From positions 1 through 63,891 of the forward strand of contig JADFDJ010000012.1 of assembly GCA_018262895.1 (NCBI GenBank): a DNA stretch of 63,891 nt, read 5' to 3'. The position numbers and the translations under genes were made by a program. The stretch comes from Methanomassiliicoccus sp. GTDB lineage: Archaea > Thermoplasmatota > Thermoplasmata > Methanomassiliicoccales > Methanomassiliicoccaceae. Shown piece by piece: positions 1 through 63,891 of the stretch. Numbering within the stretch: position 1 is the first letter of the stretch; each line of letters starts with the position of its first letter. The notes beneath the pieces are model-generated. The model saw nothing but the letters and a program-made list of their open reading frames with translations, was not told the DNA's origin and made no database searches.

Positions 1-1187
1 AACAGCGTAAGGGCCGTCAGCACGAAGAAGAGCGAATATTGGATGTAGTTAAACAGCTCGCTCGTGCTGAAATAGCTCTCGAAGCCTACCTTGGGTTCGA
101 TACTTGTCAGCTGAAGCAGGTCATATTGAATGACCTGGAACAGGTCCTGAGCCACGAATATCCAGTAGGAAACAGTAGCCACGATTATAATCAGAAGGGT
201 GTTCTTAACATTGGATGACCTCAGTTCATCGTTCTTCACATACCAGAACATGAAGAAGAGAAGTGCCAGTATCACGACCACGAATGGTATCGAGGCCGGG
301 TGGTAGAGAATGATCATCATGGCGAAGAACAAGATCATTAGGGTGCTGCGGAAGTCCCTCTCCCGAAGCATGAAGAAGAAGAGGCACATTTCCAGCAGGA
401 GCACTGCGCTCCGAGGGATGGAACTAGCCCCATAGGTCAGGAAGGCAGGGAAGAATGCAGTGATGAGAGCAGCTAGGAGCGCTAGCTGCGTGTCATGAAA
501 CAGCCTCATGCACATTGAGTACACGATCAAAATTACCGCCGAGAAGACGATTCCGTTCTCGATGAACATGGCCGTATACGCCGGGATTGGCATTTCTGTG
601 ATTATCATCAGGGAGGCGGTGTTGATGTGCCAGTAGGCGAACGGCTCATAGATGCCAAATATTTCACCGATGGACCCGCTGGCCAGGATGCTATCGATAA
701 GCTGGACATGGGCGAAAATGTCCGTCCTGCCGAAGAAGTAGGTGTAGTGGAGGTTCATCCCCCAAACAGTGCTGAGGAAGAATATTACTATCTGGCCGAG
801 TACGAAATAGCGATTGATGCTCCCCCGAGCGAGCAGGATCTGCAGAAGGACCGCGGTGGCCATTATTGTAAGCAGGGCATAATCGACGAGAGACCTGACA
901 TCATTGGAGTGATAGATGATGATCAGGCCGCTCAAGCAAGCAAAGAATATGATTGGGAGCATTCTGTAAAGTGATGGTCTCACAGTAAAAGACCGCTCCC
1001 CGCCCTTGTGAACCAGGAGATAAATAACTGAACCGATTATTAGTCCGACAGCGATATAGCTTATCAGGAGGGCGGTGCTGTTCAGACCCAAGGCCAGCAG
1101 AAGGATCAACCCCCCGAGGCTGATCGCGATTATCCCATAAGGGAGCAGTTTGAACAGCCAATCTGAGAAATCATCTATTTTGCTCAA
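1..1187 (-). CDS. GT-C-like multi-pass membrane protein (partial, runs off left edge)
   Basis: The minus strand is open from a TTG at 1187 through the window edge, with an in-frame TAA just upstream and GGGGA about 10 bases before the start. The translation is a string of hydrophobic segments separated by short loops. After the first helices it has a loop with the pattern D-x-x-x-H-x-x-x-x-D-x-I-L-x-S-G. The same loop occurs in the 17781 protein, where it reads D-x-x-Y-H-x-x-x-I-D-x-I-L-x-S-G. In GT-C glycosyltransferases and oligosaccharyltransferases an acidic residue in the first outer loop is catalytic; applying that here is inference. It probably acts at the outer face of the membrane on lipid-linked sugars. 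The C-terminus is missing because the window ends. Confidence 0.7.
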   Translation of the reverse strand, partial: MSKIDDFSDWLFKLLPYGIIAISLGGLILLLALGLNSTALLISYIAVGLIIGSVIYLLVHKGGERSFTVRPSLYRMLPIIFFACLSGLIIIYHSNDVRSLVDYALLTIMATAVLLQILLARGSINRYFVLGQIVIFFLSTVWGMNLHYTYFFGRTDIFAHVQLIDSILASGSIGEIFGIYEPFAYWHINTASLMIITEMPIPAYTAMFIENGIVFSAVILIVYSMCMRLFHDTQLALLAALITAFFPAFLTYGASSIPRSAVLLLEMCLFFFMLRERDFRSTLMILFFAMMIILYHPASIPFVVVILALLFFMFWYVKNDELRSSNVKNTLLIIIVATVSYWIFVAQDLFQVIQYDLLQLTSIEPKVGFESYFSTSELFNYIQYSLFFVLTALTL

Positions 1188-1555
1188 GGTGCATTCCCCA
1201 CGTTATCCCTTCTTTGAGCCTCTCTAACGGAATTGCCAGGTAGATAAATGGCGATATACTTATAGACGCTGGAACAGGTTACTTACACTCGGACCGAAAG
1301 ACTGTCTCTTGAAGGTAAATACCACTAGATTCAAAGGCGATATACCTGAATTCATCTCTTCCATTGATAAGGCCTGAAGAGAAGCGATAATGAGCATCGA
1401 TCTTCGAGGGATCCCGCCCGAAAAGACATTATTCATTCATTATAACCTCGTTACTGGCTCTGACAGATGGCTTTCCTTTGATGTCTTTACGTTCTTGTTC
1501 TCTGGACGATTAGCACCGTTTCGCCGATTACAGCAACGATAGAAGTCCAACACGA
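1188..1555. other. Intergenic region, promoter side of the left-edge gene
   Basis: No convincing gene is visible. On the minus strand an A/T-rich stretch at about 1243-1262 resembles a TATA region for the left-edge membrane protein. The motif GGCGATATAC occurs twice, near 1248 and 1337. Bases directly before 1556 do not encode the missing N-terminus of the permease in any frame I could read. Confidence 0.5.
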
Positions 1556-2449
1556 TTGTCACTATCACCCCCCCCCACATTCGCACAGCGGGGCACCATA
1601 CCTACGAACCCCGGAAACGGCGTCATCATCGTTGGGGCCAAGGTGCTCGATCTCGGCTCGAACGGAACGGCATTCGTGCAGATCGGTGACAAAGTCACGG
1701 TCATGAGCTCAGCGGCCATGAGCAGCAAGTCATCGGGCATGACGTACAACGCCACCGTCAAAGGCTCGCTCGGCACCATCGGTCCTCTGAGCCTCGGCGG
1801 CCTATCGGACGATGCCATATATATTCCCATCACTCAGGCTGAGGCCTTCTTCGGGACCGATCACAGCAACGCCATCATCGTGAAGCTGCAGGACGGGGAG
1901 CAATCGACCATGAACGAGGTGAGCGCGGCATTAAAGGAAGCGTTCAACGATCAGGTCGATATTGCCTCCCCCAAGGTCATCGAGAACGTGGTATCCAGGG
2001 TGTTCTTCACCCTCGACCTCTTCCTGCTGGGCGTGGGAGGAATAACGCTCCTCATCGCCGGAATAGGCATCATGAACACCATGATGGTCTCCCTCATGGA
2101 GAGGACGCGGGAGATCGGTACGTTGAAATCCCTGGGATTGAAGAACCGGACGGTCCTGTCGATCTTCATATGCGAAGCGAGCTTCATCGGCCTGCTCGGC
2201 GGATACCTCGGAAGCATCCTCGGTTTCCTGACGGCAAAGGTCATCGCTGAACTCCTCAATAGCAGCATCGCCCTGGAGTGGTACGGCCTGACGGCCTACG
2301 CGGGCATCCTCATCTCGATACCTCCACTGAACATCATGATGGTGCTCGCTGCGATCGTCTTCGGCCTTCTGGTCAGCGTGTCCTTCTCCCTGTATCCCGC
2401 GTGGAGAGCATCAAGGCTCAATCCGGTGGACGCGCTCAGGCACGAGTGA
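1556..2449 (+). pseudogene. 5'-truncated MacB/FtsX-type ABC transporter permease
   Basis: The 297-residue frame contains the second half of the extracytoplasmic MacB_PCD-like domain. It is followed by three C-terminal membrane helices with the family signature G-I-G-I-M-N-T-M-M-V-S then E-R-T-R-E-I-G-T-L-K-S-L-G at about residues 165-195, and the typical ending P-A-W-R-A-S-R-L-N-P-V-D-A-L. Family members are about 380-410 residues and begin with a membrane helix and the first half of the outer domain; both are absent. The only available start is a TTG at 1556, shortly after an in-frame TAG, and it is followed by a run of nine C. No ATPase partner is adjacent. I read it as a remnant of a permease whose 5' end was lost. 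Confidence 0.7.
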
Positions 2450-2723
2450 GAAGGAAACAAGAACGGAAGTTTTCGTGAGCTCGCATTCAGTAAATAATGT
2501 AGCATCATCAACGCGTCCGAATATCCTCCCCTGACAAATAACACCATGTCGCCCCATCGATCCATCATATGCCTCAGGCTCATAGGCGCGCGCCTAACAA
2601 TGGCCGACAATAAGTACCATCCCGGCCGTGTGTGGAGGCTAGAACGCTCGCACTATGGACCCAATGAACGCACTCTATACAGCTTTGGCACGGTCGGAAA
2701 GGTGGTGATATATTATTCTACAT

Positions 2724-2753
2724 AATGATAATCCTTTATATCCGATTATCATT
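2724..2753. promoter_or_regulatory. Perfect 10-bp inverted repeat flanking a TATA-like element
   Basis: AATGATAATC (2724-2733) and GATTATCATT (2744-2753) are exact reverse complements, separated by CTTTATATCC, which itself looks like a TATA box in both directions. The arms resemble metal-regulator boxes such as the Fur consensus (GATAATGATAATCATTATC). A repressor bound here would cover the TATA element. The next gene to the right starts at 2865 and has its own nearer TATA box; no gene lies close on the left. Confidence 0.5.
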
Positions 2754-2832
2754 TCTAGTCTATCACTCTCATCGAGGTCCACGGCATTCCGGACCACCAT
2801 CTCTGAGGGACCTTCGGCTGTGCTCTGGATAG

Positions 2833-2840
2833 CTATTTAA
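2833..2840 (+). promoter_or_regulatory. TATA-like box for the 2865 gene
   Basis: CTATTTAA is centred about 28 bases before the ATG at 2865, implying a transcript starting within a few bases of the start codon. Confidence 0.45.
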
Positions 2841-2864
2841 CCGATGCGTTAGAAAGTACCATCC

Positions 2865-3194
2865 ATGGGCGAGGACACGAAGTACGTTAGGGTCAGCAGG
2901 CAGAGGTATCGGCCTGGTAGGAGAGAGGAGGGCAACGCAATCATCGCCACCTTCCTCACGGAAAAGGAGGAGGGGTACCTGGGCTACGTCGCCCTCAACT
3001 CCCTGGACGATCCGGACACGGCCACGTACATAACGTTCTGGACCTCGGAGGAGGCAATGGTCCGATCGTTAGAGGTCAACCGTGAGAACGTCTACAAGGC
3101 GCTGGGCGACATGATCGCCGGAGAATCGGAGATGGAGCACAGCGAGGTCCAGGACATGGCGCTGGACATGGTCCTGAAGGCAGAGGTGCGTTAG
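2865..3194 (+). CDS. Small ABM/dimeric alpha-beta barrel-like protein
   Basis: A 109-residue soluble protein. The order strand (VRVSRQRYRPG), helix, strand (GYLGYVALNS...), strand (TYITFWTS), helix (EEAMVRSLEV) matches the dimeric alpha/beta-barrel fold of antibiotic-biosynthesis-monooxygenase-like proteins, in which a 'Y-x-x-x-x-F-W-x-S-x-E-x-x' segment is common. The family includes heme- and quinone-modifying enzymes and many members without assigned function; no catalytic residue can be assigned here. It has its own promoter (2833) and stops with TAG. The downstream VOC-like gene is on the opposite strand, so no operon is evident. Confidence 0.65.
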   Translation: MGEDTKYVRVSRQRYRPGRREEGNAIIATFLTEKEEGYLGYVALNSLDDPDTATYITFWTSEEAMVRSLEVNRENVYKALGDMIAGESEMEHSEVQDMALDMVLKAEVR

Positions 3195-3216
3195 AGGCTC
3201 CCGACCGCAAAGGACC

Positions 3217-3677
3217 TCACAGCTCCCTGCCTGCAGGGTACAACACGTCTCCCCAGCCCTGCTTCTCCATCGCGTGGTCTATCATCCACCATACGCCGGG
3301 CCTGTCAAAGGACTAGCCGAACAGGTCGCCCCAGAACATCTTCTCCATCGGCATCTCCACCCTCCCCCGGCCAACAGCTCGTTGAACAAGCGATTTGCTT
3401 CGGCCTCGCTGTCCGGGGTGATCATGATGTACACATTGTTACCGAAGTTCGCCTTCTGGCCGGTCGACTCCAGGGTATCGCCGTCCATGAGCGTTACACC
3501 GCCTACGGGCAGGGCGATGTGGGCGATCATCTCTCCCTCGGACTCGGAGAACCGCTCCGAGCCGGGCATCTCCTTGTACCTCATCAGAGAGGAGAGCTCT
3601 CCGCCGAACACAGTTCTGTAGAGTTTGAAGGCCTCCTCGGTCGTGCCGTTAAGGTTCAGGTATGGGTTCAACATCAT
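3217..3677 (-). pseudogene. PhnB/VOC-family protein, frameshifted and with an in-frame TAG
   Basis: From the ATG pair at 3677/3674 the frame reads the classic PhnB-like VOC pattern: N-P-Y-L-N-L-N-G-T-T-E-E-A-F, then V-F-G-G-E, then H-I-A-L-P-V-G-G, and D-S-E-A-E-A-N-R-L-F-N. At the G-rich run near 3362-3368 one base appears to be missing. In the shifted frame the family ending continues (V-E-M-P-M-E-K-M-F-W-G-D-L-F-G), meets TAG at 3313-3315, then carries on as S-F-D-R-P-G-V-W-W-M-I-D-H to a TGA at 3217-3219. Members of this superfamily include glyoxalases and resistance proteins; this copy has no demonstrable function. Two disruptions argue for decay, although a sequencing error could explain the frameshift. 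Confidence 0.7.
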
Positions 3678-3872
3678 GGTGTACGTTGTTGGAGCGGATG
3701 GAACTAATAACCTCGTGCCTGGAGATGTACCTATAGTTAGAATGGGCAGTGGTGACGTCCAAGACCTCGGTCGTCGATGCATGGCTGTGAAAGGCCTAGA
3801 CTAGGGCCCGGTGCTCATAGGATAAGGAAGGTCTTAGAGCACAGCGGAAGCGGCACCCGCACGGCGAGGCGA

Positions 3873-4556
3873 TCAATTGACGACCTTGAGGACTCTGGGA
3901 AAATGCTCCGTGAACAACGTCCTCAGGTCCTCGACCACATCATCATTTGCCAGTGATATGGTGATGTCCGTTCGCTGCGCCCCCCTGAGGAAGAAGGCGA
4001 TCTGGCCGGGATTGGTGAAGAACTTCCGTTTAAGCTGGATCAGCGTGACGTCCTTATTCATCAGCTCGATGTCCTTGCTCCTCTCCAGCTCAGCAAGGAG
4101 GGCCCTGTTCTCTTCAGGTGTCAGCTCCCTACCCAAGGTGTTCCTCACCGTCCACTTGGTCCCGACGCCGAGAACCGCCCCCATGACCGTGCCCGCGACC
4201 GTGGCCCCCATGGCCTTGGCGAACAGGCCTGGTTTCTTGATCCCGATTATCCTCCGGTTGGTGATGTAGATCGCGTAGCCCAGCGAGCCTGGTCTGGCCA
4301 TGTCGGAGCTGGTGAACCCCCCCACCACGTACTCGTTGGATGTATCGGCCCGGTACGAGGGCCGGCTCGCGGCTGGGTCCAGCGTCACCTCGGACATACT
4401 CATGTCCCTCTCGAGCTTTGGTGGAGGCGAGGCGGTGCTGGTAGTTTGGAGAGTGGTCCTCTCGACCTTCTTGCCGCAGGAGGCGCAGTAAGCGTGGTCC
4501 GCTCCCATTGGAATGCCGCAGTAGGGGCAGTACCGGGCCGGCCTGGAGGGGGGCAC
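3873..4556 (-). CDS. Zinc-ribbon protein with PH-like domain (second half of an amber-split frame)
   Basis: A double-CxxC zinc ribbon lies at residues 9-27 (C-P-Y-C and C-A-S-C). A polar, proline-rich linker follows, then a compact domain beginning V-G-G-F and I-Y-I-T-N-R-R-I-I-G, a pattern common in bacterial/archaeal PH-like domains. A glycine/valine-rich hydrophobic stretch (about residues 108-130) may touch the membrane. The nominal start is GTG at 4556, but the same frame is open upstream for 32 more codons to the TAG at 4653-4655, beyond which it is the HEAT-repeat frame. No independent promoter or clear Shine-Dalgarno site is seen before 4556. It is therefore likely the C-terminal part of one longer gene (3873-5165). 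Confidence 0.65.
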   Translation of the reverse strand: MPPSRPARYCPYCGIPMGADHAYCASCGKKVERTTLQTTSTASPPPKLERDMSMSEVTLDPAASRPSYRADTSNEYVVGGFTSSDMARPGSLGYAIYITNRRIIGIKKPGLFAKAMGATVAGTVMGAVLGVGTKWTVRNTLGRELTPEENRALLAELERSKDIELMNKDVTLIQLKRKFFTNPGQIAFFLRGAQRTDITISLANDDVVEDLRTLFTEHFPRVLKVVN

Positions 4557-4652
4557 CTCTCTTTGCGCCTGGCTGGACGGTTCCGAGGCGATCTCTCTTA
4601 CCCACTGTTCAGTGTAGGCCGAGGGATCGATCTTGTTGAGGGTGAACGCCGC

Positions 4653-4655
4653 CTA
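4653..4655 (-). other. In-frame amber codon joining two domains
   Basis: TAG lies between ...E-R-K-R-F and A-A-F-T-L-N-K-I. A single base change from TAC or TAT (Tyr) would create it. Confidence 0.8.
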
Positions 4656-5165
4656 GAACCTTTTTCTCTCATCCGTGACCGCCGTGAGGAGATGCGGTGT
4701 CGCCGCCGCTCCCACGGCCACCAGTGCTGTGGAGGCATACACCCGCTTGTCCGTGTCTTCCAATGCCTCGGTCAGCTGTGGCAGGTAGGGTCCCAGGGTG
4801 GGCATACCATAATCATCCAGCATCCCACAGGCGTGCGCCTGTCTTGCCTTATCGCCAAGTGCATTGATCAGCAGGGGAATGATCAGGTCCGGCCTCGGGA
4901 TGCGTGCCAGGGCCGCTCGGGCATATGCTCCGCCTTTGTTCTCGTCAAGCGCCTCCACCAGAGCCGGGATGGCCGGTTCTCCGATCTCGGTCAGCAATAC
5001 CCCTGCGTAAGCTTGCCTCCGCTCGTCACCGAGAACCTTGATCAGCTGAGGTATGGCCGCGGCCCCCATCTGGTTCAGCATGACCATTGCTGGCCCTCGC
5101 TTCTTATCATCGGCCAAATCCTCGATGAGGTCACTGACCGACCTAGTACTTCCAAACCGGCCCAT
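4653..5165 (-). CDS. HEAT-repeat protein ending at an amber codon
   Basis: The 170 residues form about five HEAT/PBS-lyase-like helical repeats with the recurring pattern D-x-R/K-x-x-x-Y/H-A-x-x-x-L-x-x-I-G. They begin at an ATG (5165) that sits about 30 bases after a TATA-like box (5193-5201). Such repeats are protein-interaction scaffolds. The last repeat is cut by TAG (4653-4655) exactly where the other repeats have Tyr or His. After the TAG the repeat continues in frame (A-A-F-T-L-N-K-I-D-P), then leads into the zinc-ribbon protein. Possibilities are decoding of TAG as an amino acid (pyrrolysine in some methanogens), a recent nonsense mutation, or a base-call error. Confidence 0.65.
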   Translation of the reverse strand: MGRFGSTRSVSDLIEDLADDKKRGPAMVMLNQMGAAAIPQLIKVLGDERRQAYAGVLLTEIGEPAIPALVEALDENKGGAYARAALARIPRPDLIIPLLINALGDKARQAHACGMLDDYGMPTLGPYLPQLTEALEDTDKRVYASTALVAVGAAATPHLLTAVTDERKRF

Positions 5166-5192
5166 ATGCCCGAGAAATTATTCCATTCGATG

Positions 5193-5201
5193 ACTATAAG
5201 A
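5193..5201 (-). promoter_or_regulatory. TATA-like box for the HEAT/zinc-ribbon gene
   Basis: On the minus strand CTTATAGTC is centred about 32 bases before the ATG at 5165, placing transcription start a few bases before it. Confidence 0.4.
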
Positions 5202-5309
5202 TTGTTATTGGCGACTTCTGCCCACTACCGCGGAGGACATCGTTCACGTCTTCCTCTACGTGCATTTTTCTGATGGACCGATCTCTTATTGATTTGCCTA
5301 CGGTAGCCA

Positions 5310-7019
5310 TCAGGCTGAATTGTTCTTGCTGACCACGTAGTTCCCGAGAACGAGGTGGTCGAGGCCGGTGGAGTAGAAGCAGCGGATGGCGTCCATCGGC
5401 GACTCCACGATGGGCTCTCCCATAACGTTGAAGCTGGTGTTCAGCAGCACCGGCACCCCGCTCACCTTCTCGAACTCCTTCAGCAGCTGGTGGAAGCGAG
5501 GGTTCGTCTCCTTGTGGATGGTCTGCAGGCGCGCCGTGCCGTCGACGTGCGTCACCGCCGGGATCACCTTCTGCTTCTCAGGCAGCACCATGCACACCTT
5601 CAGCATGAACGGGTCGGCCACGTTCTGCTCGAAGAAGCGGGGCGTGTCCTCGATGGGGCAGGAGGGGGCGAACGGTCTGAAGGCCTCGCGGTGCTTCACC
5701 TGAGCGTTGATCTTATCCTTCATGCCCGGCAGCGTCGGATCGGCGAGTATGCTGCGGTTGCCTAGAGCACGCGGACCGATCTCCATGCGGCCCTGGAACC
5801 ACCCCAGGATGTCGCCGCGGTGCAGAAGCATCGCCGCCTCCCTCTCCAGCTCCCCGTCCGGAAGCTGGCGGTATGTGAGCTTGCACTCGTCGAGCAGGCG
5901 CCTGAGAACATCGTTCCCGTACTCGGTCCCGATGTACGGATCGTCGTGCACGAAGTTGCGCGGATGGCCCAGGACGCTGTTGTAGACGTAGTATGCGGCC
6001 CCGATGGCCGTGCCGTTGTCGCCGGCCGCCGGCATAACGTACAGGTCCTTGAAGCCGCTCTCCCTGACCAGCCGGCCGTTGGCCACGCTGTTGAGGGAGA
6101 CCCCGCCTGAGATGACCAGGTAGTCCTCCTTGGTGCGCTCGTGCAGCAGGCGTGCCATCTTCAATATGCATTCCTCCAGCTGCTTCTGGAACGCCGCCGC
6201 CACGTCCAGGTGGTTCTGCTCGAACTTGGCGGACTTGGACCGGGCCCGGGGTTGGCCAAAGGCCTCGTAGAACTTCTTGCCGCAGCGGTGCGCGTAGTAC
6301 CGCTGGAAATCGAAGTAGGAAAGGTCCACCCCTATGGACATGTCATCGTTGACCCAGAACATCTTCTCCACGATCTTCCCATATGTCTCTGGGTTGCCAA
6401 GGGGGGCCAGGCCCATGGTCTTCCCCTCATCGTAGTTGGTCCTGAAGCCGCAGAACTCGGTGGCGGCCTCGTACACTATCCCCAGCGACCACGGGAAGAA
6501 ATCCTGGGATAGGCACTCGTAGGTGTTCCCCCTGCCCACCCCCTTGAACGTGGTGGCCCACTCCCCCGCCCCGTCCACCGACAGCAGGGCGGCGCTCTCG
6601 TAGGGACTTACGAAGAACGAGCCCACGACATGGGCCTCGTGGTGGGGGACATAATGGACCTTGGGCATCTTCCCCTTACCGAAAGTGGAGCTCAGCCACA
6701 TCCTCAGCTGCCTGCGCTTGGACATGTCCTGGGACAGCTCGAACTCGGTGAAGGCCTTCATCCTCCGCCCCATCCTCATGCCATAGATCACCTTCTTGGA
6801 CAGGTCCAGCCTCGGCCGGTACGATATGGCGATGTGATCGATATCCTTGATGGTCATCCCAGCAACTTCCAGGCAGCGGGCGATGGCGTGCTCGGGGAAG
6901 GCGCTGGTATGCTTCTGCCGTGTGAGCCGCTCCTCTTCCAGGGCGATCACCAGCTTTCCGTCCTTGACGATGCAGGCCGTGGAGTCATGGTAGATGTAAT
7001 TGAGGCCGAGAATGTTCAT
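5310..7019 (-). CDS. NodU/CmcH-family carbamoyltransferase
   Basis: A 569-residue, full-length member of the O-carbamoyltransferase family, which transfers a carbamoyl group from carbamoyl phosphate to a hydroxyl in two ATP-using steps. The N-terminal Kae1-like ATPase region shows G-x-N-x-x-x-H-D-S-x-A (residues 5-15), metal-binding H-H-E-A-H (126-130), a D-G-A-G-E motif and S-G-G-V-S-L-N near 305. The C-terminal half has G-P-R-A-L-G-N-R-S near 415 and the family ending L-L-N-T-S-F-N. Substrates of relatives are Nod factors, antibiotics and surface sugars; beside a glycan locus, carbamoylation of a surface sugar is the likely role (inference). Start ATG at 7019, with an AT-rich promoter-like stretch at about 7050-7065. 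It is monocistronic. Confidence 0.88.
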   Translation of the reverse strand: MNILGLNYIYHDSTACIVKDGKLVIALEEERLTRQKHTSAFPEHAIARCLEVAGMTIKDIDHIAISYRPRLDLSKKVIYGMRMGRRMKAFTEFELSQDMSKRRQLRMWLSSTFGKGKMPKVHYVPHHEAHVVGSFFVSPYESAALLSVDGAGEWATTFKGVGRGNTYECLSQDFFPWSLGIVYEAATEFCGFRTNYDEGKTMGLAPLGNPETYGKIVEKMFWVNDDMSIGVDLSYFDFQRYYAHRCGKKFYEAFGQPRARSKSAKFEQNHLDVAAAFQKQLEECILKMARLLHERTKEDYLVISGGVSLNSVANGRLVRESGFKDLYVMPAAGDNGTAIGAAYYVYNSVLGHPRNFVHDDPYIGTEYGNDVLRRLLDECKLTYRQLPDGELEREAAMLLHRGDILGWFQGRMEIGPRALGNRSILADPTLPGMKDKINAQVKHREAFRPFAPSCPIEDTPRFFEQNVADPFMLKVCMVLPEKQKVIPAVTHVDGTARLQTIHKETNPRFHQLLKEFEKVSGVPVLLNTSFNVMGEPIVESPMDAIRCFYSTGLDHLVLGNYVVSKNNSA

Positions 7020-7187
7020 AAGGGTCCCTATTTGGACGATTAATAATGCACTCTTACTATAAAAACTGTTTATTTCATCCTGGTCGATGCTTGAAGCACC
7101 CCTATTGCTGGCATCCCGCGTTCCGTTGATTATTACCCTACGTTCCTCGATGTTCTCCTTAGGAAAAACGACACATATTTAAAAACG

Positions 7188-7197
7188 TATAAAAATA
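7188..7197 (+). promoter_or_regulatory. TATA-like box upstream of the 7215 gene
   Basis: TATAAAAATA, with a second A/T box at 7174-7185. Either could start transcription close to the ATG at 7215. Confidence 0.4.
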
Positions 7198-7214
7198 CAT
7201 ACGATTAAATTCAA

Positions 7215-7862
7215 ATGTCTAGACCGGGCAGTTACTCTATTCCGTCATGTACCGCGGCAAGGTCTGATTTAATCTCCGCCTCGAATGAAAATGCTAATAT
7301 CCCCCCTGCTAGGTATCACTGCTTCACTGTTCCAATGACGGCGAGGTACGCGTTTCGAGCCTTCAGGGCGCTGGTGCTTGGGGTCTGGCTATATTCATCA
7401 CTCCTATGCGCATACACCATGGCCAGGGTTATTCTGAACCCCTCCCAGGTGGATATAACGGATGCCTTCTTCAACGACATCCCCAGCCTGTCCTTCTACG
7501 ATGTCAGCGTCCTGAGCTTTGCCATCTGCGTTCTATGCGTGGTCGTGTCCCTTATCCTGTGGAGGGTAGATATGAAGCGGGGCGCCTTGGGCGAGCGGGC
7601 CGAAGGCGCCAGGCCGGGGCCGCTCTACAGGGGGATGGTCCTGGGGACGTGGCTCCTGAGCACGACCGGGTGGTTCCTAGTGATCGCCAGGATACTCAGC
7701 GGTGGCTGCTCCTGCGACATCTTCGCCCCGCTCATCAGCGGGGTCCCGTTCCTCACGTTGGTGACAGCAGGCATGATCACGTTCGTTCTCAGCTTCGTCA
7801 GCATGGCGCTCTACTTCACGCTGTGGTGGCCGTTGGATGAGGCGGTAAAGCCGGCAGCATGA
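7215..7862 (+). CDS. Four-helix membrane protein with internal duplication
   Basis: I do not recognise the family. The protein has four hydrophobic segments (about residues 51-73, 94-117, 142-165, 180-207). The two halves are alike: F-R-A-L-V-L-G-V-W-L-Y-S-S then A-R-V-I-L in the first, and Y-R-G-M-V-L-G-T-W-L-L-S-T then A-R-I-L in the second. This indicates duplication of a two-helix unit. A cysteine pair (C-S-C) lies in the second outer loop. The first 40 residues are polar and unlike a signal; the ATG at 7335 (M-T-A-R-Y-A-F) is an alternative start, while the TATA-like boxes at 7174-7197 favour 7215. Neighbours give no functional hint. Confidence 0.55.
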   Translation: MSRPGSYSIPSCTAARSDLISASNENANIPPARYHCFTVPMTARYAFRAFRALVLGVWLYSSLLCAYTMARVILNPSQVDITDAFFNDIPSLSFYDVSVLSFAICVLCVVVSLILWRVDMKRGALGERAEGARPGPLYRGMVLGTWLLSTTGWFLVIARILSGGCSCDIFAPLISGVPFLTLVTAGMITFVLSFVSMALYFTLWWPLDEAVKPAA

Positions 7863-7997
7863 TGGTCGATGCCATGCCAGTCAATTGGGCCGGCCCGGTC
7901 CGGGGGAGCGACGGATGATCCTGAGGCCCTTAACGGGCATGCGACCTCGATGCATATGGCATTATGAAGAGGTCGCAGAAGGTCCGTCAGGAACGAT

Positions 7998-8696
7998 CTA
8001 GGGGGTGGGCGCAGGAAGGTCCCACTCCGTCCTCTTTGAATATGTTATGAAACGGACACATTTTATGGCCTTCCTCGGAACGAAGCCAAGCTGCCCGAAG
8101 GCCTTCTTCGAGGGCACGTTGTCGTTCTCCACGAGGGCCACGGAACGCGCGTACCCGTGTAGGCTCTGATAACGTAACGCCTGCTCGCAGAGCAGGGTGC
8201 CGAAGCCCTGCCTTTGGTGTCCAGGACAAACGTACAGGCGGTATACCATCGAGGAGGTGGGATCGAGGTGGACGATGGTCTTTATCGTGGGCTCGAACTT
8301 CTCCCCCTGGACGCAGACCCATATCCACCCGACCACTTTTCCTAGGTGTTGCCCGATGATGCAGACATCCCCCTTCTGAAGGGTCTGAATGCACTCGTCG
8401 ATCCTCCGGTCCCTCTTCCTCTGGAAATACCTGATCTTACTGGCGCCACGGTAAGTCAGGAAGAGGCAGTCGGGAAGGAGGTTCCTGGACAGCGCTGCGG
8501 AGAAGCGCTCCCCATCCAGCACCTCAAAGGCGAGGCTTTCCTGCACCGTGGGCCGCATTGTCCCAGCCAGGTCCCTCTCGTACCACAGTAGCAGCGCTCG
8601 CCTTATGCCGAAGTATCGGAACGCATATCGCAGCAACATCACCGGGCGCGATCTAGAGAACGTAAAAGAACCGCTCTGTTTCCTGGCTTCGGGCAC
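7998..8696 (-). CDS. GNAT-family N-acetyltransferase
   Basis: A 232-residue protein with the acetyl-CoA-binding GNAT motif (L-Y-V-x-P-G-H-Q-R-Q-G-F-G-T) near residues 155-168, followed by the motif-B helix and N-V-P-S-K-K-A-F-x-x-L-G-F-V-P near 200. It shares the unusual central segment V-V-G-W-I-W-V-C-x-Q-x-E-K-x-E-P with the protein at 24915-25790, so the two are paralogues. The acceptor is unknown; acetylation of an amino sugar or protein N-terminus fits the family. Start ATG at 8696, stop TAG. Monocistronic. Confidence 0.8.
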   Translation of the reverse strand: MPEARKQSGSFTFSRSRPVMLLRYAFRYFGIRRALLLWYERDLAGTMRPTVQESLAFEVLDGERFSAALSRNLLPDCLFLTYRGASKIRYFQRKRDRRIDECIQTLQKGDVCIIGQHLGKVVGWIWVCVQGEKFEPTIKTIVHLDPTSSMVYRLYVCPGHQRQGFGTLLCEQALRYQSLHGYARSVALVENDNVPSKKAFGQLGFVPRKAIKCVRFITYSKRTEWDLPAPTP

Positions 8697-9136
8697 TGAG
8701 GGTCCTGACAGCCCCTCAAATGGATCGGGCTTCTTCTTCAGACGGCGGTAGGGAAGTTGTATGGCAAGGTCACCAGCTGTATAGAGGATAATCGTCCTTT
8801 ATTTATACAAAACCTTTCATGATTATATGGACGGCTCATTTTAATATTGTATATATCACACTGCCGGCGGTCAAACTGTTCATATCCGATATTGGCAAGA
8901 ACGGGGGTCATTGTTCACGGATGCCATCAATGAAAAGCCGGAGAACGATGTTCCTCACAGCAAGCTCTTCCATAACCTTGATGGAGCGCATATGGTTCGA
9001 CCTCTGCCCCGTGCTCACTAGCCTCCATTCTGCTCTTCTAGTATCCTTGTTCATCATCAGACCTGAGAATCGAAGAAGCAAGTTGAAATGGGGGTGGGGC
9101 CATCGCTTTCAACAGCACCTCTTAGCCAGAGGACAC
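8697..9136. other. Intergenic stretch left of the tRNA
   Basis: AT-rich around 8785-8865. Only short frames are present. The best minus-strand one is at 8908-9057 (listed separately); the plus-strand frame from 8819 has poor coding character. Confidence 0.4.
8908..9057 (-). CDS. Possible 49-residue small protein
   Basis: A short frame from an ATG-ATG pair encodes a basic N-terminal part and an amphipathic, helix-prone C-terminal part (M-E-E-L-A-V-R-N-I-V-L-R-L-F-I-D-G-I). Only a weak AGGT lies upstream. No family is recognised. It may be a remnant of a longer gene or a chance frame. Confidence 0.2.
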   Translation of the reverse strand: MMNKDTRRAEWRLVSTGQRSNHMRSIKVMEELAVRNIVLRLFIDGIREQ

Positions 9137-9210
9137 GCCGGGGTGCCAGAGCATTAATGGAGTGGACCGCAAGTCCATGTTCGATGGTGCAACTCCATCC
9201 CCCGGCCCCA
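9137..9210 (+). tRNA. tRNA-Cys (GCA), atypical or decaying
   Basis: A 74-base cloverleaf can be drawn: acceptor GCCGGGG (9137-9143) pairs perfectly with CCCCGGC (9200-9206); discriminator C; CCA encoded (9208-9210). The D stem is CCA/TGG with A14, G15 and A21 in place. The anticodon stem is GTGGA/TCCAT around the loop CCGCAAG (anticodon GCA), and the T stem GATGG/CCATC encloses TGCAACT. Departures from consensus are C for U33, no G18-G19 pair in the D loop, and G for T55. The stems are intact but several core tertiary bases are changed, so it may be a pseudo-tRNA or a divergent second tRNA-Cys. Confidence 0.55.
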
Positions 9211-9283
9211 TTCTCATCACAGTACCAACCTTGAAAGAAGAGGCCTTATCGCCCCTTGAAGGCGCTTGTCAGGAGGTGAGCGT

Positions 9284-9364
9284 ATGCCCCTTTCGCATAA
9301 CCGCAACGGCCCTCCATTGTGGGAGGATATCTCCCACTCTCCGAGGGACCAGGCGACGGGCTGA
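9284..9364 (+). CDS. 26-residue micro-ORF with ideal Shine-Dalgarno site
   Basis: AGGAGGTGAG (9271-9280), fully complementary to the usual archaeal 16S 3' end, precedes an ATG by three bases. The encoded peptide is polar and charged (M-P-L-S-H-N-R-N-G, W-E-D-I-S-H, R-D-Q) with no membrane segment, and ends at TGA. A strong hairpin (9319-9337) sits within the frame. It follows the tRNA-Cys by 73 bases. It could be a true small protein, a regulatory leader peptide, or the conserved start of a lost gene. Confidence 0.4.
   Translation: MPLSHNRNGPPLWEDISHSPRDQATG
9319..9337 (+). other. Hairpin within the micro-ORF
   Basis: GTGGGAG and CTCCCAC form a perfect 7-bp stem around the loop GATAT. It is not followed by a T-tract, so it is not an obvious terminator. 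Confidence 0.5.
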
Positions 9365-9590
9365 ACCTTCGGGGCGATAAGGACGGGGGGCCGCTTGCTC
9401 CGAGCTTTGTTCATGTGGGCAAGTACCCCTTTTTCCTAACGCGGTTCGTCTCATTCAAGACGCTTCCAGCGCGGGCACCGTCGGCCTCCTGGCCATCGCT
9501 CTGGGCCTGCCAAGCATCGCGCCCTGTTGGTGATAGGGCGAAATTAAGGGCTCCTATGAACCGGCCGAGGTGGCATCTCAGGAAAAGAGG

Positions 9591-9597
9591 TTTTAAC
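9591..9597 (+). promoter_or_regulatory. TATA-like box for the M28 peptidase gene
   Basis: TTTTAAC is centred about 29 bases before the ATG at 9623, suggesting a nearly leaderless transcript. Confidence 0.4.
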
Positions 9598-9622
9598 TCG
9601 CCGACCATACCAATCAGCTATC

Positions 9623-10540
9623 ATGAACAGCAGGCACCTAAGCATGGGCATCGTCGCAGCCCTGGTATCGACAGGCTCGGCCGCGTTCCTTGTTTCCGTC
9701 GACTGCAGCGGCACGGCCTTCGATCCCCAGATAGCGGACATGATCAAGCAGGTGGACGAGGAGGAGATACTCAACACCGTCTCTGTGCTGCAGGGCTTCA
9801 CATCACGCTACTATGGATATCCGGGCAACGCCATGGCCTCGAGCTACCTCCACGGGGAGCTCAGCAACATCACCGGCCTGACGGTCGAGTACCAAGGAGG
9901 GGACCTCAGGAACATCATCGCCACCCTGCCGGGCAAGGAGTCCTCCAAGACCTTCATCGTGGGAGCCCACTATGATAGCGAGAACTCCGCCGACCTGAGC
10001 TACGCCCCGGGGGCCACGGACAACGGCGGGGGGGTGGCCATCGTCCTGGAGCTGGCAAGGATAATGAGCCGGTACACCTTCGAGCACACCGTGGTGTTCG
10101 CGCTGTGGAACGCCGAGGAGGGTGGCACCGGGATGATGGGCAGCACCGCGTACGTGCAGTACGCTAAGGACAACGGCCTTGATATCGCACTATACTTCAA
10201 CTTCGACTCCACATGCTACGATCCCCATGACAGGCTGGTACTGGACATAATGTACAACGACAGGTCCAGGTGCATGTCCAGCCTTATGACCCAGTGCAAC
10301 TCCCTATACCACATCGGATTCACCCTCACCTACAACGCCCACACCTGCGGGAGCGATCACCGGCCGTTCTGGGAGGAGGGCTACACGGCGGTGATGACGC
10401 ATGAGGAGGAGCATGGGCCGGCGCACACAGCGGACGACACCGTTGACAAGATCTCCACTGCCTACGCCAAGAAGAATGGGCAGCTGGGAATGTCGGCAGT
10501 AGCGTACCTCGCGGGCGTCCAGGCCCCGGCGGCCCGGTAG
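9623..10540 (+). CDS. Secreted M28-family zinc aminopeptidase
   Basis: A 305-residue metallopeptidase with an N-terminal hydrophobic export segment (residues 7-27). The co-catalytic zinc site of family M28 is complete: H116 and D118 in A-H-Y-D-S, D133 in A-T-D-N-G-G-G, catalytic E165 and ligand E166 in N-A-E-E-G-G, D195 in N-F-D-S-T, and a late His (about 268) in A-H-T-A-D-D-T. M28 enzymes release N-terminal residues from peptides. Cysteines near 198, 218, 225 and 242 may form disulfides, fitting an outside location. Start ATG at 9623, chosen from the TATA box at 9591. It probably scavenges peptides or trims surface proteins. Confidence 0.87.
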   Translation: MNSRHLSMGIVAALVSTGSAAFLVSVDCSGTAFDPQIADMIKQVDEEEILNTVSVLQGFTSRYYGYPGNAMASSYLHGELSNITGLTVEYQGGDLRNIIATLPGKESSKTFIVGAHYDSENSADLSYAPGATDNGGGVAIVLELARIMSRYTFEHTVVFALWNAEEGGTGMMGSTAYVQYAKDNGLDIALYFNFDSTCYDPHDRLVLDIMYNDRSRCMSSLMTQCNSLYHIGFTLTYNAHTCGSDHRPFWEEGYTAVMTHEEEHGPAHTADDTVDKISTAYAKKNGQLGMSAVAYLAGVQAPAAR

Positions 10541-10796
10541 CGAGGGCTGGCGACAGGGATGCATGGCGGGGAGAACCCTTACGCTCGCGCCAACGGCATT
10601 TGGGCAGAACAATCCACGATCGTGACCGTGATCAATGTGAAAAGATGCCCTTGGGGTCACCAAGCCCGGATACCCATGGACAGGAACCTCCCCCTACCAT
10701 ATCAACAGGGGAGATCGTCTCTGAGCTTAACAAGCCACCCGGAGGCGGCCGATCCCTCCTAGGTGGGCAGTGAACCAAAGCGCAGGGCACCCAGAT

Positions 10797-11753
10797 CTAG
10801 CTATCTTTGGGAAAATGTGCTACCGTCTCGCTCAACGTGGCGAACTTGAAGTTCTTCCGCTCGCACAGTTCCAGGATGCTGTCCAGGCGTTTCAGCACAA
10901 CATTTTTCTTAGAATCTGCCTTGATCGCAGGGCTGGCCCCAGGGATGACGTCCATGCTGTGGAACATCATGTTGAGGACCAGGACATGAGAATCGGGATC
11001 GCACCTGAGGCTTTTATTGATGCCATAGCGTAAGCGGAAATAGTCCGACTCCACGGGTGAGATCCAGATGCAGTAGAACATATCATTGAGGGCGCAGAGG
11101 GAGCCGCTGATGCTCCGGCTCATCCGGTCCAGGAGCTTGTAGTAGTAATGGGGCACGATGGAAACGGGCACCTCCAGGATCTTGGAGCCTCCCTTTGTCG
11201 TAATATCGTCCTCGCTGGGATAGTATGGATGATTGCATGCTCGCCGAAAGTCCGCCTTCCCCTCCGCGTAGTTCCAGAAGATGTAGGGGGTGACGCTGGA
11301 ATCCACCGTGTAGCCCAGCCTCTCCAGGATGGAGATGGTGTTGCTGCCAGCCCCGAACCTGCCCGCCCGGAATGCCTTGGGAGCCCTCCTGAACGCTCGC
11401 CGATAGATCTCGGTGAGGTTCTGCAGCTTCTCGGTCTCGATCTCCCGGCTGTAGGAGCACTGCATCTCCTTTATGCGCTTGTTCCTCATGTCCAAGATGG
11501 TCTTGTGTGGTTCGACCACATCCCCATGGAGATGGGTGCCCAGCTCACAGTTTGATATTTCTTTCAGAACCTTCACGCAGTCCGGTTGCTCCATGACCTC
11601 GCTGCTCAGCAGGTAGGTGGGCCTGGCCCCATACTTCTCGAACAAAGGTGTAAGCAAGTCGGGTATCCCGTTCAAGACCGATGTGTAGGACTCCAGCTCC
11701 GGGTTTGTCCAGTCATAGGACTTGTCAACCTCGGTATCTATCGTAATGTTCAT
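10797..11753 (-). CDS. NodB-like polysaccharide deacetylase-family protein
   Basis: Residues follow a carbohydrate-esterase-4-like order: an N-terminal strand ending I-D-T-E-V-D (catalytic/metal Asp pair), G-T-H-L-H-G-D with two candidate metal His, F-R-A-G-R-F-G-A-G-S with the R-x-G-R pattern, L-G-Y-x-V-D-S-S-V-T, and a late M-F-H-S-M-D. Such proteins remove N-acetyl groups from sugars in polysaccharides or lipid-linked intermediates. The frame is open to 11777, but a TATA-like box at 11775-11784 overlaps that start, so the ATG at 11753 (M-N-I-T-I-D-T-E) is preferred, giving 318 residues and a leaderless mRNA. No signal peptide, so it is probably cytoplasmic. Confidence 0.78.
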   Translation of the reverse strand: MNITIDTEVDKSYDWTNPELESYTSVLNGIPDLLTPLFEKYGARPTYLLSSEVMEQPDCVKVLKEISNCELGTHLHGDVVEPHKTILDMRNKRIKEMQCSYSREIETEKLQNLTEIYRRAFRRAPKAFRAGRFGAGSNTISILERLGYTVDSSVTPYIFWNYAEGKADFRRACNHPYYPSEDDITTKGGSKILEVPVSIVPHYYYKLLDRMSRSISGSLCALNDMFYCIWISPVESDYFRLRYGINKSLRCDPDSHVLVLNMMFHSMDVIPGASPAIKADSKKNVVLKRLDSILELCERKNFKFATLSETVAHFPKDS

Positions 11754-12154
11754 CAGAACGTCGGGATGCCTGCTCATTTATACCATCATATCTTCCTTTT
11801 TAACAGTGACAATATTTGAATAATTATTTGAGAATATTATTATGTGTTTATAATATAAATTAGTATCGGTATCCAGCAACATCCCACCGTGGCTTGAATG
11901 GTAATTACACTAGATAAACGTCTTGATTAGAACGTTGAACGGAACGTACCATCCAGAGTTTCATTGAATGGACCAAGGCAAGATTATAGATGTTGCTGGC
12001 CGACGTTGACGATCCAGGGGCCGGGTGCCGAGATCAAAAAAGACCACCTATGGCCTGACGATGCAACCTTACCCGAGGAGGCTGGTCCGATGATGGTCCC
12101 ATTGGGCGTGATGAGGCGGAGTACCTTTCAAAGCGCCCCCTCAGTCTCTTCCTA
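11754..12154. other. 401-base AT-rich spacer
   Basis: Holds the promoter of the deacetylase gene (GGTATAAATG on the minus strand, 11775-11784) and the perfect palindrome AATAATTATT near 11819. No coding frame is supported. Confidence 0.45.
11775..11784 (-). promoter_or_regulatory. TATA box for the deacetylase gene
   Basis: GGTATAAATG on the minus strand lies 27 bases before the ATG at 11753 and decides that start over the ATG at 11777. Confidence 0.5.
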
Positions 12155-12910
12155 TTACTTTTTTCGGTACCTTATCCTATTCCAGCCTTCCACGGCCTTC
12201 CTCGTCAGCCGCAGTGGGATGGAATAATCCTTAAGATAGGAATGGCGCTCGACCAGCTGGCCCCCGAACCCCCGCTTGAAACGGTTGATCCCCTCCATCT
12301 CCGCATCTGGCCTTTCACCCACATAGTAACCGCCCAGATCGAACTCGCCTATTCCCTTGGACTCTGCGTATCTGATGGCTTCCCATACCAGCAATCGATT
12401 GCCGAAGCCGATCATCTTTTTTCTGTCAGCATCTACCTCAAATCTTGTCGATACTGCCTGAAGTCCCCTCATGGTCCTATCGTCATGGATCGCCAGGTAG
12501 CAACAAAGGGTATCGCCGTTCAGTTCTGCGGTGAACAATGTACCGTGGTTCTTGACGAACTCCTCTGAGTACTCATATGGGGACAGGTTCTTGGCCCGTC
12601 TGAAATCCTTGTTCATCTGGAGAAATTGGTCCTGACCAGTGTTTAAATTGACCCGAAAACCTTCCTTTTCCGCACGCCTGATGTATTTTCTGCAGTCATT
12701 GTCCATACCACTCCAGATGGGGTCCGAACCACCGGTCAGGTCCAGCACCAGGGTGGACAGGGACTCTCGCGCGAAACCCCGTTCATCCACCTTTTCCCTG
12801 CAGTACATGTGGCAGAGGCTATCAACTCCTTTCACATCGTAAGGCCGTTCCTCGAACCAGATTGTCCGGAGCTTGAAGATGGACACATCCTTGTCAGTAA
12901 CTAGGGGCAT
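12155..12910 (-). CDS. FemAB/BioF2-like aminoacyl- or acyltransferase
   Basis: A 251-residue protein of the FemAB-like GNAT group (peptidoglycan-bridge enzymes in bacteria, various acyl transfers elsewhere). Visible marks are the early W-S-G-M-D-N-D-C-R-K-Y-I-R-R-A-E-K-E-G segment typical of this family, a core strand G-D-T-L-C-C-Y-L-A-I, and the C-terminal E-F-D-L-G-G-Y-Y...R-F-K-R-G-F-G-G block, which matches the family's K-x-x-F-G signature. It is shorter than the usual 330-400 residues, mostly at the N-terminus. Start ATG at 12910 with GGAGGT upstream and an A/T box near 12950. The donor (aminoacyl-tRNA or acyl-CoA) cannot be read from sequence. Confidence 0.75.
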   Translation of the reverse strand: MPLVTDKDVSIFKLRTIWFEERPYDVKGVDSLCHMYCREKVDERGFARESLSTLVLDLTGGSDPIWSGMDNDCRKYIRRAEKEGFRVNLNTGQDQFLQMNKDFRRAKNLSPYEYSEEFVKNHGTLFTAELNGDTLCCYLAIHDDRTMRGLQAVSTRFEVDADRKKMIGFGNRLLVWEAIRYAESKGIGEFDLGGYYVGERPDAEMEGINRFKRGFGGQLVERHSYLKDYSIPLRLTRKAVEGWNRIRYRKK

Positions 12911-13596
12911 CTCATACCTCCACCAGCGAGGGTGCTAGGGCGTCCAACAATTAAATATATGGGCCTAAGCATAAATGAACCTCAATGAAGGCTTGATGCG
13001 AGAGCCCTATTGTCCGTCCACGCCTTCCACTGCACTCAGGTCAATATCATAACCCAGAACCTCAATATTGTTAGAGACGATGTTGATCGTCGCCGGGTCA
13101 GAGATACTGGAAAAGAAAAATATGGGAGTATTGGCACATCATTCGCCATGGCTTCCGACGGTCTTTCTTATCAATTTTAGGAATACGTGAGGGCAGGCCA
13201 GTTCATGCCTTTTTTTGAGAGCGATCGATCTTTTTTATTGTTCTTTACTTATCGAGAATGGGAGTTCCGGTCATCGCCCTACGCCCCAGCATGGCGCTCA
13301 ATGTTACATTTTTTTACATGTAAATTTTTTTCCTATGAAAATTTTTCATTATTTTATATTTTTGAATTGTTTTTTTACATTCTAAAAATTATTTAATTAA
13401 GTAAAATCAAAAACGATAGTCAGCTTTGATTCTAACGCTGAGACCTTTAAATGAGATGTCGTTTTTTTCTACCCTACTCCCACTTCTTTTAGAATGTGGG
13501 TATTTACTATTGACCCGTTGAAAGGCGATAGACTCCTGCCATTGATGCTGGTATGCATCAGGGTATAAAGAGGGCGAAAATGGACAGGGTGGTCGT
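12911..13596. other. 686-base divergent regulatory spacer
   Basis: Very AT-rich between 13310 and 13420, with palindromes TTTACATGTAAA (near 13313) and TTAATTAA. There is a hairpin CCCAC/GTGGG at 13479-13500 and an inverted repeat TGATGC/GCATCA (13543-13560) just before the TATA box of the big surface-protein gene. The 69-codon frame at 13187 is low-complexity and not supported. Confidence 0.5.
13543..13570 (+). promoter_or_regulatory. Promoter with upstream inverted repeat for the 13597 surface protein
   Basis: TGATGC (13543-13548) and GCATCA (13555-13560) form an inverted repeat that ends three bases before TATAAAG (13564-13570). The ATG at 13597 is about 30 bases beyond the box centre, so the mRNA is nearly leaderless. 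The repeat overlaps the position of a BRE and could be an operator. Confidence 0.5.
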
Positions 13597-16500
13597 ATGG
13601 TTAAATTTTATATAAAACTAAATCGAAAAAATATAGTTCGTTTGGTAGCGCTCGCAACTGTATCTGTTCTGCTATCATCGACAAGTTTGATATTTTTAGG
13701 CACGGACGAGGCGGCAGCTGCCACTTCAGATTGCTCCTACTCCATCAGCAAATACTATACTGAGAAGACCTTGGTTAAGAACCCATACGGCCGAACCGTC
13801 TATACATCATCATACTCCAACACAGCGATCCAGTGGGCGATAGACCATAGCTCCGCTGGCAAGACCATAATGATCAAGGCAGGCACCTACGATCTGACCG
13901 GAGCCGTCAAGATGAAGTCCGGAGTGACGGTCATGGGAGTGGGCGACAGGACCATATTGAAGAACGGAGAGATCGACTCATTCGTCTCGAACGTGGCCAT
14001 CAAATCCCTAAGATTGCTGGGGACGTGCCACATCCTGATAGCCTCAAAGACCGAAGCCGTCTCCAACGTTGTTGTCCAGGAGGTATCTGCCACCACCGGG
14101 GTGTGCCCGGCAGTGTTCGCGGTCAACGCGAACGATTATGCAGTATCGAACGTACAGTTCATAGGAGATGTTGTCATGGATAGCTCCTCCTATGGCTTTA
14201 AGTTAAACGGAACTGGCGACATCAGTAACGTCTACTTTGACTCCTGCAAGGCCATCCGCAGCGGCCTCAGTGCGCGCCCCGATGGCTGGGTCACTGGGTT
14301 CGTGCTCGATGGCACTGGAAACCAGGTCAGCAATGTCATGCTATACCGTTGTGAGGCATCCTACAGCTGGGAGAACGGCTTTTACATCAGCCCCTGGATA
14401 GATAAGGTTGGTGTCGTGCTGCAGGAGTGCACGGCCAGCTACAACGGCCAGAACCCTTCCTGTCAGGAGGGCTTCGGTTATGTCCTGGATAGTACAGTGA
14501 GCCTTCTAAACAGCAACGGTGTAGGGAACAAAGGCGGTCTTACCAACTTGGAAGAGGTCCCACCGCCAGTGGAGGAGCCGGATCAGGTCGATACAGCGAT
14601 CTCCACGGAGATAGCGATCAACCTGCCCTCGAGCAGCGTTGCCACCGGCACCAGCGTGACGGCCACTGGAGCATTGAGGGGATCAGCATCCACGGGTTCC
14701 GTCCCGATCTCGGGAGCGGTAGTTCATCTATCGGTGACCCTGCCCGATGGTTCCATCGTCCTACCTGTCGAGGGCTCCTCGGTGACCACGAATGCCAATG
14801 GCGAGTTCACCGTAACCTATACGCCATTGTCCGCGGGGACCGTGAAGTATTCTGCGGTCTACAGTGGCGATGAGGGTCATGAGGGCTCCTCGGTGAGCAA
14901 GTCTTTCACCGCGGTAGCACCTGCACCGCAGAAGAGTTCGACCTCCATATCCCTGACAATGGCCTCGAGCAGTGTGGAGGCCGGCAAAAGCATCCACGCT
15001 GATGGTGTACTAACAGGCACCTCAGCGGTTTCCGGTGCCACCATCAGCCTTCAGGTCACCCTGCCCAGTGGCGCCACGGCGTACCCGACGCAGGGAGCGA
15101 CCACGACGACAGACTCCTCTGGCAGGTTCAGCATGGACTACGTTCCCAGCGTGGCCGGTTCCTACAGGTTCACCGCCTCGTACTCCGGCTCAAGTGTTTA
15201 TCTCAGCTCATCGGCCAGCGCTGCCTGGACCGCTGTTGCCCCGCCGACACCGACCACGACGCCTACGCATGACTATTCGGTCTCCAGCAGCGTCGTGAAG
15301 ACCTCATCGGGCGCCACCGCCTACACCGGCTCGACCTTCACTGCAGCGCTCAACTGGGCCTGCACGCAGGCGAACAAGGCGGTCTATGTCCCGGCAGGGC
15401 AGTACTACCTCAGCTCCAACATCAACTTTGCCAGCGGGGTGACCCTGGTAGGCGACGGTCCGACCGCCACGGTGTTCACCTTCACCGACACGACCATCGA
15501 TAACAGCGACTACTCCGATGCGAGCTTCCATCCCGTGAACGTCGACAATGTGGTCCTGAAGCAGTTCGGGATCACCGGGGAGGGATGCATATGGTTCTCG
15601 GTGACCTCTGGTACCCACGGCAATAACAAGGTGGAGGATGTCTGGGTCTACGACACCAACAACCTCCAGGTGAACGCCTTCGGATCATGGGTCTCCACCG
15701 GCGCCACGGTGAGCGGGATGCAGTTCATACGTTGTATCGCCTACAACGTCGGTGGCAACGGATTCGCCCTGATGGGCAACTTCCCATGGAACAACCAGCA
15801 TGGAACTCAGAAGAACATCTACTTCGAGGACTGCAAGGCACTTTACTGCGGTTACACGACCACCATCTGGGACTGGACCGTCGGCTTCGACCTGGCAGAG
15901 CAGTGCAACGTCAATGGCGTGACCTGCGTGCGCTGCGAGGCCTCCTACAACTGGGAGAGCGGGTTCCACCTCGAGTACTCCCCCACTTGCGCCAATGTCA
16001 AGTTCCAGGACTGCGTGGCCAACTACAACGGCCAGACCTACTCCGATCCCAGGGGGGCGGTTTGGGGTTGCGGTTTCCTGTACTTTGAGGGCGTGACCAG
16101 GACGAACTGCACGGGAACCGGGAATGCCGGGGGCACGGTCTACGCGGGCGATCTGTACTCCTACGATCAGAAGAGCGTCAGCGGCTACACCTACCTCGTC
16201 TCCGGCACCAGCGTGAAGAACTCTGCCGGGTCCACGGTCTACACCGGCTCCACCTTCACAGCCGCCCTGCAGTGGGCGTGCAGCAAGGAGAACGCCGTCG
16301 TGAAGATACCCGCGGGCACCTACAGCGTCACCGGACGCATAACCCTGGCCAATGGGGTCTGCCTCTACGGCGGCATCGATCTGCAGGAGTGGTTCGCCAC
16401 CCCTGGCAGCTCCACCACCCTGAACTTCCCCGGGACCAGTGCGAACGAGGGATTCTACATCCACAACGTAAACAACGTCCGGATGAACCTGCTAATCATC

Positions 16501-17061
16501 AACAAAGGCAACATCGAGATAGCCGCGGACGGGGGCTCGACCGTAAGCAACATCAAGCTCAGGGGCATCGACATCAACCAGGCCTCCTACCTGCACCCCG
16601 CCGCCATCAATACCTACTGCGCCAGCGGCTCCACCATCGACGGTCTGGACATGGGCGCTTGCGATATTGTCAATGCACACGCCGATGGGTTCCGGTTCTC
16701 CGGCGCAGGATCAGGCACGAACGCCATGGTCAAGAACCTGAAGATGCTGTTCTGCAAGGCCGAGAACAGCGGCCAGACCTCTCCAAGGTACGGGGACAGT
16801 GTTGGGTTCCGGTTCGGGGACGGTGTGAACATCCAGACCGCCTCGGTCACAGAGTGCACCGCCAGGTACTCTTACTGCTCGGGCTTCTATTTCACCGCAG
16901 GGAGCACGGTCAGCGGGGTTACCCTCAAGGACTGTGTGGCCAGCAACAATGGTCAGAAGGGTGATGCCAGCAACGGTGCGGGGTACTATCTCAACGGTTA
17001 CTCCGTGATTACCACCGGCTGCACCGGTATCAGCAACTTTGGCCCCCTGGTCCAGAAGTAG
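13597..17061 (+). CDS. Exported modular surface protein: three beta-helix modules and two Ig-like domains
   Basis: 1154 residues with an N-terminal export segment (about 14-42, ending A-A-A-A). Module 1 (about 45-315), module 2 (about 557-865) and module 3 (about 870-1154) each open with the same header: Y-x-V-S, then V-K-N/T, a V-Y-T-G-S-T-F-T-A-A-L-x-W-A-like segment, and I-P-A-G-T-Y. They continue as right-handed beta-helix repeats of the pectate-lyase-3/NosD type, rich in V-x-x-C-x-A and D-C-x-A-x-Y-N-G-Q. Two Ig-like (Big-type) domains lie at about 333-440 and 445-548. There is no C-terminal anchor or sorting motif. It could be a surface-layer or polysaccharide-binding protein, or a polysaccharide lyase/epimerase. 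Its closest relatives in the window lie at 40129-46507. Confidence 0.8.
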   Translation: MVKFYIKLNRKNIVRLVALATVSVLLSSTSLIFLGTDEAAAATSDCSYSISKYYTEKTLVKNPYGRTVYTSSYSNTAIQWAIDHSSAGKTIMIKAGTYDLTGAVKMKSGVTVMGVGDRTILKNGEIDSFVSNVAIKSLRLLGTCHILIASKTEAVSNVVVQEVSATTGVCPAVFAVNANDYAVSNVQFIGDVVMDSSSYGFKLNGTGDISNVYFDSCKAIRSGLSARPDGWVTGFVLDGTGNQVSNVMLYRCEASYSWENGFYISPWIDKVGVVLQECTASYNGQNPSCQEGFGYVLDSTVSLLNSNGVGNKGGLTNLEEVPPPVEEPDQVDTAISTEIAINLPSSSVATGTSVTATGALRGSASTGSVPISGAVVHLSVTLPDGSIVLPVEGSSVTTNANGEFTVTYTPLSAGTVKYSAVYSGDEGHEGSSVSKSFTAVAPAPQKSSTSISLTMASSSVEAGKSIHADGVLTGTSAVSGATISLQVTLPSGATAYPTQGATTTTDSSGRFSMDYVPSVAGSYRFTASYSGSSVYLSSSASAAWTAVAPPTPTTTPTHDYSVSSSVVKTSSGATAYTGSTFTAALNWACTQANKAVYVPAGQYYLSSNINFASGVTLVGDGPTATVFTFTDTTIDNSDYSDASFHPVNVDNVVLKQFGITGEGCIWFSVTSGTHGNNKVEDVWVYDTNNLQVNAFGSWVSTGATVSGMQFIRCIAYNVGGNGFALMGNFPWNNQHGTQKNIYFEDCKALYCGYTTTIWDWTVGFDLAEQCNVNGVTCVRCEASYNWESGFHLEYSPTCANVKFQDCVANYNGQTYSDPRGAVWGCGFLYFEGVTRTNCTGTGNAGGTVYAGDLYSYDQKSVSGYTYLVSGTSVKNSAGSTVYTGSTFTAALQWACSKENAVVKIPAGTYSVTGRITLANGVCLYGGIDLQEWFATPGSSTTLNFPGTSANEGFYIHNVNNVRMNLLIINKGNIEIAADGGSTVSNIKLRGIDINQASYLHPAAINTYCASGSTIDGLDMGACDIVNAHADGFRFSGAGSGTNAMVKNLKMLFCKAENSGQTSPRYGDSVGFRFGDGVNIQTASVTECTARYSYCSGFYFTAGSTVSGVTLKDCVASNNGQKGDASNGAGYYLNGYSVITTGCTGISNFGPLVQK

Positions 17062-17119
17062 GGCTTTGGTGAATGCCCGCCGGGGCACGAGCGTCGGACG
17101 TGGATGGCCGACCAGTAAA

Positions 17120-17138
17120 CTCTTTCCTCCCTTTTTTC
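17120..17138 (+). terminator. Pyrimidine-rich terminator after the 13597 gene
   Basis: CTCTTTCCTCCCTTTTTTC lies about 60 bases after the stop. Archaeal RNA polymerase stops at T-tracts. A closely similar pattern follows the 42082 gene. Confidence 0.4.
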
Positions 17139-17735
17139 ACGTTAGAGGCATCAGGCCTGCGGCCCCCCTCAGCTCACAGTCCCTCACGATGTTGGACGCA
17201 GATTGCACGCCCATTATCTCCCTGAACCGATCGCCGCTCAGCATCGACGCCTCGCTCTCGAAGGCGGATTCGATCTTCTCCACGATCTCCTTCGCCGAGC
17301 TGGCGACGGACACAAAGTCCAGCAGCCCGTCCGGCAGACCCTTTGCGGCATCAGGGCTGACGACCGTTGGCACCTGGCAGGCAAGCGAGTCCAGGATCCT
17401 GATATTTATCCCCCCGGAGTTCCTCAAGGGCACGATAGTTATGTCCGCCCCTCGGATCATCCTCCCACGGCCGTCCACGGGGCCTAAGAAGGTGATGCGG
17501 TTAATGTTCTTTGAAAGCTTCTCGGGAGGTGTCCCCGAACCGAAGATACATGGTCTGAACTCCACCTTCTTCTCGATCTCCGGTAGAAGCTCATCAATGA
17601 TGAAGTCGATGGCCTCGTTGTTCTGCCTCCTCTCCAGGCTGCCGTGGAACAGCACCGTCCTCTTCTTCTCACCACCACCATATGGCAATCAGAACGGAGT
17701 GACTCTTGCGACAATATTCTTTCCTGAGTAAGTAT
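17137..17735 (-). pseudogene. C-terminal fragment of a GT4 glycosyltransferase
   Basis: The 183-residue frame (17137-17688) equals the C-terminal half of the intact GT4 at 20891-22054: V-L-F-H-G-S-L-E-R-R-Q-N-x-E-A-I-D, C-I-F-G-S-G, R-G-A-D-I-T-I-V-P-L-R-N-S-G-G-I and A-C-Q-V-P-T-V-V-S-P. About 15 codons upstream the homology continues in another frame (E-R-I-L before 17714), showing a frameshift at the GGTGGTGGTG run near 17676. The N-terminal acceptor-binding half is absent and the next gene begins only 45 bases further on. It looks like a duplicated copy that was truncated and is decaying. Confidence 0.75.
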
Positions 17736-17780
17736 ATATTCGATTGAATCGGTGCTGTGGTGCCGATGGGTGATTAGCCA

Positions 17781-19685
17781 GTGAGACTTCCGATGCGATT
17801 AATCCTTTACTTTTTCCTTTTTTCTTACATACTCATCGGATTGGGGGAGATCGGCCTTTCCTATATGCTGGGCATGAACAGGGAGGTATTGGGGGCGGCA
17901 TTCCTTGTTCCGCCTCTTTTATCCTTGGTCCTCTGGAGGCGGGGGTCCGTGGCGGACGATGGTCCCCCTGGTATGTCCCCCTTAAGCATGAAGGCATCTA
18001 TCTCGGTCTGGATGGTCCTCTGTACAGCCGCCGTTGTCGCTGCGAGGGTGGAAACGGCAGACTACCACCTTCCACTTCTCTTCTTCCTACTGATAGGCGC
18101 GGTTGCGACCACCATTGCATTGCAGATACTCCTGTCCGCGAGCACATCGTCATCGCAGCATATCGTCCTGTTCGAGATCATCTGCACCGCGCTGCTCCTG
18201 ACACTATCCTTCCAATACCTGTTCCCCGGCCCCATCGGCAACGACTCGACCTACCATCTGGGCCTCATCGACCAGATACTGGACTCAGGCTACATCGGGT
18301 ATTACCCCGGCCAGTACACTACCTATCCCATCTACCACATATTCTTGTCCGAGATAGAGATGCTCACCGGTGCCAGCGATAAACTGGCCTTCGCCATCAT
18401 GAGCTTGAGCATAATCCCCTTCCTGCTCGCGGTCTTCAAGATCGCCGATCGACTCTTCGATCGTCGCGTCGCCCTTCTGGCCACCATGCTGGCCGCGTTC
18501 GCTCCCCACATAGTTCAGGCATGGTTCATGTACTATCCGAACTGCTTCAGCATCGTTTTCTTCATCATTTGTCTGTCCCTCTGCTTCCATGACGGGAACT
18601 CCAAGGCCGTCAAAGGCCTGATCGCCCTGGTCTTCCTGGTCATGGTCCTGACCCATCCGCTCACGCCAGCGATCATGGTCTTCTATCTCCTCCTGTTGCT
18701 CCTGGCATCTAAGTTCGTCGTCAAGGTCAAGATGAACATCACAGGGTGGATGATCGGCCTCATGATCGCTGTCACCATGGTACAATGGATGTCCTCCGAG
18801 TCCAGCGGAGGATCTCTCTTTGACACCCTCATCACCTCCCTCAGGGGGGTCCTGGAGGGGGACTTCCGGGAGTCCGTGAGCGGTACCACCACCACTTCGT
18901 TGTACTCCCCGATGGATGTGCTCTTGTACGATATGGGGCTCATGCTCCTTCTGGCCATAGGGATACTTGGCGCGATGGTCCTGCAGTGGAGGATCGCGCA
19001 GGGTCCTCTTCACCACCAGCCCCGCGAGCTGCAGAGATCGCTGGTGGTGGCGATCTTGGCGTTGTGCGTTGTGCCCGTCCCCTACGCATTGGCAGCAGTA
19101 TACCCAGGGAGTCAGCCAGACAGGTGGTTCCCCTTCACCGAGGCCGTAGTGTGCATGGTGGCCGGTTACTGCATAATGACCATCATGGGAAAAGGGAGGA
19201 GGAGGGGGAGGGCAGTGATCGCCGCCGGGGCGACCTTCCTCCTGGTGTTCTTCATGATCTCCACTCCCGTCGCTAACGTCAACAACGACATCTACTCGGG
19301 CAATATGACAACCCGGGATGCGTTGACGGCAGCGGAGGAGAGCGGTCGCCTGTTCATCATCGACAATGGTGTCCAGGACCTCCATGCCAGCGGAAATTAT
19401 ATGCAGTTCATCAACAGGACGTTGATCAACATCAAGGACTACTATGACTACACCTACCAACGGTACCTCGTGAACCCCAAGGACCCCGAAACCTACACCA
19501 ACGGCAGCGTGGCCCTCCGGCCCTACGATCTGACCAAAGGTTTCTCCATTGCGCTGTATGGAAGCGGAGGTAAGTTGATAGAGACGAACTTTCCCAATCC
19601 CGCGTTCAACAATACCATATCCTCCAAGGGCCACATATATGCCAGCCCCTATGTGGACATATATCAAGGCGAGGTGATGTCCTGA
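17781..19685 (+). CDS. GT-C-like multi-pass membrane glycosyltransferase or polymerase
   Basis: 634 residues with a dozen or so hydrophobic segments over residues 1-490 and a soluble C-terminal domain of about 140 residues. The first large outer loop carries G-N-D-S-T-Y-H-L-G-L-I-D (about residues 153-164), an acidic/His pattern shared with the left-edge membrane protein; GT-C enzymes use an acidic residue there. Such proteins use polyprenyl-phosphate sugars outside the cell. Start is GTG at 17781 with GGGTGAT six bases upstream. Its last codons contain GAGGTGAT, which appears to serve as the ribosome-binding site of the following GT4 gene, so the two are translationally coupled. Confidence 0.72.
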   Translation: MRLPMRLILYFFLFSYILIGLGEIGLSYMLGMNREVLGAAFLVPPLLSLVLWRRGSVADDGPPGMSPLSMKASISVWMVLCTAAVVAARVETADYHLPLLFFLLIGAVATTIALQILLSASTSSSQHIVLFEIICTALLLTLSFQYLFPGPIGNDSTYHLGLIDQILDSGYIGYYPGQYTTYPIYHIFLSEIEMLTGASDKLAFAIMSLSIIPFLLAVFKIADRLFDRRVALLATMLAAFAPHIVQAWFMYYPNCFSIVFFIICLSLCFHDGNSKAVKGLIALVFLVMVLTHPLTPAIMVFYLLLLLLASKFVVKVKMNITGWMIGLMIAVTMVQWMSSESSGGSLFDTLITSLRGVLEGDFRESVSGTTTTSLYSPMDVLLYDMGLMLLLAIGILGAMVLQWRIAQGPLHHQPRELQRSLVVAILALCVVPVPYALAAVYPGSQPDRWFPFTEAVVCMVAGYCIMTIMGKGRRRGRAVIAAGATFLLVFFMISTPVANVNNDIYSGNMTTRDALTAAEESGRLFIIDNGVQDLHASGNYMQFINRTLINIKDYYDYTYQRYLVNPKDPETYTNGSVALRPYDLTKGFSIALYGSGGKLIETNFPNPAFNNTISSKGHIYASPYVDIYQGEVMS

Positions 19686-20863
19686 AGGTCCTTTTCCTTG
19701 GCAGGTGGCCAGCGGGATCTCCGGCGAACGGCGTGGACGTCCACTTCACCGCCCTTGTCAAGCACCTTTCATCAAGGGTCGAGGTGATCGTGTTATCCTT
19801 CGGCGACCGCCAGGAGGTGAGAAGGGTGGATGGGGCGGAGATCCGGACCATTGCCAGGAAGAGGGTCTACTATGCGGTCCCCATACTCGCGATCCTCAGG
19901 TTATGGAGGGAGGTCAGGGCGGTCGCTCCTGACATAATCCATATCCAGGGTTCCAACCCCAGTCCCTACCTCTTCGCAGGTTTCCTCTGCCGCAAGCCTC
20001 CAAAAGCGATCACCGTACATGGACTGAGCGTGGAGGAGAGGGTGGCCGAGGGCTCCTTGTCAAAAGGAGGGGCCAGGTACAGATTGGCGACGGCCTTGGA
20101 CCGCCACTTCCTCAGGAAGGCAGACCACGTGGTGGTGGTCGATAGGAAGAAGGAGGAGGTGCTGGTGGCTCATGGACTTCGCACGAAGGATGACCTGACA
20201 GTGATACCCAATGGTGTTGATGTCCACCCCATGGAGCTCAGGACGGGGGATGAGGAACGCTGGGTAAGAATGTGCTCCCATTACGGCCTGAGGCCTTCCG
20301 ACAGGAAGGTGCTATGCGCCAAAGGGCTGACGGCCAACAACGGGCAGAGCTACCTGATCAGGGCCATGCCGTCCGTGTGCGGCAGGGTCTCCGACATCAC
20401 ACTGTTGCTTGCGGGGGACGGCCCCCAGATCGGAGAGCTCAGGGAGCTGGTGGGGCAGCTAGGGCTCTCCCAGAACGTCATCTTCCTTGGAAGCGTGCCC
20501 CACGAGGACATGCCCGAGCTGATAAGACGATGCTCCATCGCAGTCCTCCCCTCGGTCAGAGGCATGGGGGCGGAGGAGGGTTCCAGCATCTTCCTTCTGG
20601 AGGCCATGGCCATGGGCAAGGCCGTTATCGCCACTGACATCGGGGGCAATCCCGAGATCATAGAGGATGGAAGGACCGGGTTGTTGGTTCCTGAGAAGGA
20701 CATCGGAGCCCTTTCTGAGGCCTTGTGGTCATTGCTGCAGGACGAGGCAAGTGCCCATTCTCTAGGGGCTGCGGCCCGGTCACACATACTTGCCCACAGG
20801 ACCTGGGATTCAGCGGTGCACCGATATATCGAGGTATACGGTAAGATGCTCGATGGGCAGTAA
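19682..20863 (+). CDS. GT4-family glycosyltransferase, probable CTG start
   Basis: A GT-B enzyme of about 393 residues. The N-terminal strand (K-V-L-F-L-G-R-W-P-A-G-S-P-A-N-G) is encoded upstream of the first standard start (GTG 19733). The only fitting initiation codon is CTG at 19682, overlapping the TGA of the previous gene and following GAGGTGAT by three bases. The C-terminal half shows the GT4 nucleotide-sugar site: L-L-A-G-D-G-P, V-I-F-L-G-S-V-P-H-E-D-M, then E-E-G-S-S-I-F-L-L-E-A-M-A-M-G-K (catalytic E-x7-E) and T-D-I-G-G-N-P-E-I-I. It transfers a sugar from a nucleotide donor in the cytoplasm. Coupled to the GT-C-like gene before it. Confidence 0.85.
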   Translation: MKVLFLGRWPAGSPANGVDVHFTALVKHLSSRVEVIVLSFGDRQEVRRVDGAEIRTIARKRVYYAVPILAILRLWREVRAVAPDIIHIQGSNPSPYLFAGFLCRKPPKAITVHGLSVEERVAEGSLSKGGARYRLATALDRHFLRKADHVVVVDRKKEEVLVAHGLRTKDDLTVIPNGVDVHPMELRTGDEERWVRMCSHYGLRPSDRKVLCAKGLTANNGQSYLIRAMPSVCGRVSDITLLLAGDGPQIGELRELVGQLGLSQNVIFLGSVPHEDMPELIRRCSIAVLPSVRGMGAEEGSSIFLLEAMAMGKAVIATDIGGNPEIIEDGRTGLLVPEKDIGALSEALWSLLQDEASAHSLGAAARSHILAHRTWDSAVHRYIEVYGKMLDGQ

Positions 20864-20890
20864 CCGTGCGGTCATAAAAATCGATGCCCA

Positions 20891-22054
20891 CTATTTCATG
20901 ACAAGCTCCTCTCGGAGCTCTGGGGCATCGACCGCCTGCACCACCACGGGCTTCTCGTTCACGAACCTGTAGTCATTGATTATGGTCGAGGCGGAGACGT
21001 TGCCGACGATCTCCCGGAACTTCAATGGATTCAGTACCATCGTCCTATCCGAAATGGATTCCTTGATCCCAGAGAGATACTCGGATGGCGTTGCTGCCAC
21101 CCTCACATGGTCCAGCAGCCCCATCGGGAGCCCCTCTGCGGATTCGGGGCTCACTATGACGGGTACCTGGCAGGCCATGGCCTCGAGGATGCGGATCTTG
21201 ACCCCGCCTGAGTTCTTCACGGGGACGATGACCACATCGGCCCCCCTCACGAACTCCGCCGGGTCCTCCACCGAGCCCAGGAAAGACACCCGGTCGAGGT
21301 TATCCAGCAACTTCTGGGGCGGTTTGCCAGAGCCGAAGATGCAGAGCCTGAGGCCCTTGTCCTTTTCCATCTCCGGCAGGATCTCATCGATGATGTAATC
21401 GATGGCCTCGATGTTCTGCTTTCGGTCCAGACTGCCGTAGAACAGGACGTTGACCTTATCATCGCCCATGCAATGCTTCTTCCCACTGGGGTTGAAGATT
21501 CTCTCGTTCACCAGCGGAGGGAGATAGTGTACCTGCCCTTTCTTCCGTACCGAGCGAACGTACTCCCTGTCATGCTCGCTGAGGGTGATGATCCCATCAG
21601 CCTCCTTTATGATCAGGTCCTCATACTGCTTGAACAGCCAGTAGGGTTTGAAATGGTTATTCTTCAGGTATTGCCACTCCACATTATGCATCAGCAGAAG
21701 CATTTTTGCATTATTATTGGCCTTGGAGATTATCTTCGCGAATGGATAGCAGTATGCTGAGTAAATGATGATGTCCGCCTTGATCTGTCTCAGCTTCTTC
21801 TTGCTGATGTAGAGGTCGGGCCTGAGGACATCGAGGACCTGAGATCTGATAGGCATCCTGAACCTTCCCCTGAGCAGCTCGGTCCTGAATGGGACCTTCT
21901 CGGGAATGTACCCCTTATCGAACTTATCGTGGACCAGGTAGTATTCGGTCACATCATTTTCCTGGGCCAGATCCTGTAACACCTGGTAACGGTACCAATC
22001 GCCACCGCTGTTGATGGGCAGGGGGTTGAAAACATCTATGACAGCTATCTTCAT
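20891..22054 (-). CDS. GT4-like glycosyltransferase
   Basis: 387 residues in a two-domain GT-B arrangement. The N-terminal half begins M-K-I-A-V-I-D-V-F-N-P-L-P-I-N-S-G-G (sugar-acceptor domain with the glycine loop), includes M-H-N-V-E-W, and leads to T-L-S-E-H-D. The C-terminal half has V-L-F-Y-G-S-L, C-I-F-G-S-G-K-P-P, G-A-D-V-V-I-V-P-V and R-I-L-E-A-M-A-C-Q-V-P-V-I-V-S-P, the donor-binding region. The intact parent of the fragment at 17137. Start ATG at 22054 preceded by GGGGGT. Convergent with the 19682 gene (27 bases apart). Stop TAG. Confidence 0.83.
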   Translation of the reverse strand: MKIAVIDVFNPLPINSGGDWYRYQVLQDLAQENDVTEYYLVHDKFDKGYIPEKVPFRTELLRGRFRMPIRSQVLDVLRPDLYISKKKLRQIKADIIIYSAYCYPFAKIISKANNNAKMLLLMHNVEWQYLKNNHFKPYWLFKQYEDLIIKEADGIITLSEHDREYVRSVRKKGQVHYLPPLVNERIFNPSGKKHCMGDDKVNVLFYGSLDRKQNIEAIDYIIDEILPEMEKDKGLRLCIFGSGKPPQKLLDNLDRVSFLGSVEDPAEFVRGADVVIVPVKNSGGVKIRILEAMACQVPVIVSPESAEGLPMGLLDHVRVAATPSEYLSGIKESISDRTMVLNPLKFREIVGNVSASTIINDYRFVNEKPVVVQAVDAPELREELVMK

Positions 22055-22577
22055 CGCTACCCCCGACTAACGGTCGATCTCGGGAATACAATGTACAATT
22101 ATGTACCGATCACACGCCGATGAGTGTTGCCTGATCTCAGCCAGTATTTCAGACCGTTGCCCGCCGAACCCCGAACCCCTAGGACCCGTTTCCTTCAAGT
22201 ATTTATAACGCTCCTTCTAAGTTCATATTATCAATAATAGATATATATAGTTTATTAAAAAATAAAATTCTTAATTTCAGGAATACTTAATAAAAAATAT
22301 TGTCTCGGGCGTTGTCTAGATTTCCCCGTTCCTGGATCGTTACGCTCGGTCGCTCACGGTCCAATGGAACTGGGACCCATTCAAGCAGCGACCTTATCAT
22401 GCCCCCGCAACTCAAGGGGAGAAAGCCGCTCAGTAGGATCATGATGCCCTAAACTAGAAATTGCCACTACCCTGGTACCTCAACTGTAAAAGGATCGCAT
22501 CCAGCACTTCCCGTGACTTGGGCCTTATAGAAGCAAATATAACGTCGATGATGGATAACGTGCCACATCTCGCAGGT
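22055..22577. other. 523-base divergent spacer
   Basis: AT-rich core at 22200-22310 (likely promoters for both neighbours). GC-richer DNA at 22310-22450 reads in no convincing frame. A TATA-like AAATATAA lies near 22535. Confidence 0.4.
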
Positions 22578-23474
22578 ATGTATGTGACCTCCAGCTATGT
22601 TCTTATTACGCCGGTGAGGAATGAGAGGGAGCATATTGACCAGCTCGCACACACCGTCCTTTCTCAGACCCTGAGACCAAAATTCTGGATCGTGGCCGTG
22701 GACTCCAACAGCTCCGACGGAACCTATGAAGCTGCCGTCGAGAAGCTCCGATCGTATGACTGGGTTAAGGTGATCACGGCCGCCGGTTCCGCCCCGGAAG
22801 GTTACAGCCATAGGAACTTCGCTCGTACGGTGAATGCGGCGTTGGGTGCCGCCTTCTCTCTAGGCAAGGATGTCGAATACATAGGTAAGACCGACGCCGA
22901 GGTCAGGCTTGACCCCAACTACTTTGAACACCTCATTGAAGTGATGGATGCGGACAGTAGCCTGGTCATCACCTGTGGGGTCCAGAGGTTCGAGATCGAA
23001 GGTGCGAGCTACAAGCTGGGCAAGGGGAGCAGCGATCCTCTCGTTGGGTTCAATGATATCCGCCTTTACAGGAAGGGGTTCTTGGAGGAGATGGGTGGTT
23101 ACCCCATATCCTACTCTCCGGACACCGTCCTTCAGATCAAAGCGTTGAACAAAGGGCTCCGGACCGAGGTCATTCCCCAGGTAACATTCGTTAAGAAAAG
23201 GCAGGGGGCGACCAAGATAGGCTTATGGGACGGCCACGTCCTGAGAGGAAAGGGCCTATATGCGCTGGGTTATCGGCCTTCCTATGCTCTGTTCTACTCG
23301 TTGTACTATACGAGGTTCCCCCCACACTACCAGTTCCTGCCCCTGATGTACGGCTATGCATATGCCATAGGTCATAAGGGAGAGAGGGTCGAAGATATGG
23401 AGGTACTTGAGTACTACTCCCGGAGGAGCCTCCTCAGCACGATCATTTCCATCATCGGCGGTATGAAGGTTTGA
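22578..23474 (+). CDS. GT2-family glycosyltransferase
   Basis: A GT-A fold enzyme. The N-terminus reads V-L-I-T-P-V-R-N-E-R-E-H-I, then D-S-N-S-S-D-G-T (nucleotide binding), followed by K-T-D-A-E-V at about residue 103 in the position of the metal-binding DxD. A later E-E-M-G-G-Y-P and two short hydrophobic stretches suggest membrane association at the C-terminus. It adds a sugar to a lipid-linked acceptor. The frame is open to 22461, but the extra residues are unlike the family. ATG 22578 or the ATGs at 22548/22551 are the realistic starts. Monocistronic, convergent with the flippase gene. Confidence 0.82.
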   Translation: MYVTSSYVLITPVRNEREHIDQLAHTVLSQTLRPKFWIVAVDSNSSDGTYEAAVEKLRSYDWVKVITAAGSAPEGYSHRNFARTVNAALGAAFSLGKDVEYIGKTDAEVRLDPNYFEHLIEVMDADSSLVITCGVQRFEIEGASYKLGKGSSDPLVGFNDIRLYRKGFLEEMGGYPISYSPDTVLQIKALNKGLRTEVIPQVTFVKKRQGATKIGLWDGHVLRGKGLYALGYRPSYALFYSLYYTRFPPHYQFLPLMYGYAYAIGHKGERVEDMEVLEYYSRRSLLSTIISIIGGMKV

Positions 23475-23561
23475 TTCCTCACGGATGAGTGATGACAGCA
23501 GTGCGGTTGGGGGCTGGTGAATGAAGCATCCATCGCGATCGGAGATGATGGGGCCAAGCTT

Positions 23562-24827
23562 TCATACCAGATTCCTCAGGTCGACCGCTTCCAGGGTGCT
23601 CAGCAGCGCGGGGACATTCCTCCTTTCCACCCAGATTATCACGGTCGCCATCACCACGGAGCTTACCAGCCACGCATATCCAAGGCCGTGGAGGCCGAAC
23701 TCCAAGGGGAACAGACAGCCCAGGCCAATGAGCAAGATGAACTGTAGGCCGCTGAACAGCAACAGCGACCTGAACTTCTTCTTTACGTTCAATACTGAGA
23801 TGTACAGCTGGTAAGCCAGTATGAAGAAGCTCGAGATCGCCATCACGATCAGAAGCTCGGACCCCCCGTTGACATACTCCGGCCCCATCAGGGATAGGAA
23901 CCAAGAGCTGCCCACAGCAAGTATTATGACCACAGGTATGAGCACCAGGATTGCAATGACCAGGGCCTTTGTGATGTTCCTCAGTAGTGGCTGGCCGTGG
24001 CTACCCTCAACGAACAGCGACACTCCCAGAGCACTAGGGACCATGTACAGTATGGAAGAGATGGAGTAAGCGATGAAGTATATAGCTGCGTTCTCCGCGC
24101 CGAGGATAAATAGAACAAGAGTGGGTAATAGCAGGGAGGGCGCCGAGCCCAAGAAGATCGAGAAGTAGTTGACCATAGAAAAATGGAACGATTCCTTTAC
24201 AAAATCGAGATCGAAGCCTCTGAGCTTCAACCTCATCCTACCAAGCATGGGGATCATCACCACTACCGCCAGTATTGTTGCCGCGGCGGTCGATATCAGT
24301 ATCCCTACCAGTCCGATCATGGCCAAGGGGATCAATAGCGGCACCCGGAGTCCGATGAGCAGGTTCTGGACGAAGTAAAGCTCCGATTTCCTCATGGCGA
24401 TGGCGGCCGAGCTGAAGATGGAGATAAAAGATGTCGTAAGGAGGAGTGCCATGAATACTAAGGGATTATCGTAAACGACCTGGAAGGAGGAGGCCCAGGA
24501 AGTGGCCAGGAGGATGTAGGCTATCCCCATGACGAAGGACAGTATCGTGGTCACGACCAATGCAGTGGTCAGGACCGAACTCCGGTCATGGTCCGGGAAA
24601 TACCGGATAATGGATTGGTCCAGCCCCACCCTTGAGATGAGGATGAGCAACGAGATCGAGGACATGATCGCTGTAGCATAACCTACCTCGTCCTGAGGAT
24701 AGTATCTCGCGGCAACGATCCAGAAGAGGAAACCCAGCCCAGCGCTGGTAGCCTGCGACAGGAAGATGAACATGGACCCTCTGTAGAGGGAGTCACCAAG
24801 CAGATTGAACGTTTTATGGACGACCAA
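23562..24827 (-). CDS. Wzx-like polysaccharide flippase
   Basis: 421 residues, almost entirely membrane helices, of the MATE/MOP-superfamily oligosaccharide flippases. It begins with the typical F-I-F-L-S-Q-A-T-S-A-G-L-G-F-L-F-W-I-V-A-A-R-Y-Y-P segment and contains D-Q-S-I-I-R-Y-F-P. It is closely related to the protein at 30740 (shared W-M/I-V-A-A-R-Y-Y and V-E-G-S-H-G). It would move lipid-linked oligosaccharides across the membrane. Start is TTG at 24827, near an A/T box at about 24857. Confidence 0.88.
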   Translation of the reverse strand: MVVHKTFNLLGDSLYRGSMFIFLSQATSAGLGFLFWIVAARYYPQDEVGYATAIMSSISLLILISRVGLDQSIIRYFPDHDRSSVLTTALVVTTILSFVMGIAYILLATSWASSFQVVYDNPLVFMALLLTTSFISIFSSAAIAMRKSELYFVQNLLIGLRVPLLIPLAMIGLVGILISTAAATILAVVVMIPMLGRMRLKLRGFDLDFVKESFHFSMVNYFSIFLGSAPSLLLPTLVLFILGAENAAIYFIAYSISSILYMVPSALGVSLFVEGSHGQPLLRNITKALVIAILVLIPVVIILAVGSSWFLSLMGPEYVNGGSELLIVMAISSFFILAYQLYISVLNVKKKFRSLLLFSGLQFILLIGLGCLFPLEFGLHGLGYAWLVSSVVMATVIIWVERRNVPALLSTLEAVDLRNLV

Positions 24828-24914
24828 TGTGACTCCGAGACATATCCAGATAATTAATATTATTGAACCACTTATTCTGAAAATGAAGCACCCATCCCCT
24901 CATGGGACAATTGA

Positions 24915-25790
24915 GTGAAAAAAAATGGAAGGGCGCTGACAAGAAAGTCCCAGGTGCCTTTTCAATTCTACCTGACCAAAGCTGACGGATCACAAGCCGA
25001 CCAACGGTCCGGTGGGAACCTTTCGAAAACCATTAAGAACACGCCAATGGATAGTATCGGAGGCCAGTGGTCCAGCGTTCAAGCTGACAACAGCTGTCGA
25101 TGGTTCACAACGGTGATGGATGTGGTTTGGTCGAGACAGCCGCCGGTGATGTTCATAAGGCACGTGGGCAGGCGCGCCGGGTTCAAGAGGTCGATACTGG
25201 TCTACTTCGAGAGGTCGTTGGATGACTACCAGGAGCTGCCGATCGAGGCGGACATTGCCTTCATGACGCTAGACGGAAGCAGCTTCCGTCAGATCCTGGA
25301 GCAGGGTTCGATCCCCGATATATTCTTCGTGTCGCCTGGTTACAAGCCTTTCCAGAAGAGGTACGCCTCGATCCGAAGGGCGAGGATGGATGAATGCACC
25401 AGCAGGGTAGATAGGGGGGACGTGGGCTTCCTGGCTCTGGAAGGCGATAAGGTCGTGGGATGGATCTGGGTGTGCCTTCAGGAGGAGAAGTACGAGCCCG
25501 CCATCGAGACGAACATAAAGTTCGGTCCGTCCACGTCCATGATCTATGGGCTGTACATAACCGCCGAACAACGCGGGAAGGGCTACGCCACGCTGCTGCT
25601 GAAGCATGCGATGAACTACCTCGCCCAGAAACAATACTCCAATATTGCAGCGGTGGTGGAGCACGACAACCTGCCATCCCAGAGGTCCTTCGTGAGGCTC
25701 GGCTTCGTTCCGACAAAGAGGATCAAAAGGGTCCGCGTTCCTGGCTACACCAAGCTGTCCGAGCATAACGTCCCCCAGCCGGAGGGATGA
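24915..25790 (+). CDS. GNAT-family N-acetyltransferase
   Basis: 291 residues. The acetyl-CoA loop is Y-I-T-A-E-Q-R-G-K-G-Y-A-T near residue 215-227; H-D-N-L-P-S-Q-R-S-F-V-R-L-G-F-V-P follows. The middle (V-V-G-W-I-W-V-C-L-Q-E-E-K-Y-E-P) is shared with the GNAT at 7998. The first 70 residues are polar and unlike the paralogue; the true start may be an internal ATG such as the one encoding M-D-S-I-G-G or M-D-V-V-W-S. The acceptor is unknown; an amino sugar of the surface glycan is plausible. Convergent with 25857. Confidence 0.78.
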   Translation: MKKNGRALTRKSQVPFQFYLTKADGSQADQRSGGNLSKTIKNTPMDSIGGQWSSVQADNSCRWFTTVMDVVWSRQPPVMFIRHVGRRAGFKRSILVYFERSLDDYQELPIEADIAFMTLDGSSFRQILEQGSIPDIFFVSPGYKPFQKRYASIRRARMDECTSRVDRGDVGFLALEGDKVVGWIWVCLQEEKYEPAIETNIKFGPSTSMIYGLYITAEQRGKGYATLLLKHAMNYLAQKQYSNIAAVVEHDNLPSQRSFVRLGFVPTKRIKRVRVPGYTKLSEHNVPQPEG

Positions 25791-25856
25791 GCTCATTGGG
25801 CATATGCCCCTCGACGAGATCGTATCCTCGGATATACTGGCATGAGGAGCGGCCGC

Positions 25857-26717
25857 TCATTCACCGTTCAGAAGTTCGTACGCCTCCCTGATGTGCTCAG
25901 GGTTCGACGATCCGATGATGCAGTCCTGGATCTTGTCCAGGCCCTTGATGTACTCGACGGATTGGGCGATGGGGATGGACCCCCCGCCCAGAATGTTCAT
26001 GGCGATGATGCGGTGGTCGGTCGCCCGGATGCAATCCTCCACCTCCTCCCTGGAATCGTTCATGTCGTAACCCAGAGGATTGACCGGCGTCATGATGTTC
26101 AGCCTGCCCCTATGCTCCTCGAAGTCCTCCAGGAACATGGGCAGGTTCAGCGTCACGAAGCCCACAGGCACGTCGTAGTCGTCCTCCATCCTCGCCTTGG
26201 CGGCCATCAGGACGTCGGCCATGCCCAGGCCCAGCAGGAAATCGGTGATGACATTGTGGACCATCACGTGGGTGATGTCGTAGTTGTAGTAGGGTGAGGC
26301 GATGAGCTCCAGGCCCGTGGTGGCCACGTACGCGTAGTTGTTCTGGACCACGTCCTTCACGGAGCGGACAGCGCCCTTTATCAGCATCGCCGGCCTGGAA
26401 CCCCTGATGATGTCCATGGCCATGCCTTCGATGCCCTTGCTGTTCATGGCCCTGATGTACTCCTGGACGTTGGGGATCTGCAGGATGAAGGACATATCGA
26501 CGGTGTCCACCTTCGAGTAGTACTTCAGGAAGTCCAGCATCCGGGGGTGCGTCTCCACGATCATGGAGCGGACGCCGATGTCGTACGCCTCCTCCACCAC
26601 CTCCATGATGCTCTGGGGGCTGGAGAACCGGGCGTTCATCTGCTCGCTCCGCTCCTCGGATAGGTGAGAGATGCCTATGAACTGGTTGTGCCCGAGGATG
26701 AGGTTCATGGAGATCAC
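25857..26717 (-). CDS. TIM-barrel-like protein coupled to an oxidoreductase gene
   Basis: 286 residues of alternating strands and helices. It begins N-L-I-L-G-H-N-Q-F-I-G-I-S-H and ends with I-A-M-N-I-L-G-G-G-S-I-P and I-I-G-S-S-N-P-E-H-I-R-E, a phosphate-loop-like pattern reminiscent of aldo-keto-reductase-like or other (beta/alpha)8 barrels. I cannot name the family. The GTG start at 26715-26717 overlaps the TGA of the upstream oxidoreductase (sequence GTGA), so the two are translationally coupled and likely work on the same sugar intermediate; ATG 26708 is the alternative start. Confidence 0.55.
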   Translation of the reverse strand: MISMNLILGHNQFIGISHLSEERSEQMNARFSSPQSIMEVVEEAYDIGVRSMIVETHPRMLDFLKYYSKVDTVDMSFILQIPNVQEYIRAMNSKGIEGMAMDIIRGSRPAMLIKGAVRSVKDVVQNNYAYVATTGLELIASPYYNYDITHVMVHNVITDFLLGLGMADVLMAAKARMEDDYDVPVGFVTLNLPMFLEDFEEHRGRLNIMTPVNPLGYDMNDSREEVEDCIRATDHRIIAMNILGGGSIPIAQSVEYIKGLDKIQDCIIGSSNPEHIREAYELLNGE

Positions 26718-27718
26718 AGGTACCGCACTTTATGAGGTTGGCCGTCCCGGGCGGAGAGGTAGGCGGAGTCGATCACGGAGGTGGGCATGCTGCCCACCTT
26801 GATATCGCACTTCGTGTCCTTAGCGTCCCGTACGCTCTGGACCAGGTGGAGGTCCTCGGCCGTGTACTCCCTCCCCCCGATGTTGAAGGGGATGGGATCT
26901 GGAAAGCACTGCTTGAACCTCTTGTTCACAGTACCATCGTTAGAGACCGTCTCCAGGTATTTCTCCGCGACCCTCGCCACGCCCTTCTCGCAGGTTACCT
27001 CCAGCATCATCTCCGGGAGGCGGTAACCGGACTCCACCCAGGAGACCGCAAGATTTCCCGTCACACCGCTGCAAAGGGTCAGCTCCAGCCTGGCGATGTC
27101 CTCGACGCTCTCGGAGATCACCCTCTCGGTCCTGCAGGACACGGAACGCATGGGCCCGAGGATGTAGTGGATCATGTCCAGAGCATGGCAGCCCAGGTCT
27201 ATGAGGGCCCCTCCCCCGCCCTTGTAGGGGTCGAACTGCCAGCCCTCCATTCTCTTGTCGACCTGGCTGAGGTAGAAGTGAGATCTGAAGGAAAGGACCT
27301 TTCCCAGCTCCTCACACTCTATCAGCTTCTTGGCGTTGTTGTACGTCGGCATGAACCGGCGGCAGTACCCCACCAGGCTCTTGGAGCCGTTGGCGTTGCC
27401 GATGATGTTGGAGCACTCCTCGGAGGTCTTCGCCATCGGTTTCTCGATCAGGACGTGCATCCCCTTCTTCAGGGCCGTGGTGGCCATCGAGCCGTGGAGG
27501 AAGACGGGCGTGGCTATGACCACGATGTCAAGGTCGTTCTCGTCGAGCATGAGCTTGTAATCGGTGTAGGTCCTGACATCCTCGTTGCCGCTCCGCAATA
27601 TCTTTAGCATGAGCTCATTGATGTCGCATAGCGCGGTCACATGGCAGCCATCCAGCCTGTTGAAGATGGCCGCATGTAACAGGCCCATTTTTCCTAACCC
27701 GATCACGCCGACGTCCAT
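26714..27718 (-). CDS. Gfo/Idh/MocA-family sugar oxidoreductase
   Basis: NAD(P)-binding Rossmann start G-V-I-G-L-G-K-M-G-L-L-H (residues 4-15), then A-L-C-D-I, and the family hallmark L-I-E-K-P-M-A (about residue 91-97) with the catalytic Lys. C-Y/R-R-F-like and G-G-G-A-L-I-D-L-G-C-H-A-L-D (residues 170-185) form the substrate side with the conserved His. Such enzymes oxidise or reduce sugar rings, for example UDP-sugar 3-dehydrogenation. The start is taken as ATG 27718, which has GGGAGGAGG directly upstream; TTG 27739 lies before that site. It forms an operon with the 25857 gene. Confidence 0.88.
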   Translation of the reverse strand: MDVGVIGLGKMGLLHAAIFNRLDGCHVTALCDINELMLKILRSGNEDVRTYTDYKLMLDENDLDIVVIATPVFLHGSMATTALKKGMHVLIEKPMAKTSEECSNIIGNANGSKSLVGYCRRFMPTYNNAKKLIECEELGKVLSFRSHFYLSQVDKRMEGWQFDPYKGGGGALIDLGCHALDMIHYILGPMRSVSCRTERVISESVEDIARLELTLCSGVTGNLAVSWVESGYRLPEMMLEVTCEKGVARVAEKYLETVSNDGTVNKRFKQCFPDPIPFNIGGREYTAEDLHLVQSVRDAKDTKCDIKVGSMPTSVIDSAYLSARDGQPHKVRYL

Positions 27719-28050
27719 GCCTCCTCCCTGGCTCGGCAACCCTCAATTAGGATAACGGCCTATATTCATATATGCTTAGTTATTTCTGTAAATATAGAAA
27801 GGTCGAAATGGACCTATATGTGACTGGTCATAACAATAGCGGCAATCGATAGTTTACAACGAAGGTCCGGTCCGCCCTGTCTTGAGATAATCTGCTAAGC
27901 AAAAATGGCGGTGGCCCCACAGGCTCACGATAAGATCATCGACACCGATCCTCTTGCTCCTTGACCAACATGATGGACGACAAGGAGCGTATCAATGCTC
28001 GTTCCAATTCATCGGAGCCTTCCAGGAGCTTTGCCGAGGACGTTGAACGA
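27719..28050. other. 332-base spacer
   Basis: AT-rich near 27765-27830 (probable promoter of the oxidoreductase operon). Nothing else is recognised. Confidence 0.4.
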
Positions 28051-29304
28051 TCACCCGTCCCGGACGATGCCCCCTCTCCTTTCATGAGCGTACAAGGATG
28101 CGAGGGCGAGGAGCATCCACGCCTGCGACCAGCGCATGAAGGGGATCCTGTTGGTCACCATAGGCCACTTCTGATAGTAGAAGTACCCCCTCTCGTCCTG
28201 CATGTTCCTGATCGTCCAATCGGCAATGGTCCGGGCCATGTCGATGCAGGTGGCGTCACCCCTCATCTCACCGGCCCTGGTGAAGGTGATGATCCCCTGG
28301 GACTGGTTGTGTATGTCCACGGGGAACCTCTGGGGTGCTCGGTACAGCGACCGCCCGTCCTCCAGGAAAAGGCCCTTGTAGAATGTTAAGGCCCGATCGA
28401 TGGCTTTATCGACATCGTCCCTGAGCTCCGCCGGGGCGAGGTCCCTGTATGATAGGAGGCCTCCGATGATGTAGCCCTGGTGGAAGTCATGCTGGAAGTA
28501 CTCCCTGCCGCTGGGGTATATGGAGTAGACCCATGAGCCGTCCTTCCTCTGTAGGCGGAGCAACGATCGCAGGACGTCATCGCAGAGGGCCCGGAGCTCA
28601 TCATCAGGTCTCGCTCTGAGGGAGCAGGCGATGGCGCCGAGGGCCTCCGCCGAGGCGTTGGGCACGATCTTCCCCTTCCACTCCGGGGTATACAAGAAGT
28701 ACGCGAGGCCGTCCCTGCGCTCCACCATCCTCCTAAGATATGCCTGGCAGCTGCCGATGACCTCGTCCAGGCGCTCCTCTTTCACTATCATCTGAAGCGA
28801 GGACAGGGCCTTCAGGACGTTGCCGGTGCCGATGATGTCCGGCACGCTGGGCGAGAGGGCGCCCGTGTCCGCCCCTATGAACGGGAAGTAGTGGGAGGCC
28901 CAGGCGTGGTCCCCCACGCTCCCCTTTAGTGAGCTGCCGATGATCGCCCCGCTCAGCTCGGTCGCCTGGCAGAGGTACCTCTCCTCGTTCGTCGCCGAGT
29001 GCAGCTCGAGGTACGCCTGGACGAACACGGCAAGGCCTTTGGTGTCCACACCCTTCTCCACCCCGAAGAGCGCCCGGAGGTTGATGGGGGAGAGCCTGTG
29101 GAGCTGCACCAGCCCCATCTGGACGTAGGGGCGGCCCAACCTCATGTTCAGGACCTTGCCGTTGTTCAGGCCATCATAGGGGTCCCACCCCTCGTACCGG
29201 CCATCGATCCATCTCTCCAGACGGGATATGGAGCTGTAGATGCTCTTCTCATCCAGCGCGGCTCCCGTGGTTGCGCTATGGGTGGCGGTGGACGTCGGGG
29301 ACAT
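28051..29304 (-). CDS. Alpha/alpha-toroid protein, possibly glycan-acting
   Basis: 417 residues built of helical hairpins, with motifs seen in (alpha/alpha)6-barrel glycosidases, lyases and epimerases: D-G-L-N-N-G near 45, F-P-F-I-G-A-D-T-G, L-Q-R-K-D-G-S-W-V near 260, H-D-F-H-Q-G-Y-I-I-G-G-L near 280, D-I-H-N-Q-S-Q-G-I near 340, and R-W-S-Q-A-W near 400. No signal peptide. It starts five bases after the stop of the DUF354 gene, so the two form one operon. A role in modifying or epimerising a sugar intermediate is inference; the exact family is not identified. Confidence 0.6.
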   Translation of the reverse strand: MSPTSTATHSATTGAALDEKSIYSSISRLERWIDGRYEGWDPYDGLNNGKVLNMRLGRPYVQMGLVQLHRLSPINLRALFGVEKGVDTKGLAVFVQAYLELHSATNEERYLCQATELSGAIIGSSLKGSVGDHAWASHYFPFIGADTGALSPSVPDIIGTGNVLKALSSLQMIVKEERLDEVIGSCQAYLRRMVERRDGLAYFLYTPEWKGKIVPNASAEALGAIACSLRARPDDELRALCDDVLRSLLRLQRKDGSWVYSIYPSGREYFQHDFHQGYIIGGLLSYRDLAPAELRDDVDKAIDRALTFYKGLFLEDGRSLYRAPQRFPVDIHNQSQGIITFTRAGEMRGDATCIDMARTIADWTIRNMQDERGYFYYQKWPMVTNRIPFMRWSQAWMLLALASLYAHERRGGIVRDG

Positions 29305-29309
29305 GGCGC

Positions 29310-30455
29310 TCAGATAAGGGGACGGGGGGATTTGAACCTGAAGCCGTCTTGGGTCTCAGGGTCGGCGATCAAACGCTCCATGTTCCGGGGGTGATCATCG
29401 ATGAGCCAGACCATCAGCGAAGTTATGTCCACGTAGTCGTCCAGGAGGTGGGACCGCCTCCTTCCCCACTCCTCCTTCGCCCCCGTGTCCTTTACGAGCT
29501 CGACCGCCTTGTCAATGGCCCTCCCGCGGTCTGAGAGGTTCACGATGAGCCCGTACTTCCTCTCCAGCTCCAGGAAGTTGCCCATGTCCCCGGGCCCCAC
29601 GAAGGAGTTGCACCGCACCGTGGGGGTCCCCAGGATGGCACCTTCGGTGGCCATGGTCTGGGTGTCCGTGACCAGGAGGCGGGCGTAGGAGAGGGCATCG
29701 TGTATCCGGCTTCTAGGGATGTCGATCACGTTGGACCTCAGCTCCGGGGGGACGCCCTTCTCCGAGGAGATGAACACCCGGGAGTGCTCCTCCAGGCGCC
29801 TCACCAGCTCCCGCTTGGAAGCATCATCGAAGCCCCAGACGCCCTTGTCGTGGATCGCATCGAAGGCGTTGAAGCGGAGGATGGAGTAGGGCTCGCCCTT
29901 GGACACGGAAAGGAGGTCCAGAACCCCCTCGTCCGGCGTGTAGTACGATGGGTGAAGGTATGCCATCTCCTTGAGGCTGTTGACCCGCAGCTGCTTCCTG
30001 CCCAGGTCCTGCCGGAAATAGGAGGGGGTGATGATGTGGTCCACGAATGGCATGACCAGCTTGAACTCCAGGATGTAGTACAACCTGCTGATGGTGAACT
30101 CGGAATCGTTGAAGATGAGGTTGGGAACGCCCAGCAGCGTCGACGCATATGTGTCGTAGCTCCCGAAGCCCGTGACGAGTCCGACGTCGAAACCCTTCAG
30201 CCACCTGGTGGCCCTTATGACATCGGAGGGGATGGACGTCACCTTGCCGACCTTGGAGAAGCTGGGGGTGGAGTAGAGGTAGTGCTCGATGCCCATCTCC
30301 TCCAGCAGGGGGACGGTCTCCCCGTAGTCCCTAGCCACAACATGTGTGGTCCTTCCCCTCTTCTCTAGCTCTTTGACTATGTTGCGGAAGAAGTGTACCT
30401 GCGCAGGAGTATTTACGAATATACCGATATCCTTGTCTTTACTACCGTTAAGCAG
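29310..30455 (-). CDS. DUF354-family GT-B-like protein, probable CTG start
   Basis: The frame open from GTG 30338 lacks the family's N-terminal strand. Upstream in the same frame are 39 more codons with no ATG, GTG or TTG, encoding D-I-G-I-F-V-N-T-P-A-Q-V-H-F-F-R-N-I, the characteristic DUF354 start. The only reasonable initiator is CTG at 30453-30455 with AGGAGGGG upstream, giving about 381 residues. DUF354 proteins resemble UDP-GlcNAc 2-epimerases and GT-B transferases; the C-terminal half has S-S-E-K-G-V-P-P, L-V-T-D-T-Q-T-M-A-T-E-G-A-I-L-G-T-P. Function is unknown but members often sit in glycan clusters. Same operon as 28051. Confidence 0.78.
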   Translation of the reverse strand: MLNGSKDKDIGIFVNTPAQVHFFRNIVKELEKRGRTTHVVARDYGETVPLLEEMGIEHYLYSTPSFSKVGKVTSIPSDVIRATRWLKGFDVGLVTGFGSYDTYASTLLGVPNLIFNDSEFTISRLYYILEFKLVMPFVDHIITPSYFRQDLGRKQLRVNSLKEMAYLHPSYYTPDEGVLDLLSVSKGEPYSILRFNAFDAIHDKGVWGFDDASKRELVRRLEEHSRVFISSEKGVPPELRSNVIDIPRSRIHDALSYARLLVTDTQTMATEGAILGTPTVRCNSFVGPGDMGNFLELERKYGLIVNLSDRGRAIDKAVELVKDTGAKEEWGRRRSHLLDDYVDITSLMVWLIDDHPRNMERLIADPETQDGFRFKSPRPLI

Positions 30456-30739
30456 GTGCCGACCCCTCCTGTAATATGCTGTGTCCTGAACTTAAACCTT
30501 CAGAGCCGATGATGAGCGTCGAGCGCTCAACTTCCCCTGGAAAAATCCGTGAGGCGAGCGTATATAGTGGGCGACCGTCATTCAGAGGGCATTGGAACGT
30601 GTTGCTACAGGTTCAGTGCTCAAGGCCCGAGAGACGCCTACTTCGATCATGAGGCGCTCCGACCACCTGGAAAGGGGACGCAATCACGCTCCTCCATGGG
30701 TGGAGGGATGATCTGCAGCGGCAACAGGAAGCGCATCTC

Positions 30740-32008
30740 ATGAGGAGGCTGAGGGCGAACCTGTCCACGACCAGGTTCAGGGCCCTCCTGAAGGACACCT
30801 TCCTGCGCAACTCCTTCTTCATCTTCCTGTCATCAATCACCTCGTCGGGGTTCGGCCTGTTGTTCTGGATGGTGGCCGCTCGGTACTATGACATAAACAG
30901 CGTGGGGGTGGCCTCGACGCTCATCTCCACCTGCGGTCTGATCGTCGCCCTGGGGATGTTTGGGATGGACCAGTCCATGATCCGGTACTTCCCGGTCCTG
31001 GACCGGTCGATGATCCTGGGGAGCGTGGCCAAGATCGCCGTGCCCCTGGCCATGGTAATAGGGGCGGTGTTCATCTTTGGATCGTCGATCTGGATGCCGG
31101 ACCTTGTCGCTTCAGACAATGTGCATATCCTGTTCATACTCCTGATCGGGGCCTCGAGCATCGCTTACATCACCCACACTGCGTTCGTAGGTAGCAGGAA
31201 CGCCCAGCACGGATGGTACCAGAACCTGATATTGGGGGTGCGCGTGGTCCTCCTCATCGCCTTCGTTACCCTGCAGGACCTGGGCATACTCTTCGCCATG
31301 CTGGCCTCCTATGCGATCGCCCTGCCGGTCTCGGGCCTCCTGCTCTTCAGGTCCGGGTTTAGCTTAGGTGCCATCGACCGGGCATTTCTCAGGAAGGTCT
31401 TCTGGTTCTCCACCGGCAATTATGTGGCGACCATCCTCAACATGCTTCCCACCCTGGCGATGCCCATAGTGGTTTTCTCCCTGATAGGTTCGGCCGAGGC
31501 CGCCATTTACTACATGGCGCTGTCCATCGCCACCATCGTGTTCCTGATACCGGCGACCTTCAACACCTCGCTGTACGTGGAGGGCAGCCACGGTGAGAGT
31601 CTAGCGAGGACGTTCAGGAGGTCCCTGACCATCACCTATGCCATCCTGGTCCCCTGCATAATAATCTTCATGCTCCTGGGACCGTACATCCTGGGGATCC
31701 TGGGGGCGCAGTACCGCTCAGAGGGACTGGGCGTACTGAACATACTGCTGGTGTCAGGCCTCTTCTTCACCCTGTTCCAGCAGGTGAGCACCTATCTCAA
31801 GGTCAAGGAGTTTATCCGGGGGGTCGTCCTCATGGGCGCCGTCAACTCCGGCTCCTTCCTGGGCCTCAGCGTCATATTCGCCGCGGCCTTCGGAAAGGAC
31901 GGCATCGGCTACTCCTGGGTCTTCTCCTTCGCCCTCGGTGCCATCGTCGGATTGATCTACATGAGGTACACCAGGGGGAGGAACGGATCGCCGTCCACAG
32001 ATCTCTGA
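30740..32008 (+). CDS. Wzx-like polysaccharide flippase
   Basis: 422 residues, a close paralogue of the 23562 flippase: N-S-F-F-I-F-L-S-S-I, W-M-V-A-A-R-Y-Y, G-M-D-Q-S-M-I-R-Y-F-P and Y-V-E-G-S-H-G. Around twelve membrane helices, basic N-terminus. It would export a lipid-linked oligosaccharide. The ATG at 30740 has only a weak purine-rich site upstream. It is the only plus-strand gene among minus-strand neighbours, convergent with wecB. Confidence 0.87.
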   Translation: MRRLRANLSTTRFRALLKDTFLRNSFFIFLSSITSSGFGLLFWMVAARYYDINSVGVASTLISTCGLIVALGMFGMDQSMIRYFPVLDRSMILGSVAKIAVPLAMVIGAVFIFGSSIWMPDLVASDNVHILFILLIGASSIAYITHTAFVGSRNAQHGWYQNLILGVRVVLLIAFVTLQDLGILFAMLASYAIALPVSGLLLFRSGFSLGAIDRAFLRKVFWFSTGNYVATILNMLPTLAMPIVVFSLIGSAEAAIYYMALSIATIVFLIPATFNTSLYVEGSHGESLARTFRRSLTITYAILVPCIIIFMLLGPYILGILGAQYRSEGLGVLNILLVSGLFFTLFQQVSTYLKVKEFIRGVVLMGAVNSGSFLGLSVIFAAAFGKDGIGYSWVFSFALGAIVGLIYMRYTRGRNGSPSTDL

Positions 32009-32098
32009 TCGAGAGAGCAGCGGTTCCTCGAGAAGCGCGTCATAAGGCCCATGCCTGCGGGACAGAAGGGCGGAGCGGGCTGTCTCCCTACTCAAATA

Positions 32099-33235
32099 TC
32101 ACGTATGGTTGGCCACCACGGGCTCCGAGGGTCCCCCTTCGTGGACCTCGGAGACGCCGTCGATGATCTTCGCGATGTTGACGGCCGCGTCCCCGCGTCC
32201 GTAGGGATCGGTCTGGGGCCGCGTCGGTAGGAAGGAGCTTATGGCGTCCAGGAGCTGCTCCGGATCGCTGCCCACCAGGACGTTCCAACCGTCCTCAATG
32301 GTCTCGGTCCACTCCGTGTTGCTCCGGACCGTGATGCATGGCACCTTCATGACGTAGGCTTCCTTCTGGATACCGCCTGAGTCGGTGACGATCTTGTCCG
32401 CGGAGCTCATGAGCCTCAGCATATCGAGGTAGCTCAAAGGCTCGGTGGTTATGATGTTAGAGGGCAGGTCATCCCACATGCCCGCGGACATGAGGCGGTT
32501 CCTGGTCCTGGGGTGCACGGGGAACACGATCTTCCTCTGCGATCGCCCCATCGCCCCGATCGTGCTCGCCAGGGCGCTGAGGTCATCGGTGTTGCTCTGG
32601 CGGTGGATGGTGGCGACCAGATAGTCCTTCTCAGCGAGGCCGAGCCTCTCCAGAACGGTCGACCTCTCCCTGGCTACGGTCAGGTTCGACAGGAGGGCAT
32701 CGACCATCACGTCTCCCACCACGTAGACCCCCTGAAATATTCCCTCCTTGTGCAGGTTGTTCGCGGCGTTGACCGTCGGGACGAACAGGAGGCTGGAAAG
32801 GTGGTCCGCGACCACCCTGTTGATCTCCTCTGGCATGGTCCTGTCGAAGCTCCTAAGTCCCGCCTCCACGTGGGCGATCCTCATGTTCAGCTTCGAGGCC
32901 GCCAGAACCCCGGCCAGGGTGGAGTTGGTGTCGCCGTAGACAAGCACCAGGTCCGGCCGCTCCTTGACAAGTACATCCTCCAAGGAGGACAGCATGTCGC
33001 CCGTCTGCCTGCCCTGGGTGTTCGAGCCCACGTTGAGGTTGTAGTCGGGGTGCGGTATGGACAGCTCCTGGAAGAAGATCTCCGACATGCCGTAATCGTA
33101 GTGCTGGCCGGTATGGATGATGACCTCCTCATGCCCCTTCCGGAGCTCCTTGGAGAGAGCTGCGCACTTGATGAACTGAGGCCTGGCGCCTATGACCGAT
33201 GCGATCTTGCCGATATGGCCCTTAGATTTTGTCAA
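32099..33235 (-). CDS. wecB: UDP-N-acetylglucosamine 2-epimerase (non-hydrolysing)
   Basis: 378 residues with the full set of family motifs: G-A-R-P-Q-F-I-K (residues 16-23), H-T-G-Q-H-Y-D, G-D-T-N-S-T, H-V-E-A-G-L-R-S, M-P-E-E-I-N-R, H-P-R-T-R, and D-S-G-G-I-Q-K-E-A with the catalytic acidic residues, then R-S-N-T-E-W. It interconverts UDP-GlcNAc and UDP-ManNAc in the cytoplasm, supplying ManNAc-type sugars. Start TTG 33235, with GGGGAGAT a few bases upstream. Length matches bacterial and archaeal WecB. Confidence 0.93.
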   Translation of the reverse strand: MTKSKGHIGKIASVIGARPQFIKCAALSKELRKGHEEVIIHTGQHYDYGMSEIFFQELSIPHPDYNLNVGSNTQGRQTGDMLSSLEDVLVKERPDLVLVYGDTNSTLAGVLAASKLNMRIAHVEAGLRSFDRTMPEEINRVVADHLSSLLFVPTVNAANNLHKEGIFQGVYVVGDVMVDALLSNLTVARERSTVLERLGLAEKDYLVATIHRQSNTDDLSALASTIGAMGRSQRKIVFPVHPRTRNRLMSAGMWDDLPSNIITTEPLSYLDMLRLMSSADKIVTDSGGIQKEAYVMKVPCITVRSNTEWTETIEDGWNVLVGSDPEQLLDAISSFLPTRPQTDPYGRGDAAVNIAKIIDGVSEVHEGGPSEPVVANHT

Positions 33236-33672
33236 AATATCTCCCCAGGAAACATAGCCAATATACCGAAAGCTCGGTCCTTATGAGCGAACATAATTAT
33301 GGATGTTGATAAACATTCACTTCCTCTCCCCACACGATAGGACCTGCGTCCCCACGATATGCGGACTGTCCTCCTTCCTTTCGTTGCTCATCGGAGCCTC
33401 TCGAATAAACATCTTTCAATCCGTGATAAGAGGTTCTAAGGGGGCGGCGGATAGCGCGTTGGAGACCATGGTCAGGTGGACTGGTGATAGCACACTCCGA
33501 CGCCCCCTCATCGTACAGAGCATGATCAGGGAGTCACTTTGTTAAGCGACGTTAAGACATACTCAAGGTTCCTGGCCTTTTCTGCTCATTCCAAAAATAA
33601 TATATGCGCTTGACCATATCCATGAATCCCTGCTAGGGTCGGGCATCATCTAGGGACAAGAAAGGAGAGGTC
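33236..33672. other. 437-base divergent spacer with a structured element
   Basis: Contains the long inverted repeat at 33440-33507. An 80-codon frame from 33303 exists but overlaps that structure and has no ribosome-binding site. Confidence 0.4.
33440..33507. repeat. 12-bp imperfect inverted repeat, possible structured RNA
   Basis: GGGGGCGGCGGA (33440-33451) pairs with TCCGACGCCCCC (33496-33507), 11 of 12 positions, enclosing 44 bases that include the palindrome GACCATGGTC. It could be a small structured RNA, a leader element of the 33673 gene, or an old element end. Confidence 0.35.
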
Positions 33673-35400
33673 ATGATCATAAAGAACGAGGACGCAGGGA
33701 TCCACAGGCTCCTGGTCCTTGTCGCGACCATATCATTCCTCCTCCTGACGCTTGCCATCATCGCCGTGTACAGATCTCCCCTGGAAGGGTACGAGTACTC
33801 GGTCTATCAGAGCACTCCTCTCGTCTTCTGGATCGCCATCATAACCGGGCTCGCCGTCGGCATCATGCTGCTCGTCAGGTACTACGGCAAGAGCAGGGCG
33901 ATGTGGGGGCTGGGGCTTTTCGAGATACTGTTCTCCAACTTCCTCCTGGTCTCGTTCTACCTGGCCAAGGGCTTCTTGTACATAGACAGGTTCGATTCGA
34001 TGTCCATAGTGGGCTACGCGAAGGATATCGTGCTGTCAGGCCACTTCCCAGGGACAAACTACTACCCCATGGGCTCGATCATGATGGCCTCGACAGGGGA
34101 GCTGGTCGACCAGAGCATCATCCTCATGTCCCAGCTGTTCCCCGCCCTGATGCTCACCGCCTACATGCTGGGCATGCTGTGCTGGGCGAGGGCGATCTCG
34201 GACCATCCCCTCTTCGCCCCCTCCATGATGGTCGCCTCCCTCCCCATACTTTTCGCCGGTTACATCCCCACGATCATGCACCAGACCATGATGGTCATGA
34301 TGCTCCCCCTGTTCTTCTACATCCTGTGGAAGTGCGGCGAGAGCAGCAGGTACAAGATCCTGGCCGCGGTGATGATCGTGTTCTTCACTCTCGGCCACCC
34401 CTTAGTGGCCATAGGCATCGTGGTCATCCTGGCCACCATACTGATCACCGAGGCCCTGCTGAAGAGGCCGGTCCGCACGGTAACCCCCCCTCTACTGCTG
34501 TTGAGCATCCTGGCCTTGTTCATCTGGGTGTTCAGCAACGCCGTCCTGACGAAGAACGTGGAGGCCAACATAGAGATGCTGCTGGGGGTGGTCGAGGGGA
34601 GGACCACCATCGGAGCGGCCCAGGGTACGGCCTCGCAGCTGGGCATACTGTGGGTGCTCCAGTCCATGTTGACATGTGTCGTGGACGATATCCTCTATAC
34701 AATAATGGCGATAGGAGTGGGCATCATGATATTCAGGAGGAGATCGAGGCCGCATCTTATGACCGTGGTCATGGCCTGCTTCCTCGCGGGCACCATCTTC
34801 TTCGGGGCCACAGCGCTGCTGACCTACGCCCACAACATAAACCGCATCATCAACCTCAACTTCATAATGATATTCGCCGTGCCCCTGGTAGGCTACCTCC
34901 TGTTCCTCTACAGGAAGAACGGGAAGCGGACCCTATCGCTCCTGGTGACCGTTCTTATAGCGATCTCGCTGGTAGCTTCCGTCTCCGCCGTATACTCAGA
35001 CCCAATGCAGAAGACCCCCAACGGTTCCATAAGCAGGTCCGATGTGGTTGGCGCGAACTGGTTCATCAACGAGAGGCCGGAGCTGCTGAGGACGCACATC
35101 CTTCAGTCCGTGCCCTGGAGGTTCGCCGACATGATCTATGGGGCCGAGTACAACAAGGAGCACCTCGCGTTCCGATGGAACATCAATGCTACCACCCCTC
35201 ACTTCGCCTCATACTATGACTCCAGCGATAGGGGGGACTCCGACTACCTGGTGTTCTCCACCTTCGACGTCGATGCCTATACCAAGACCTGGGCGACATT
35301 AAATAAGTTCACAGAGGATGACTTCACCTGGCTGGACAGGATCGGGCCCGCCGGGAACATCTATAACAACGGGTGCTGGAAGGTCTACTGGAAGGCCTGA
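33673..35400 (+). CDS. GT-C-like multi-pass membrane protein
   Basis: 575 residues with about a dozen hydrophobic helices to residue 440 and a soluble tail of about 130 residues containing T-P-N-G-S and a W-x-x-x-x-Y region. The layout (two helices, loop with acidic residues Y-I-D-R-F-D-S near 103-109, many helices, outer tail) parallels the 17781 and left-edge proteins. Likely a polymerase or glycosyltransferase using polyprenyl-linked sugars outside. GGAGAGGTC precedes the ATG. The GT4 gene follows about 100 bases later with its own promoter. Confidence 0.68.
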   Translation: MIIKNEDAGIHRLLVLVATISFLLLTLAIIAVYRSPLEGYEYSVYQSTPLVFWIAIITGLAVGIMLLVRYYGKSRAMWGLGLFEILFSNFLLVSFYLAKGFLYIDRFDSMSIVGYAKDIVLSGHFPGTNYYPMGSIMMASTGELVDQSIILMSQLFPALMLTAYMLGMLCWARAISDHPLFAPSMMVASLPILFAGYIPTIMHQTMMVMMLPLFFYILWKCGESSRYKILAAVMIVFFTLGHPLVAIGIVVILATILITEALLKRPVRTVTPPLLLLSILALFIWVFSNAVLTKNVEANIEMLLGVVEGRTTIGAAQGTASQLGILWVLQSMLTCVVDDILYTIMAIGVGIMIFRRRSRPHLMTVVMACFLAGTIFFGATALLTYAHNINRIINLNFIMIFAVPLVGYLLFLYRKNGKRTLSLLVTVLIAISLVASVSAVYSDPMQKTPNGSISRSDVVGANWFINERPELLRTHILQSVPWRFADMIYGAEYNKEHLAFRWNINATTPHFASYYDSSDRGDSDYLVFSTFDVDAYTKTWATLNKFTEDDFTWLDRIGPAGNIYNNGCWKVYWKA

Positions 35401-35469
35401 TGGCGGCCATGGGCGCGTGGCCTTCGCCGATGACAATGGGCGTGACCCAGACCTGTCCGCCGAAGGTAC

Positions 35470-35480
35470 CAAGATATATC
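35470..35480 (+). promoter_or_regulatory. TATA box deciding the start of the 35505 GT4 gene
   Basis: AAGATATATCC is centred about 29 bases before the ATG at 35505. Confidence 0.45.
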
Positions 35481-35504
35481 CATGTGACCAATCTCTGGAC
35501 CGCA

Positions 35505-36653
35505 ATGGCGCAAAGCGCTCGCGGTCCTGATGCTAGCACTGGCAAGAGCATCTGCATCCAGATGATAGGTCCTCTGCCTCCTCCCACCGGGGGAGTGGCC
35601 AACTTCTTGGAGAATGTACGCCTGGGCTTCCCGGCCGACGGTCGTTATGAGATAGGGGTTTACCGGACGGGGCCGGTGGGAAACCTCCCCTCCCGCGGGA
35701 CCCTGCTGTTACGGGACCTGGTGGATTTGTTGAGATACTTTAGGACCTCCAGGCACCGCCGTCCGCAGATAGTCCACGTTCACACCGCATCTTACTACAG
35801 CTTCCTCCGCAACGTCCCGTATGTCGGATGGAGCAAGAAGGTCTCCAGGGTCCGCACCGTCGTTCACGTTCACGGAGGCGGCTTCCGCGAGTTCTACCAG
35901 AACGGCAGCGCTATGGTCAAGTACCTCGTCCGAAGGACGCTGCGGGAGGCCGACGCCATCATCGTCACCTCGCCATCCTGGATCAAGGCCTTCCAAGAAA
36001 TCGCAGGTCCCGGGAAGAAGATCGTCCCAATGCCCAACGGCTTCGATCCCCGCATCTTCCGCCCCATGGAGCGAGGCGAGGCCAGGAAGCAGGTGGGCAT
36101 ACCTCTGGAAGGGAGGGTGCTGGTGACCGTCGGGTACCTGGAGGAGGTGAAGGGCCACCGGTACCTCATAGAGGCCATGAGGGAGGCGGCCGTCCGGGAG
36201 AAGGAGGTACGCCTCTACATGATCGGGAACGGCTCCCTCAGGGGTCCGCTTGCGGACATGGTAAAGGAGCTGGGCCTGGAGGACCACGTCAAGTTCGTGC
36301 ATGAACCCCTTCCCTCGGCGATGGTCGCCGCCTGGATGAGCGCCGCCGATGTCTTCGTCCTGCCCAGCCTCAAGGAGGGCAACCCCACGGTGATGTTCGA
36401 GTGCCTGGGGTGCGGAAGACCGTTCGTGGGGACCAGGGTGGGAGGGATACCCGACGTCATAACAGGGGAGCTGGGCCTCCTGTGCGAGCCCTCCGACCCC
36501 CACGGCCTAGGGGCGGCGATCGGGGAGGCCCTGGACCGGGAGTGGAATGCCGAGACCATCTCCAAGCATGCTCAGAGGTACACCTGGACGAGCATAATCT
36601 CACAGCTCTCAGCCCTCTACGATGAGATGATGAGTGGTGGACGTAAATATTGA
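35505..36653 (+). CDS. GT4-family glycosyltransferase
   Basis: About 382 residues. N-terminal domain: I-Q-M-I-G-P-L-P-P-P-T-G-G-V-A glycine loop, V-H-V-H-T-A, V-V-H-V-H-G-G-G-F. C-terminal domain: M-P-N-G-F-D, V-G-Y-L-E-E-V-K-G-H-R-Y-L-I-E-A (donor phosphate Lys), M-I-G-N-G, and V-L-P-S-L-K-E-G-N-P-T-V-M-F-E-C-L-G-C-G-R-P with the E-x7-E pattern, then G-G-I-P-D-V-I. The frame extends upstream to 35373, overlapping the previous gene, but the TATA box at 35470-35480 places the start at ATG 35505. It adds a sugar to the lipid-linked glycan. Confidence 0.88.
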   Translation: MAQSARGPDASTGKSICIQMIGPLPPPTGGVANFLENVRLGFPADGRYEIGVYRTGPVGNLPSRGTLLLRDLVDLLRYFRTSRHRRPQIVHVHTASYYSFLRNVPYVGWSKKVSRVRTVVHVHGGGFREFYQNGSAMVKYLVRRTLREADAIIVTSPSWIKAFQEIAGPGKKIVPMPNGFDPRIFRPMERGEARKQVGIPLEGRVLVTVGYLEEVKGHRYLIEAMREAAVREKEVRLYMIGNGSLRGPLADMVKELGLEDHVKFVHEPLPSAMVAAWMSAADVFVLPSLKEGNPTVMFECLGCGRPFVGTRVGGIPDVITGELGLLCEPSDPHGLGAAIGEALDREWNAETISKHAQRYTWTSIISQLSALYDEMMSGGRKY

Positions 36654-36665
36654 CCATCAGGCCTA

Positions 36666-38318
36666 TCAGAACCTGGGCAGGTCCACGAAGGTGTCGACCA
36701 CGGTGATCCCGGGGACATGGTTCATGGTGTGCACCCGGGACGCGCCCCCGAACAGCCCGGGCTCGATGTACCCGGCCTTCTCCTCCTCGTAGTGCTCCCG
36801 GTCCATCCTCACGACCTTGTTCAAGCTGATCGCGTACCCGTAGCACTTGGAGCAGTCCTGTGATGGCCGGTATAGGGCGCCGTCCTGCTCGAAGAGCGCC
36901 CCCGCCGGCCGGGCGCGCCTCACGTCCGTGACCACGGGGTTGAGGGGGTGGGGTGTCCACCTGTTTGTGAACAGGTCGTCGGAGTAGAACAGGAACAGCT
37001 CATCGTTGAGGGGCGCCCCCTCGTTCTCCTTGATGTTGCAGAACAGCCACCACAGGCCGTCCCTGCGCACGATGGTCGTGTCCACGGCGTGGACGTCGGT
37101 CATGATGTTCTTCATGAGCTTCCACTTGTAGGGGAACTCCACGGCCTCGTACAGCTCGATGGTACGTCCGTGGGCCGACTCGGGAACCATGAAACGCCTC
37201 CCCTCCCACTCGAAGACGAACGGGTTCGACAGGTGGTAAGGCCTCTCCAGGACCTTGACCGGCTGCTCGTACCTCCCCTCAGGGTCCATCCTTATGACCG
37301 AGATGTGCCCGCGGTTCTCACCGAACGGCAGCTTCAGCTCCTCGATGAATATGAAAAAATCTCTACCATCGCTGGCAACATGCGGGTCCCCCCACCACAC
37401 GCCTTTCGGGGGCTCCATGGTGACGAAGTCGTTGAACGTGGAGGGAATGCCCTCCCCCAGCTTGTAGCGGATGGCCCACCTCTCCGTGTACAGCGTCTTC
37501 CTGATGACGATCCGGGCGTTCCGCGGCAAACTACGGAAATGAAACCTCAGCATGTCCAGGTTGCCGGGCGATGGCCTCGGCGAGGCAACGCACTGGCCAC
37601 TATCGTCCAAGGGGGACGCGATGACCTCCTCGCCCCTCAGGTACAGCGCCTCGAGCACCCGGGGGATGAACGATATCCCCTTAAGGTACGCTTGTTCCCG
37701 GTTCCTCATCTCGGACCAGGTGACCGTGCGGGAGTATGAGAGATAGACGGGAAAGGTCCTGCCGCCGTGCGTCCTCCGTACATGGGAGCTAGTGACCGGG
37801 ACGCCGTCGTAGATCTCCCAGAACCCGGCGCTCCTGCCGATATACCTCCCGCAATCACCCGGGGAGAAGGTGAGCACCCCGTACCTGGACCCCTTCGAGA
37901 CATCGTCCAGGGGAAGGTCGGTATCTATATCGACCAGGACGTCAAGCCCCTTCCCTTTCAGCCTATCGATCACATCCGGGGATACATTGAAATGACCGTC
38001 CGGGTCCTCATAGAGATCCATACGTTCGATCCCGTCGAGGGCTGCGGGCAGCTCCTCGAACCTGAGGGGGTCCCGCCGGCCCTTGCCGTTCATCAGGGGC
38101 AGGGTTCTGGACACCACGCCGTCGATGGCCTCGTGGGCACGGTAGAGCAGGGACCGGTGGTAGCGCGGGCGACGGGGTCCCATATCCCTCGAACCGACGG
38201 TCACAAGAAGGACGATCTCGGCATAGGATGACCCTCCTAACCTCTCGATCATCCTGGCAGCCCAGTAAGGAACCTTCGCTCCGCTTGTCAGTATCCCGAT
38301 CCTCAGCCTGGGCCTCAT
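36666..38318 (-). CDS. Formyltransferase-like / beta-propeller fusion protein
   Basis: 550 residues. The first about 230 resemble formyltransferase-like proteins (R-I-G-I-L-T-S-G-A-K-V-P-Y-W-A at the start, then a D-I-D-T-D-L region and G-V-L-T-F-S-P-G-D). Residues about 285-545 form a beta-propeller with W-W-G-D-P-H-V, F-I-F-I-E-E-L, H-L-S-N-P-F-V, M-V-P-E-S, W-W-L-F-C-N and R-P-x-Q-D-C-S, as in the N-terminal domain of glucosamine inositolphosphorylceramide transferase (GINT1-like) and five-bladed glycan-binding propellers. Formylation or transfer onto an amino sugar is inference. Start ATG 38318; an A/T box lies at 38359-38370. Convergent with 35505. Confidence 0.68.
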   Translation of the reverse strand: MRPRLRIGILTSGAKVPYWAARMIERLGGSSYAEIVLLVTVGSRDMGPRRPRYHRSLLYRAHEAIDGVVSRTLPLMNGKGRRDPLRFEELPAALDGIERMDLYEDPDGHFNVSPDVIDRLKGKGLDVLVDIDTDLPLDDVSKGSRYGVLTFSPGDCGRYIGRSAGFWEIYDGVPVTSSHVRRTHGGRTFPVYLSYSRTVTWSEMRNREQAYLKGISFIPRVLEALYLRGEEVIASPLDDSGQCVASPRPSPGNLDMLRFHFRSLPRNARIVIRKTLYTERWAIRYKLGEGIPSTFNDFVTMEPPKGVWWGDPHVASDGRDFFIFIEELKLPFGENRGHISVIRMDPEGRYEQPVKVLERPYHLSNPFVFEWEGRRFMVPESAHGRTIELYEAVEFPYKWKLMKNIMTDVHAVDTTIVRRDGLWWLFCNIKENEGAPLNDELFLFYSDDLFTNRWTPHPLNPVVTDVRRARPAGALFEQDGALYRPSQDCSKCYGYAISLNKVVRMDREHYEEEKAGYIEPGLFGGASRVHTMNHVPGITVVDTFVDLPRF

Positions 38319-38682
38319 CCCGAACCGCCCATTTAACGGGCATATACCTCCCGAGGTAATAAAAATTGGCCGTTATGTTAATACTTATCGTGAAATTTCA
38401 GCAATGACCAGTGAGATGAGAGCCCCATCATCGGTCAGTTGGCCATGTTACCAGATCCGTGTGCGAGCGAAAAGAATCACGATCATCGAACGGCACCCGC
38501 CGCTCGTCCATAGATCCATCCTTGGACCCACCGTTCATCCGGTTGAAACTGCTGCTGCGAAGCCCAGGCCTTGACGGCGCACAGTAAGGCGTGCCAAGGG
38601 TACATAAATGCATACAGAGGTCTGGGTCTCATCCCAGAAGGTAGACCTTGCATCGGAAGCTGACAGGCCGGGAGGGTTGGTG
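38319..38682. other. 364-base divergent spacer
   Basis: Promoter-like A/T boxes near 38360 (minus) and 38601-38608 (plus, TACATAAA). Otherwise no features are recognised. Confidence 0.4.
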
Positions 38683-40095
38683 ATGGCGAACGCGATGATG
38701 ATAGCGTACAAGGCGTGCCCGCGACCCTTTCAAACCATCGGTATCAATCTCGTAGAGACCACCAGCTGGGCCCTGGACCGGTCCCGGACCACAAGACGCT
38801 ACCTCGACCAGCTTAAGGCGGTGCAGTCCTGGAGCAGGGAGGAACTTGAAAAGTACCAGGGCACGAAGCTGCGGCAGGTGGTGCGATACGCGTACGAGAA
38901 CGTCCCCTTCTACAGGCGTCTCTATGATCAGGAACGGATAGACGTAGAGGGCATCCGCACCGTGGAGGACCTACGCAGGCTGCCGACGATCACCAGGGAG
39001 GACGTGCGCACCAACTACGATGCCCTTCAGTCCCGCAGGAGGGTAAGATCAAAGGTCCAGTTCACGTCCGGCACCACCATATCTCCTCTCAAGATCAGGG
39101 TATCCAACGATGCCATCAAGCTCAACCGGGCAAGCTCGCTGCTCCGGGACCACTGGGCAGGCTACAACGGGGAGAGGGCCGCCCGGTTCGTGGGCGATCA
39201 GGCCATCACCGACTGTGCGGACACGTCGCTCTACCGCAGGTCCTTCGTCATGAACAGGTACATCTACTCCTCCAAGTGCATCTCCGTGCAGACTTCCCGG
39301 CGCATCCTGGACAGCCTGAGGAGGAACCGCGTGCGGGTGCTGCAGTGCTACCCCTCCGCTGGATACATCCTCGCGAAGTTCCTGGAGAGGTATGATGAGC
39401 ACCTTCCCCTCAAGGCGGTGCTGTACAGCTCCGAGCCCCTGCACGCCTTCGAGAGGGAGCTGATCGAGGAGAGGTTCCAGTGCCAGGCATACGGGTTCTA
39501 CGGCCAGATCGAGCATGCGGTCACGGCGGCGGAGTGCGAGAAGGGTAACTACCATCTAGCGATGCTGGACGGCATCCTGGAGGTCGTGAACAACGGAGAG
39601 TGGGCGGAGGCGGGCGAGCGCGGGTCCACCGTGGTCACGTCGCTGGCCAACCTGGCCATGCCCCTGATCCGCTATCAGCTCAATGACCTCACAGGCTATA
39701 CCGGCGAGGACTGCTGCTGCGGAAGGAGAACGCCGACCATCCACCCCGTGGAGTCCAAGGCCGACGACCTCATCATAACCCCCTCGGGAAGGATCGTGAC
39801 CCCCTTGGCGGTCACCTCACTGCTGAAGAGCGCCCGGAACGTGCTGGAAGGCCAGATAGTCCAGGGCACCATCGACTCCCTGACCCTGAGGATCGTGCCG
39901 CTGGAGGATTTCTCGGAGGAGGACGAGGAGCTGCTGAGGGAAATGTTCACTTCCACATTGGGAGAGGATATCACGATACGGGTCGAGAAGGTCAGCACGA
40001 TCCATGGCTCTGCGGCCGGGAAGAAGCGCCGAGTTATAAACCAGATCTCGGGGGACCTCTTCGACAGGGCCTTCAGCGAGGCGGAGGAGAGGTGA
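38683..40095 (+). CDS. CapK/PaaK-like adenylate-forming enzyme
   Basis: About 470 residues of the phenylacetate-CoA ligase/CapK group: Y-A-Y-E-N-V-P-F-Y-R-R-L-Y near 67, P-x-I-T-R-E-D-V, T-S-G-T-T (ATP-binding P-loop), Y-G-F-Y-G-Q-I-E-H near 295, and R-Y-x-L-N-D-L-T-G in the hinge region. CapK-like proteins occur in capsule clusters and are thought to activate a carboxylic acid for transfer to a sugar. A CxC pair near residue 346-350 (C-C-C-G-R) is also typical. The frame opens at 38608, but a TATA-like box overlaps that codon; ATG 38683, behind GGAGGG, is preferred. Confidence 0.82.
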   Translation: MANAMMIAYKACPRPFQTIGINLVETTSWALDRSRTTRRYLDQLKAVQSWSREELEKYQGTKLRQVVRYAYENVPFYRRLYDQERIDVEGIRTVEDLRRLPTITREDVRTNYDALQSRRRVRSKVQFTSGTTISPLKIRVSNDAIKLNRASSLLRDHWAGYNGERAARFVGDQAITDCADTSLYRRSFVMNRYIYSSKCISVQTSRRILDSLRRNRVRVLQCYPSAGYILAKFLERYDEHLPLKAVLYSSEPLHAFERELIEERFQCQAYGFYGQIEHAVTAAECEKGNYHLAMLDGILEVVNNGEWAEAGERGSTVVTSLANLAMPLIRYQLNDLTGYTGEDCCCGRRTPTIHPVESKADDLIITPSGRIVTPLAVTSLLKSARNVLEGQIVQGTIDSLTLRIVPLEDFSEEDEELLREMFTSTLGEDITIRVEKVSTIHGSAAGKKRRVINQISGDLFDRAFSEAEER

Positions 40096-40128
40096 CCATT
40101 CCGCTCCAGAGAGCACATTGGGATAGCG

Positions 40129-41844
40129 TCAGTTGTTGTACCTGATCACTGTGTCCGTTCCCCGGTCGATGATGACCCGGGAGCCTGCGAAGGTGTTGTG
40201 CTCGATCACATTACCAACATCCTCGGCCCCGCTCACCATCACCACGTACTTCGCCATGTTCTCGATGTGGTTGTAGGCGATGCGATTGTAGCTGCTCTTG
40301 TTGGTCAGCATGGTCTCCACGGTGATGCCCTCCTCGCAGTTGGTGACGGTGTTGTTGACCACCTCGTTGTAGGAGCCGTCCGCGATCTGGATGCCTGGAT
40401 AGTAAGCGGTGCGCACCACGTCCACGCTGTTCAAGCACACGATGTTGTGGTCCCCCATGATGCATATCCCGACGTCGGTGGTGTCGAAGATGACGTTGCT
40501 GGCGATGTAGGAGCGGTATGAGATGGCCACGATGCCAGCGCCCACGCCCCCAACAGAGTAGAAGTCACCGGTCTCGTACACCAGGTTGTTCTGCACGGTG
40601 CAGTTCTCGGCGTAGACGAGCGGATTCCCGAAGCCCAGGTTGATGCCGTAGTGCTCTCCGTCGATCCCGCAGTCCACGACAGTGTTCAGCTCTATGAGGT
40701 TGTTCACGCCCTTGTCCTCCGGACCGCGCAGGCTGATGCTGAGACCAGATGTTTCGGTCCTCTCCACCAGGTTGCCGCGGATCATGTTGTTGTTCACGCT
40801 CCTCTCGATGCTGTCGTTCTCGCAGTAGAAGTAGCAGCCGCCTGCGGCACAGTCATGGATATGGCAGCCAACGACCGAGCAATTGTTGGACTCCACCAGC
40901 ATCAGGCCATGCCCCTGCCACCCAGTGCCCTTGGCGATGTCACCGGCGTTGTACGTCTCTATGCCCGAGATGGTCACGTTGTAACACCTTATGCACGCGA
41001 TGTTGTCGTACGGGGAATCATGGACCGCCAGGTTCCTGACGGTGATGTTGTTGCAGTACATGAACTGGAAGGCGTCGCGGTCCGTTCCCCCGTACTCCTG
41101 ACCGGCCTGGTTCGCGTCCCACTCCCCGCCCACTATCTCGAAGTCGCTCTCGTTCTCCGCCACCTCCATGTGCGTGTTCGACCCATCTTCCATGCGCACC
41201 TCCCCATCAAGCTGAAGGACGGTGCTGTTACGCATGAGGATTGCGTCCTTTAGTATGAAGGTGCCCTGCAGCAGGACCTTCTCCCTGCCCTGGGTTAGAG
41301 AATCGATAGCCATCTGGATGGCCGCCGAGGCGTCCGTATCATTGTAGATGTAAGCCCCGGAACTCTCCTGCACATGGTAGGCATCATCGTCGCTGACGAC
41401 AACATACCTGAGCGTATCGGTGTTGGACGAGGCCTCGGCGGTGATCCTCGCGCTGGTCACAGTCGTACTGTACTTGCCATCGTCGTTGAAGGTCGCTTTG
41501 AGCTCATGCTCACCCTTCACGGTTGGCACGTAGTCAAACGAGAACGCTCCCTCGGCGGAGGTTATAGTGGTTCGTCCCTGCAGGGGGTAGGTGGAGGTGC
41601 CATCCGGCAGGACCACCTTCAGGCTCACCGATGCGTTGGCGATGCCGGCGGAGCCGCGCAGGAACCCCTCAACATGCACTTTGGTGCCGACCTCGGCGGC
41701 GGTAGAGTCAGGCGTCAGGCCCATGGAAACTGAGCTCCTGGAAGACAGGGCCACACCCAGCGCTGCTATGGAAAGGACGATGGCCAACACCACAGCTATG
41801 GTCAATAGCATGGTTCTGCTGAGGTGCTTCTTCAGACCCTGCAC
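40129..41844 (-). CDS. Membrane-anchored/exported beta-helix surface protein, one Ig-like domain
   Basis: 571 residues. An N-terminal hydrophobic segment (about 13-33) acts as signal or anchor. One Ig-like domain (about 35-140) has the pattern L-K-V-V-L-P-D-G-T-S-T-Y-P-x-x-G and A-x-F-x-D-D-G-K-Y. The beta-helix header (Y-V-V-V-S...A-A-I-Q-M-A-I-D-S-L, K-V-L-L-Q-G-T-F) is at about 147-210. NosD/pectate-lyase-like repeats follow to the end, with R-N-L-A-V-H-D, N-N-x-I-R-G-N-L-V-E-R-T-E and A-Y-N-H-I-E-N. Start GTG 41844 with GAGGGGG upstream. Its repeats are almost the same as those of 45068-46507. Likely an extracellular glycan-binding or -modifying protein. Confidence 0.8.
   Translation of the reverse strand: MQGLKKHLSRTMLLTIAVVLAIVLSIAALGVALSSRSSVSMGLTPDSTAAEVGTKVHVEGFLRGSAGIANASVSLKVVLPDGTSTYPLQGRTTITSAEGAFSFDYVPTVKGEHELKATFNDDGKYSTTVTSARITAEASSNTDTLRYVVVSDDDAYHVQESSGAYIYNDTDASAAIQMAIDSLTQGREKVLLQGTFILKDAILMRNSTVLQLDGEVRMEDGSNTHMEVAENESDFEIVGGEWDANQAGQEYGGTDRDAFQFMYCNNITVRNLAVHDSPYDNIACIRCYNVTISGIETYNAGDIAKGTGWQGHGLMLVESNNCSVVGCHIHDCAAGGCYFYCENDSIERSVNNNMIRGNLVERTETSGLSISLRGPEDKGVNNLIELNTVVDCGIDGEHYGINLGFGNPLVYAENCTVQNNLVYETGDFYSVGGVGAGIVAISYRSYIASNVIFDTTDVGICIMGDHNIVCLNSVDVVRTAYYPGIQIADGSYNEVVNNTVTNCEEGITVETMLTNKSSYNRIAYNHIENMAKYVVMVSGAEDVGNVIEHNTFAGSRVIIDRGTDTVIRYNN
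40727..40779. repeat. 53-base exact repeat, copy A
   Basis: Identical to 45666-45718, inside the corresponding part of another beta-helix gene, encoding the V-E-R-T-E-T-S-G-L-S-I-S-L-R segment. Confidence 0.85.
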
Positions 41845-42013
41845 GGATTAGCCCCCTCGGAACGCCCCGGGCTGCGACGCGGACACCTTATCATTTTTCA
41901 TTGGGATAATGATTGTCTATATCGGTAGCTCGCTATTATTATATCTTTCTAATAATACTCAAAATAAATATATCTGCCAGCTCTCAAGCGCGTGATGAAT
42001 GCCGCCGCCTTGG

Positions 42014-42034
42014 TAAAAAGGGAAGGGAAAGAGG
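42014..42034 (-). terminator. Pyrimidine-rich terminator of the 42082 gene
   Basis: On the minus strand CCTCTTTCCCTTCCCTTTTTA follows the stop by about 48 bases. It matches in pattern the tract after the 13597 gene. Confidence 0.4.
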
Positions 42035-42081
42035 TTTGATGAACCCGCCGCCACGGGGGGCCACCTCGATGAGCTCTAAGC

Positions 42082-44577
42082 TCAGGTGTTGTTGCGGATC
42101 ACGGAGCTGGTGCCCAGGTTGTGGATGGTGCCGGAGCCCACGATGTCGTTCCCCTCCACGATGTTGCCGACGCACGAGGACGCGGTGATGTCCACCGCAT
42201 ACCGGACCGAGTTCTCGATGTGGTTGTAGGCGATGTGGTTGTAGCTGTTGGACCCGTACACGGCGATGCTGTCCCGGCTCGCGGACCCCGCCCGGTTGTA
42301 GATGTCGTTGTACACCACCTCGGCGTAGTTGGAATCCACGATCACTATCGCGGGGGCCCACGACGTCTTGGGCTGGTCTATCTTGTTGTGGCTGACAGTG
42401 ATCCGGTCCCCATAGATGAGCATCCCGAAGTCGGTGATGTTGCGCACCTCATTGCGTGTCACCAGCCCGTCATGGGACGAGCAGAAGATGCCGCCGTTGC
42501 TCCCCTTGCTGGCATGGTACGTGCCGGTCTCATAGCAGAGGTTGTCGCGAACGATCACATTGTTAGTGAACCTCGCTCCCGAGGAGTCGCTGTAGCCCAC
42601 GTTGATCATGGGATGAACACCGTCCATGCCACAGTCCACCAGGGTGTTGTTCTCGATGAGGCCGCCGTTGCATATGTCCTCCTTGCCCCTGGTGCTGAGG
42701 CTCAGACCGGAGCACTCGGTGCGCTCCACGCGGTTGTTCCTGAACACGTTATTGTTGATGCTCTGGACCGTACCGTCGTCCTCGGTGTAGAAGTAGACGC
42801 CTCCGCGTGCGCTGTCATGTATGTAGCAGCTGTCCACGACGCAGTTGCTGCAGTACGCCAGTATGATGGATATGCCCCTGTCGGCGTTGACCGTGGTGTA
42901 CATATCCCCGCTGTCGTAGCTCTCCACCTTGTAGAGGGTGCAGTAGCTGCAGCTGAGGAACTCCATGTTGCCAAATGGGGACGAGTGCACCTTCAGGTTC
43001 TGGACGAGCACGTTGTTACATGACGCGAAGTAGAAAGCATCGCGAGCTAACCCTCCGTTGGGGTTGCCGTTGGGGTTGACGATCTCGCCTGTGGCCACCC
43101 CGTCGGAGTTGTAGACGGTGTGGAGCATGTTGTTGTCCCACTCCCCTCCCTGTATGGTCACGTGGCTCTTCCCGCTCGCATATATCATGTGGGTGGTGGA
43201 GGTGCTGGAGGTTGTTGCCTTACCTTCCAGCTCGATGATGGTGTAGCTCGACGGCTTGATGCTGGTGGTGAGGACGAACTGACCCTTCAGCAGCACCTTC
43301 TCCTGGACCGTTCTCCCGGAGGTCAGGCGGTCGAGCGCGTACTGTATGACCGTCGCGGCATTGCTACCGGAGGTGAGGACGGTCCCATCAGCGTCGGTGG
43401 CGGTGTAGACGCTCCCCGAGCTGGTGACCGTATACTTGGCATCTTCATCGTCATCAACAGGGGGAGAGGTCACCGTGAAGCTCATGGAATCGCTCGATGG
43501 CTTGCGGTCATCATCCCCGGCGTAGGATGCGTACACGACATATACGCCCTCTAAGGAGGGGCGGTAGGTTATCGTGAACTGGCCGTTGTTATCCAGGACG
43601 AAGCTCGAGGAGGCTGTCTGGACACCGTTGGGGCGGACAGTATAGGCAACGACCGTGGCCCCGGCGATGGCCTTCCCGTCATCGCCTAGGAGTGTCCCGG
43701 TTACTATCTCGGTACCTCCCAGAAGAACGGAGGATCCACCGGTCAGGGACAAGGATGTCTCGGTCTTTGAAGAGGGCAGCGGTACCTCTGCCATGAAGCT
43801 CACGTTAGCGCCAGAGGCATTGTACAGCTCGCTGCCGGCGTATGTCGCGACAAAGCGGTATGTTCCAGCGACCATCGCGGTGTGGTCGATGGAGAACGTT
43901 CCATTCGCATCCGTCACCACCTGGGCCCCCTGATCAGGGACGGTCATGGTGCCATCCGGCAGGACCACCTGAAGTTCGACCGTGGCGCCGGCGATCCCCG
44001 CACCGGAGCTGAGCAGGCCATCGGCATGCGCGGCCTTCCCAACATCGACGGTCGATGACACTCCAGTAAGGGTTATCAGAGAATCGCTCTTTATCACGGG
44101 CTTCGGTTCCTGCGGGTCTGGGACCGCCGCCTCCTGCACGTTCAAGGACACGCTCTTGGAACTAAAGGAGTATTTTACTGTGCCTGAGAAGATGGCGATG
44201 AGATAGTAGGAACCCACGTCGTCGGGGATGAAATCGAACTCGAAACCCCCATCGCTTGCCGTGTAAACATTTGAACCCTGCACCGGGTAGGTGATGGTGC
44301 TGTTGGGGAGGATGATCTTGACCCCAACCTTCGCATCACTGATGCCTGATGTCCCCTTCAGCATACCATCGATGTGAACATTTGTTCCGACACGGTATTC
44401 CACCCCTTCGGGCGTTAGTATGATAGAAGTGCTGATCTTCTTGCTCCAGTAGGAACCGAGATCGGTGTTTGAAGTTGAGGTTACCGGGGCAAGGAACGAC
44501 GAGCCCATCACCGCGATCACCACAGCGCACGCGATAATAGATGTTAGTAACAATTTTTTACTAGGTACTCTAAGCAA
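42082..44577 (-). CDS. Exported beta-helix surface protein with three Ig-like domains
   Basis: 831 residues. Export segment at about 9-31, then three tandem Ig-like domains (about 47-150, 163-265, 270-370). Each has the G-x-x-V-x-x-G-x-L-x-G...G-A-x-V-x-x-x-V-x-L-P-x-G start and a Y-x-x-Y-A-x-Y-x-G-x end. A beta-helix module (about 380-831) begins with the shared header (A-A-T-V-I-Q-Y-A-L-D-R-L-T-S-G, E-K-V-L-L-K-G-Q-F). Repeats include E-R-T-E-C-S-G-L-S-L-S-T-R and N-H-I-E-N. Start TTG 44577 behind AAGGTGG. The Ig domains probably act as a stalk projecting the beta-helix from the membrane (inference). Confidence 0.8.
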   Translation of the reverse strand: MLRVPSKKLLLTSIIACAVVIAVMGSSFLAPVTSTSNTDLGSYWSKKISTSIILTPEGVEYRVGTNVHIDGMLKGTSGISDAKVGVKIILPNSTITYPVQGSNVYTASDGGFEFDFIPDDVGSYYLIAIFSGTVKYSFSSKSVSLNVQEAAVPDPQEPKPVIKSDSLITLTGVSSTVDVGKAAHADGLLSSGAGIAGATVELQVVLPDGTMTVPDQGAQVVTDANGTFSIDHTAMVAGTYRFVATYAGSELYNASGANVSFMAEVPLPSSKTETSLSLTGGSSVLLGGTEIVTGTLLGDDGKAIAGATVVAYTVRPNGVQTASSSFVLDNNGQFTITYRPSLEGVYVVYASYAGDDDRKPSSDSMSFTVTSPPVDDDEDAKYTVTSSGSVYTATDADGTVLTSGSNAATVIQYALDRLTSGRTVQEKVLLKGQFVLTTSIKPSSYTIIELEGKATTSSTSTTHMIYASGKSHVTIQGGEWDNNMLHTVYNSDGVATGEIVNPNGNPNGGLARDAFYFASCNNVLVQNLKVHSSPFGNMEFLSCSYCTLYKVESYDSGDMYTTVNADRGISIILAYCSNCVVDSCYIHDSARGGVYFYTEDDGTVQSINNNVFRNNRVERTECSGLSLSTRGKEDICNGGLIENNTLVDCGMDGVHPMINVGYSDSSGARFTNNVIVRDNLCYETGTYHASKGSNGGIFCSSHDGLVTRNEVRNITDFGMLIYGDRITVSHNKIDQPKTSWAPAIVIVDSNYAEVVYNDIYNRAGSASRDSIAVYGSNSYNHIAYNHIENSVRYAVDITASSCVGNIVEGNDIVGSGTIHNLGTSSVIRNNT

Positions 44578-45067
44578 TTAAACCACCTTCGCTCCATTAC
44601 AGTTCGATTCTCACCATATTTATTATAAATTTTTTATATTGAAATAAACTAGCTCACCAATAGAATAATAAATATCATGACTAATTAGAATTATAAACTA
44701 TGCATTATATTTATAATATCAATATTTATAATTAAGATAGATACTACTAGGGACCAGTGGGAAAGGAGTATATTTCATCTGATACCAACGCATCAGGTTC
44801 TTCTTGATAGATATTATATAATATTATTTATAAATATATAGCGGTATATCATCTTCTCACCCGAGCCGTCACGTTAAGTGGATCGGAGGGTAACGCGACC
44901 TCTCGATAGTGCTCCACCTTCAGACGTTCGATGATCGTCCCTCTAGGCCACATCGTATCTAGCGTATTGGCGGTCGCATCCATTGAATTATCAGGTTAAA
45001 AAAGAGGGTTTCGAAAAGGTTTATGCTCATCGCTCGGGCACTGAACGCGTGCTCCTGGAAACCTTGT
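44578..45067. other. 490-base AT-rich spacer
   Basis: Bases 44615-44850 are extremely AT-rich and probably hold the 42082 promoter. The terminator of the 45068 gene lies at 44995-45011. No gene is supported. Confidence 0.45.
44995..45011 (-). terminator. T-tract terminator of the 45068 gene
   Basis: On the minus strand CCTCTTTTTTAACC occurs about 60 bases after the stop codon. Confidence 0.4.
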
Positions 45068-46507
45068 CTAGGTGTTGCCCCTGATGATGGTGCCCGTTCC
45101 CTTGTTCCCGATGGCATGCGTTCCGACAAATTTGTTGTACTCGATGATGTTCCCGGTGCTGCCGGGGTTGGCGATGGTGACAACGTACTGAGCCATGTTC
45201 TCTATCTGGTTGTACGCTATCTGGTTGTAGCTGCTGCCCGAGGTCTTGGAGATGTGGATGGCTATGCCGTTCACACAGTTGGAGACTGTGTTGTACAGCA
45301 CCTTGTTCTTGTTGCCATCAACGATCTGGATCCCAGGGTAGGTCTTGGTCCGCACCACATCCACATCGTTGTAGCTTATGGTGTTGGAGTCACCTCTGAC
45401 AGAGATACCGACGTCGGTGGTGTCATGCACGATGTTCTTGGTGATGAGGCTGTTGGTGCATATGGCAACAATACCGCCGCCGACACCGGTACCAGAGTAG
45501 TATCTCCCGGTCTCATACACGACGTTGTCACGCACCGTGCACTTGTCCGCGAACATACCCGGAACCCCGTACCCCAGGTTGATGCCGTAGTGCATCCCAT
45601 CGACGCCGCAGTCAACGACCTTGTTCTTCTCGATGAGGTTGTTCACGCCTTTGTCCTCCGTTCCCCGCAGGCTGATGCTGAGACCAGATGTTTCGGTCCT
45701 CTCCACCAGGTTGCCGCGCATCACGTTGTTGTTGATGGTCTGCGCCGCTCCATCGTTCTCTGTATAGAAGTAGCAGCCCCCAGCAGCGGTGTCGTGGATA
45801 TGGCAGTTCTCGACTACGCAGTTGTTGCACACGTACATGAAGATGCCGTGGCCCAGCCAGGAGCTGCCCCGGGCCTTGTTACCGGCATTGTACGTCTCCA
45901 CGTTGGATATGGTGATGTAGCTGCTCTTGTAGAACACTATGTTACCATAGGCGGCATCGTGGACGTTGAGGTCCTTTATAGTAGCATATTTGCACGATGC
46001 GAAATCGAGCGCTCTGCGTTCGACCCCCCCTAGGCTCTGAGCTGCCTGGTTGGCATTCCACTCCCCTCCCACGATCTCGAAGTTGCTGATGCCGCTTGCC
46101 GTGGCCATGTGGGTGTTGGAGTTGGTACCCATCGTTATCTTGCCGCTGAGCTGGAGGATTGTGTAGCTTCGCATCTGGATGGCCTTGGTCAGGGTGAACG
46201 TGCCTTGCAGCAGAACGGTCTCCTTCGTGGTCCTCCCTGAGGTCAGGGAGTCGATGGCCTTCTGGATTGCAGATGCCGCGTTGGTGCTGGAATACACAAC
46301 AGCTCCGTTAGCGTTCTTTACATAATAGGTACTGCCAGAGGGATAGACCACATATTTGTACGATGAATTGGTCGTTGCCGCACTGGCATTTTCCGTGACG
46401 ATCGGGGACATCACTGCCATCATCATGAACGACGCGGCAATAAGACCAACCATCAATGGTAACCTATTTCTTTTGGTCACATAGCTGAAAATACGTCCCA
46501 TTTTCAC
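45068..46507 (-). CDS. Exported beta-helix surface protein without Ig-like domains
   Basis: 479 residues. Signal segment at about 15-40, ending V-T-E-N-A-S-A-A (a plausible cleavage site). The shared header follows directly (Y-K-Y-V-V-Y-P-S-G-S-T-Y-Y, A-A-S-A-I-Q-K-A-I-D-S-L-T-S-G, E-T-V-L-L-Q-G-T-F), then beta-helix repeats to the end (K-D-L-N-V-H-D-A-A-Y-G-N-I, N-N-V-M-R-G-N-L-V-E-R-T-E, A-Y-N-Q-I-E-N). It is the simplest member of the four-protein family and nearly collinear with the C-terminal 430 residues of the 40129 protein. Start GTG 46507 (or ATG 46501) with AAAGGTGTG. Stop TAG. Confidence 0.8.
   Translation of the reverse strand: MKMGRIFSYVTKRNRLPLMVGLIAASFMMMAVMSPIVTENASAATTNSSYKYVVYPSGSTYYVKNANGAVVYSSTNAASAIQKAIDSLTSGRTTKETVLLQGTFTLTKAIQMRSYTILQLSGKITMGTNSNTHMATASGISNFEIVGGEWNANQAAQSLGGVERRALDFASCKYATIKDLNVHDAAYGNIVFYKSSYITISNVETYNAGNKARGSSWLGHGIFMYVCNNCVVENCHIHDTAAGGCYFYTENDGAAQTINNNVMRGNLVERTETSGLSISLRGTEDKGVNNLIEKNKVVDCGVDGMHYGINLGYGVPGMFADKCTVRDNVVYETGRYYSGTGVGGGIVAICTNSLITKNIVHDTTDVGISVRGDSNTISYNDVDVVRTKTYPGIQIVDGNKNKVLYNTVSNCVNGIAIHISKTSGSSYNQIAYNQIENMAQYVVTIANPGSTGNIIEYNKFVGTHAIGNKGTGTIIRGNT
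45666..45718. repeat. 53-base exact repeat, copy B
   Basis: Identical to 40727-40779; flanking bases also align with few differences. Confidence 0.85.
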
Positions 46508-47203
46508 ACCTTTTTCCCACCTTCTCTTCTTGGTGTTGACGTTTTTTACGTCTTATTTTATTCAATTATTCCATTTTATTGCTCCGTAGATCCATATTTT
46601 TTGATTTTTTACATGTTCATTATAACAAAAATTTCCCCTAAAAAAGTATTTATTACGATATCGAAAAAGCGAACTGGCTCATCAATATTATCTAATATAT
46701 TATATTTATAAAAGTTGTATATTAATAAAAATAAACATATATATTATTTGCTAAATACTGGGTGTCAAGCTTTATTTATGCTATCTTTTTTGATAATAAT
46801 TCAATAACAATCAACAGGAGGAAAAACAGATGGGAGTTGCCCCGTATCACCTAACCAATTAACATGGCTTAAGACGAAAGGATGGTTCATTGAGCTCATT
46901 ACGCCGTCGAGCGGACGAAAAATATTCGACCACAAAGGGTTGTTTAAATATTACTTAAAAAATCGAATTCTAGCCATCATTAATATTATATTAAATAAGA
47001 TTTCTTTGACTGATTCTTTCGGACTATATTTTTATTGACTCTGGTGTATCTTCAAGAAATAAAAAAAATGAATAAAATTGTCGATCCGTGACCGCAACCT
47101 GTTCAGGCTACCCTCGTTCGGTCATTGTTAACGTGGGAGAGAGGCCGGTAATAGCTCTTTTAGAAATCATGCTTGAGGACGTTTAAACAATGTATCTCAA
47201 AGA
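46508..47203. other. 696-base AT-rich spacer
   Basis: The longest non-coding stretch. It is very AT-rich at 46540-46800 and 46920-47080. It contains a ten-codon plus-strand ORF with a strong Shine-Dalgarno site (46830-46862). Both flanking genes are on the minus strand, so only the 45068 promoter is expected here. Confidence 0.45.
46830..46862 (+). other. Ten-codon mini-ORF behind an AGGAGG site
   Basis: AGGAGG (46816-46821) is followed after eight bases by ATG and ten codons (M-G-V-A-P-Y-H-L-T-N) to TAA. It stands alone on the plus strand. It may be a leader peptide, the start of a lost gene, or chance. Confidence 0.25.
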
Positions 47204-48373
47204 TCACATATCGCAGTCTGCCTGGGAAGGGTCCATGTCCGTTCGTTGTACTGATAGCTTGGACAGAACCTTCCTTTGCAGACCGAACCTGCCGTCCAGC
47301 TGCTGGACAGGGCGGGACCTCATGATGTGGTTCATCATGGACGCCGCTCCCCTGGTGGCCTGAATCCCGACAAGGATCGATTTTTGACAACCCATCTCGT
47401 ACTTGTATTGCTGCTCCCCTCCGCCCCAGACGGTGAAGGTTGTGCCACGTTCGCGCAGGTCGTTCAACGCGTGGTAGGTGACCAACCACCCAGGGGAGAA
47501 CCTCATGAGCGAATTGTTCATCCCTAGACGATACATGTAGGCCCTGCCCCTATCGAGGAAACCGAACAGTTGACCTGCGACCTCACCATCGATAGTGCAT
47601 TCGTAAGCGAACCCCTCGCACCCATCATGGGCGATCAGGGAGGCTTTGGCGAGGAACTCGCTGTTATTGGGCCGGAGGAAAGAGCTGCCTCCCCTAGTGC
47701 TCCACCGCTCGATGTGCTGTTCGGCGTAGATATCTGCCGCCTTCCTCATCTCCTCTGGTGGGACCTTCCTGAAGCTGAGCTCGTGCCCCTCTCGCTCCAT
47801 CATCCTCAGGGTCTTTCCCAGCGTTCTGCGGGCATGTTTGCTGAAGGTCTCGGTGATGTCCCCTTCCTGCTTGATGGGCAGCACCAGATTGACGTTGGGC
47901 GTCTGGTCCTCGGCGTTCCAGCTCGAGTGGGCAGCACGGATATACGTGCGTATGGCAGCTGTATCCTCCATGTTCTGGGTCCACAAGATGCTCCACTTCA
48001 AGCTCTTCATCTCAAAGATTATCCGTTCCAGAACGTCCCTGCGTTCCGGCTCGTACATAATGGAGTTAGTGACCAACCTGAGGCATTTGGGGATACCTCC
48101 AACGAGGGACAATGTTTTCAAGGTAAGGCCCTTCATTCGAAAATCGGTAGTGGCCAGAGGAGCTATGCCCACCAGGTCCCCCTTGTCCTCCACAAGTATC
48201 AGTCGCGGGGAGGCGGAGGCCTGGAACGTCTCCAGCCAGACCTTTGAGATCTCACAGCTGCTGTAGGCGTTCCCCCCCGTTCGTCTTCTCAGGGCTTCCC
48301 ATTGGTCTATGTGATCGGACATCTCATCGGGAGATGTTATCAGGATGGTCCTCAATTTGTTACCAGCTATCAA
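47204..48373 (-). CDS. FemAB/BioF2-like acyl- or aminoacyltransferase
   Basis: 389 residues with the two-GNAT-domain plan of this family. The N-terminal half has W-E-A-L-R-R-R-T-G-G-N-A-Y-S-S and L-V-G-I-A-P-L-A. The C-terminal half has F-S-K-H-A-R-R-T-L-G-K-T-L-R-M-M-E-R-E-G, E-Q-H-I-E-R-W, G-E-V-A-G-Q-L-F-G-F, and Y-K-Y-E-M-G-C-Q near the end. Relatives add amino acids to peptidoglycan or acyl groups to exopolysaccharide; archaea lack peptidoglycan, so a surface glycan or lipid is a more likely acceptor. Start TTG 48373; TATA-like TATATAA lies near 48423. Confidence 0.8.
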   Translation of the reverse strand: MIAGNKLRTILITSPDEMSDHIDQWEALRRRTGGNAYSSCEISKVWLETFQASASPRLILVEDKGDLVGIAPLATTDFRMKGLTLKTLSLVGGIPKCLRLVTNSIMYEPERRDVLERIIFEMKSLKWSILWTQNMEDTAAIRTYIRAAHSSWNAEDQTPNVNLVLPIKQEGDITETFSKHARRTLGKTLRMMEREGHELSFRKVPPEEMRKAADIYAEQHIERWSTRGGSSFLRPNNSEFLAKASLIAHDGCEGFAYECTIDGEVAGQLFGFLDRGRAYMYRLGMNNSLMRFSPGWLVTYHALNDLRERGTTFTVWGGGEQQYKYEMGCQKSILVGIQATRGAASMMNHIMRSRPVQQLDGRFGLQRKVLSKLSVQRTDMDPSQADCDM

Positions 48374-48488
48374 ACGTCGATCGGTCGTCTCAAGTTCTGT
48401 GGAAAATATCTCTTCACCTGATTATATAGGCATACGTCCGAAATGATAGCCAAGGGAAAGGAATGATGAGGTGACGATCATCGGCCCT

Positions 48489-49586
48489 TCAAGGTCTGTT
48501 AGGGGCCGTGGACATCGTTATTGGAGGGAAGGAGAGATACTTATCCAGTTTTTTCAGAGGGAGGGAGCTGACAAATTGCGAATGCTCCAGCGGGCTCGCC
48601 TTAGGACCGACGAACACCGGCTGCGTCCAGCCCCATCCGTTGTTGGCGCCTACCACCGCCCGCACATAGCCTTCGGTACCGTTGAAGTGGTATGTGGCCT
48701 GGGAGCCGTTGAATGCCACCAAAAGCCTACCGTCAGAGCCGAAGAACCGTATGGTGTCCGCTCCCGGGGCGGTCACGGTGATGTTCGATTGCGCGACCAC
48801 CACATCGTCTATTACCGCCCCCGTGGACGCGTAGAACGAGCCCCGCTTGATGGCATCTATAATATTGTCCGTGCTAAGGTCGCCGGACGACCGGACCACG
48901 ATCCAACCCTTGCCATAGTCCGAAGCGCTGTGCGCATCGTCCCCCGCCAGGCCCCACACCATCTTCCCGGCGGTGAGAGCATCGTCCCACCATCCGATCG
49001 TCGACATGGAGACGTAGAAGCCGTTGGCGATCTCCAGGCATGTGTAGTTGGTCAGGGCCGCCATGACCTCGTCCTCGTAGGCATATTTGTAGAACGCAGG
49101 GTGGTTGAGCGTTACTATCCCGCCCTGGGCGGTCATGTTATCGACCCTCTCCTGCTCCGGTGCGTACCTGTACGGCGCGTAAGAGATGTTGATCCCGTTC
49201 ATGTGCGTCTTCCCGGTCGATTCGGTAGAGCCCTTTCCATACTCCTGGCCCAGCACCAGTATGCTACCGGTGACCTTGGCGATCTTCTCATGGTCTGTAA
49301 GCGCGATGAAGTCATAGCCCAGGTCAGCATACCGTGAGACCACGTCCTGGGGGGATAAGGCACCGTCCGAAAGTGTGGAGTGGCAGTGCATCTGGCCCTT
49401 GTACCATTCACCCCCGGTGGCGTAGGGATTGTACATGACCCTGCCGTCCGTGGGCGTCTCGATGGTCGATGATCCAGCCGCTCCATCGTCAGTCGGTGCT
49501 CTCCATATCTTAGTGATAGAGGTGGCTAAGGTCAGTGCTCCGACGGCGAGTATGACGATAAGGATGACAGGGAACTTGCTTCTCAT
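48489..49586 (-). CDS. Exported PHP-domain phosphoesterase-like protein (CehA/McbA type)
   Basis: An N-terminal membrane segment (residues 4-24) precedes the PHP metal site: Q-M-H-C-H-S-T-L-S-D-G (H-x-H), L-T-D-H-E, L-N-H-P-A and G-D-D-A-H. PHP enzymes are metal-dependent phosphoesterases or amidohydrolases. The C-terminal about 100 residues form a beta-rich domain (S-G-D-L-S-T-D onward). The protein is outside or at the membrane, which is unusual for PHP phosphatases; a nuclease- or glycan-phosphodiesterase role is possible but not shown. The frame starts at TTG 49592; ATG 49586 is chosen. Confidence 0.8.
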   Translation of the reverse strand: MRSKFPVILIVILAVGALTLATSITKIWRAPTDDGAAGSSTIETPTDGRVMYNPYATGGEWYKGQMHCHSTLSDGALSPQDVVSRYADLGYDFIALTDHEKIAKVTGSILVLGQEYGKGSTESTGKTHMNGINISYAPYRYAPEQERVDNMTAQGGIVTLNHPAFYKYAYEDEVMAALTNYTCLEIANGFYVSMSTIGWWDDALTAGKMVWGLAGDDAHSASDYGKGWIVVRSSGDLSTDNIIDAIKRGSFYASTGAVIDDVVVAQSNITVTAPGADTIRFFGSDGRLLVAFNGSQATYHFNGTEGYVRAVVGANNGWGWTQPVFVGPKASPLEHSQFVSSLPLKKLDKYLSFPPITMSTAPNRP

Positions 49587-49630
49587 GTTCAAGGACCGAT
49601 ACCCAGGAAGGGATGATCACGTATAATCAT

Positions 49631-49873
49631 TCCCACCTGGCACGCCTTGGTCACACAAGCTCAGGTTGCTCGAGGAAGACCTACGGTCTATCGAAAAGCA
49701 TCCATCCATTGACGCGGTCATCTCAGGAGAAGATCGATTAGGATGTCGGGAACTATTTTGAGAAGAAGGTGTCCGGAACGATCCATTACCAGATCATCAA
49801 CATCCCGGTGTACGAGCAGGCGATCAGGCACAGATTTGGACGTCCACACAGTAAACCTACCCGCGTCCAGTGA
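49631..49873 (+). pseudogene. Possible decayed coding remnant
   Basis: On the plus strand two frames read like consecutive parts of one protein. Bases 49640-49735 encode W-S-H-K-L-R-L-L-E-E-D-L-R-S-I-E-K-H-P; bases 49742-49870 encode V-G-N-Y-F-E-K-K-V-S-G-T-I-H-Y-Q and N-I-P-V-Y-E-Q-A-I-R-H-R-F-G before a TGA. A frameshift near 49735 would join them. No start codon or family is identified. Confidence 0.3.
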
Positions 49874-49983
49874 GAGGTATTTATGAACGGCCAATCGTCC
49901 AAGGAGGATGGTTTGGTCTAGATGCGATTTCATTCCTGGAGCGACCTTGTCGATGGGCGTTGTCAACTCCAAACCGAGCATCA

Positions 49984-51606
49984 TCAGGTTCCTTGCGAGG
50001 ATGACTCATCGATGGTGCGGGTCAGCCATTCCATGTAATCCAATGCAACAAAATAATTGATGATCTCTCGTCCAGTGTACTGTTCCCTGAACCTATCGCG
50101 TGATATCATCCCATAGTAGGCCTGAGGGTGATTGTCATACATGTTTCGTTTCCTTATAAAATAGAAAGGATGTGCCATCAAATTGGATAGGCGCCTGTTC
50201 TTCATCACCAGTTCTGCCACGCTCTCGACCAGCCTTTTTTCCATTGGCTTTTGATAGCACGGGATACGAGCATCACCGATGTACTCCCGGCTCAGCCTAT
50301 CCACGAACATTTTGAAGATGGTCTTATTAAATCTATATTCATAAGGCATCCTGCTCCAGAAATCCACGAACTCCTTGTCGTGAAGAGGAAGCCACCATGA
50401 AAAACCCCGATACTCGTAGTTCCTCACGACCTGCACAAGCAGCTTGGACTGCCGATTGTTATAATCCCAAGACTCATATGCGCTATGCCTGTCCTCATAT
50501 TGTGACAAGTCTCCAAGGAAATCAGCTATGTGTTCCCTGCACTCCCGTAACAGGGTCGAATCGCTTATCAATTGCCCGTTAATATTATAATTTCGAACCA
50601 ATACATCATCGATAGCCATCTCCATCCGTTTCAGGTCGCCCTTCAACGCCGGCTTAACGGGCATGGCCACAGTATGACCTGTCACGAAGATGCTGTCACT
50701 GGGTATGAGATGATTATCGACCAGGTACTTCACCGCCGGGAAATCCTGGATGTAAGGTGTTGATGCGAGACCACTCCCGTATCGACAGTAGTCCTGATAA
50801 TCGTCAGATCGGTACAATTCCGACCATCTTTTGTTGGTATACTCCACGAACTCCCAGCGCAGGCCTAATGCGTTCGCGACGCTCTTGCTGATATTGGATT
50901 CAAGATTATCAGGCCGTCCATAGCTGTAGGTGATGATGTCCTTGTAACCAAGGCGCTTGAGCATGAGAACGGTTAACTTAGAGTCGTATCCTCCGCTTAA
51001 AGGAACGACGATCGTTCTTCCCTGAGCTTGTTTTATTAAACGCTTGAATACGTTGACCAATACATCCTCAAGCTCCCTCAACCCCGTCTCAATGTCTCCA
51101 TTAAAATAATGGCCTGGGACGTAGTGTTGATAATAGCCGCGCTCCAAGCGAACGCCTTTATCGTCATCTCTAGTAAAGTGGATTAATTCCCCTGACCGGA
51201 CCTGTTTGATGTTCGGCAGGAGCGTTCGATCATCTGTTACATATCCGGTCAAAATGAACTCTCTCTTGGACCTTTCATCGATAATGTGGTCCCCCAACAT
51301 TTCCTGGATATGCCATGGATCATCACTGATGTAGACGTTTTTATGATCATGACCGTAGAAAAGAGGTATACTTCGAACCCTATCTACCGCCGCATAGATG
51401 CCATCTTCGCTCTGATGGACGATAGTATAGAACCCATTGAACTCGCGCATGGCCTCGGAAATGGCACGCACGTCCTCGTGCTCCAAGAAGATGCGGTCCA
51501 AGGTCTCGACTGGTAGCTCATCATTGCCGATCAGGACCACTCCCCTCAATGATGTATTATGTGAATTCCGCCAATCTCCATAGCCTCCGAAAAAGTTGAA
51601 CCGCAT
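49984..51606 (-). CDS. Asparagine-synthetase-like amidotransferase lacking the glutaminase cysteine
   Basis: 540 residues. The N-terminal half has the Ntn-glutaminase scaffold (F-N-G-F-Y-T-I-V, D-R-V-R-S-I-P-L-F-Y, L-T-G-Y-V). The C-terminal half has the ATP-pyrophosphatase loop V-P-L-S-G-G-Y-D-S-K (about residue 202-211) and late W-W-L-P-L-H-D and Y-Q-K-P motifs. True AsnB begins Met-Cys and uses that Cys to hydrolyse glutamine. Here neither possible start (TTG 51621, ATG 51606 M-R-F-N-F-F-G-G) supplies it, so glutamine hydrolysis is unlikely. The enzyme may use free ammonia or another amine to amidate a sugar acid. ATG 51606 is favoured by the TATA-like box at 51639-51648. Confidence 0.8.
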   Translation of the reverse strand: MRFNFFGGYGDWRNSHNTSLRGVVLIGNDELPVETLDRIFLEHEDVRAISEAMREFNGFYTIVHQSEDGIYAAVDRVRSIPLFYGHDHKNVYISDDPWHIQEMLGDHIIDERSKREFILTGYVTDDRTLLPNIKQVRSGELIHFTRDDDKGVRLERGYYQHYVPGHYFNGDIETGLRELEDVLVNVFKRLIKQAQGRTIVVPLSGGYDSKLTVLMLKRLGYKDIITYSYGRPDNLESNISKSVANALGLRWEFVEYTNKRWSELYRSDDYQDYCRYGSGLASTPYIQDFPAVKYLVDNHLIPSDSIFVTGHTVAMPVKPALKGDLKRMEMAIDDVLVRNYNINGQLISDSTLLRECREHIADFLGDLSQYEDRHSAYESWDYNNRQSKLLVQVVRNYEYRGFSWWLPLHDKEFVDFWSRMPYEYRFNKTIFKMFVDRLSREYIGDARIPCYQKPMEKRLVESVAELVMKNRRLSNLMAHPFYFIRKRNMYDNHPQAYYGMISRDRFREQYTGREIINYFVALDYMEWLTRTIDESSSQGT

Positions 51607-51908
51607 CCAATCTTCCGACAAACTGAATCGATAGGGTGCATAAAAACCTAACTCGAAGTGAATTCGGTCCTTAAGCGCATATATATGATCTCTTAAACGA
51701 AGGCTGTAATCTCTCTCGCGGATGAAATACCATTACCCAGATACTTTTTTTTATGTGGATAGAGGGTGATCGTTTGTTACCTGATCGAGAAGTAGGCTCT
51801 AGATAACATATCGATGGCCCCACCCGGAATGCCACTTCGGACTGGATAAGTTTTCCATCTGGTGCTTGATCAACTCTTTCTCACATTTTATTACTTTTTT
51901 AAAGCACA
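51607..51908. other. 302-base divergent spacer
   Basis: TATA-like CATAAAAACC (51639-51648, read on the minus strand) for the 49984 gene, and T-rich DNA at 51884-51900 before the GNAT gene. Nothing else is seen. Confidence 0.4.
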
Positions 51909-52505
51909 ATGATTATCAACACATGTCGCCTTCCGTCAAACATGGCGAGGTCTTTGAGGAAGCAGGGCATTTTCGACCATCTGCCCTCTTTGGTCCAGAA
52001 CCTCTTGAGAAGAGCGGCGCTCGTTAATTTCAAGGAACACAAGGTCCGGACACGATCATTCGACACTAAAGACCTCGATAGAGTGATGGAGATATATAGG
52101 CAGAACTTCAACGGGGGAAATGAAGCGACCATAATGAGATATGGCTCGATACAACGTCCGATCTTCTACGTCGTCCAAGACGCCTCCGGAAAGGTCGTCG
52201 GTTACTGCACCTATTACTTGAACCTGAAGTTCCAAGGGTGCCGGGTGAACAGGATTGCGACAATATACTCCATAGCCATCGATGATGCGAGCAAGGGCGA
52301 GGGCTGGGGCGATCTCCTCCTCGAGGAGAGCATCGCGGAGTTGAGGAAGAACCGCATCTCTAACATCCGCCTTTTTGTGAACATCAACAACAAGTCCGCG
52401 ATAGGTCTCTATGTGAAGCATGGCTTCCAAAAGACCGATGATTTGGAAGACATCTGTGGCAGGGGAGAGAGATGCTTCGTGATGGAAAGGTCTCTCCGTG
52501 ATTGA
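51909..52505 (+). CDS. GNAT-family N-acetyltransferase
   Basis: 198 residues with a standard GNAT core: V-V-G-Y-C-T-Y-Y strand, I-Y-S-I-A-I-D-D-A-S-K-G-E-G-W-G-D-L-L-L (acetyl-CoA loop with one replaced Gly/Arg position), and N-I-N-N-K-S-A-I-G-L-Y-V-K-H-G-F, the RimI-like motif. The acceptor is unknown. The first 30 residues are basic and hydrophobic; ATG 51942 (M-A-R-S-L-R-K) is an alternative start. It precedes an acyltransferase gene on the same strand by about 200 bases. Confidence 0.8.
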   Translation: MIINTCRLPSNMARSLRKQGIFDHLPSLVQNLLRRAALVNFKEHKVRTRSFDTKDLDRVMEIYRQNFNGGNEATIMRYGSIQRPIFYVVQDASGKVVGYCTYYLNLKFQGCRVNRIATIYSIAIDDASKGEGWGDLLLEESIAELRKNRISNIRLFVNINNKSAIGLYVKHGFQKTDDLEDICGRGERCFVMERSLRD

Positions 52506-52711
52506 ATAGGGGGTTTGATCATGAACGGTTGCAAGACAAGCTCGCATTTATCACGCTTCGCAGGACGATCTCACGGCAAGCAGTCATCGTTCCAAAAACT
52601 AGAATCGGTTGAGACCACACCAGAGAATAAGGGGTGGGTGTCGATGGACGTCATTGGCGAAGTGAGGAAAAAGAAATATGTTTTCATGGCTTTTAATGTG
52701 AGGGGGATAAT

Positions 52712-53215
52712 ATGGGATTGATCGCCAATCTCAAGGAGAACATCAGGTATTTCGGGTGGCGGAGGTGCGTATTCTATTTTGCAGCTCAGCGCATCCTCAG
52801 GATAAACGCTCATGTCCCATGGAAGGTGCATCCCACCAGCCAGGTGAAAGGGGTTGAGAGGATAGTCCGCAAGGACATGTGGACCATCCCCGGGGCTTCC
52901 CCCTGCTGCTACATTCAGGCGATGAACGGCATTGAGTTCGGGAAGAACGTCATCATCGCCCCCGGCGTGGCCATCGTCTCCGCGAACCACGATCTGAACG
53001 ATTTCAGTAAGCACGAGCCAGCGGAGCCCATAAGGATCGATGACAATTGCTGGTTGGGAGCCAACTGCGTCATCCTTCCCGGAGTGCACCTTTCGGAGCA
53101 CACCATCGTCGCGGCAGGAGCGGTGGTGGTCAGCGACTCTCCGCCAAACTGCGTGATAGGCGGCGTCCCGGCCAAGGTGATCAAGACCCTGCCCAACTAC
53201 GGGGAGAAGGGATGA
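52712..53215 (+). CDS. Left-handed beta-helix acyltransferase (maltose/galactoside O-acetyltransferase-like)
   Basis: 167 residues. Hexapeptide repeats (G-K-N-V-I-I-A-P-G-V, I-V-S-A-N-H-D-L-N with the catalytic-type His, I-D-D-N-C-W-L-G-A-N-C-V-I-L-P-G-V, I-V-A-A-G-A-V-V) and the ending I-G-G-V-P-A-K-V-I-K are typical of LbH O-acetyltransferases acting as trimers with acetyl-CoA. The start ATG 52712 has GAGGGGGAT upstream. O-acetylation of the surface glycan is the likely role. Confidence 0.88.
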   Translation: MGLIANLKENIRYFGWRRCVFYFAAQRILRINAHVPWKVHPTSQVKGVERIVRKDMWTIPGASPCCYIQAMNGIEFGKNVIIAPGVAIVSANHDLNDFSKHEPAEPIRIDDNCWLGANCVILPGVHLSEHTIVAAGAVVVSDSPPNCVIGGVPAKVIKTLPNYGEKG

Positions 53216-53413
53216 CCCCGTTCCCCTGAATCCTACACATTATTCCGAAGCTCTGGTCCAACGCTCGACTACGCTGGGATGCGAGCTCCTATCTATGAGC
53301 CTGAGCTACGAGCGATAGTTAAATAACAGGCAGCTAATCCCTACCGGACCACTATCCTTGATAACGGCTATCGGTCTCAGGCTCTGAGGCCATGGGGAAG
53401 TAAAGGCCACTGC

Positions 53414-54940
53414 ATGGTAAGCTCTATGGAAAAGAAGGAAGCGCAAGGGAAGAAGCACAAGGTGCCGGGAAGATCGTTCGCTACAGATGTGGTGACCATT
53501 GTTGGCGGGACCACCACGGCCCAGATGATCACCATCTTATCCGCCCTTATCGTCGCAAAATTATACGAGCCCCAGATGGTCGGCCTGTCCTCGCTATTCG
53601 CCGCCCTGGTCACGACCCTGGTGGTGGCATCCTGCTTGAGATATGAGTTCTCGATCATGCTCCCCAAGACCGACGAGGAGGCCATCAACCTCTTGGCGCT
53701 GAGCCTCATCATCAACCTGACGTTCAGCCTGGCCCTTGTGCCATTGCTGTGGTTCTTCGGCAATGACCTGGCCTCCCTGTTGAACAGCCCAGAGATCGCC
53801 CAGTACCTGTGGCTCGTCCCCCTATCGGTGTTCCTGACCGGGTCTTACAACGCCATCAACTACTGGAACTCCAGGAAGAGGCAGTTCGGACGACTGTCCA
53901 CGACCCAGATCTCTCGGGCGGCCTCGCTGGCCACCACCCAGGTGGGGGCAGGATACGCGGGATATGCTTCGAGCGGTGCCCTTATTGCGGGCAATATCGT
54001 CGGACAGGCCGTTGCCACATTCTCCCTCGGAATACGTATCTTTCACGAGTACTGGGACTTCCTCAAGCGGTCCCTCGACCGCAAGGTGATGCGGGAGAAG
54101 ATGAGAGAGTACCGTGATTTTCCCCTGTTCGACATGGGGTCCGGATTCATCAACGTCCTCTCCCTTCAGATACCCATCTTCATCCTAAGCTTTTACTTCA
54201 CCAAGGAGATCGTCGGCTACTACTCCTGGGGGCTGATGTCCGTCCAGATGCCTGCCAGTCTGGTAGGGGCGGCCATATCCAAGGTCTTCTATCAGAGAGC
54301 GGCGGCAGCGTTCCATGAGAGCTTGGAGAAGATGGGGTTCATCGTGGAGAAGGTTACCAAGCAGCTAGTATCAATCGGCTTCCTCCCGATACTGTTACTT
54401 ATGTTCATCGGCGAGGACCTGTTCACCTTCTTCTTCGGAGCAAAGTGGGCGGAGGCGGGAGTATATGCCGAGATCCTCGCATTCTGGACCCTAATAGTGT
54501 TCGTCGCATCCCCTTTGAGTTCAATCCTAAATGTTCTTAAGAAAATGAGGATGGTGCTTATCTACAATGCTATACTCATCATCCTACGTACCGTATCGCT
54601 GGCATATGGTGGAGAGATGGGCGACATATATCTGAGCCTCACGCTCTTCTCCGTGACCAGCGGTCTATCGGGACTGGTCCTGGCCGCCTGGGTCCTGAAG
54701 ACGGCCAACGTTTCCATCCTCCACCTGTTACGCTCGATATCCGGTAATGTATCGATAGCTCTGATGCTGATAGGCTTGGTCGCGTTCTGCCAGTTCGTGC
54801 TGAATCTGCCCTCGCTCCTGATGATAGTGGTCGGTGTGGCCGTTGCCGTCGTGTACTACTCGATATACATCTACCGGGATGACGAGATGAAGGCGATGGT
54901 CCTATCGTTCCTGAAGAGAGGGAAGAAGGCGGCCGATTAA
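53414..54940 (+). CDS. WzxC/MviN-like polysaccharide flippase
   Basis: 508 residues, about twelve to fourteen membrane helices with a basic N-terminal tail. It has the lipopolysaccharide-flippase layout: T-V-V...A-R/K-L-Y-E-P, Y-E-F-S-I-M-L-P-K, Y-W-N-S-R-K-R-Q-F, Y-S-W-G-L-M-S. It is longer than and only distantly related to the flippases at 23562 and 30740, so it probably exports a different oligosaccharide or acts at another step. Start is the ATG at 53414, with ATG 53426 possible. Confidence 0.87.
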   Translation: MVSSMEKKEAQGKKHKVPGRSFATDVVTIVGGTTTAQMITILSALIVAKLYEPQMVGLSSLFAALVTTLVVASCLRYEFSIMLPKTDEEAINLLALSLIINLTFSLALVPLLWFFGNDLASLLNSPEIAQYLWLVPLSVFLTGSYNAINYWNSRKRQFGRLSTTQISRAASLATTQVGAGYAGYASSGALIAGNIVGQAVATFSLGIRIFHEYWDFLKRSLDRKVMREKMREYRDFPLFDMGSGFINVLSLQIPIFILSFYFTKEIVGYYSWGLMSVQMPASLVGAAISKVFYQRAAAAFHESLEKMGFIVEKVTKQLVSIGFLPILLLMFIGEDLFTFFFGAKWAEAGVYAEILAFWTLIVFVASPLSSILNVLKKMRMVLIYNAILIILRTVSLAYGGEMGDIYLSLTLFSVTSGLSGLVLAAWVLKTANVSILHLLRSISGNVSIALMLIGLVAFCQFVLNLPSLLMIVVGVAVAVVYYSIYIYRDDEMKAMVLSFLKRGKKAAD

Positions 54941-54961
54941 CGGCAAGCTCCTAGATGCCGG

Positions 54962-56242
54962 CTATGGCCGCAGGAGCTCGGCGAACCGCTTGGCCATGTT
55001 GGCGTGGCTGTAGTCCATGACCCTGGGCATATCCCCCTTGTACCGCACACTGCCTTCGGTCTTGTACTCCTTGTAGGAGTTCACCAGGATCCGCTGCAGC
55101 TCCTGGTCGTTGGTGGCGATCAGACCCGTGCCGGTGCTGGTCAGCAGCTTGCTGATGACGTCCTCCGATGACCCTATGGACAGTATCGGCCGCTTCGCCG
55201 CCAGGTAATCGAAGATCTTCCCGGTGTACACGCCCTTTTCCTTCTTGTTGTCCCAGGCCAGGATCAGGAGCACCTGGGACCGCTTCTGTATGTCCAGAGA
55301 TTCCCGCCTCGGCACCGTGCCGTGCACCTTCACGATATCGGCCAGGCCCCGCTCCTCGATCTCGTGCATGAACCAGGGGTTGCGGTCCCCGTAGAAGTTG
55401 ACCTCCACCTCCTCGCGGTCTATCGTCCCTTCAGCGGTGAGGTTCCGCAGAACGTCGAACAGAGGTGCGGGGTCCATCCCCTTCCTGTACACCTTCCCCG
55501 TGTAGTTTATGGAGAACTTACGGTCAAGATCGACCGCCTGGGAGGGCATGTCCACGGGGTCGAACCCATTGGGGATGGTAATCACCCTGTCCCTGTGGTG
55601 TATCTTCATAAGCTTCTCGGCCAAGGGGTCGGAGACGGTGGTGAGGACGTCCGCGCTCCGCAGCGTATCCCGCTCCAGCTTCTCGTTCATCAGCCGCCGC
55701 ACCGGGGAGCGGACGTCGTTGTGGTCCCAGGCCCACAGGTCCCGGAAGTCCGCCACCCAGGGCACGTCCCTCTCCGCCTTCAGCTTGCTGGCCACTATAT
55801 GCGAGGCCCCGGGCCCGGAGGAGCTGATGATGGCCTTGATATCCTCATCGGCCATGAGCTTCTTGCCCGCTTCCACCGCAGGTCCGACCCACGACAGGGT
55901 GGGATCAGGGAACCCGTAGACCCTCTCCCACGTGGTGAGGGCACGATCGGCGAGGTTGCGCTTCCCCTCCCTGCCCTCCTCGACCTGCTCCTTCAGGGGT
56001 TGGTCCGCCTTGAGCCCCAGCCTCTCCTTCCACTGCTTGAGGTAGTCCTCGTAGCGGACCTCCACCGATGTGAACTCGCCGGTCACATCCGGGGCCACCG
56101 CCGAGGTCAGGACCACGGGGCTCCACCCCTGCTGCGGCAGATATCTGGCCAGGCCATTGATGCGCGTGCTCCGGAAATGCCGGCACTGGGCGAAGAAGTG
56201 GGAGACTATCAGGACCTTGTCCATGGGAACGTCATTCTCCAT
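54962..56242 (-). CDS. GT4-like glycosyltransferase
   Basis: 426 residues in a GT-B arrangement: L-I-V-S-H-F-F-A-Q-C-R-H-F-R-S-T-R (acceptor domain), W-V-A-D-F-R-D-L-W near 165, I-P-N-G-F-D-P-V, F-S-I-N-Y-T-G-K-V-Y-R-K-G-M-D-P, Y-G-D-R-N, and Y-T-G-K-I-F-D-Y-L-A-A-K-R-P in the donor-binding region. Related to WcaI/fucosyltransferase-like GT4 members. ATG 56224 (M-D-K-V-L-I-V) is an alternative start because an A/T box at 56251-56260 lies close to 56242. Stop TAG; convergent with the flippase gene. Confidence 0.85.
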   Translation of the reverse strand: MENDVPMDKVLIVSHFFAQCRHFRSTRINGLARYLPQQGWSPVVLTSAVAPDVTGEFTSVEVRYEDYLKQWKERLGLKADQPLKEQVEEGREGKRNLADRALTTWERVYGFPDPTLSWVGPAVEAGKKLMADEDIKAIISSSGPGASHIVASKLKAERDVPWVADFRDLWAWDHNDVRSPVRRLMNEKLERDTLRSADVLTTVSDPLAEKLMKIHHRDRVITIPNGFDPVDMPSQAVDLDRKFSINYTGKVYRKGMDPAPLFDVLRNLTAEGTIDREEVEVNFYGDRNPWFMHEIEERGLADIVKVHGTVPRRESLDIQKRSQVLLILAWDNKKEKGVYTGKIFDYLAAKRPILSIGSSEDVISKLLTSTGTGLIATNDQELQRILVNSYKEYKTEGSVRYKGDMPRVMDYSHANMAKRFAELLRP

Positions 56243-56571
56243 TGTTCATGATTTATAAATCGTTTATTCTAAATCTATGTTCCTGGTGGAATAAATCGAC
56301 GGACCTCATCGGAAGCCTTGACCGCCCGTGGCGGGCGGGGCGTAGCTGTGACGTGCTCCTTCACCATCCCGCCATCCAAGCCTGCCCATCAGGGTCGCTT
56401 TCTCTCAATTCTCACAAAGGTGGAAAAGACGTGCCAGTAGGGCCGTTAAGAGAGGTCAAACGAGGGATAGATATTTATGGCCCCTGAACCTAATGCAGTC
56501 TCCAATAATATTTACAGATATAAATCAAAAGAAGAGCGGTGCAAGGTTGTTCTTGGCAGTGAGGGCTTGAG
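56243..56571. other. 329-base divergent spacer with GC hairpin
   Basis: A/T boxes near 56251-56270 serve the minus gene. CCGCCCG/CGGGCGG (56322-56338) forms a 7-bp hairpin. A/T-rich boxes at 56505-56525 probably serve the 56572 gene. Confidence 0.4.
56322..56338. other. GC-rich 7-bp hairpin between divergent genes
   Basis: CCGCCCG and CGGGCGG pair perfectly around TGG. Both neighbours are transcribed away from it, so it is not a simple terminator. Confidence 0.35.
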
Positions 56572-58746
56572 ATGATGTGGACATATGAAAAGGCCAAACA
56601 GAAGGCCTTCCCTTTGCGGACATTGCTGATCGTCACCTATGTCCTGCAGATCGTGGCCGTCTACTCCATTTTCATGTCCGATCTATACGCCCCGCTGGAG
56701 ATAGTGAGGCAGATCGCCTTCATCTTTCTTTTGACCTTCATCCCAGGGACGTTCCTTCTGGGCTTCTTCCGCATCAAGGAGCTGGACCTGACACTGGCCG
56801 TGGTAATGATCGTGGGCCTGAGCATCTTCTTCATCTTCGCCTGCGGCCTCATACTGATGACCATAGGCTTCTTCACGGGGGTCACCGGGGTCATCACCGG
56901 GTCCAACCTCTTCCTGGTTATCCTGTGCCTTCTCAACATAATCATACTGGTGTACCTGTTCTGCGACTGCCCGACCATCACCTACACAAGGCGGAAGCTG
57001 GTCACCTGGAGAGACCCCTTCATCTACCTGGCCATACTCATCCCCGTGGTATCAGCCCTGGGGGCTCTGATCGCCAACGGGTACCAGAACAGCTTCATGC
57101 AGTACATCGCCCTCGCCCTCATCTTCGCCGCCATCATCTATGCTGGACTGTCGAGGTCCAGGGACGATCGCGCCTACCCCTGGCTCCTGTACGGCATCGC
57201 CCTCGGCCTGCTGCTGCACACGTCGTTCATTTCCTCTCACATCTGGGGCTGGGACGTCCACAAGGAGTACTACATAGCCAGCACCGTCATCCAGAACGCC
57301 AGATGGGACTATGACTTCTACTCGAATATCAACGCCATGCTGAGCATCGTGGTCCTCGTTCCGACCTACTCGCTCATATGCAACCTGGACCTCACCACGG
57401 TATTCAAGCTCATCTGCCCCATGCTTTTCGCATTCGCTCCCCTGGCCCTTTTCCCGCTCATATCCAGATACGCTTCCAGGTGGTTCGCCTTCATGTCCCT
57501 GACCTTCGCGGTCTCCTTCTACGCGTTCTACCAGGAGTTCCCCCAGCTGGGGAGGCAGGAGGTGGCCCTGGTGTTCTTCACCCTGGTCCTGGCCCTGCTC
57601 ATGGACACCAGCCTCAAGATGAGCGGTAGGGCGAAGCTGCTTCTGACCGTCGTGTTCAGCTTCTGCCTCATAGTGTCCCACTACGGCTCCACATACATGC
57701 TCCTGCTGCTGTGGATCATGGCCCTGTTCATCTATCTGGGTAGGGCCATCCTGCAGAGGATAGGCAGGGCGATAAAGAAGCAGGCTGCACCGGAGCTCAA
57801 AAAACTGGAGCGTCCGCTGATCCTCAATCTGGGTCTGTTGTTAGCGGTCGCCTTCATGACCATCCTCTGGTACACGTCGGTCACCAACGCCTCGGCGTTC
57901 AGGAGCATCGTCAACATCATCCTCAACATCGCCGAGTCCATGTGGACGGACCTCTTCAGTCCCACGTCCGCCCAGGGCATGGAGATAATCACCAGGGAGG
58001 CGAGCACGCAGCTGCACTCCGTTGGCAAGGTCGTGCAGCTGGGTGCCCAGGGCCTGATCGGGCTGGGAATCCTTTCCCTCTTCTCCAAGAAGAGCAGGTA
58101 CCACTTCCCCGCAGCCTACACCAACCTTGCGGTGGCCTCGTTCCTGGTGCTGGTGGCATGCATCGCCGTCCCCAACTTCGCCAGCTCCCTGAACACCAGT
58201 AGGATCATCCAGGTCATGCTCCTGGTGCTCGCGCCCATGTCTATCGCCGGCATATTCTACTTCTTCAACCTGTGGAGGGCCTTCACCACCTGGGTCACCA
58301 AGCGGAAGCCCATAAGGTACTCCTCCAAGTGGATCACCGCTTCTATCGTTCTGTTCCTGTCAGCATTCCTGATGTTCAATACCGGCCTCATCTATCAGGT
58401 GGAGCGCACGCAGCACACCTCGTTCGCCCTGGACCTCTCCATTGACTATGCCCGGTACAACGACTTCGAGGTCATGGGACAGAAGTGGATAGTGGCCGGG
58501 AAGGTCGGCGATGTGTATGCTGATGCCTTCCGCAGCCCGGTGTTCAACGAGTACTACTTCTGGGGTGTGGACGACCTTGAATTCATTCATAAGGCCGGAA
58601 GTGGGAACCTGATTTACCTGGGCACTTACAACATAGAGCATAACACGGTCAGGAACACGACCTTTCCATACGCCTATGTGCCCTACAATCTGTACACGTA
58701 CTCCACCGTGTACGATAACCAGCATAGCATGGTCCAGTTAAACTGA
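56572..58746 (+). CDS. DUF2206-like GT-C-type membrane protein
   Basis: 724 residues with about fourteen hydrophobic helices to residue 600 and a soluble outer tail. The outer loop after the sixth or seventh helix reads W-G-W-D-V-H-K-E-Y-Y-I-A-S (about residues 226-238), the acidic/His pattern characteristic of DUF2206 archaeal membrane proteins, which are thought to be GT-C enzymes. The C-terminal tail (G-Q-K-W, Y-F-W-G-V-D) lies outside. It is the largest of four GT-C-like proteins here. ATG 56572 follows a GAGGGCTTGAG purine-rich stretch. The GT4 gene at 58826 is downstream by 79 bases and may be cotranscribed. Confidence 0.75.
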   Translation: MMWTYEKAKQKAFPLRTLLIVTYVLQIVAVYSIFMSDLYAPLEIVRQIAFIFLLTFIPGTFLLGFFRIKELDLTLAVVMIVGLSIFFIFACGLILMTIGFFTGVTGVITGSNLFLVILCLLNIIILVYLFCDCPTITYTRRKLVTWRDPFIYLAILIPVVSALGALIANGYQNSFMQYIALALIFAAIIYAGLSRSRDDRAYPWLLYGIALGLLLHTSFISSHIWGWDVHKEYYIASTVIQNARWDYDFYSNINAMLSIVVLVPTYSLICNLDLTTVFKLICPMLFAFAPLALFPLISRYASRWFAFMSLTFAVSFYAFYQEFPQLGRQEVALVFFTLVLALLMDTSLKMSGRAKLLLTVVFSFCLIVSHYGSTYMLLLLWIMALFIYLGRAILQRIGRAIKKQAAPELKKLERPLILNLGLLLAVAFMTILWYTSVTNASAFRSIVNIILNIAESMWTDLFSPTSAQGMEIITREASTQLHSVGKVVQLGAQGLIGLGILSLFSKKSRYHFPAAYTNLAVASFLVLVACIAVPNFASSLNTSRIIQVMLLVLAPMSIAGIFYFFNLWRAFTTWVTKRKPIRYSSKWITASIVLFLSAFLMFNTGLIYQVERTQHTSFALDLSIDYARYNDFEVMGQKWIVAGKVGDVYADAFRSPVFNEYYFWGVDDLEFIHKAGSGNLIYLGTYNIEHNTVRNTTFPYAYVPYNLYTYSTVYDNQHSMVQLN

Positions 58747-58825
58747 CGAAGCATAAGTGGCAATGGCACAAGATGAAGCGGGATGATCGTCCCCGACTAA
58801 AAAACCTGGAAACGTGTGAGCCTGT

Positions 58826-59926
58826 ATGAACGAAAATGACGGACGCAGGAACGACAGGATCGTCATGGTCTCCTTCAACACCCGAGGGGGTCTGCACCAC
58901 TACATCACCCAGCTCGCGAACGCCCTGGGCGAGAAGGTGGAAGTGGACCTGGTCCTGCCGCGGGGAAGCGAGCTCGCGCACATATCCCCCAGGGTGAACG
59001 TTAGGGAGATGGACATCGGGAACACCAAGAAGAACTTCATCAAGAACACAGTGGAGTTCTGGAAGATCATACAGCTCGTTGTCTTCATCCGCGACCGCCG
59101 GCCGTCGGTGGTGCACTTCAACGGATGCTACCCCTGGATGAGCTTCATCCTCCCGTTCATAGGCGATATTCCCACGGTGATGACCATACATGACATCGTA
59201 CCCCACCCCGGGAGCAGCAAGACCGATGTCCAATCTGTGCGCGACATGCTCCTGGGGTACGCCGACAGGGTCATCGTTCACGGCGAGTACGCCAAGGACA
59301 ACATCAAGAACGTTGACAAGGAGATGGTGAGGATCGTACCCCATGGCAACTACTCCTTCTTCTCCAACGGCCAGACCTGCGCCGAGGGGACGGAGCGCAC
59401 CTTCCTGTTCTTCGGCCGTATCTCCGAGTACAAGGGCATCGGGTACCTGCTGAGGGCGATCAACGAGCTTAACGAGGAGGGCCGTGATCTTAGGCTGATG
59501 ATCGTGGGCGAGGGAGACCTCAGCCCCTATGAGGAAGAGATGAGGGACCGCCCGTGGCTCGAGACGATCAACCGCTATGTTGCCGACGATGAGGTCCCGG
59601 AGATCTTCGGCCGATGCATGGCTGTGGTTCTGCCGTACATAGAGGTTACGCAGAGCGGGGTCGTCCAGATCGCCCTGGCCTTCGGTAAACCGGTGATATC
59701 CACCACCGTCGGCTGCCTGCCGGAGATAATCAAGGACGGTGTCAACGGCCTCCTCGTTCCTTCAGCAGACGTTCCGGCGCTGAAGAAGGCCATTGTCCAC
59801 CTGGCCGACAACTGCTCTGAGGCTCGGGAGATGGGCCTGCGCGGCCAGGACATGGCCGGCTCCGAGTACTCCTGGGACCGCATCGCTGACATGACCCTCA
59901 GAGTATACGACGAGATCAGGCGTTGA
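58826..59926 (+). CDS. GT4-family glycosyltransferase
   Basis: 366 residues. N-terminal domain: V-S-F-N-T-R-G-G-L-H-H-Y-I-T-Q-L (glycine loop), V-H-F-N-G-C-Y-P, M-T-I-H-D-I-V-P-H-P. C-terminal domain: F-F-G-R-I-S-E-Y-K-G-I-G-Y-L-L, I-V-G-E-G-D, V-L-P-Y-I-E-V-T-Q-S-G-V-V-Q-I-A-L-A-F-G-K-P and G-C-L-P-E-I-I, the standard nucleotide-sugar site (an E-V-T-Q-S-G variant of the E-x7-E). It transfers one sugar during glycan assembly. Probable operon with the DUF2206-like gene. Confidence 0.88.
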   Translation: MNENDGRRNDRIVMVSFNTRGGLHHYITQLANALGEKVEVDLVLPRGSELAHISPRVNVREMDIGNTKKNFIKNTVEFWKIIQLVVFIRDRRPSVVHFNGCYPWMSFILPFIGDIPTVMTIHDIVPHPGSSKTDVQSVRDMLLGYADRVIVHGEYAKDNIKNVDKEMVRIVPHGNYSFFSNGQTCAEGTERTFLFFGRISEYKGIGYLLRAINELNEEGRDLRLMIVGEGDLSPYEEEMRDRPWLETINRYVADDEVPEIFGRCMAVVLPYIEVTQSGVVQIALAFGKPVISTTVGCLPEIIKDGVNGLLVPSADVPALKKAIVHLADNCSEAREMGLRGQDMAGSEYSWDRIADMTLRVYDEIRR

Positions 59927-60046
59927 AGAGCGATTGGTCCCCACGGTCAAGGTATCGGCCATTAGAGAATCATTGAGAAGTAAATATCGAGAGGTGATGG
60001 TCCCCCACCCCCCTTTTGGGGAGACCATCCCTCCTCCCGATCTTGA

Positions 60047-60063
60047 GAGTAAAAGAGAAGGGT
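60047..60063 (-). terminator. Pyrimidine-rich terminator of the 60064 gene
   Basis: On the minus strand CCCTTCTCTTTTACTCTC follows the TAA within a few bases. A CCCC-TTTT-GGGG palindrome lies further on at 60010-60021. Confidence 0.4.
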
Positions 60064-61050
60064 TTAGTGCGTGGAGACGGCAAGCAGCTTGGATGGGGTG
60101 CAAATGTCCATCTTTGACCGGGACTCGTACCATTCCACCGTGGCCTTCAGGCCCCGGTCCAGGCTGTACTGCGGGTCATAGCCGAAGCCGTTCCTGGCCC
60201 GGGTTATATCGGCAAGCGAGTCCTTGACATCGCCCTTGCGGGGCTCGATGAACTTTAGCTCCGGGTAGTTACCCACTATGTCCATGATCTTCTCGGCGAG
60301 ACCGCGGATGCTGACCCTAGACCCGTAAGCGATGTTGAACGCTCCGGTGGCCGAGGACTTCATGGCCAGGAGATTGGCGTCCACCACGTCCTTGACGTAA
60401 GTGAAGTCGCGGGTCTGGCCGCCGTCCCCGTTGATTCTGGGGCTCTGGTTCCTCAGGATGGCATTTATGAAGAGCGGGATGACCGCAGCGTAGTTGGAAT
60501 TGGGGTTCTGGTTGGGCCCGTAGACATTGAAGTACCTCAGGCAGGCCACTGGTAGGTTGAATATCTCCGTGAAGGAGGACCCATAGTGCTCGCACATCAG
60601 CTTGGTCGCTGCGTAAGGGGACTTGGGGTTGGTCCTCATATCCTCCACCTTCGGCAACACGGGGGTGTCCCCATATACCGATGATGAGGAGGCCAGGACC
60701 ACCTTCTTCACGCCGGCATCCTTGGCCATCATCAGCACGTTGAGCGTGCCGGTGACGTTGACATCGTTCGTCGCCCGGGGATTCTCTATGGACCGCTGCA
60801 CCGACGGCAGGGCTGCCTGATGCAGCACATAGTCAGCGTCCCTGAACGCCGACTTCAAGAGGTTGCAGTCCAAGATGGACCCTCTATAGAAGTTCACCTC
60901 CCCCCGATCTACGAAGGGTGCGATATTGTCGAACTTGCCGGTTGATAGGTCGTCGATGATATTGACTATATATCCCCTGTCAAGGAGACCATGCACGATA
61001 TTGGAACCGATGAAGCCTGCTCCGCCCGTTACTACTACTCTCTGAGGCAT
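60064..61050 (-). CDS. UDP-sugar 4-epimerase of the extended SDR family
   Basis: 328 residues. N-terminal NAD-binding G-G-A-G-F-I-G-S-N (residues 10-18) with I-I-D-D-L-S-T-G; S-S-S-S-V-Y-G-D; catalytic Y-A-A-T-K near 145; R-Y-F-N-V-Y-G-P-N-Q; N-G-D-G-G-Q-T-R-D-F-T-Y-V-K-D-V. The N-Q-N-P-N-S-N-Y-A-A-V-I-P substrate loop is typical of WbpP/GalE-type UDP-GlcNAc/UDP-Glc 4-epimerases. It would supply Gal- or GalNAc-type sugars. The start is ATG 61050: a TATA-like box at 61075-61086 rules out 61074. Confidence 0.88.
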   Translation of the reverse strand: MPQRVVVTGGAGFIGSNIVHGLLDRGYIVNIIDDLSTGKFDNIAPFVDRGEVNFYRGSILDCNLLKSAFRDADYVLHQAALPSVQRSIENPRATNDVNVTGTLNVLMMAKDAGVKKVVLASSSSVYGDTPVLPKVEDMRTNPKSPYAATKLMCEHYGSSFTEIFNLPVACLRYFNVYGPNQNPNSNYAAVIPLFINAILRNQSPRINGDGGQTRDFTYVKDVVDANLLAMKSSATGAFNIAYGSRVSIRGLAEKIMDIVGNYPELKFIEPRKGDVKDSLADITRARNGFGYDPQYSLDRGLKATVEWYESRSKMDICTPSKLLAVSTH

Positions 61051-61074
61051 CGGAGTAGTGATTGCTAATATCAT

Positions 61075-61086
61075 TTATATTAAGCT
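61075..61086 (-). promoter_or_regulatory. TATA box of the epimerase gene
   Basis: GCTTAATATAAA on the minus strand, centred about 30 bases before ATG 61050. Confidence 0.45.
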
Positions 61087-61520
61087 ATCTTGTATGTTTT
61101 TTTATAGTAAAGCTTGTATATACCCCGCCCCGCACAAAGAATCAGAATTTATATGACACCTGATGGTCAGGCCTTTGAGGGATCGTTGAACCGTTTGGTA
61201 TCTTATCGCATCGTTCCTAACACTGAAGTTCAATATATAAATTACCATTATCTAAAAAGGTAGATTTCTTTACCGGAACATGCAGAGTTTGGGGCAGCAG
61301 GGAAATGGTTCGGAGAAGCTGGATACGTTTTCAGGAACGCATTGAGATAAGGTTCAAGCCTAATGGACCAGCAGAGAAAAAGATCGTTCAGAAGAAGACA
61401 TGGTATCCGATCAGCACCGGGTGCTTGGGTGGCGGAATTCTTTTACCAGCGCCGCTCTACCTTTTCCTTATACCATGTCCAATCGCTCTAACGTAGCATC
61501 TTGAGCTTATCACTATACTA

Positions 61521-61593
61521 TTAGATAATAAAAGAGAGAAGGGGCCACGAAGGTCTGCTCGATCAGCTCTGTTGCGGTCTCGCTCAGCAGACC
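61521..61593 (-). terminator. Hairpin plus T-tract terminator after the 61595 gene
   Basis: Read on the minus strand, GGTCTGCT (61593-61586) and AGCAGACC (61559-61552) form an 8-bp stem beginning one base after the stop, followed by CTTCTCTCTTTTATTATC. Confidence 0.45.
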
Positions 61594-61594
61594 G

Positions 61595-62596
61595 TCAGTT
61601 CTCAGCATCGCTTTCCGCCTTAGGCTTAGTTGAACTCTTCCTTCCATGCCTCAGGTCCGACAGCGTCTTGGTGAGCTTGTCCTGAAAGGTGTTCTTCTTG
61701 AAGACATGCAGGTACGGCGTTTGGATCGGGCCGAACTTACGGAAGTTCCTCTCGACCGGCTTCAGCATGCTGCCCTCGAAGTCGAAGGTCTTGGTAACCT
61801 TACTGGCGTTCTTTATGCCCTCCCAGAACAGGAGGCGGAGCGCCCCGTCGTTCTGGAACTTGGGTTCGATCCCTGACATGAGGGAGTAGGTGCAATCCCC
61901 GCTCCACACCAGATAAAGCCCTGCTCTAAGTTCACCTTTCCTGTCCACTGCGAACAGCATGCTCCGCTTCCCCTGCCTCCGGAGGGCGCCATCCAGCTGG
62001 GAGAGGAAGTCAAAGCTGTAGGGAACCTTTCTGTCCTGCTTGGTGAAGACCGCGGTGTTGATCTCGTAAAATTTTTTAAGGTCCTCGGACTCCACCACAT
62101 CTATCTCGTCCTTGGCCTTGGAGATGTACTTCCTTACCCCGTGGTCCACATCTTCGTACACCTTGTCAAGGTTGGTGAGGTCTGGAAATATGTACGTGTA
62201 GCGGGTGGTCTGCTGGTAACCGCTCCAGTAGAACGGCAGCCAGTTAGTGATAGAGTGATGGAAGAACTGTTCGAAGGACTTGAAGGGGGGTACGGCCTCC
62301 ACGAGCTTGGTTAGCGTTTCCATCTCGCTGCCGAGCTTTGTCCTGTATTTCTGTGCCTTGGTGGGCCTTATCCACGGACCCATCGTCTGGGTCAGAAGGG
62401 GCATCTCGATATGCAGTGAGCCCCGCTTGCTCTTAAAATAGTATGGCATGGTGGCGTAGATGTCATTGTTCTTCTCGAGAGTGATGACATCCCAGTTAGC
62501 CTCTCCGCAGACCGCGTCCAGCCACCAGTCCTGGGAGAATATGGGGATGGTCGGCTCGGCCTTGCACAGCTCTCTGTATTTAGTCCTGTCGGACAT
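61595..62596 (-). CDS. FemAB/BioF2-like acyl- or aminoacyltransferase
   Basis: 333 residues. F-S-Q-D-W-W-L-D-A-V near 19, D-I-Y-A-T-M-P-Y-Y, a long linker, then D-H-G-V-R-K-Y-I-S-K-A-K near 168, the core G-E-L-R-A-G-L-Y-L-V-W, and F-D-F-E-G-S-M-L-K-P-V-E-R-N-F-R-K-F-G near 290, the C-terminal FemAB-like signature. It is the third FemAB-like protein of the window. The frame is open to 62794 but that overlaps the divergent gene; ATG 62596 behind GAGGAGGAT is clearly right. The acceptor is unknown. Confidence 0.82.
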   Translation of the reverse strand: MSDRTKYRELCKAEPTIPIFSQDWWLDAVCGEANWDVITLEKNNDIYATMPYYFKSKRGSLHIEMPLLTQTMGPWIRPTKAQKYRTKLGSEMETLTKLVEAVPPFKSFEQFFHHSITNWLPFYWSGYQQTTRYTYIFPDLTNLDKVYEDVDHGVRKYISKAKDEIDVVESEDLKKFYEINTAVFTKQDRKVPYSFDFLSQLDGALRRQGKRSMLFAVDRKGELRAGLYLVWSGDCTYSLMSGIEPKFQNDGALRLLFWEGIKNASKVTKTFDFEGSMLKPVERNFRKFGPIQTPYLHVFKKNTFQDKLTKTLSDLRHGRKSSTKPKAESDAEN

Positions 62597-62700
62597 TATC
62601 CTCCTCACAACAATGGAGACCACATATTTATTCGTAGGCTCCTGGGAAAAAATGGATGTGGATTGGAGGATACCACATCCTCGTGGTTCTTGGCCACCAT

Positions 62701-62710
62701 CTATTAATAA
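62701..62710 (+). promoter_or_regulatory. TATA box of the 62733 gene
   Basis: CTATTAATAA is centred about 27 bases before ATG 62733, implying a leaderless mRNA and excluding the longer frame from 62460. Confidence 0.5.
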
Positions 62711-62732
62711 CCTGTTTTTAATCGAGTATCGA

Positions 62733-63773
62733 ATGAAAAAAGATGGCATGTTGGACGTACTTCGTGGTGACCGGTCGCTTTTCAATATTTTCACCCGTGA
62801 GGAGGAGTACCGCGATGGGCTGCGCGACAGCTATGGCAGGTTCCCATACTATGCCAGCGAGGAGAGGAGCATCCGCGAGCCCGTGGTATCGCGATACCTC
62901 AACGAAAAGGGGATGCAGGTCCAATACCCCGATGGACATAACTTCGCCGTCTGCCTGTCCCACGATGTGGACGTCCTATGCCCTCACAACTACTTTCGAA
63001 AGGAACTGGACTCGATACGCTCGTTCACGGTTGGCGACTTCCGGGGGACGATCGATAAGTTGAGCAAACCCAGGGTGGTCCGCCCATTCCTGGATAGCAG
63101 GGAGATCATGGCTTTGGAGGAAAAGTACGGAGCTCGTTCCAGCTTCTACTTCATCGCAGTGGATGGCGGACCTGACCGGTCCTACGATATCAATGAGATC
63201 AAGGATGACCTAAAGTTCATAGATGGTTCTGGCTGGGAGGTGGGCCTGCACGGAAGCCAAGCCGCGCATGCCGACCTCGAGCGGATGATAAAGGAGAAGG
63301 GTCTGCTCGAAGGTGCCCTGGGAAAAGAGGTCGTCGGATATAGGAACCATTTCCTGAGGTTCAAGGTCCCGCTGACCTGGAGGCTTCTGCAGCAGGCCGG
63401 GTTCAAGTACGATACCACCCTGGGCTACGCTGACTGTGCAGGGTTCAGGGGAGGCATGTGCCACCCTTTCTTCCCATATGATCTCGAGGCCGGCACCACC
63501 ATCGATATTATGGAGATCCCTCTGGTCATAATGGACGCTTCACTGTTCCAAAACTACATGAGGCTCGATATACGGGGGGCCTGGGACCTCATCAAAGGTC
63601 TGATCGACGTGGTGGAGGCCCAGAGGGGGACGATGGGTATTCTGTGGCACAACACCAATATGCTGGGCGACACACTGAGACTGTATGAGAAAACATTACA
63701 GTATTGCAGCGACAGGAAGGCGTGGATGCCTACGGGCAAGCAACTTCAACAGGAGATGTCGATCGAGGTCTAA
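62733..63773 (+). CDS. NodB-like polysaccharide deacetylase-family protein
   Basis: 346 residues. C-L-S-H-D-V-D-V-L (catalytic D and metal D, residues about 73-81), R-S-S-F-Y-F-I, G-W-E-V-G-L-H-G-S-Q-A-A-H with two candidate metal His, G-Y-R-N-H-F-L-R-F, T-L-G-Y-A-D-C-A-G-F-R-G-G, and a late L-W-H-N-T. This is the variant deacetylase group often found in surface polysaccharide clusters. No signal peptide; probably cytoplasmic. It diverges from the FemAB-like gene at 61595. Confidence 0.82.
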   Translation: MKKDGMLDVLRGDRSLFNIFTREEEYRDGLRDSYGRFPYYASEERSIREPVVSRYLNEKGMQVQYPDGHNFAVCLSHDVDVLCPHNYFRKELDSIRSFTVGDFRGTIDKLSKPRVVRPFLDSREIMALEEKYGARSSFYFIAVDGGPDRSYDINEIKDDLKFIDGSGWEVGLHGSQAAHADLERMIKEKGLLEGALGKEVVGYRNHFLRFKVPLTWRLLQQAGFKYDTTLGYADCAGFRGGMCHPFFPYDLEAGTTIDIMEIPLVIMDASLFQNYMRLDIRGAWDLIKGLIDVVEAQRGTMGILWHNTNMLGDTLRLYEKTLQYCSDRKAWMPTGKQLQQEMSIEV

Positions 63774-63891
63774 TATCCGAATGCCCCATTACCTCGATAC
63801 TAAAAAGGTTCTTCGATAGCATAATCGTCCTGAGATTGAATTAAAACGCACATTTGGTGGTTTCCCCCCCCCTCAGAAATGGACAAATGAA
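63774..63891. other. Right-edge intergenic tail
   Basis: 118 bases without a gene, ending with a run of nine C (63864-63872). Confidence 0.5.

Follow-up and report, generated by a model that had tools for sequence, protein, structure and literature searches.

Our analysis suggests, with a probability of roughly 0.73, that a recent nonsense mutation has changed a tryptophan codon into amber in one accessory gene of Methanomassiliicoccus sp., which encodes a 430-residue protein of HEAT repeats and a zinc ribbon, and that the resulting stop is probably leaky via tRNA-Pyl. The gene lies in the window, namely the whole stretch of 63,891 nucleotides analysed here, which is contig 3 of a genome of 2.34 Mb in 30 contigs (G000). 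Its only orthologue was found in another genome of the same genus (G003).

Translation of the gene frame (5165-3873, minus strand; 431 codons including the terminal TGA) confirmed that it is broken once only, by a TAG at codon 171, with 170 residues before it and 259 residues between it and the TGA. The gene and its upstream region are divided as follows.

5166..5205, minus strand: short upstream region with the TATA-like CTTATAG, kept in G003 according to the alignment; putative promoter.
4656..5165, minus strand: 5' part, 170 codons from the ATG at 5165, with HEAT repeats 1-4 and the start of the last repeat; 82% identity to the G003 orthologue.
4653..4655, minus strand: in-frame TAG, codon 171, the sole internal stop; the G003 equivalent is TGG (Trp).
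3873..4652, minus strand: 3' part, 259 codons and TGA, with the remainder of the last HEAT repeat, a linker, a Cys4 zinc ribbon and a conserved C-terminal domain to which no fold was assigned.

The HEAT repeats were detected by Pfam in the gene product (HEAT_PBS, 31.7 bits; HEAT_2, 29.6 bits; both above cut-off) and supported by a fold model, which is reliable for the HEAT part only and places residue 171 as the third residue of the helix 169-179. In the register of this model, position 3 of each repeat's first helix holds Tyr53, Tyr81, His111 and Tyr143 in the four earlier repeats and Trp171 in the fifth repeat of the G003 protein. This agrees with the sequence-only reading, which had put the TAG inside the last HEAT repeat at a place where the others carry Tyr or His. 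The zinc ribbon that it had proposed for the 3' part is weak by Pfam there and passes in the G003 protein (25.8 bits, cut-off 25), while its "PH-like" assignment was not borne out: the C-terminal 155 residues gave no Pfam match and a pLDDT below 50. The TATA-like stretch that it had noticed upstream of the 5' part is indeed present, within a block common to G003 (AATCTTATAGTCATCGAATGG), and the 140 nt upstream of the gene, which include this stretch, are homologous between the two genomes.

The protein was present in 2 of the 147 genomes of the order, and neither protein nor DNA-pattern searches of the genome and viral contig collections gave further homologues. This narrow distribution indicates that the protein is dispensable. 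In G003, one continuous 430-codon ORF encodes it, with 81% identity and TGG at codon 171, and the gap-free alignment from end to end supports the earlier view that both sides of the TAG are coding and that the homologue is one 430-residue protein, not two genes. The protein is thus one unit, and TGG to TAG is one transition (G>A). The TAG is not conserved, as the sole orthologue in the order has TGG. With just two homologues and no outgroup, the ancestral codon is judged from a single comparison; the direction from TGG to TAG would follow from the intact G003 gene and from the aromatic residue that each repeat has at this position. A two-gene model, in which translation starts anew 3' of the TAG, might be suggested by a GTG at 4556 that opens a 227-aa ORF shortly before the zinc ribbon, but the gene is fused in G003, where the position of the GTG is GCG, and the nearest conserved start, ATG 220, falls inside the zinc ribbon. 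This model was rejected as extremely unlikely.

The genes that decoding of the TAG as pyrrolysine would call for (pylT, pylS, pylB, pylC and pylD) were all found in G000, at the places below.

Contig 26, 77321-78094: pylD (203 bits, above cut-off).
Contig 26, 79003-79257 (matched part), between pylD and pylB: PylC-like gene (N-domain above cut-off).
Contig 26: pylB (446 bits, above cut-off).
Contig 26, 80359-81045 (matched part): pylS (285 bits, above cut-off).
Contig 26, adjoining pylS: tRNA-Pyl gene (pylT) with the anticodon CTA, found by ARAGORN.

PylS is of the 275-residue form and has a full match only to the C-terminal family; this short form, together with the gene set, points most likely to Methanomassiliicoccales as the order. 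Near this cassette are mtmB, mtbB and mttB, with one in-frame TAG each. The cell could therefore decode amber, and the presence of a CUA tRNA-Pyl means that a part of any UAG is probably suppressed, so that nonsense mutation and pyrrolysine, which the sequence-only reading had offered as alternatives, are not fully exclusive. As separate observations, Rfam gave a strong PYLIS_2 match in mtbB (L020, 1731-1830, minus strand), and a search of G003 for a dimethylamine methyltransferase (PF09505) found none.

On the other hand, TAG is an ordinary stop in this genome. We sampled 864 kb (37% of the genome) with a home-made gene caller based on codon usage, which makes the stop-usage figures approximate, and the strict calls (n=522) ended in TAG in 95 cases (18%), TGA in 350 and TAA in 77; usage in G003 was alike, with 20% TAG. 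Among 518 reciprocal-best pairs with matching C-termini, TAG was shared by both genomes in 79 and stood on one side only in 47, namely in G000 against TGA or TAA in G003 in 23 and the reverse in 24, indicating that TAG swaps freely with the other stops. The frame stayed open past TAG no longer than past the others (median 21 codons, against 19 for TGA and 23 for TAA). The coding score of frames after TAG did not separate interrupted genes from same-frame neighbour genes, and TGA and TAA gave similar cases. The earlier judgement that general read-through is unlikely, made from about eight other TAG-ended genes in the window (8 other called genes were counted), is consistent with these data. Genome-wide reassignment of TAG to pyrrolysine was ruled out by the 95 TAG ends out of 522 and the orthologous stop pairs, and our literature search found no recent paper describing an archaeal genetic code in which TAG means pyrrolysine.

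To see interruptions elsewhere, G003 proteins were aligned to the DNA of G000, where 551 queries matched at 60% identity or more, covering about one third of the genome. Single-TAG genes were the HEAT/zinc-ribbon gene and a VOC gene at C24:32751, both from TGG, and four genes had a single TAA (C25:4364 and C27:19154 from TAC, C27:99062 from TAT, and C29:20104, which is frameshifted as well, from AAA). One SRPBCC gene was a multi-stop pseudogene with TAG, TGA, TAG and frameshifts. Codon usage predicts about 66% TAG, 16% TAA and 18% TGA among one-step nonsense changes, and amber interruptions do not exceed this share, although the numbers are small (2 of 6 single-stop genes; P(<=2) = 0.11). A bias the other way, towards TAG, would be expected if amber mutations were protected from loss by decoding as pyrrolysine.

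Some of these loci deserve a description of their own. The second single Trp-to-TAG change (L034, C24, 32751) is in a 138-residue VOC protein, which is intact in G003. TAA stands against Tyr of the other genome in four otherwise intact genes (G000 C25:4364, C27:19154 and C27:99062; G003 C4:84496), and TAA in G000 is above the codon-usage expectation (4/6, P ~0.007, post hoc), for which sequencing error or chance is possible. The SRPBCC/AHSA1-like gene occupies G000 C24:12770-13757, carries several stops and frameshifts, and has an intact copy in G003.

The comparison also bears on an artefact of sequencing, assembly or strain mixture, with TGG as the true codon, which we consider quite unlikely. 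G000 does have more interruptions against G003 than the reverse (7 nonsense genes and 5 frameshift junctions versus 3 and 0), and a 1-bp difference in the neighbouring gene is located in a G-rich stretch. However, the genome is 99.66% complete and 1.01% contaminated, the TAG site is outside any homopolymer, and the SRPBCC gene and similar broken genes carry several lesions, like real pseudogenes.

The neighbour in question is immediately downstream.

3200..3677, minus strand: VOC/YjdN-like pseudogene with a 1-bp deletion, followed by a TAG in the restored frame.

It is intact at the same place in G003 (141 aa, C4:574549-574974), so genes are being lost next to the locus. As for signals of pyrrolysine insertion, Rfam gave no PYLIS match after the TAG of the HEAT/zinc-ribbon gene, whereas the positive control mtbB gave PYLIS_2 at 99 bits, and mtmB gave PYLIS_1 at 50.5 bits, below cut-off. 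Moreover, the RNA fold of the 100 nt 3' of the TAG was no better than that of shuffled sequences (z -0.13). PYLIS is helpful for pyrrolysine insertion, not essential.

The 3' tail does not look like a long-abandoned sequence. Its 259 codons contain no second stop and no frameshift. Against G003, the 5' part had a dN/dS of 0.21 and the 3' part one of 0.35; within the latter, it was 0.59 for the linker and zinc ribbon and 0.17 for the last 155 codons, compared with a genome median of 0.09 and a 95th percentile of 0.22. Judged by these ratios, the gene evolves fast and its tail appears not to have been neutral across the whole divergence. In a neutral simulation, with the branch assumed to be 0.2 substitutions per site long and indels at 5%, the tail stayed clear of both stops and indels with a probability of 2% when it was unselected for 30% of the branch and of 10% when it was unselected for 20%, which would put the unselected period of the tail at less than about a quarter of the lineage's branch. 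This limit means that the mutation is very recent, or that translation and selection of the tail continue. Two apparent counterpoints to a nonsense mutation are this tail without decay, in particular the low ratio over its last 155 codons, and the fact that the three TAGs in three genes from the comparison with G003 all replace TGG.

A rival reading is a selected or stably tolerated pyrrolysine protein, in which UAG 171 is efficiently decoded and the full-length product with pyrrolysine at 171 is the working one after a near-neutral replacement of Trp. The complete pyl cassette, the three pyrrolysine methyltransferases and the intact, constrained tail agree with it, and there are precedents in the order for amber genes other than methyltransferase genes: 16 additional pyrrolysine proteins in Ca. 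M. alvus, where 1.6% of stops are TAG (PMC4153887), and 46 in-frame amber genes in all in ISO4-H5 (PMC5011839). Nevertheless, we regard it as unlikely. With TAG at 18% of stops, G000 uses it as an ordinary stop, and M. luminyensis, with 11.3%, had no pyrrolysine proteins predicted beyond methyltransferases (PMC4153887). The amber interruptions not above ochre ones, the lack of a PYLIS match and the broken neighbour also speak against it, and a long polar lysine derivative would take the place of Trp at a conserved aromatic position. That UAG 171 is kept as a working pyrrolysine codon, giving full-length protein only when the cassette is expressed in a genome where TAG is a common stop, is very improbable. 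The evidence on the locus gave no sign of a need for pyrrolysine at codon 171, and a required pyrrolysine there is unlikely.

A nonsense mutation is thus favoured between the two options of the sequence-only reading, by the TGG of G003, the lack of TAG excess, the lack of PYLIS and the broken neighbour. In the mechanism that we propose, G>A recently turned Trp171 into amber, and the UAG would act mainly as a stop, so that the main product would be a 170-residue HEAT fragment that lacks the C-terminal domain as well as the zinc ribbon and the last repeat. Under expression of the pyl cassette, some ribosomes would insert pyrrolysine at 171 and yield a minor full-length product. In a uidA reporter of Methanosarcina acetivorans, an introduced amber mostly terminated translation, with 20-30% read-through (PMC2933860). 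The locus would be accessory and probably beginning to decay.

Taken singly, such a case is ordinary. Where a pyrrolysine-decoding methanogen still uses TAG as a frequent stop, some suppression has to be tolerated, and each new amber nonsense mutation is a place from which pyrrolysine could start to enter proteins in a near-neutral way. The HEAT/zinc-ribbon gene would exemplify such a start, having Trp in G003, amber here and otherwise no damage. On the other hand, amber being no commoner than ochre in this genome suggests that suppression does little to save interrupted genes. If pyrrolysine at 171 were true, a protein unrelated to methylamines would be tied to methylamine availability.

Among known systems, a tRNA-His guanylyltransferase described by Heinemann in 2009 reportedly contains pyrrolysine by neutral evolution. 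Like our gene, it would be a single in-frame amber case in a pyrrolysine-decoding methanogen, for a protein unrelated to methylamines, whereas the evidence for ours comes from sequence. The putative pyrrolysine proteins of Ca. M. alvus and ISO4-H5 (PMC4153887; PMC5011839) share with it a pyl cassette, one TAG in an otherwise intact gene and a homologue with a sense codon. However, Ca. M. alvus combines rare TAG stops with many such genes, unlike G000, where TAG stops are common and TAG interruptions no commoner than TAA ones. M. luminyensis (PMC4153887) is alike in its pyl cassette, the TAG in mtmB, mtbB and mttB, and a still common TAG stop, although no additional TAG-interrupted gene was predicted there, while G000 has at least two single-TAG genes in the 37% sampled, beside TAA ones. 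Finally, recent nonsense-mutated genes of prokaryotes (PMC7918605) likewise have an in-frame stop with constraint still seen downstream, but the cell studied here has a dedicated amber-suppressor tRNA.
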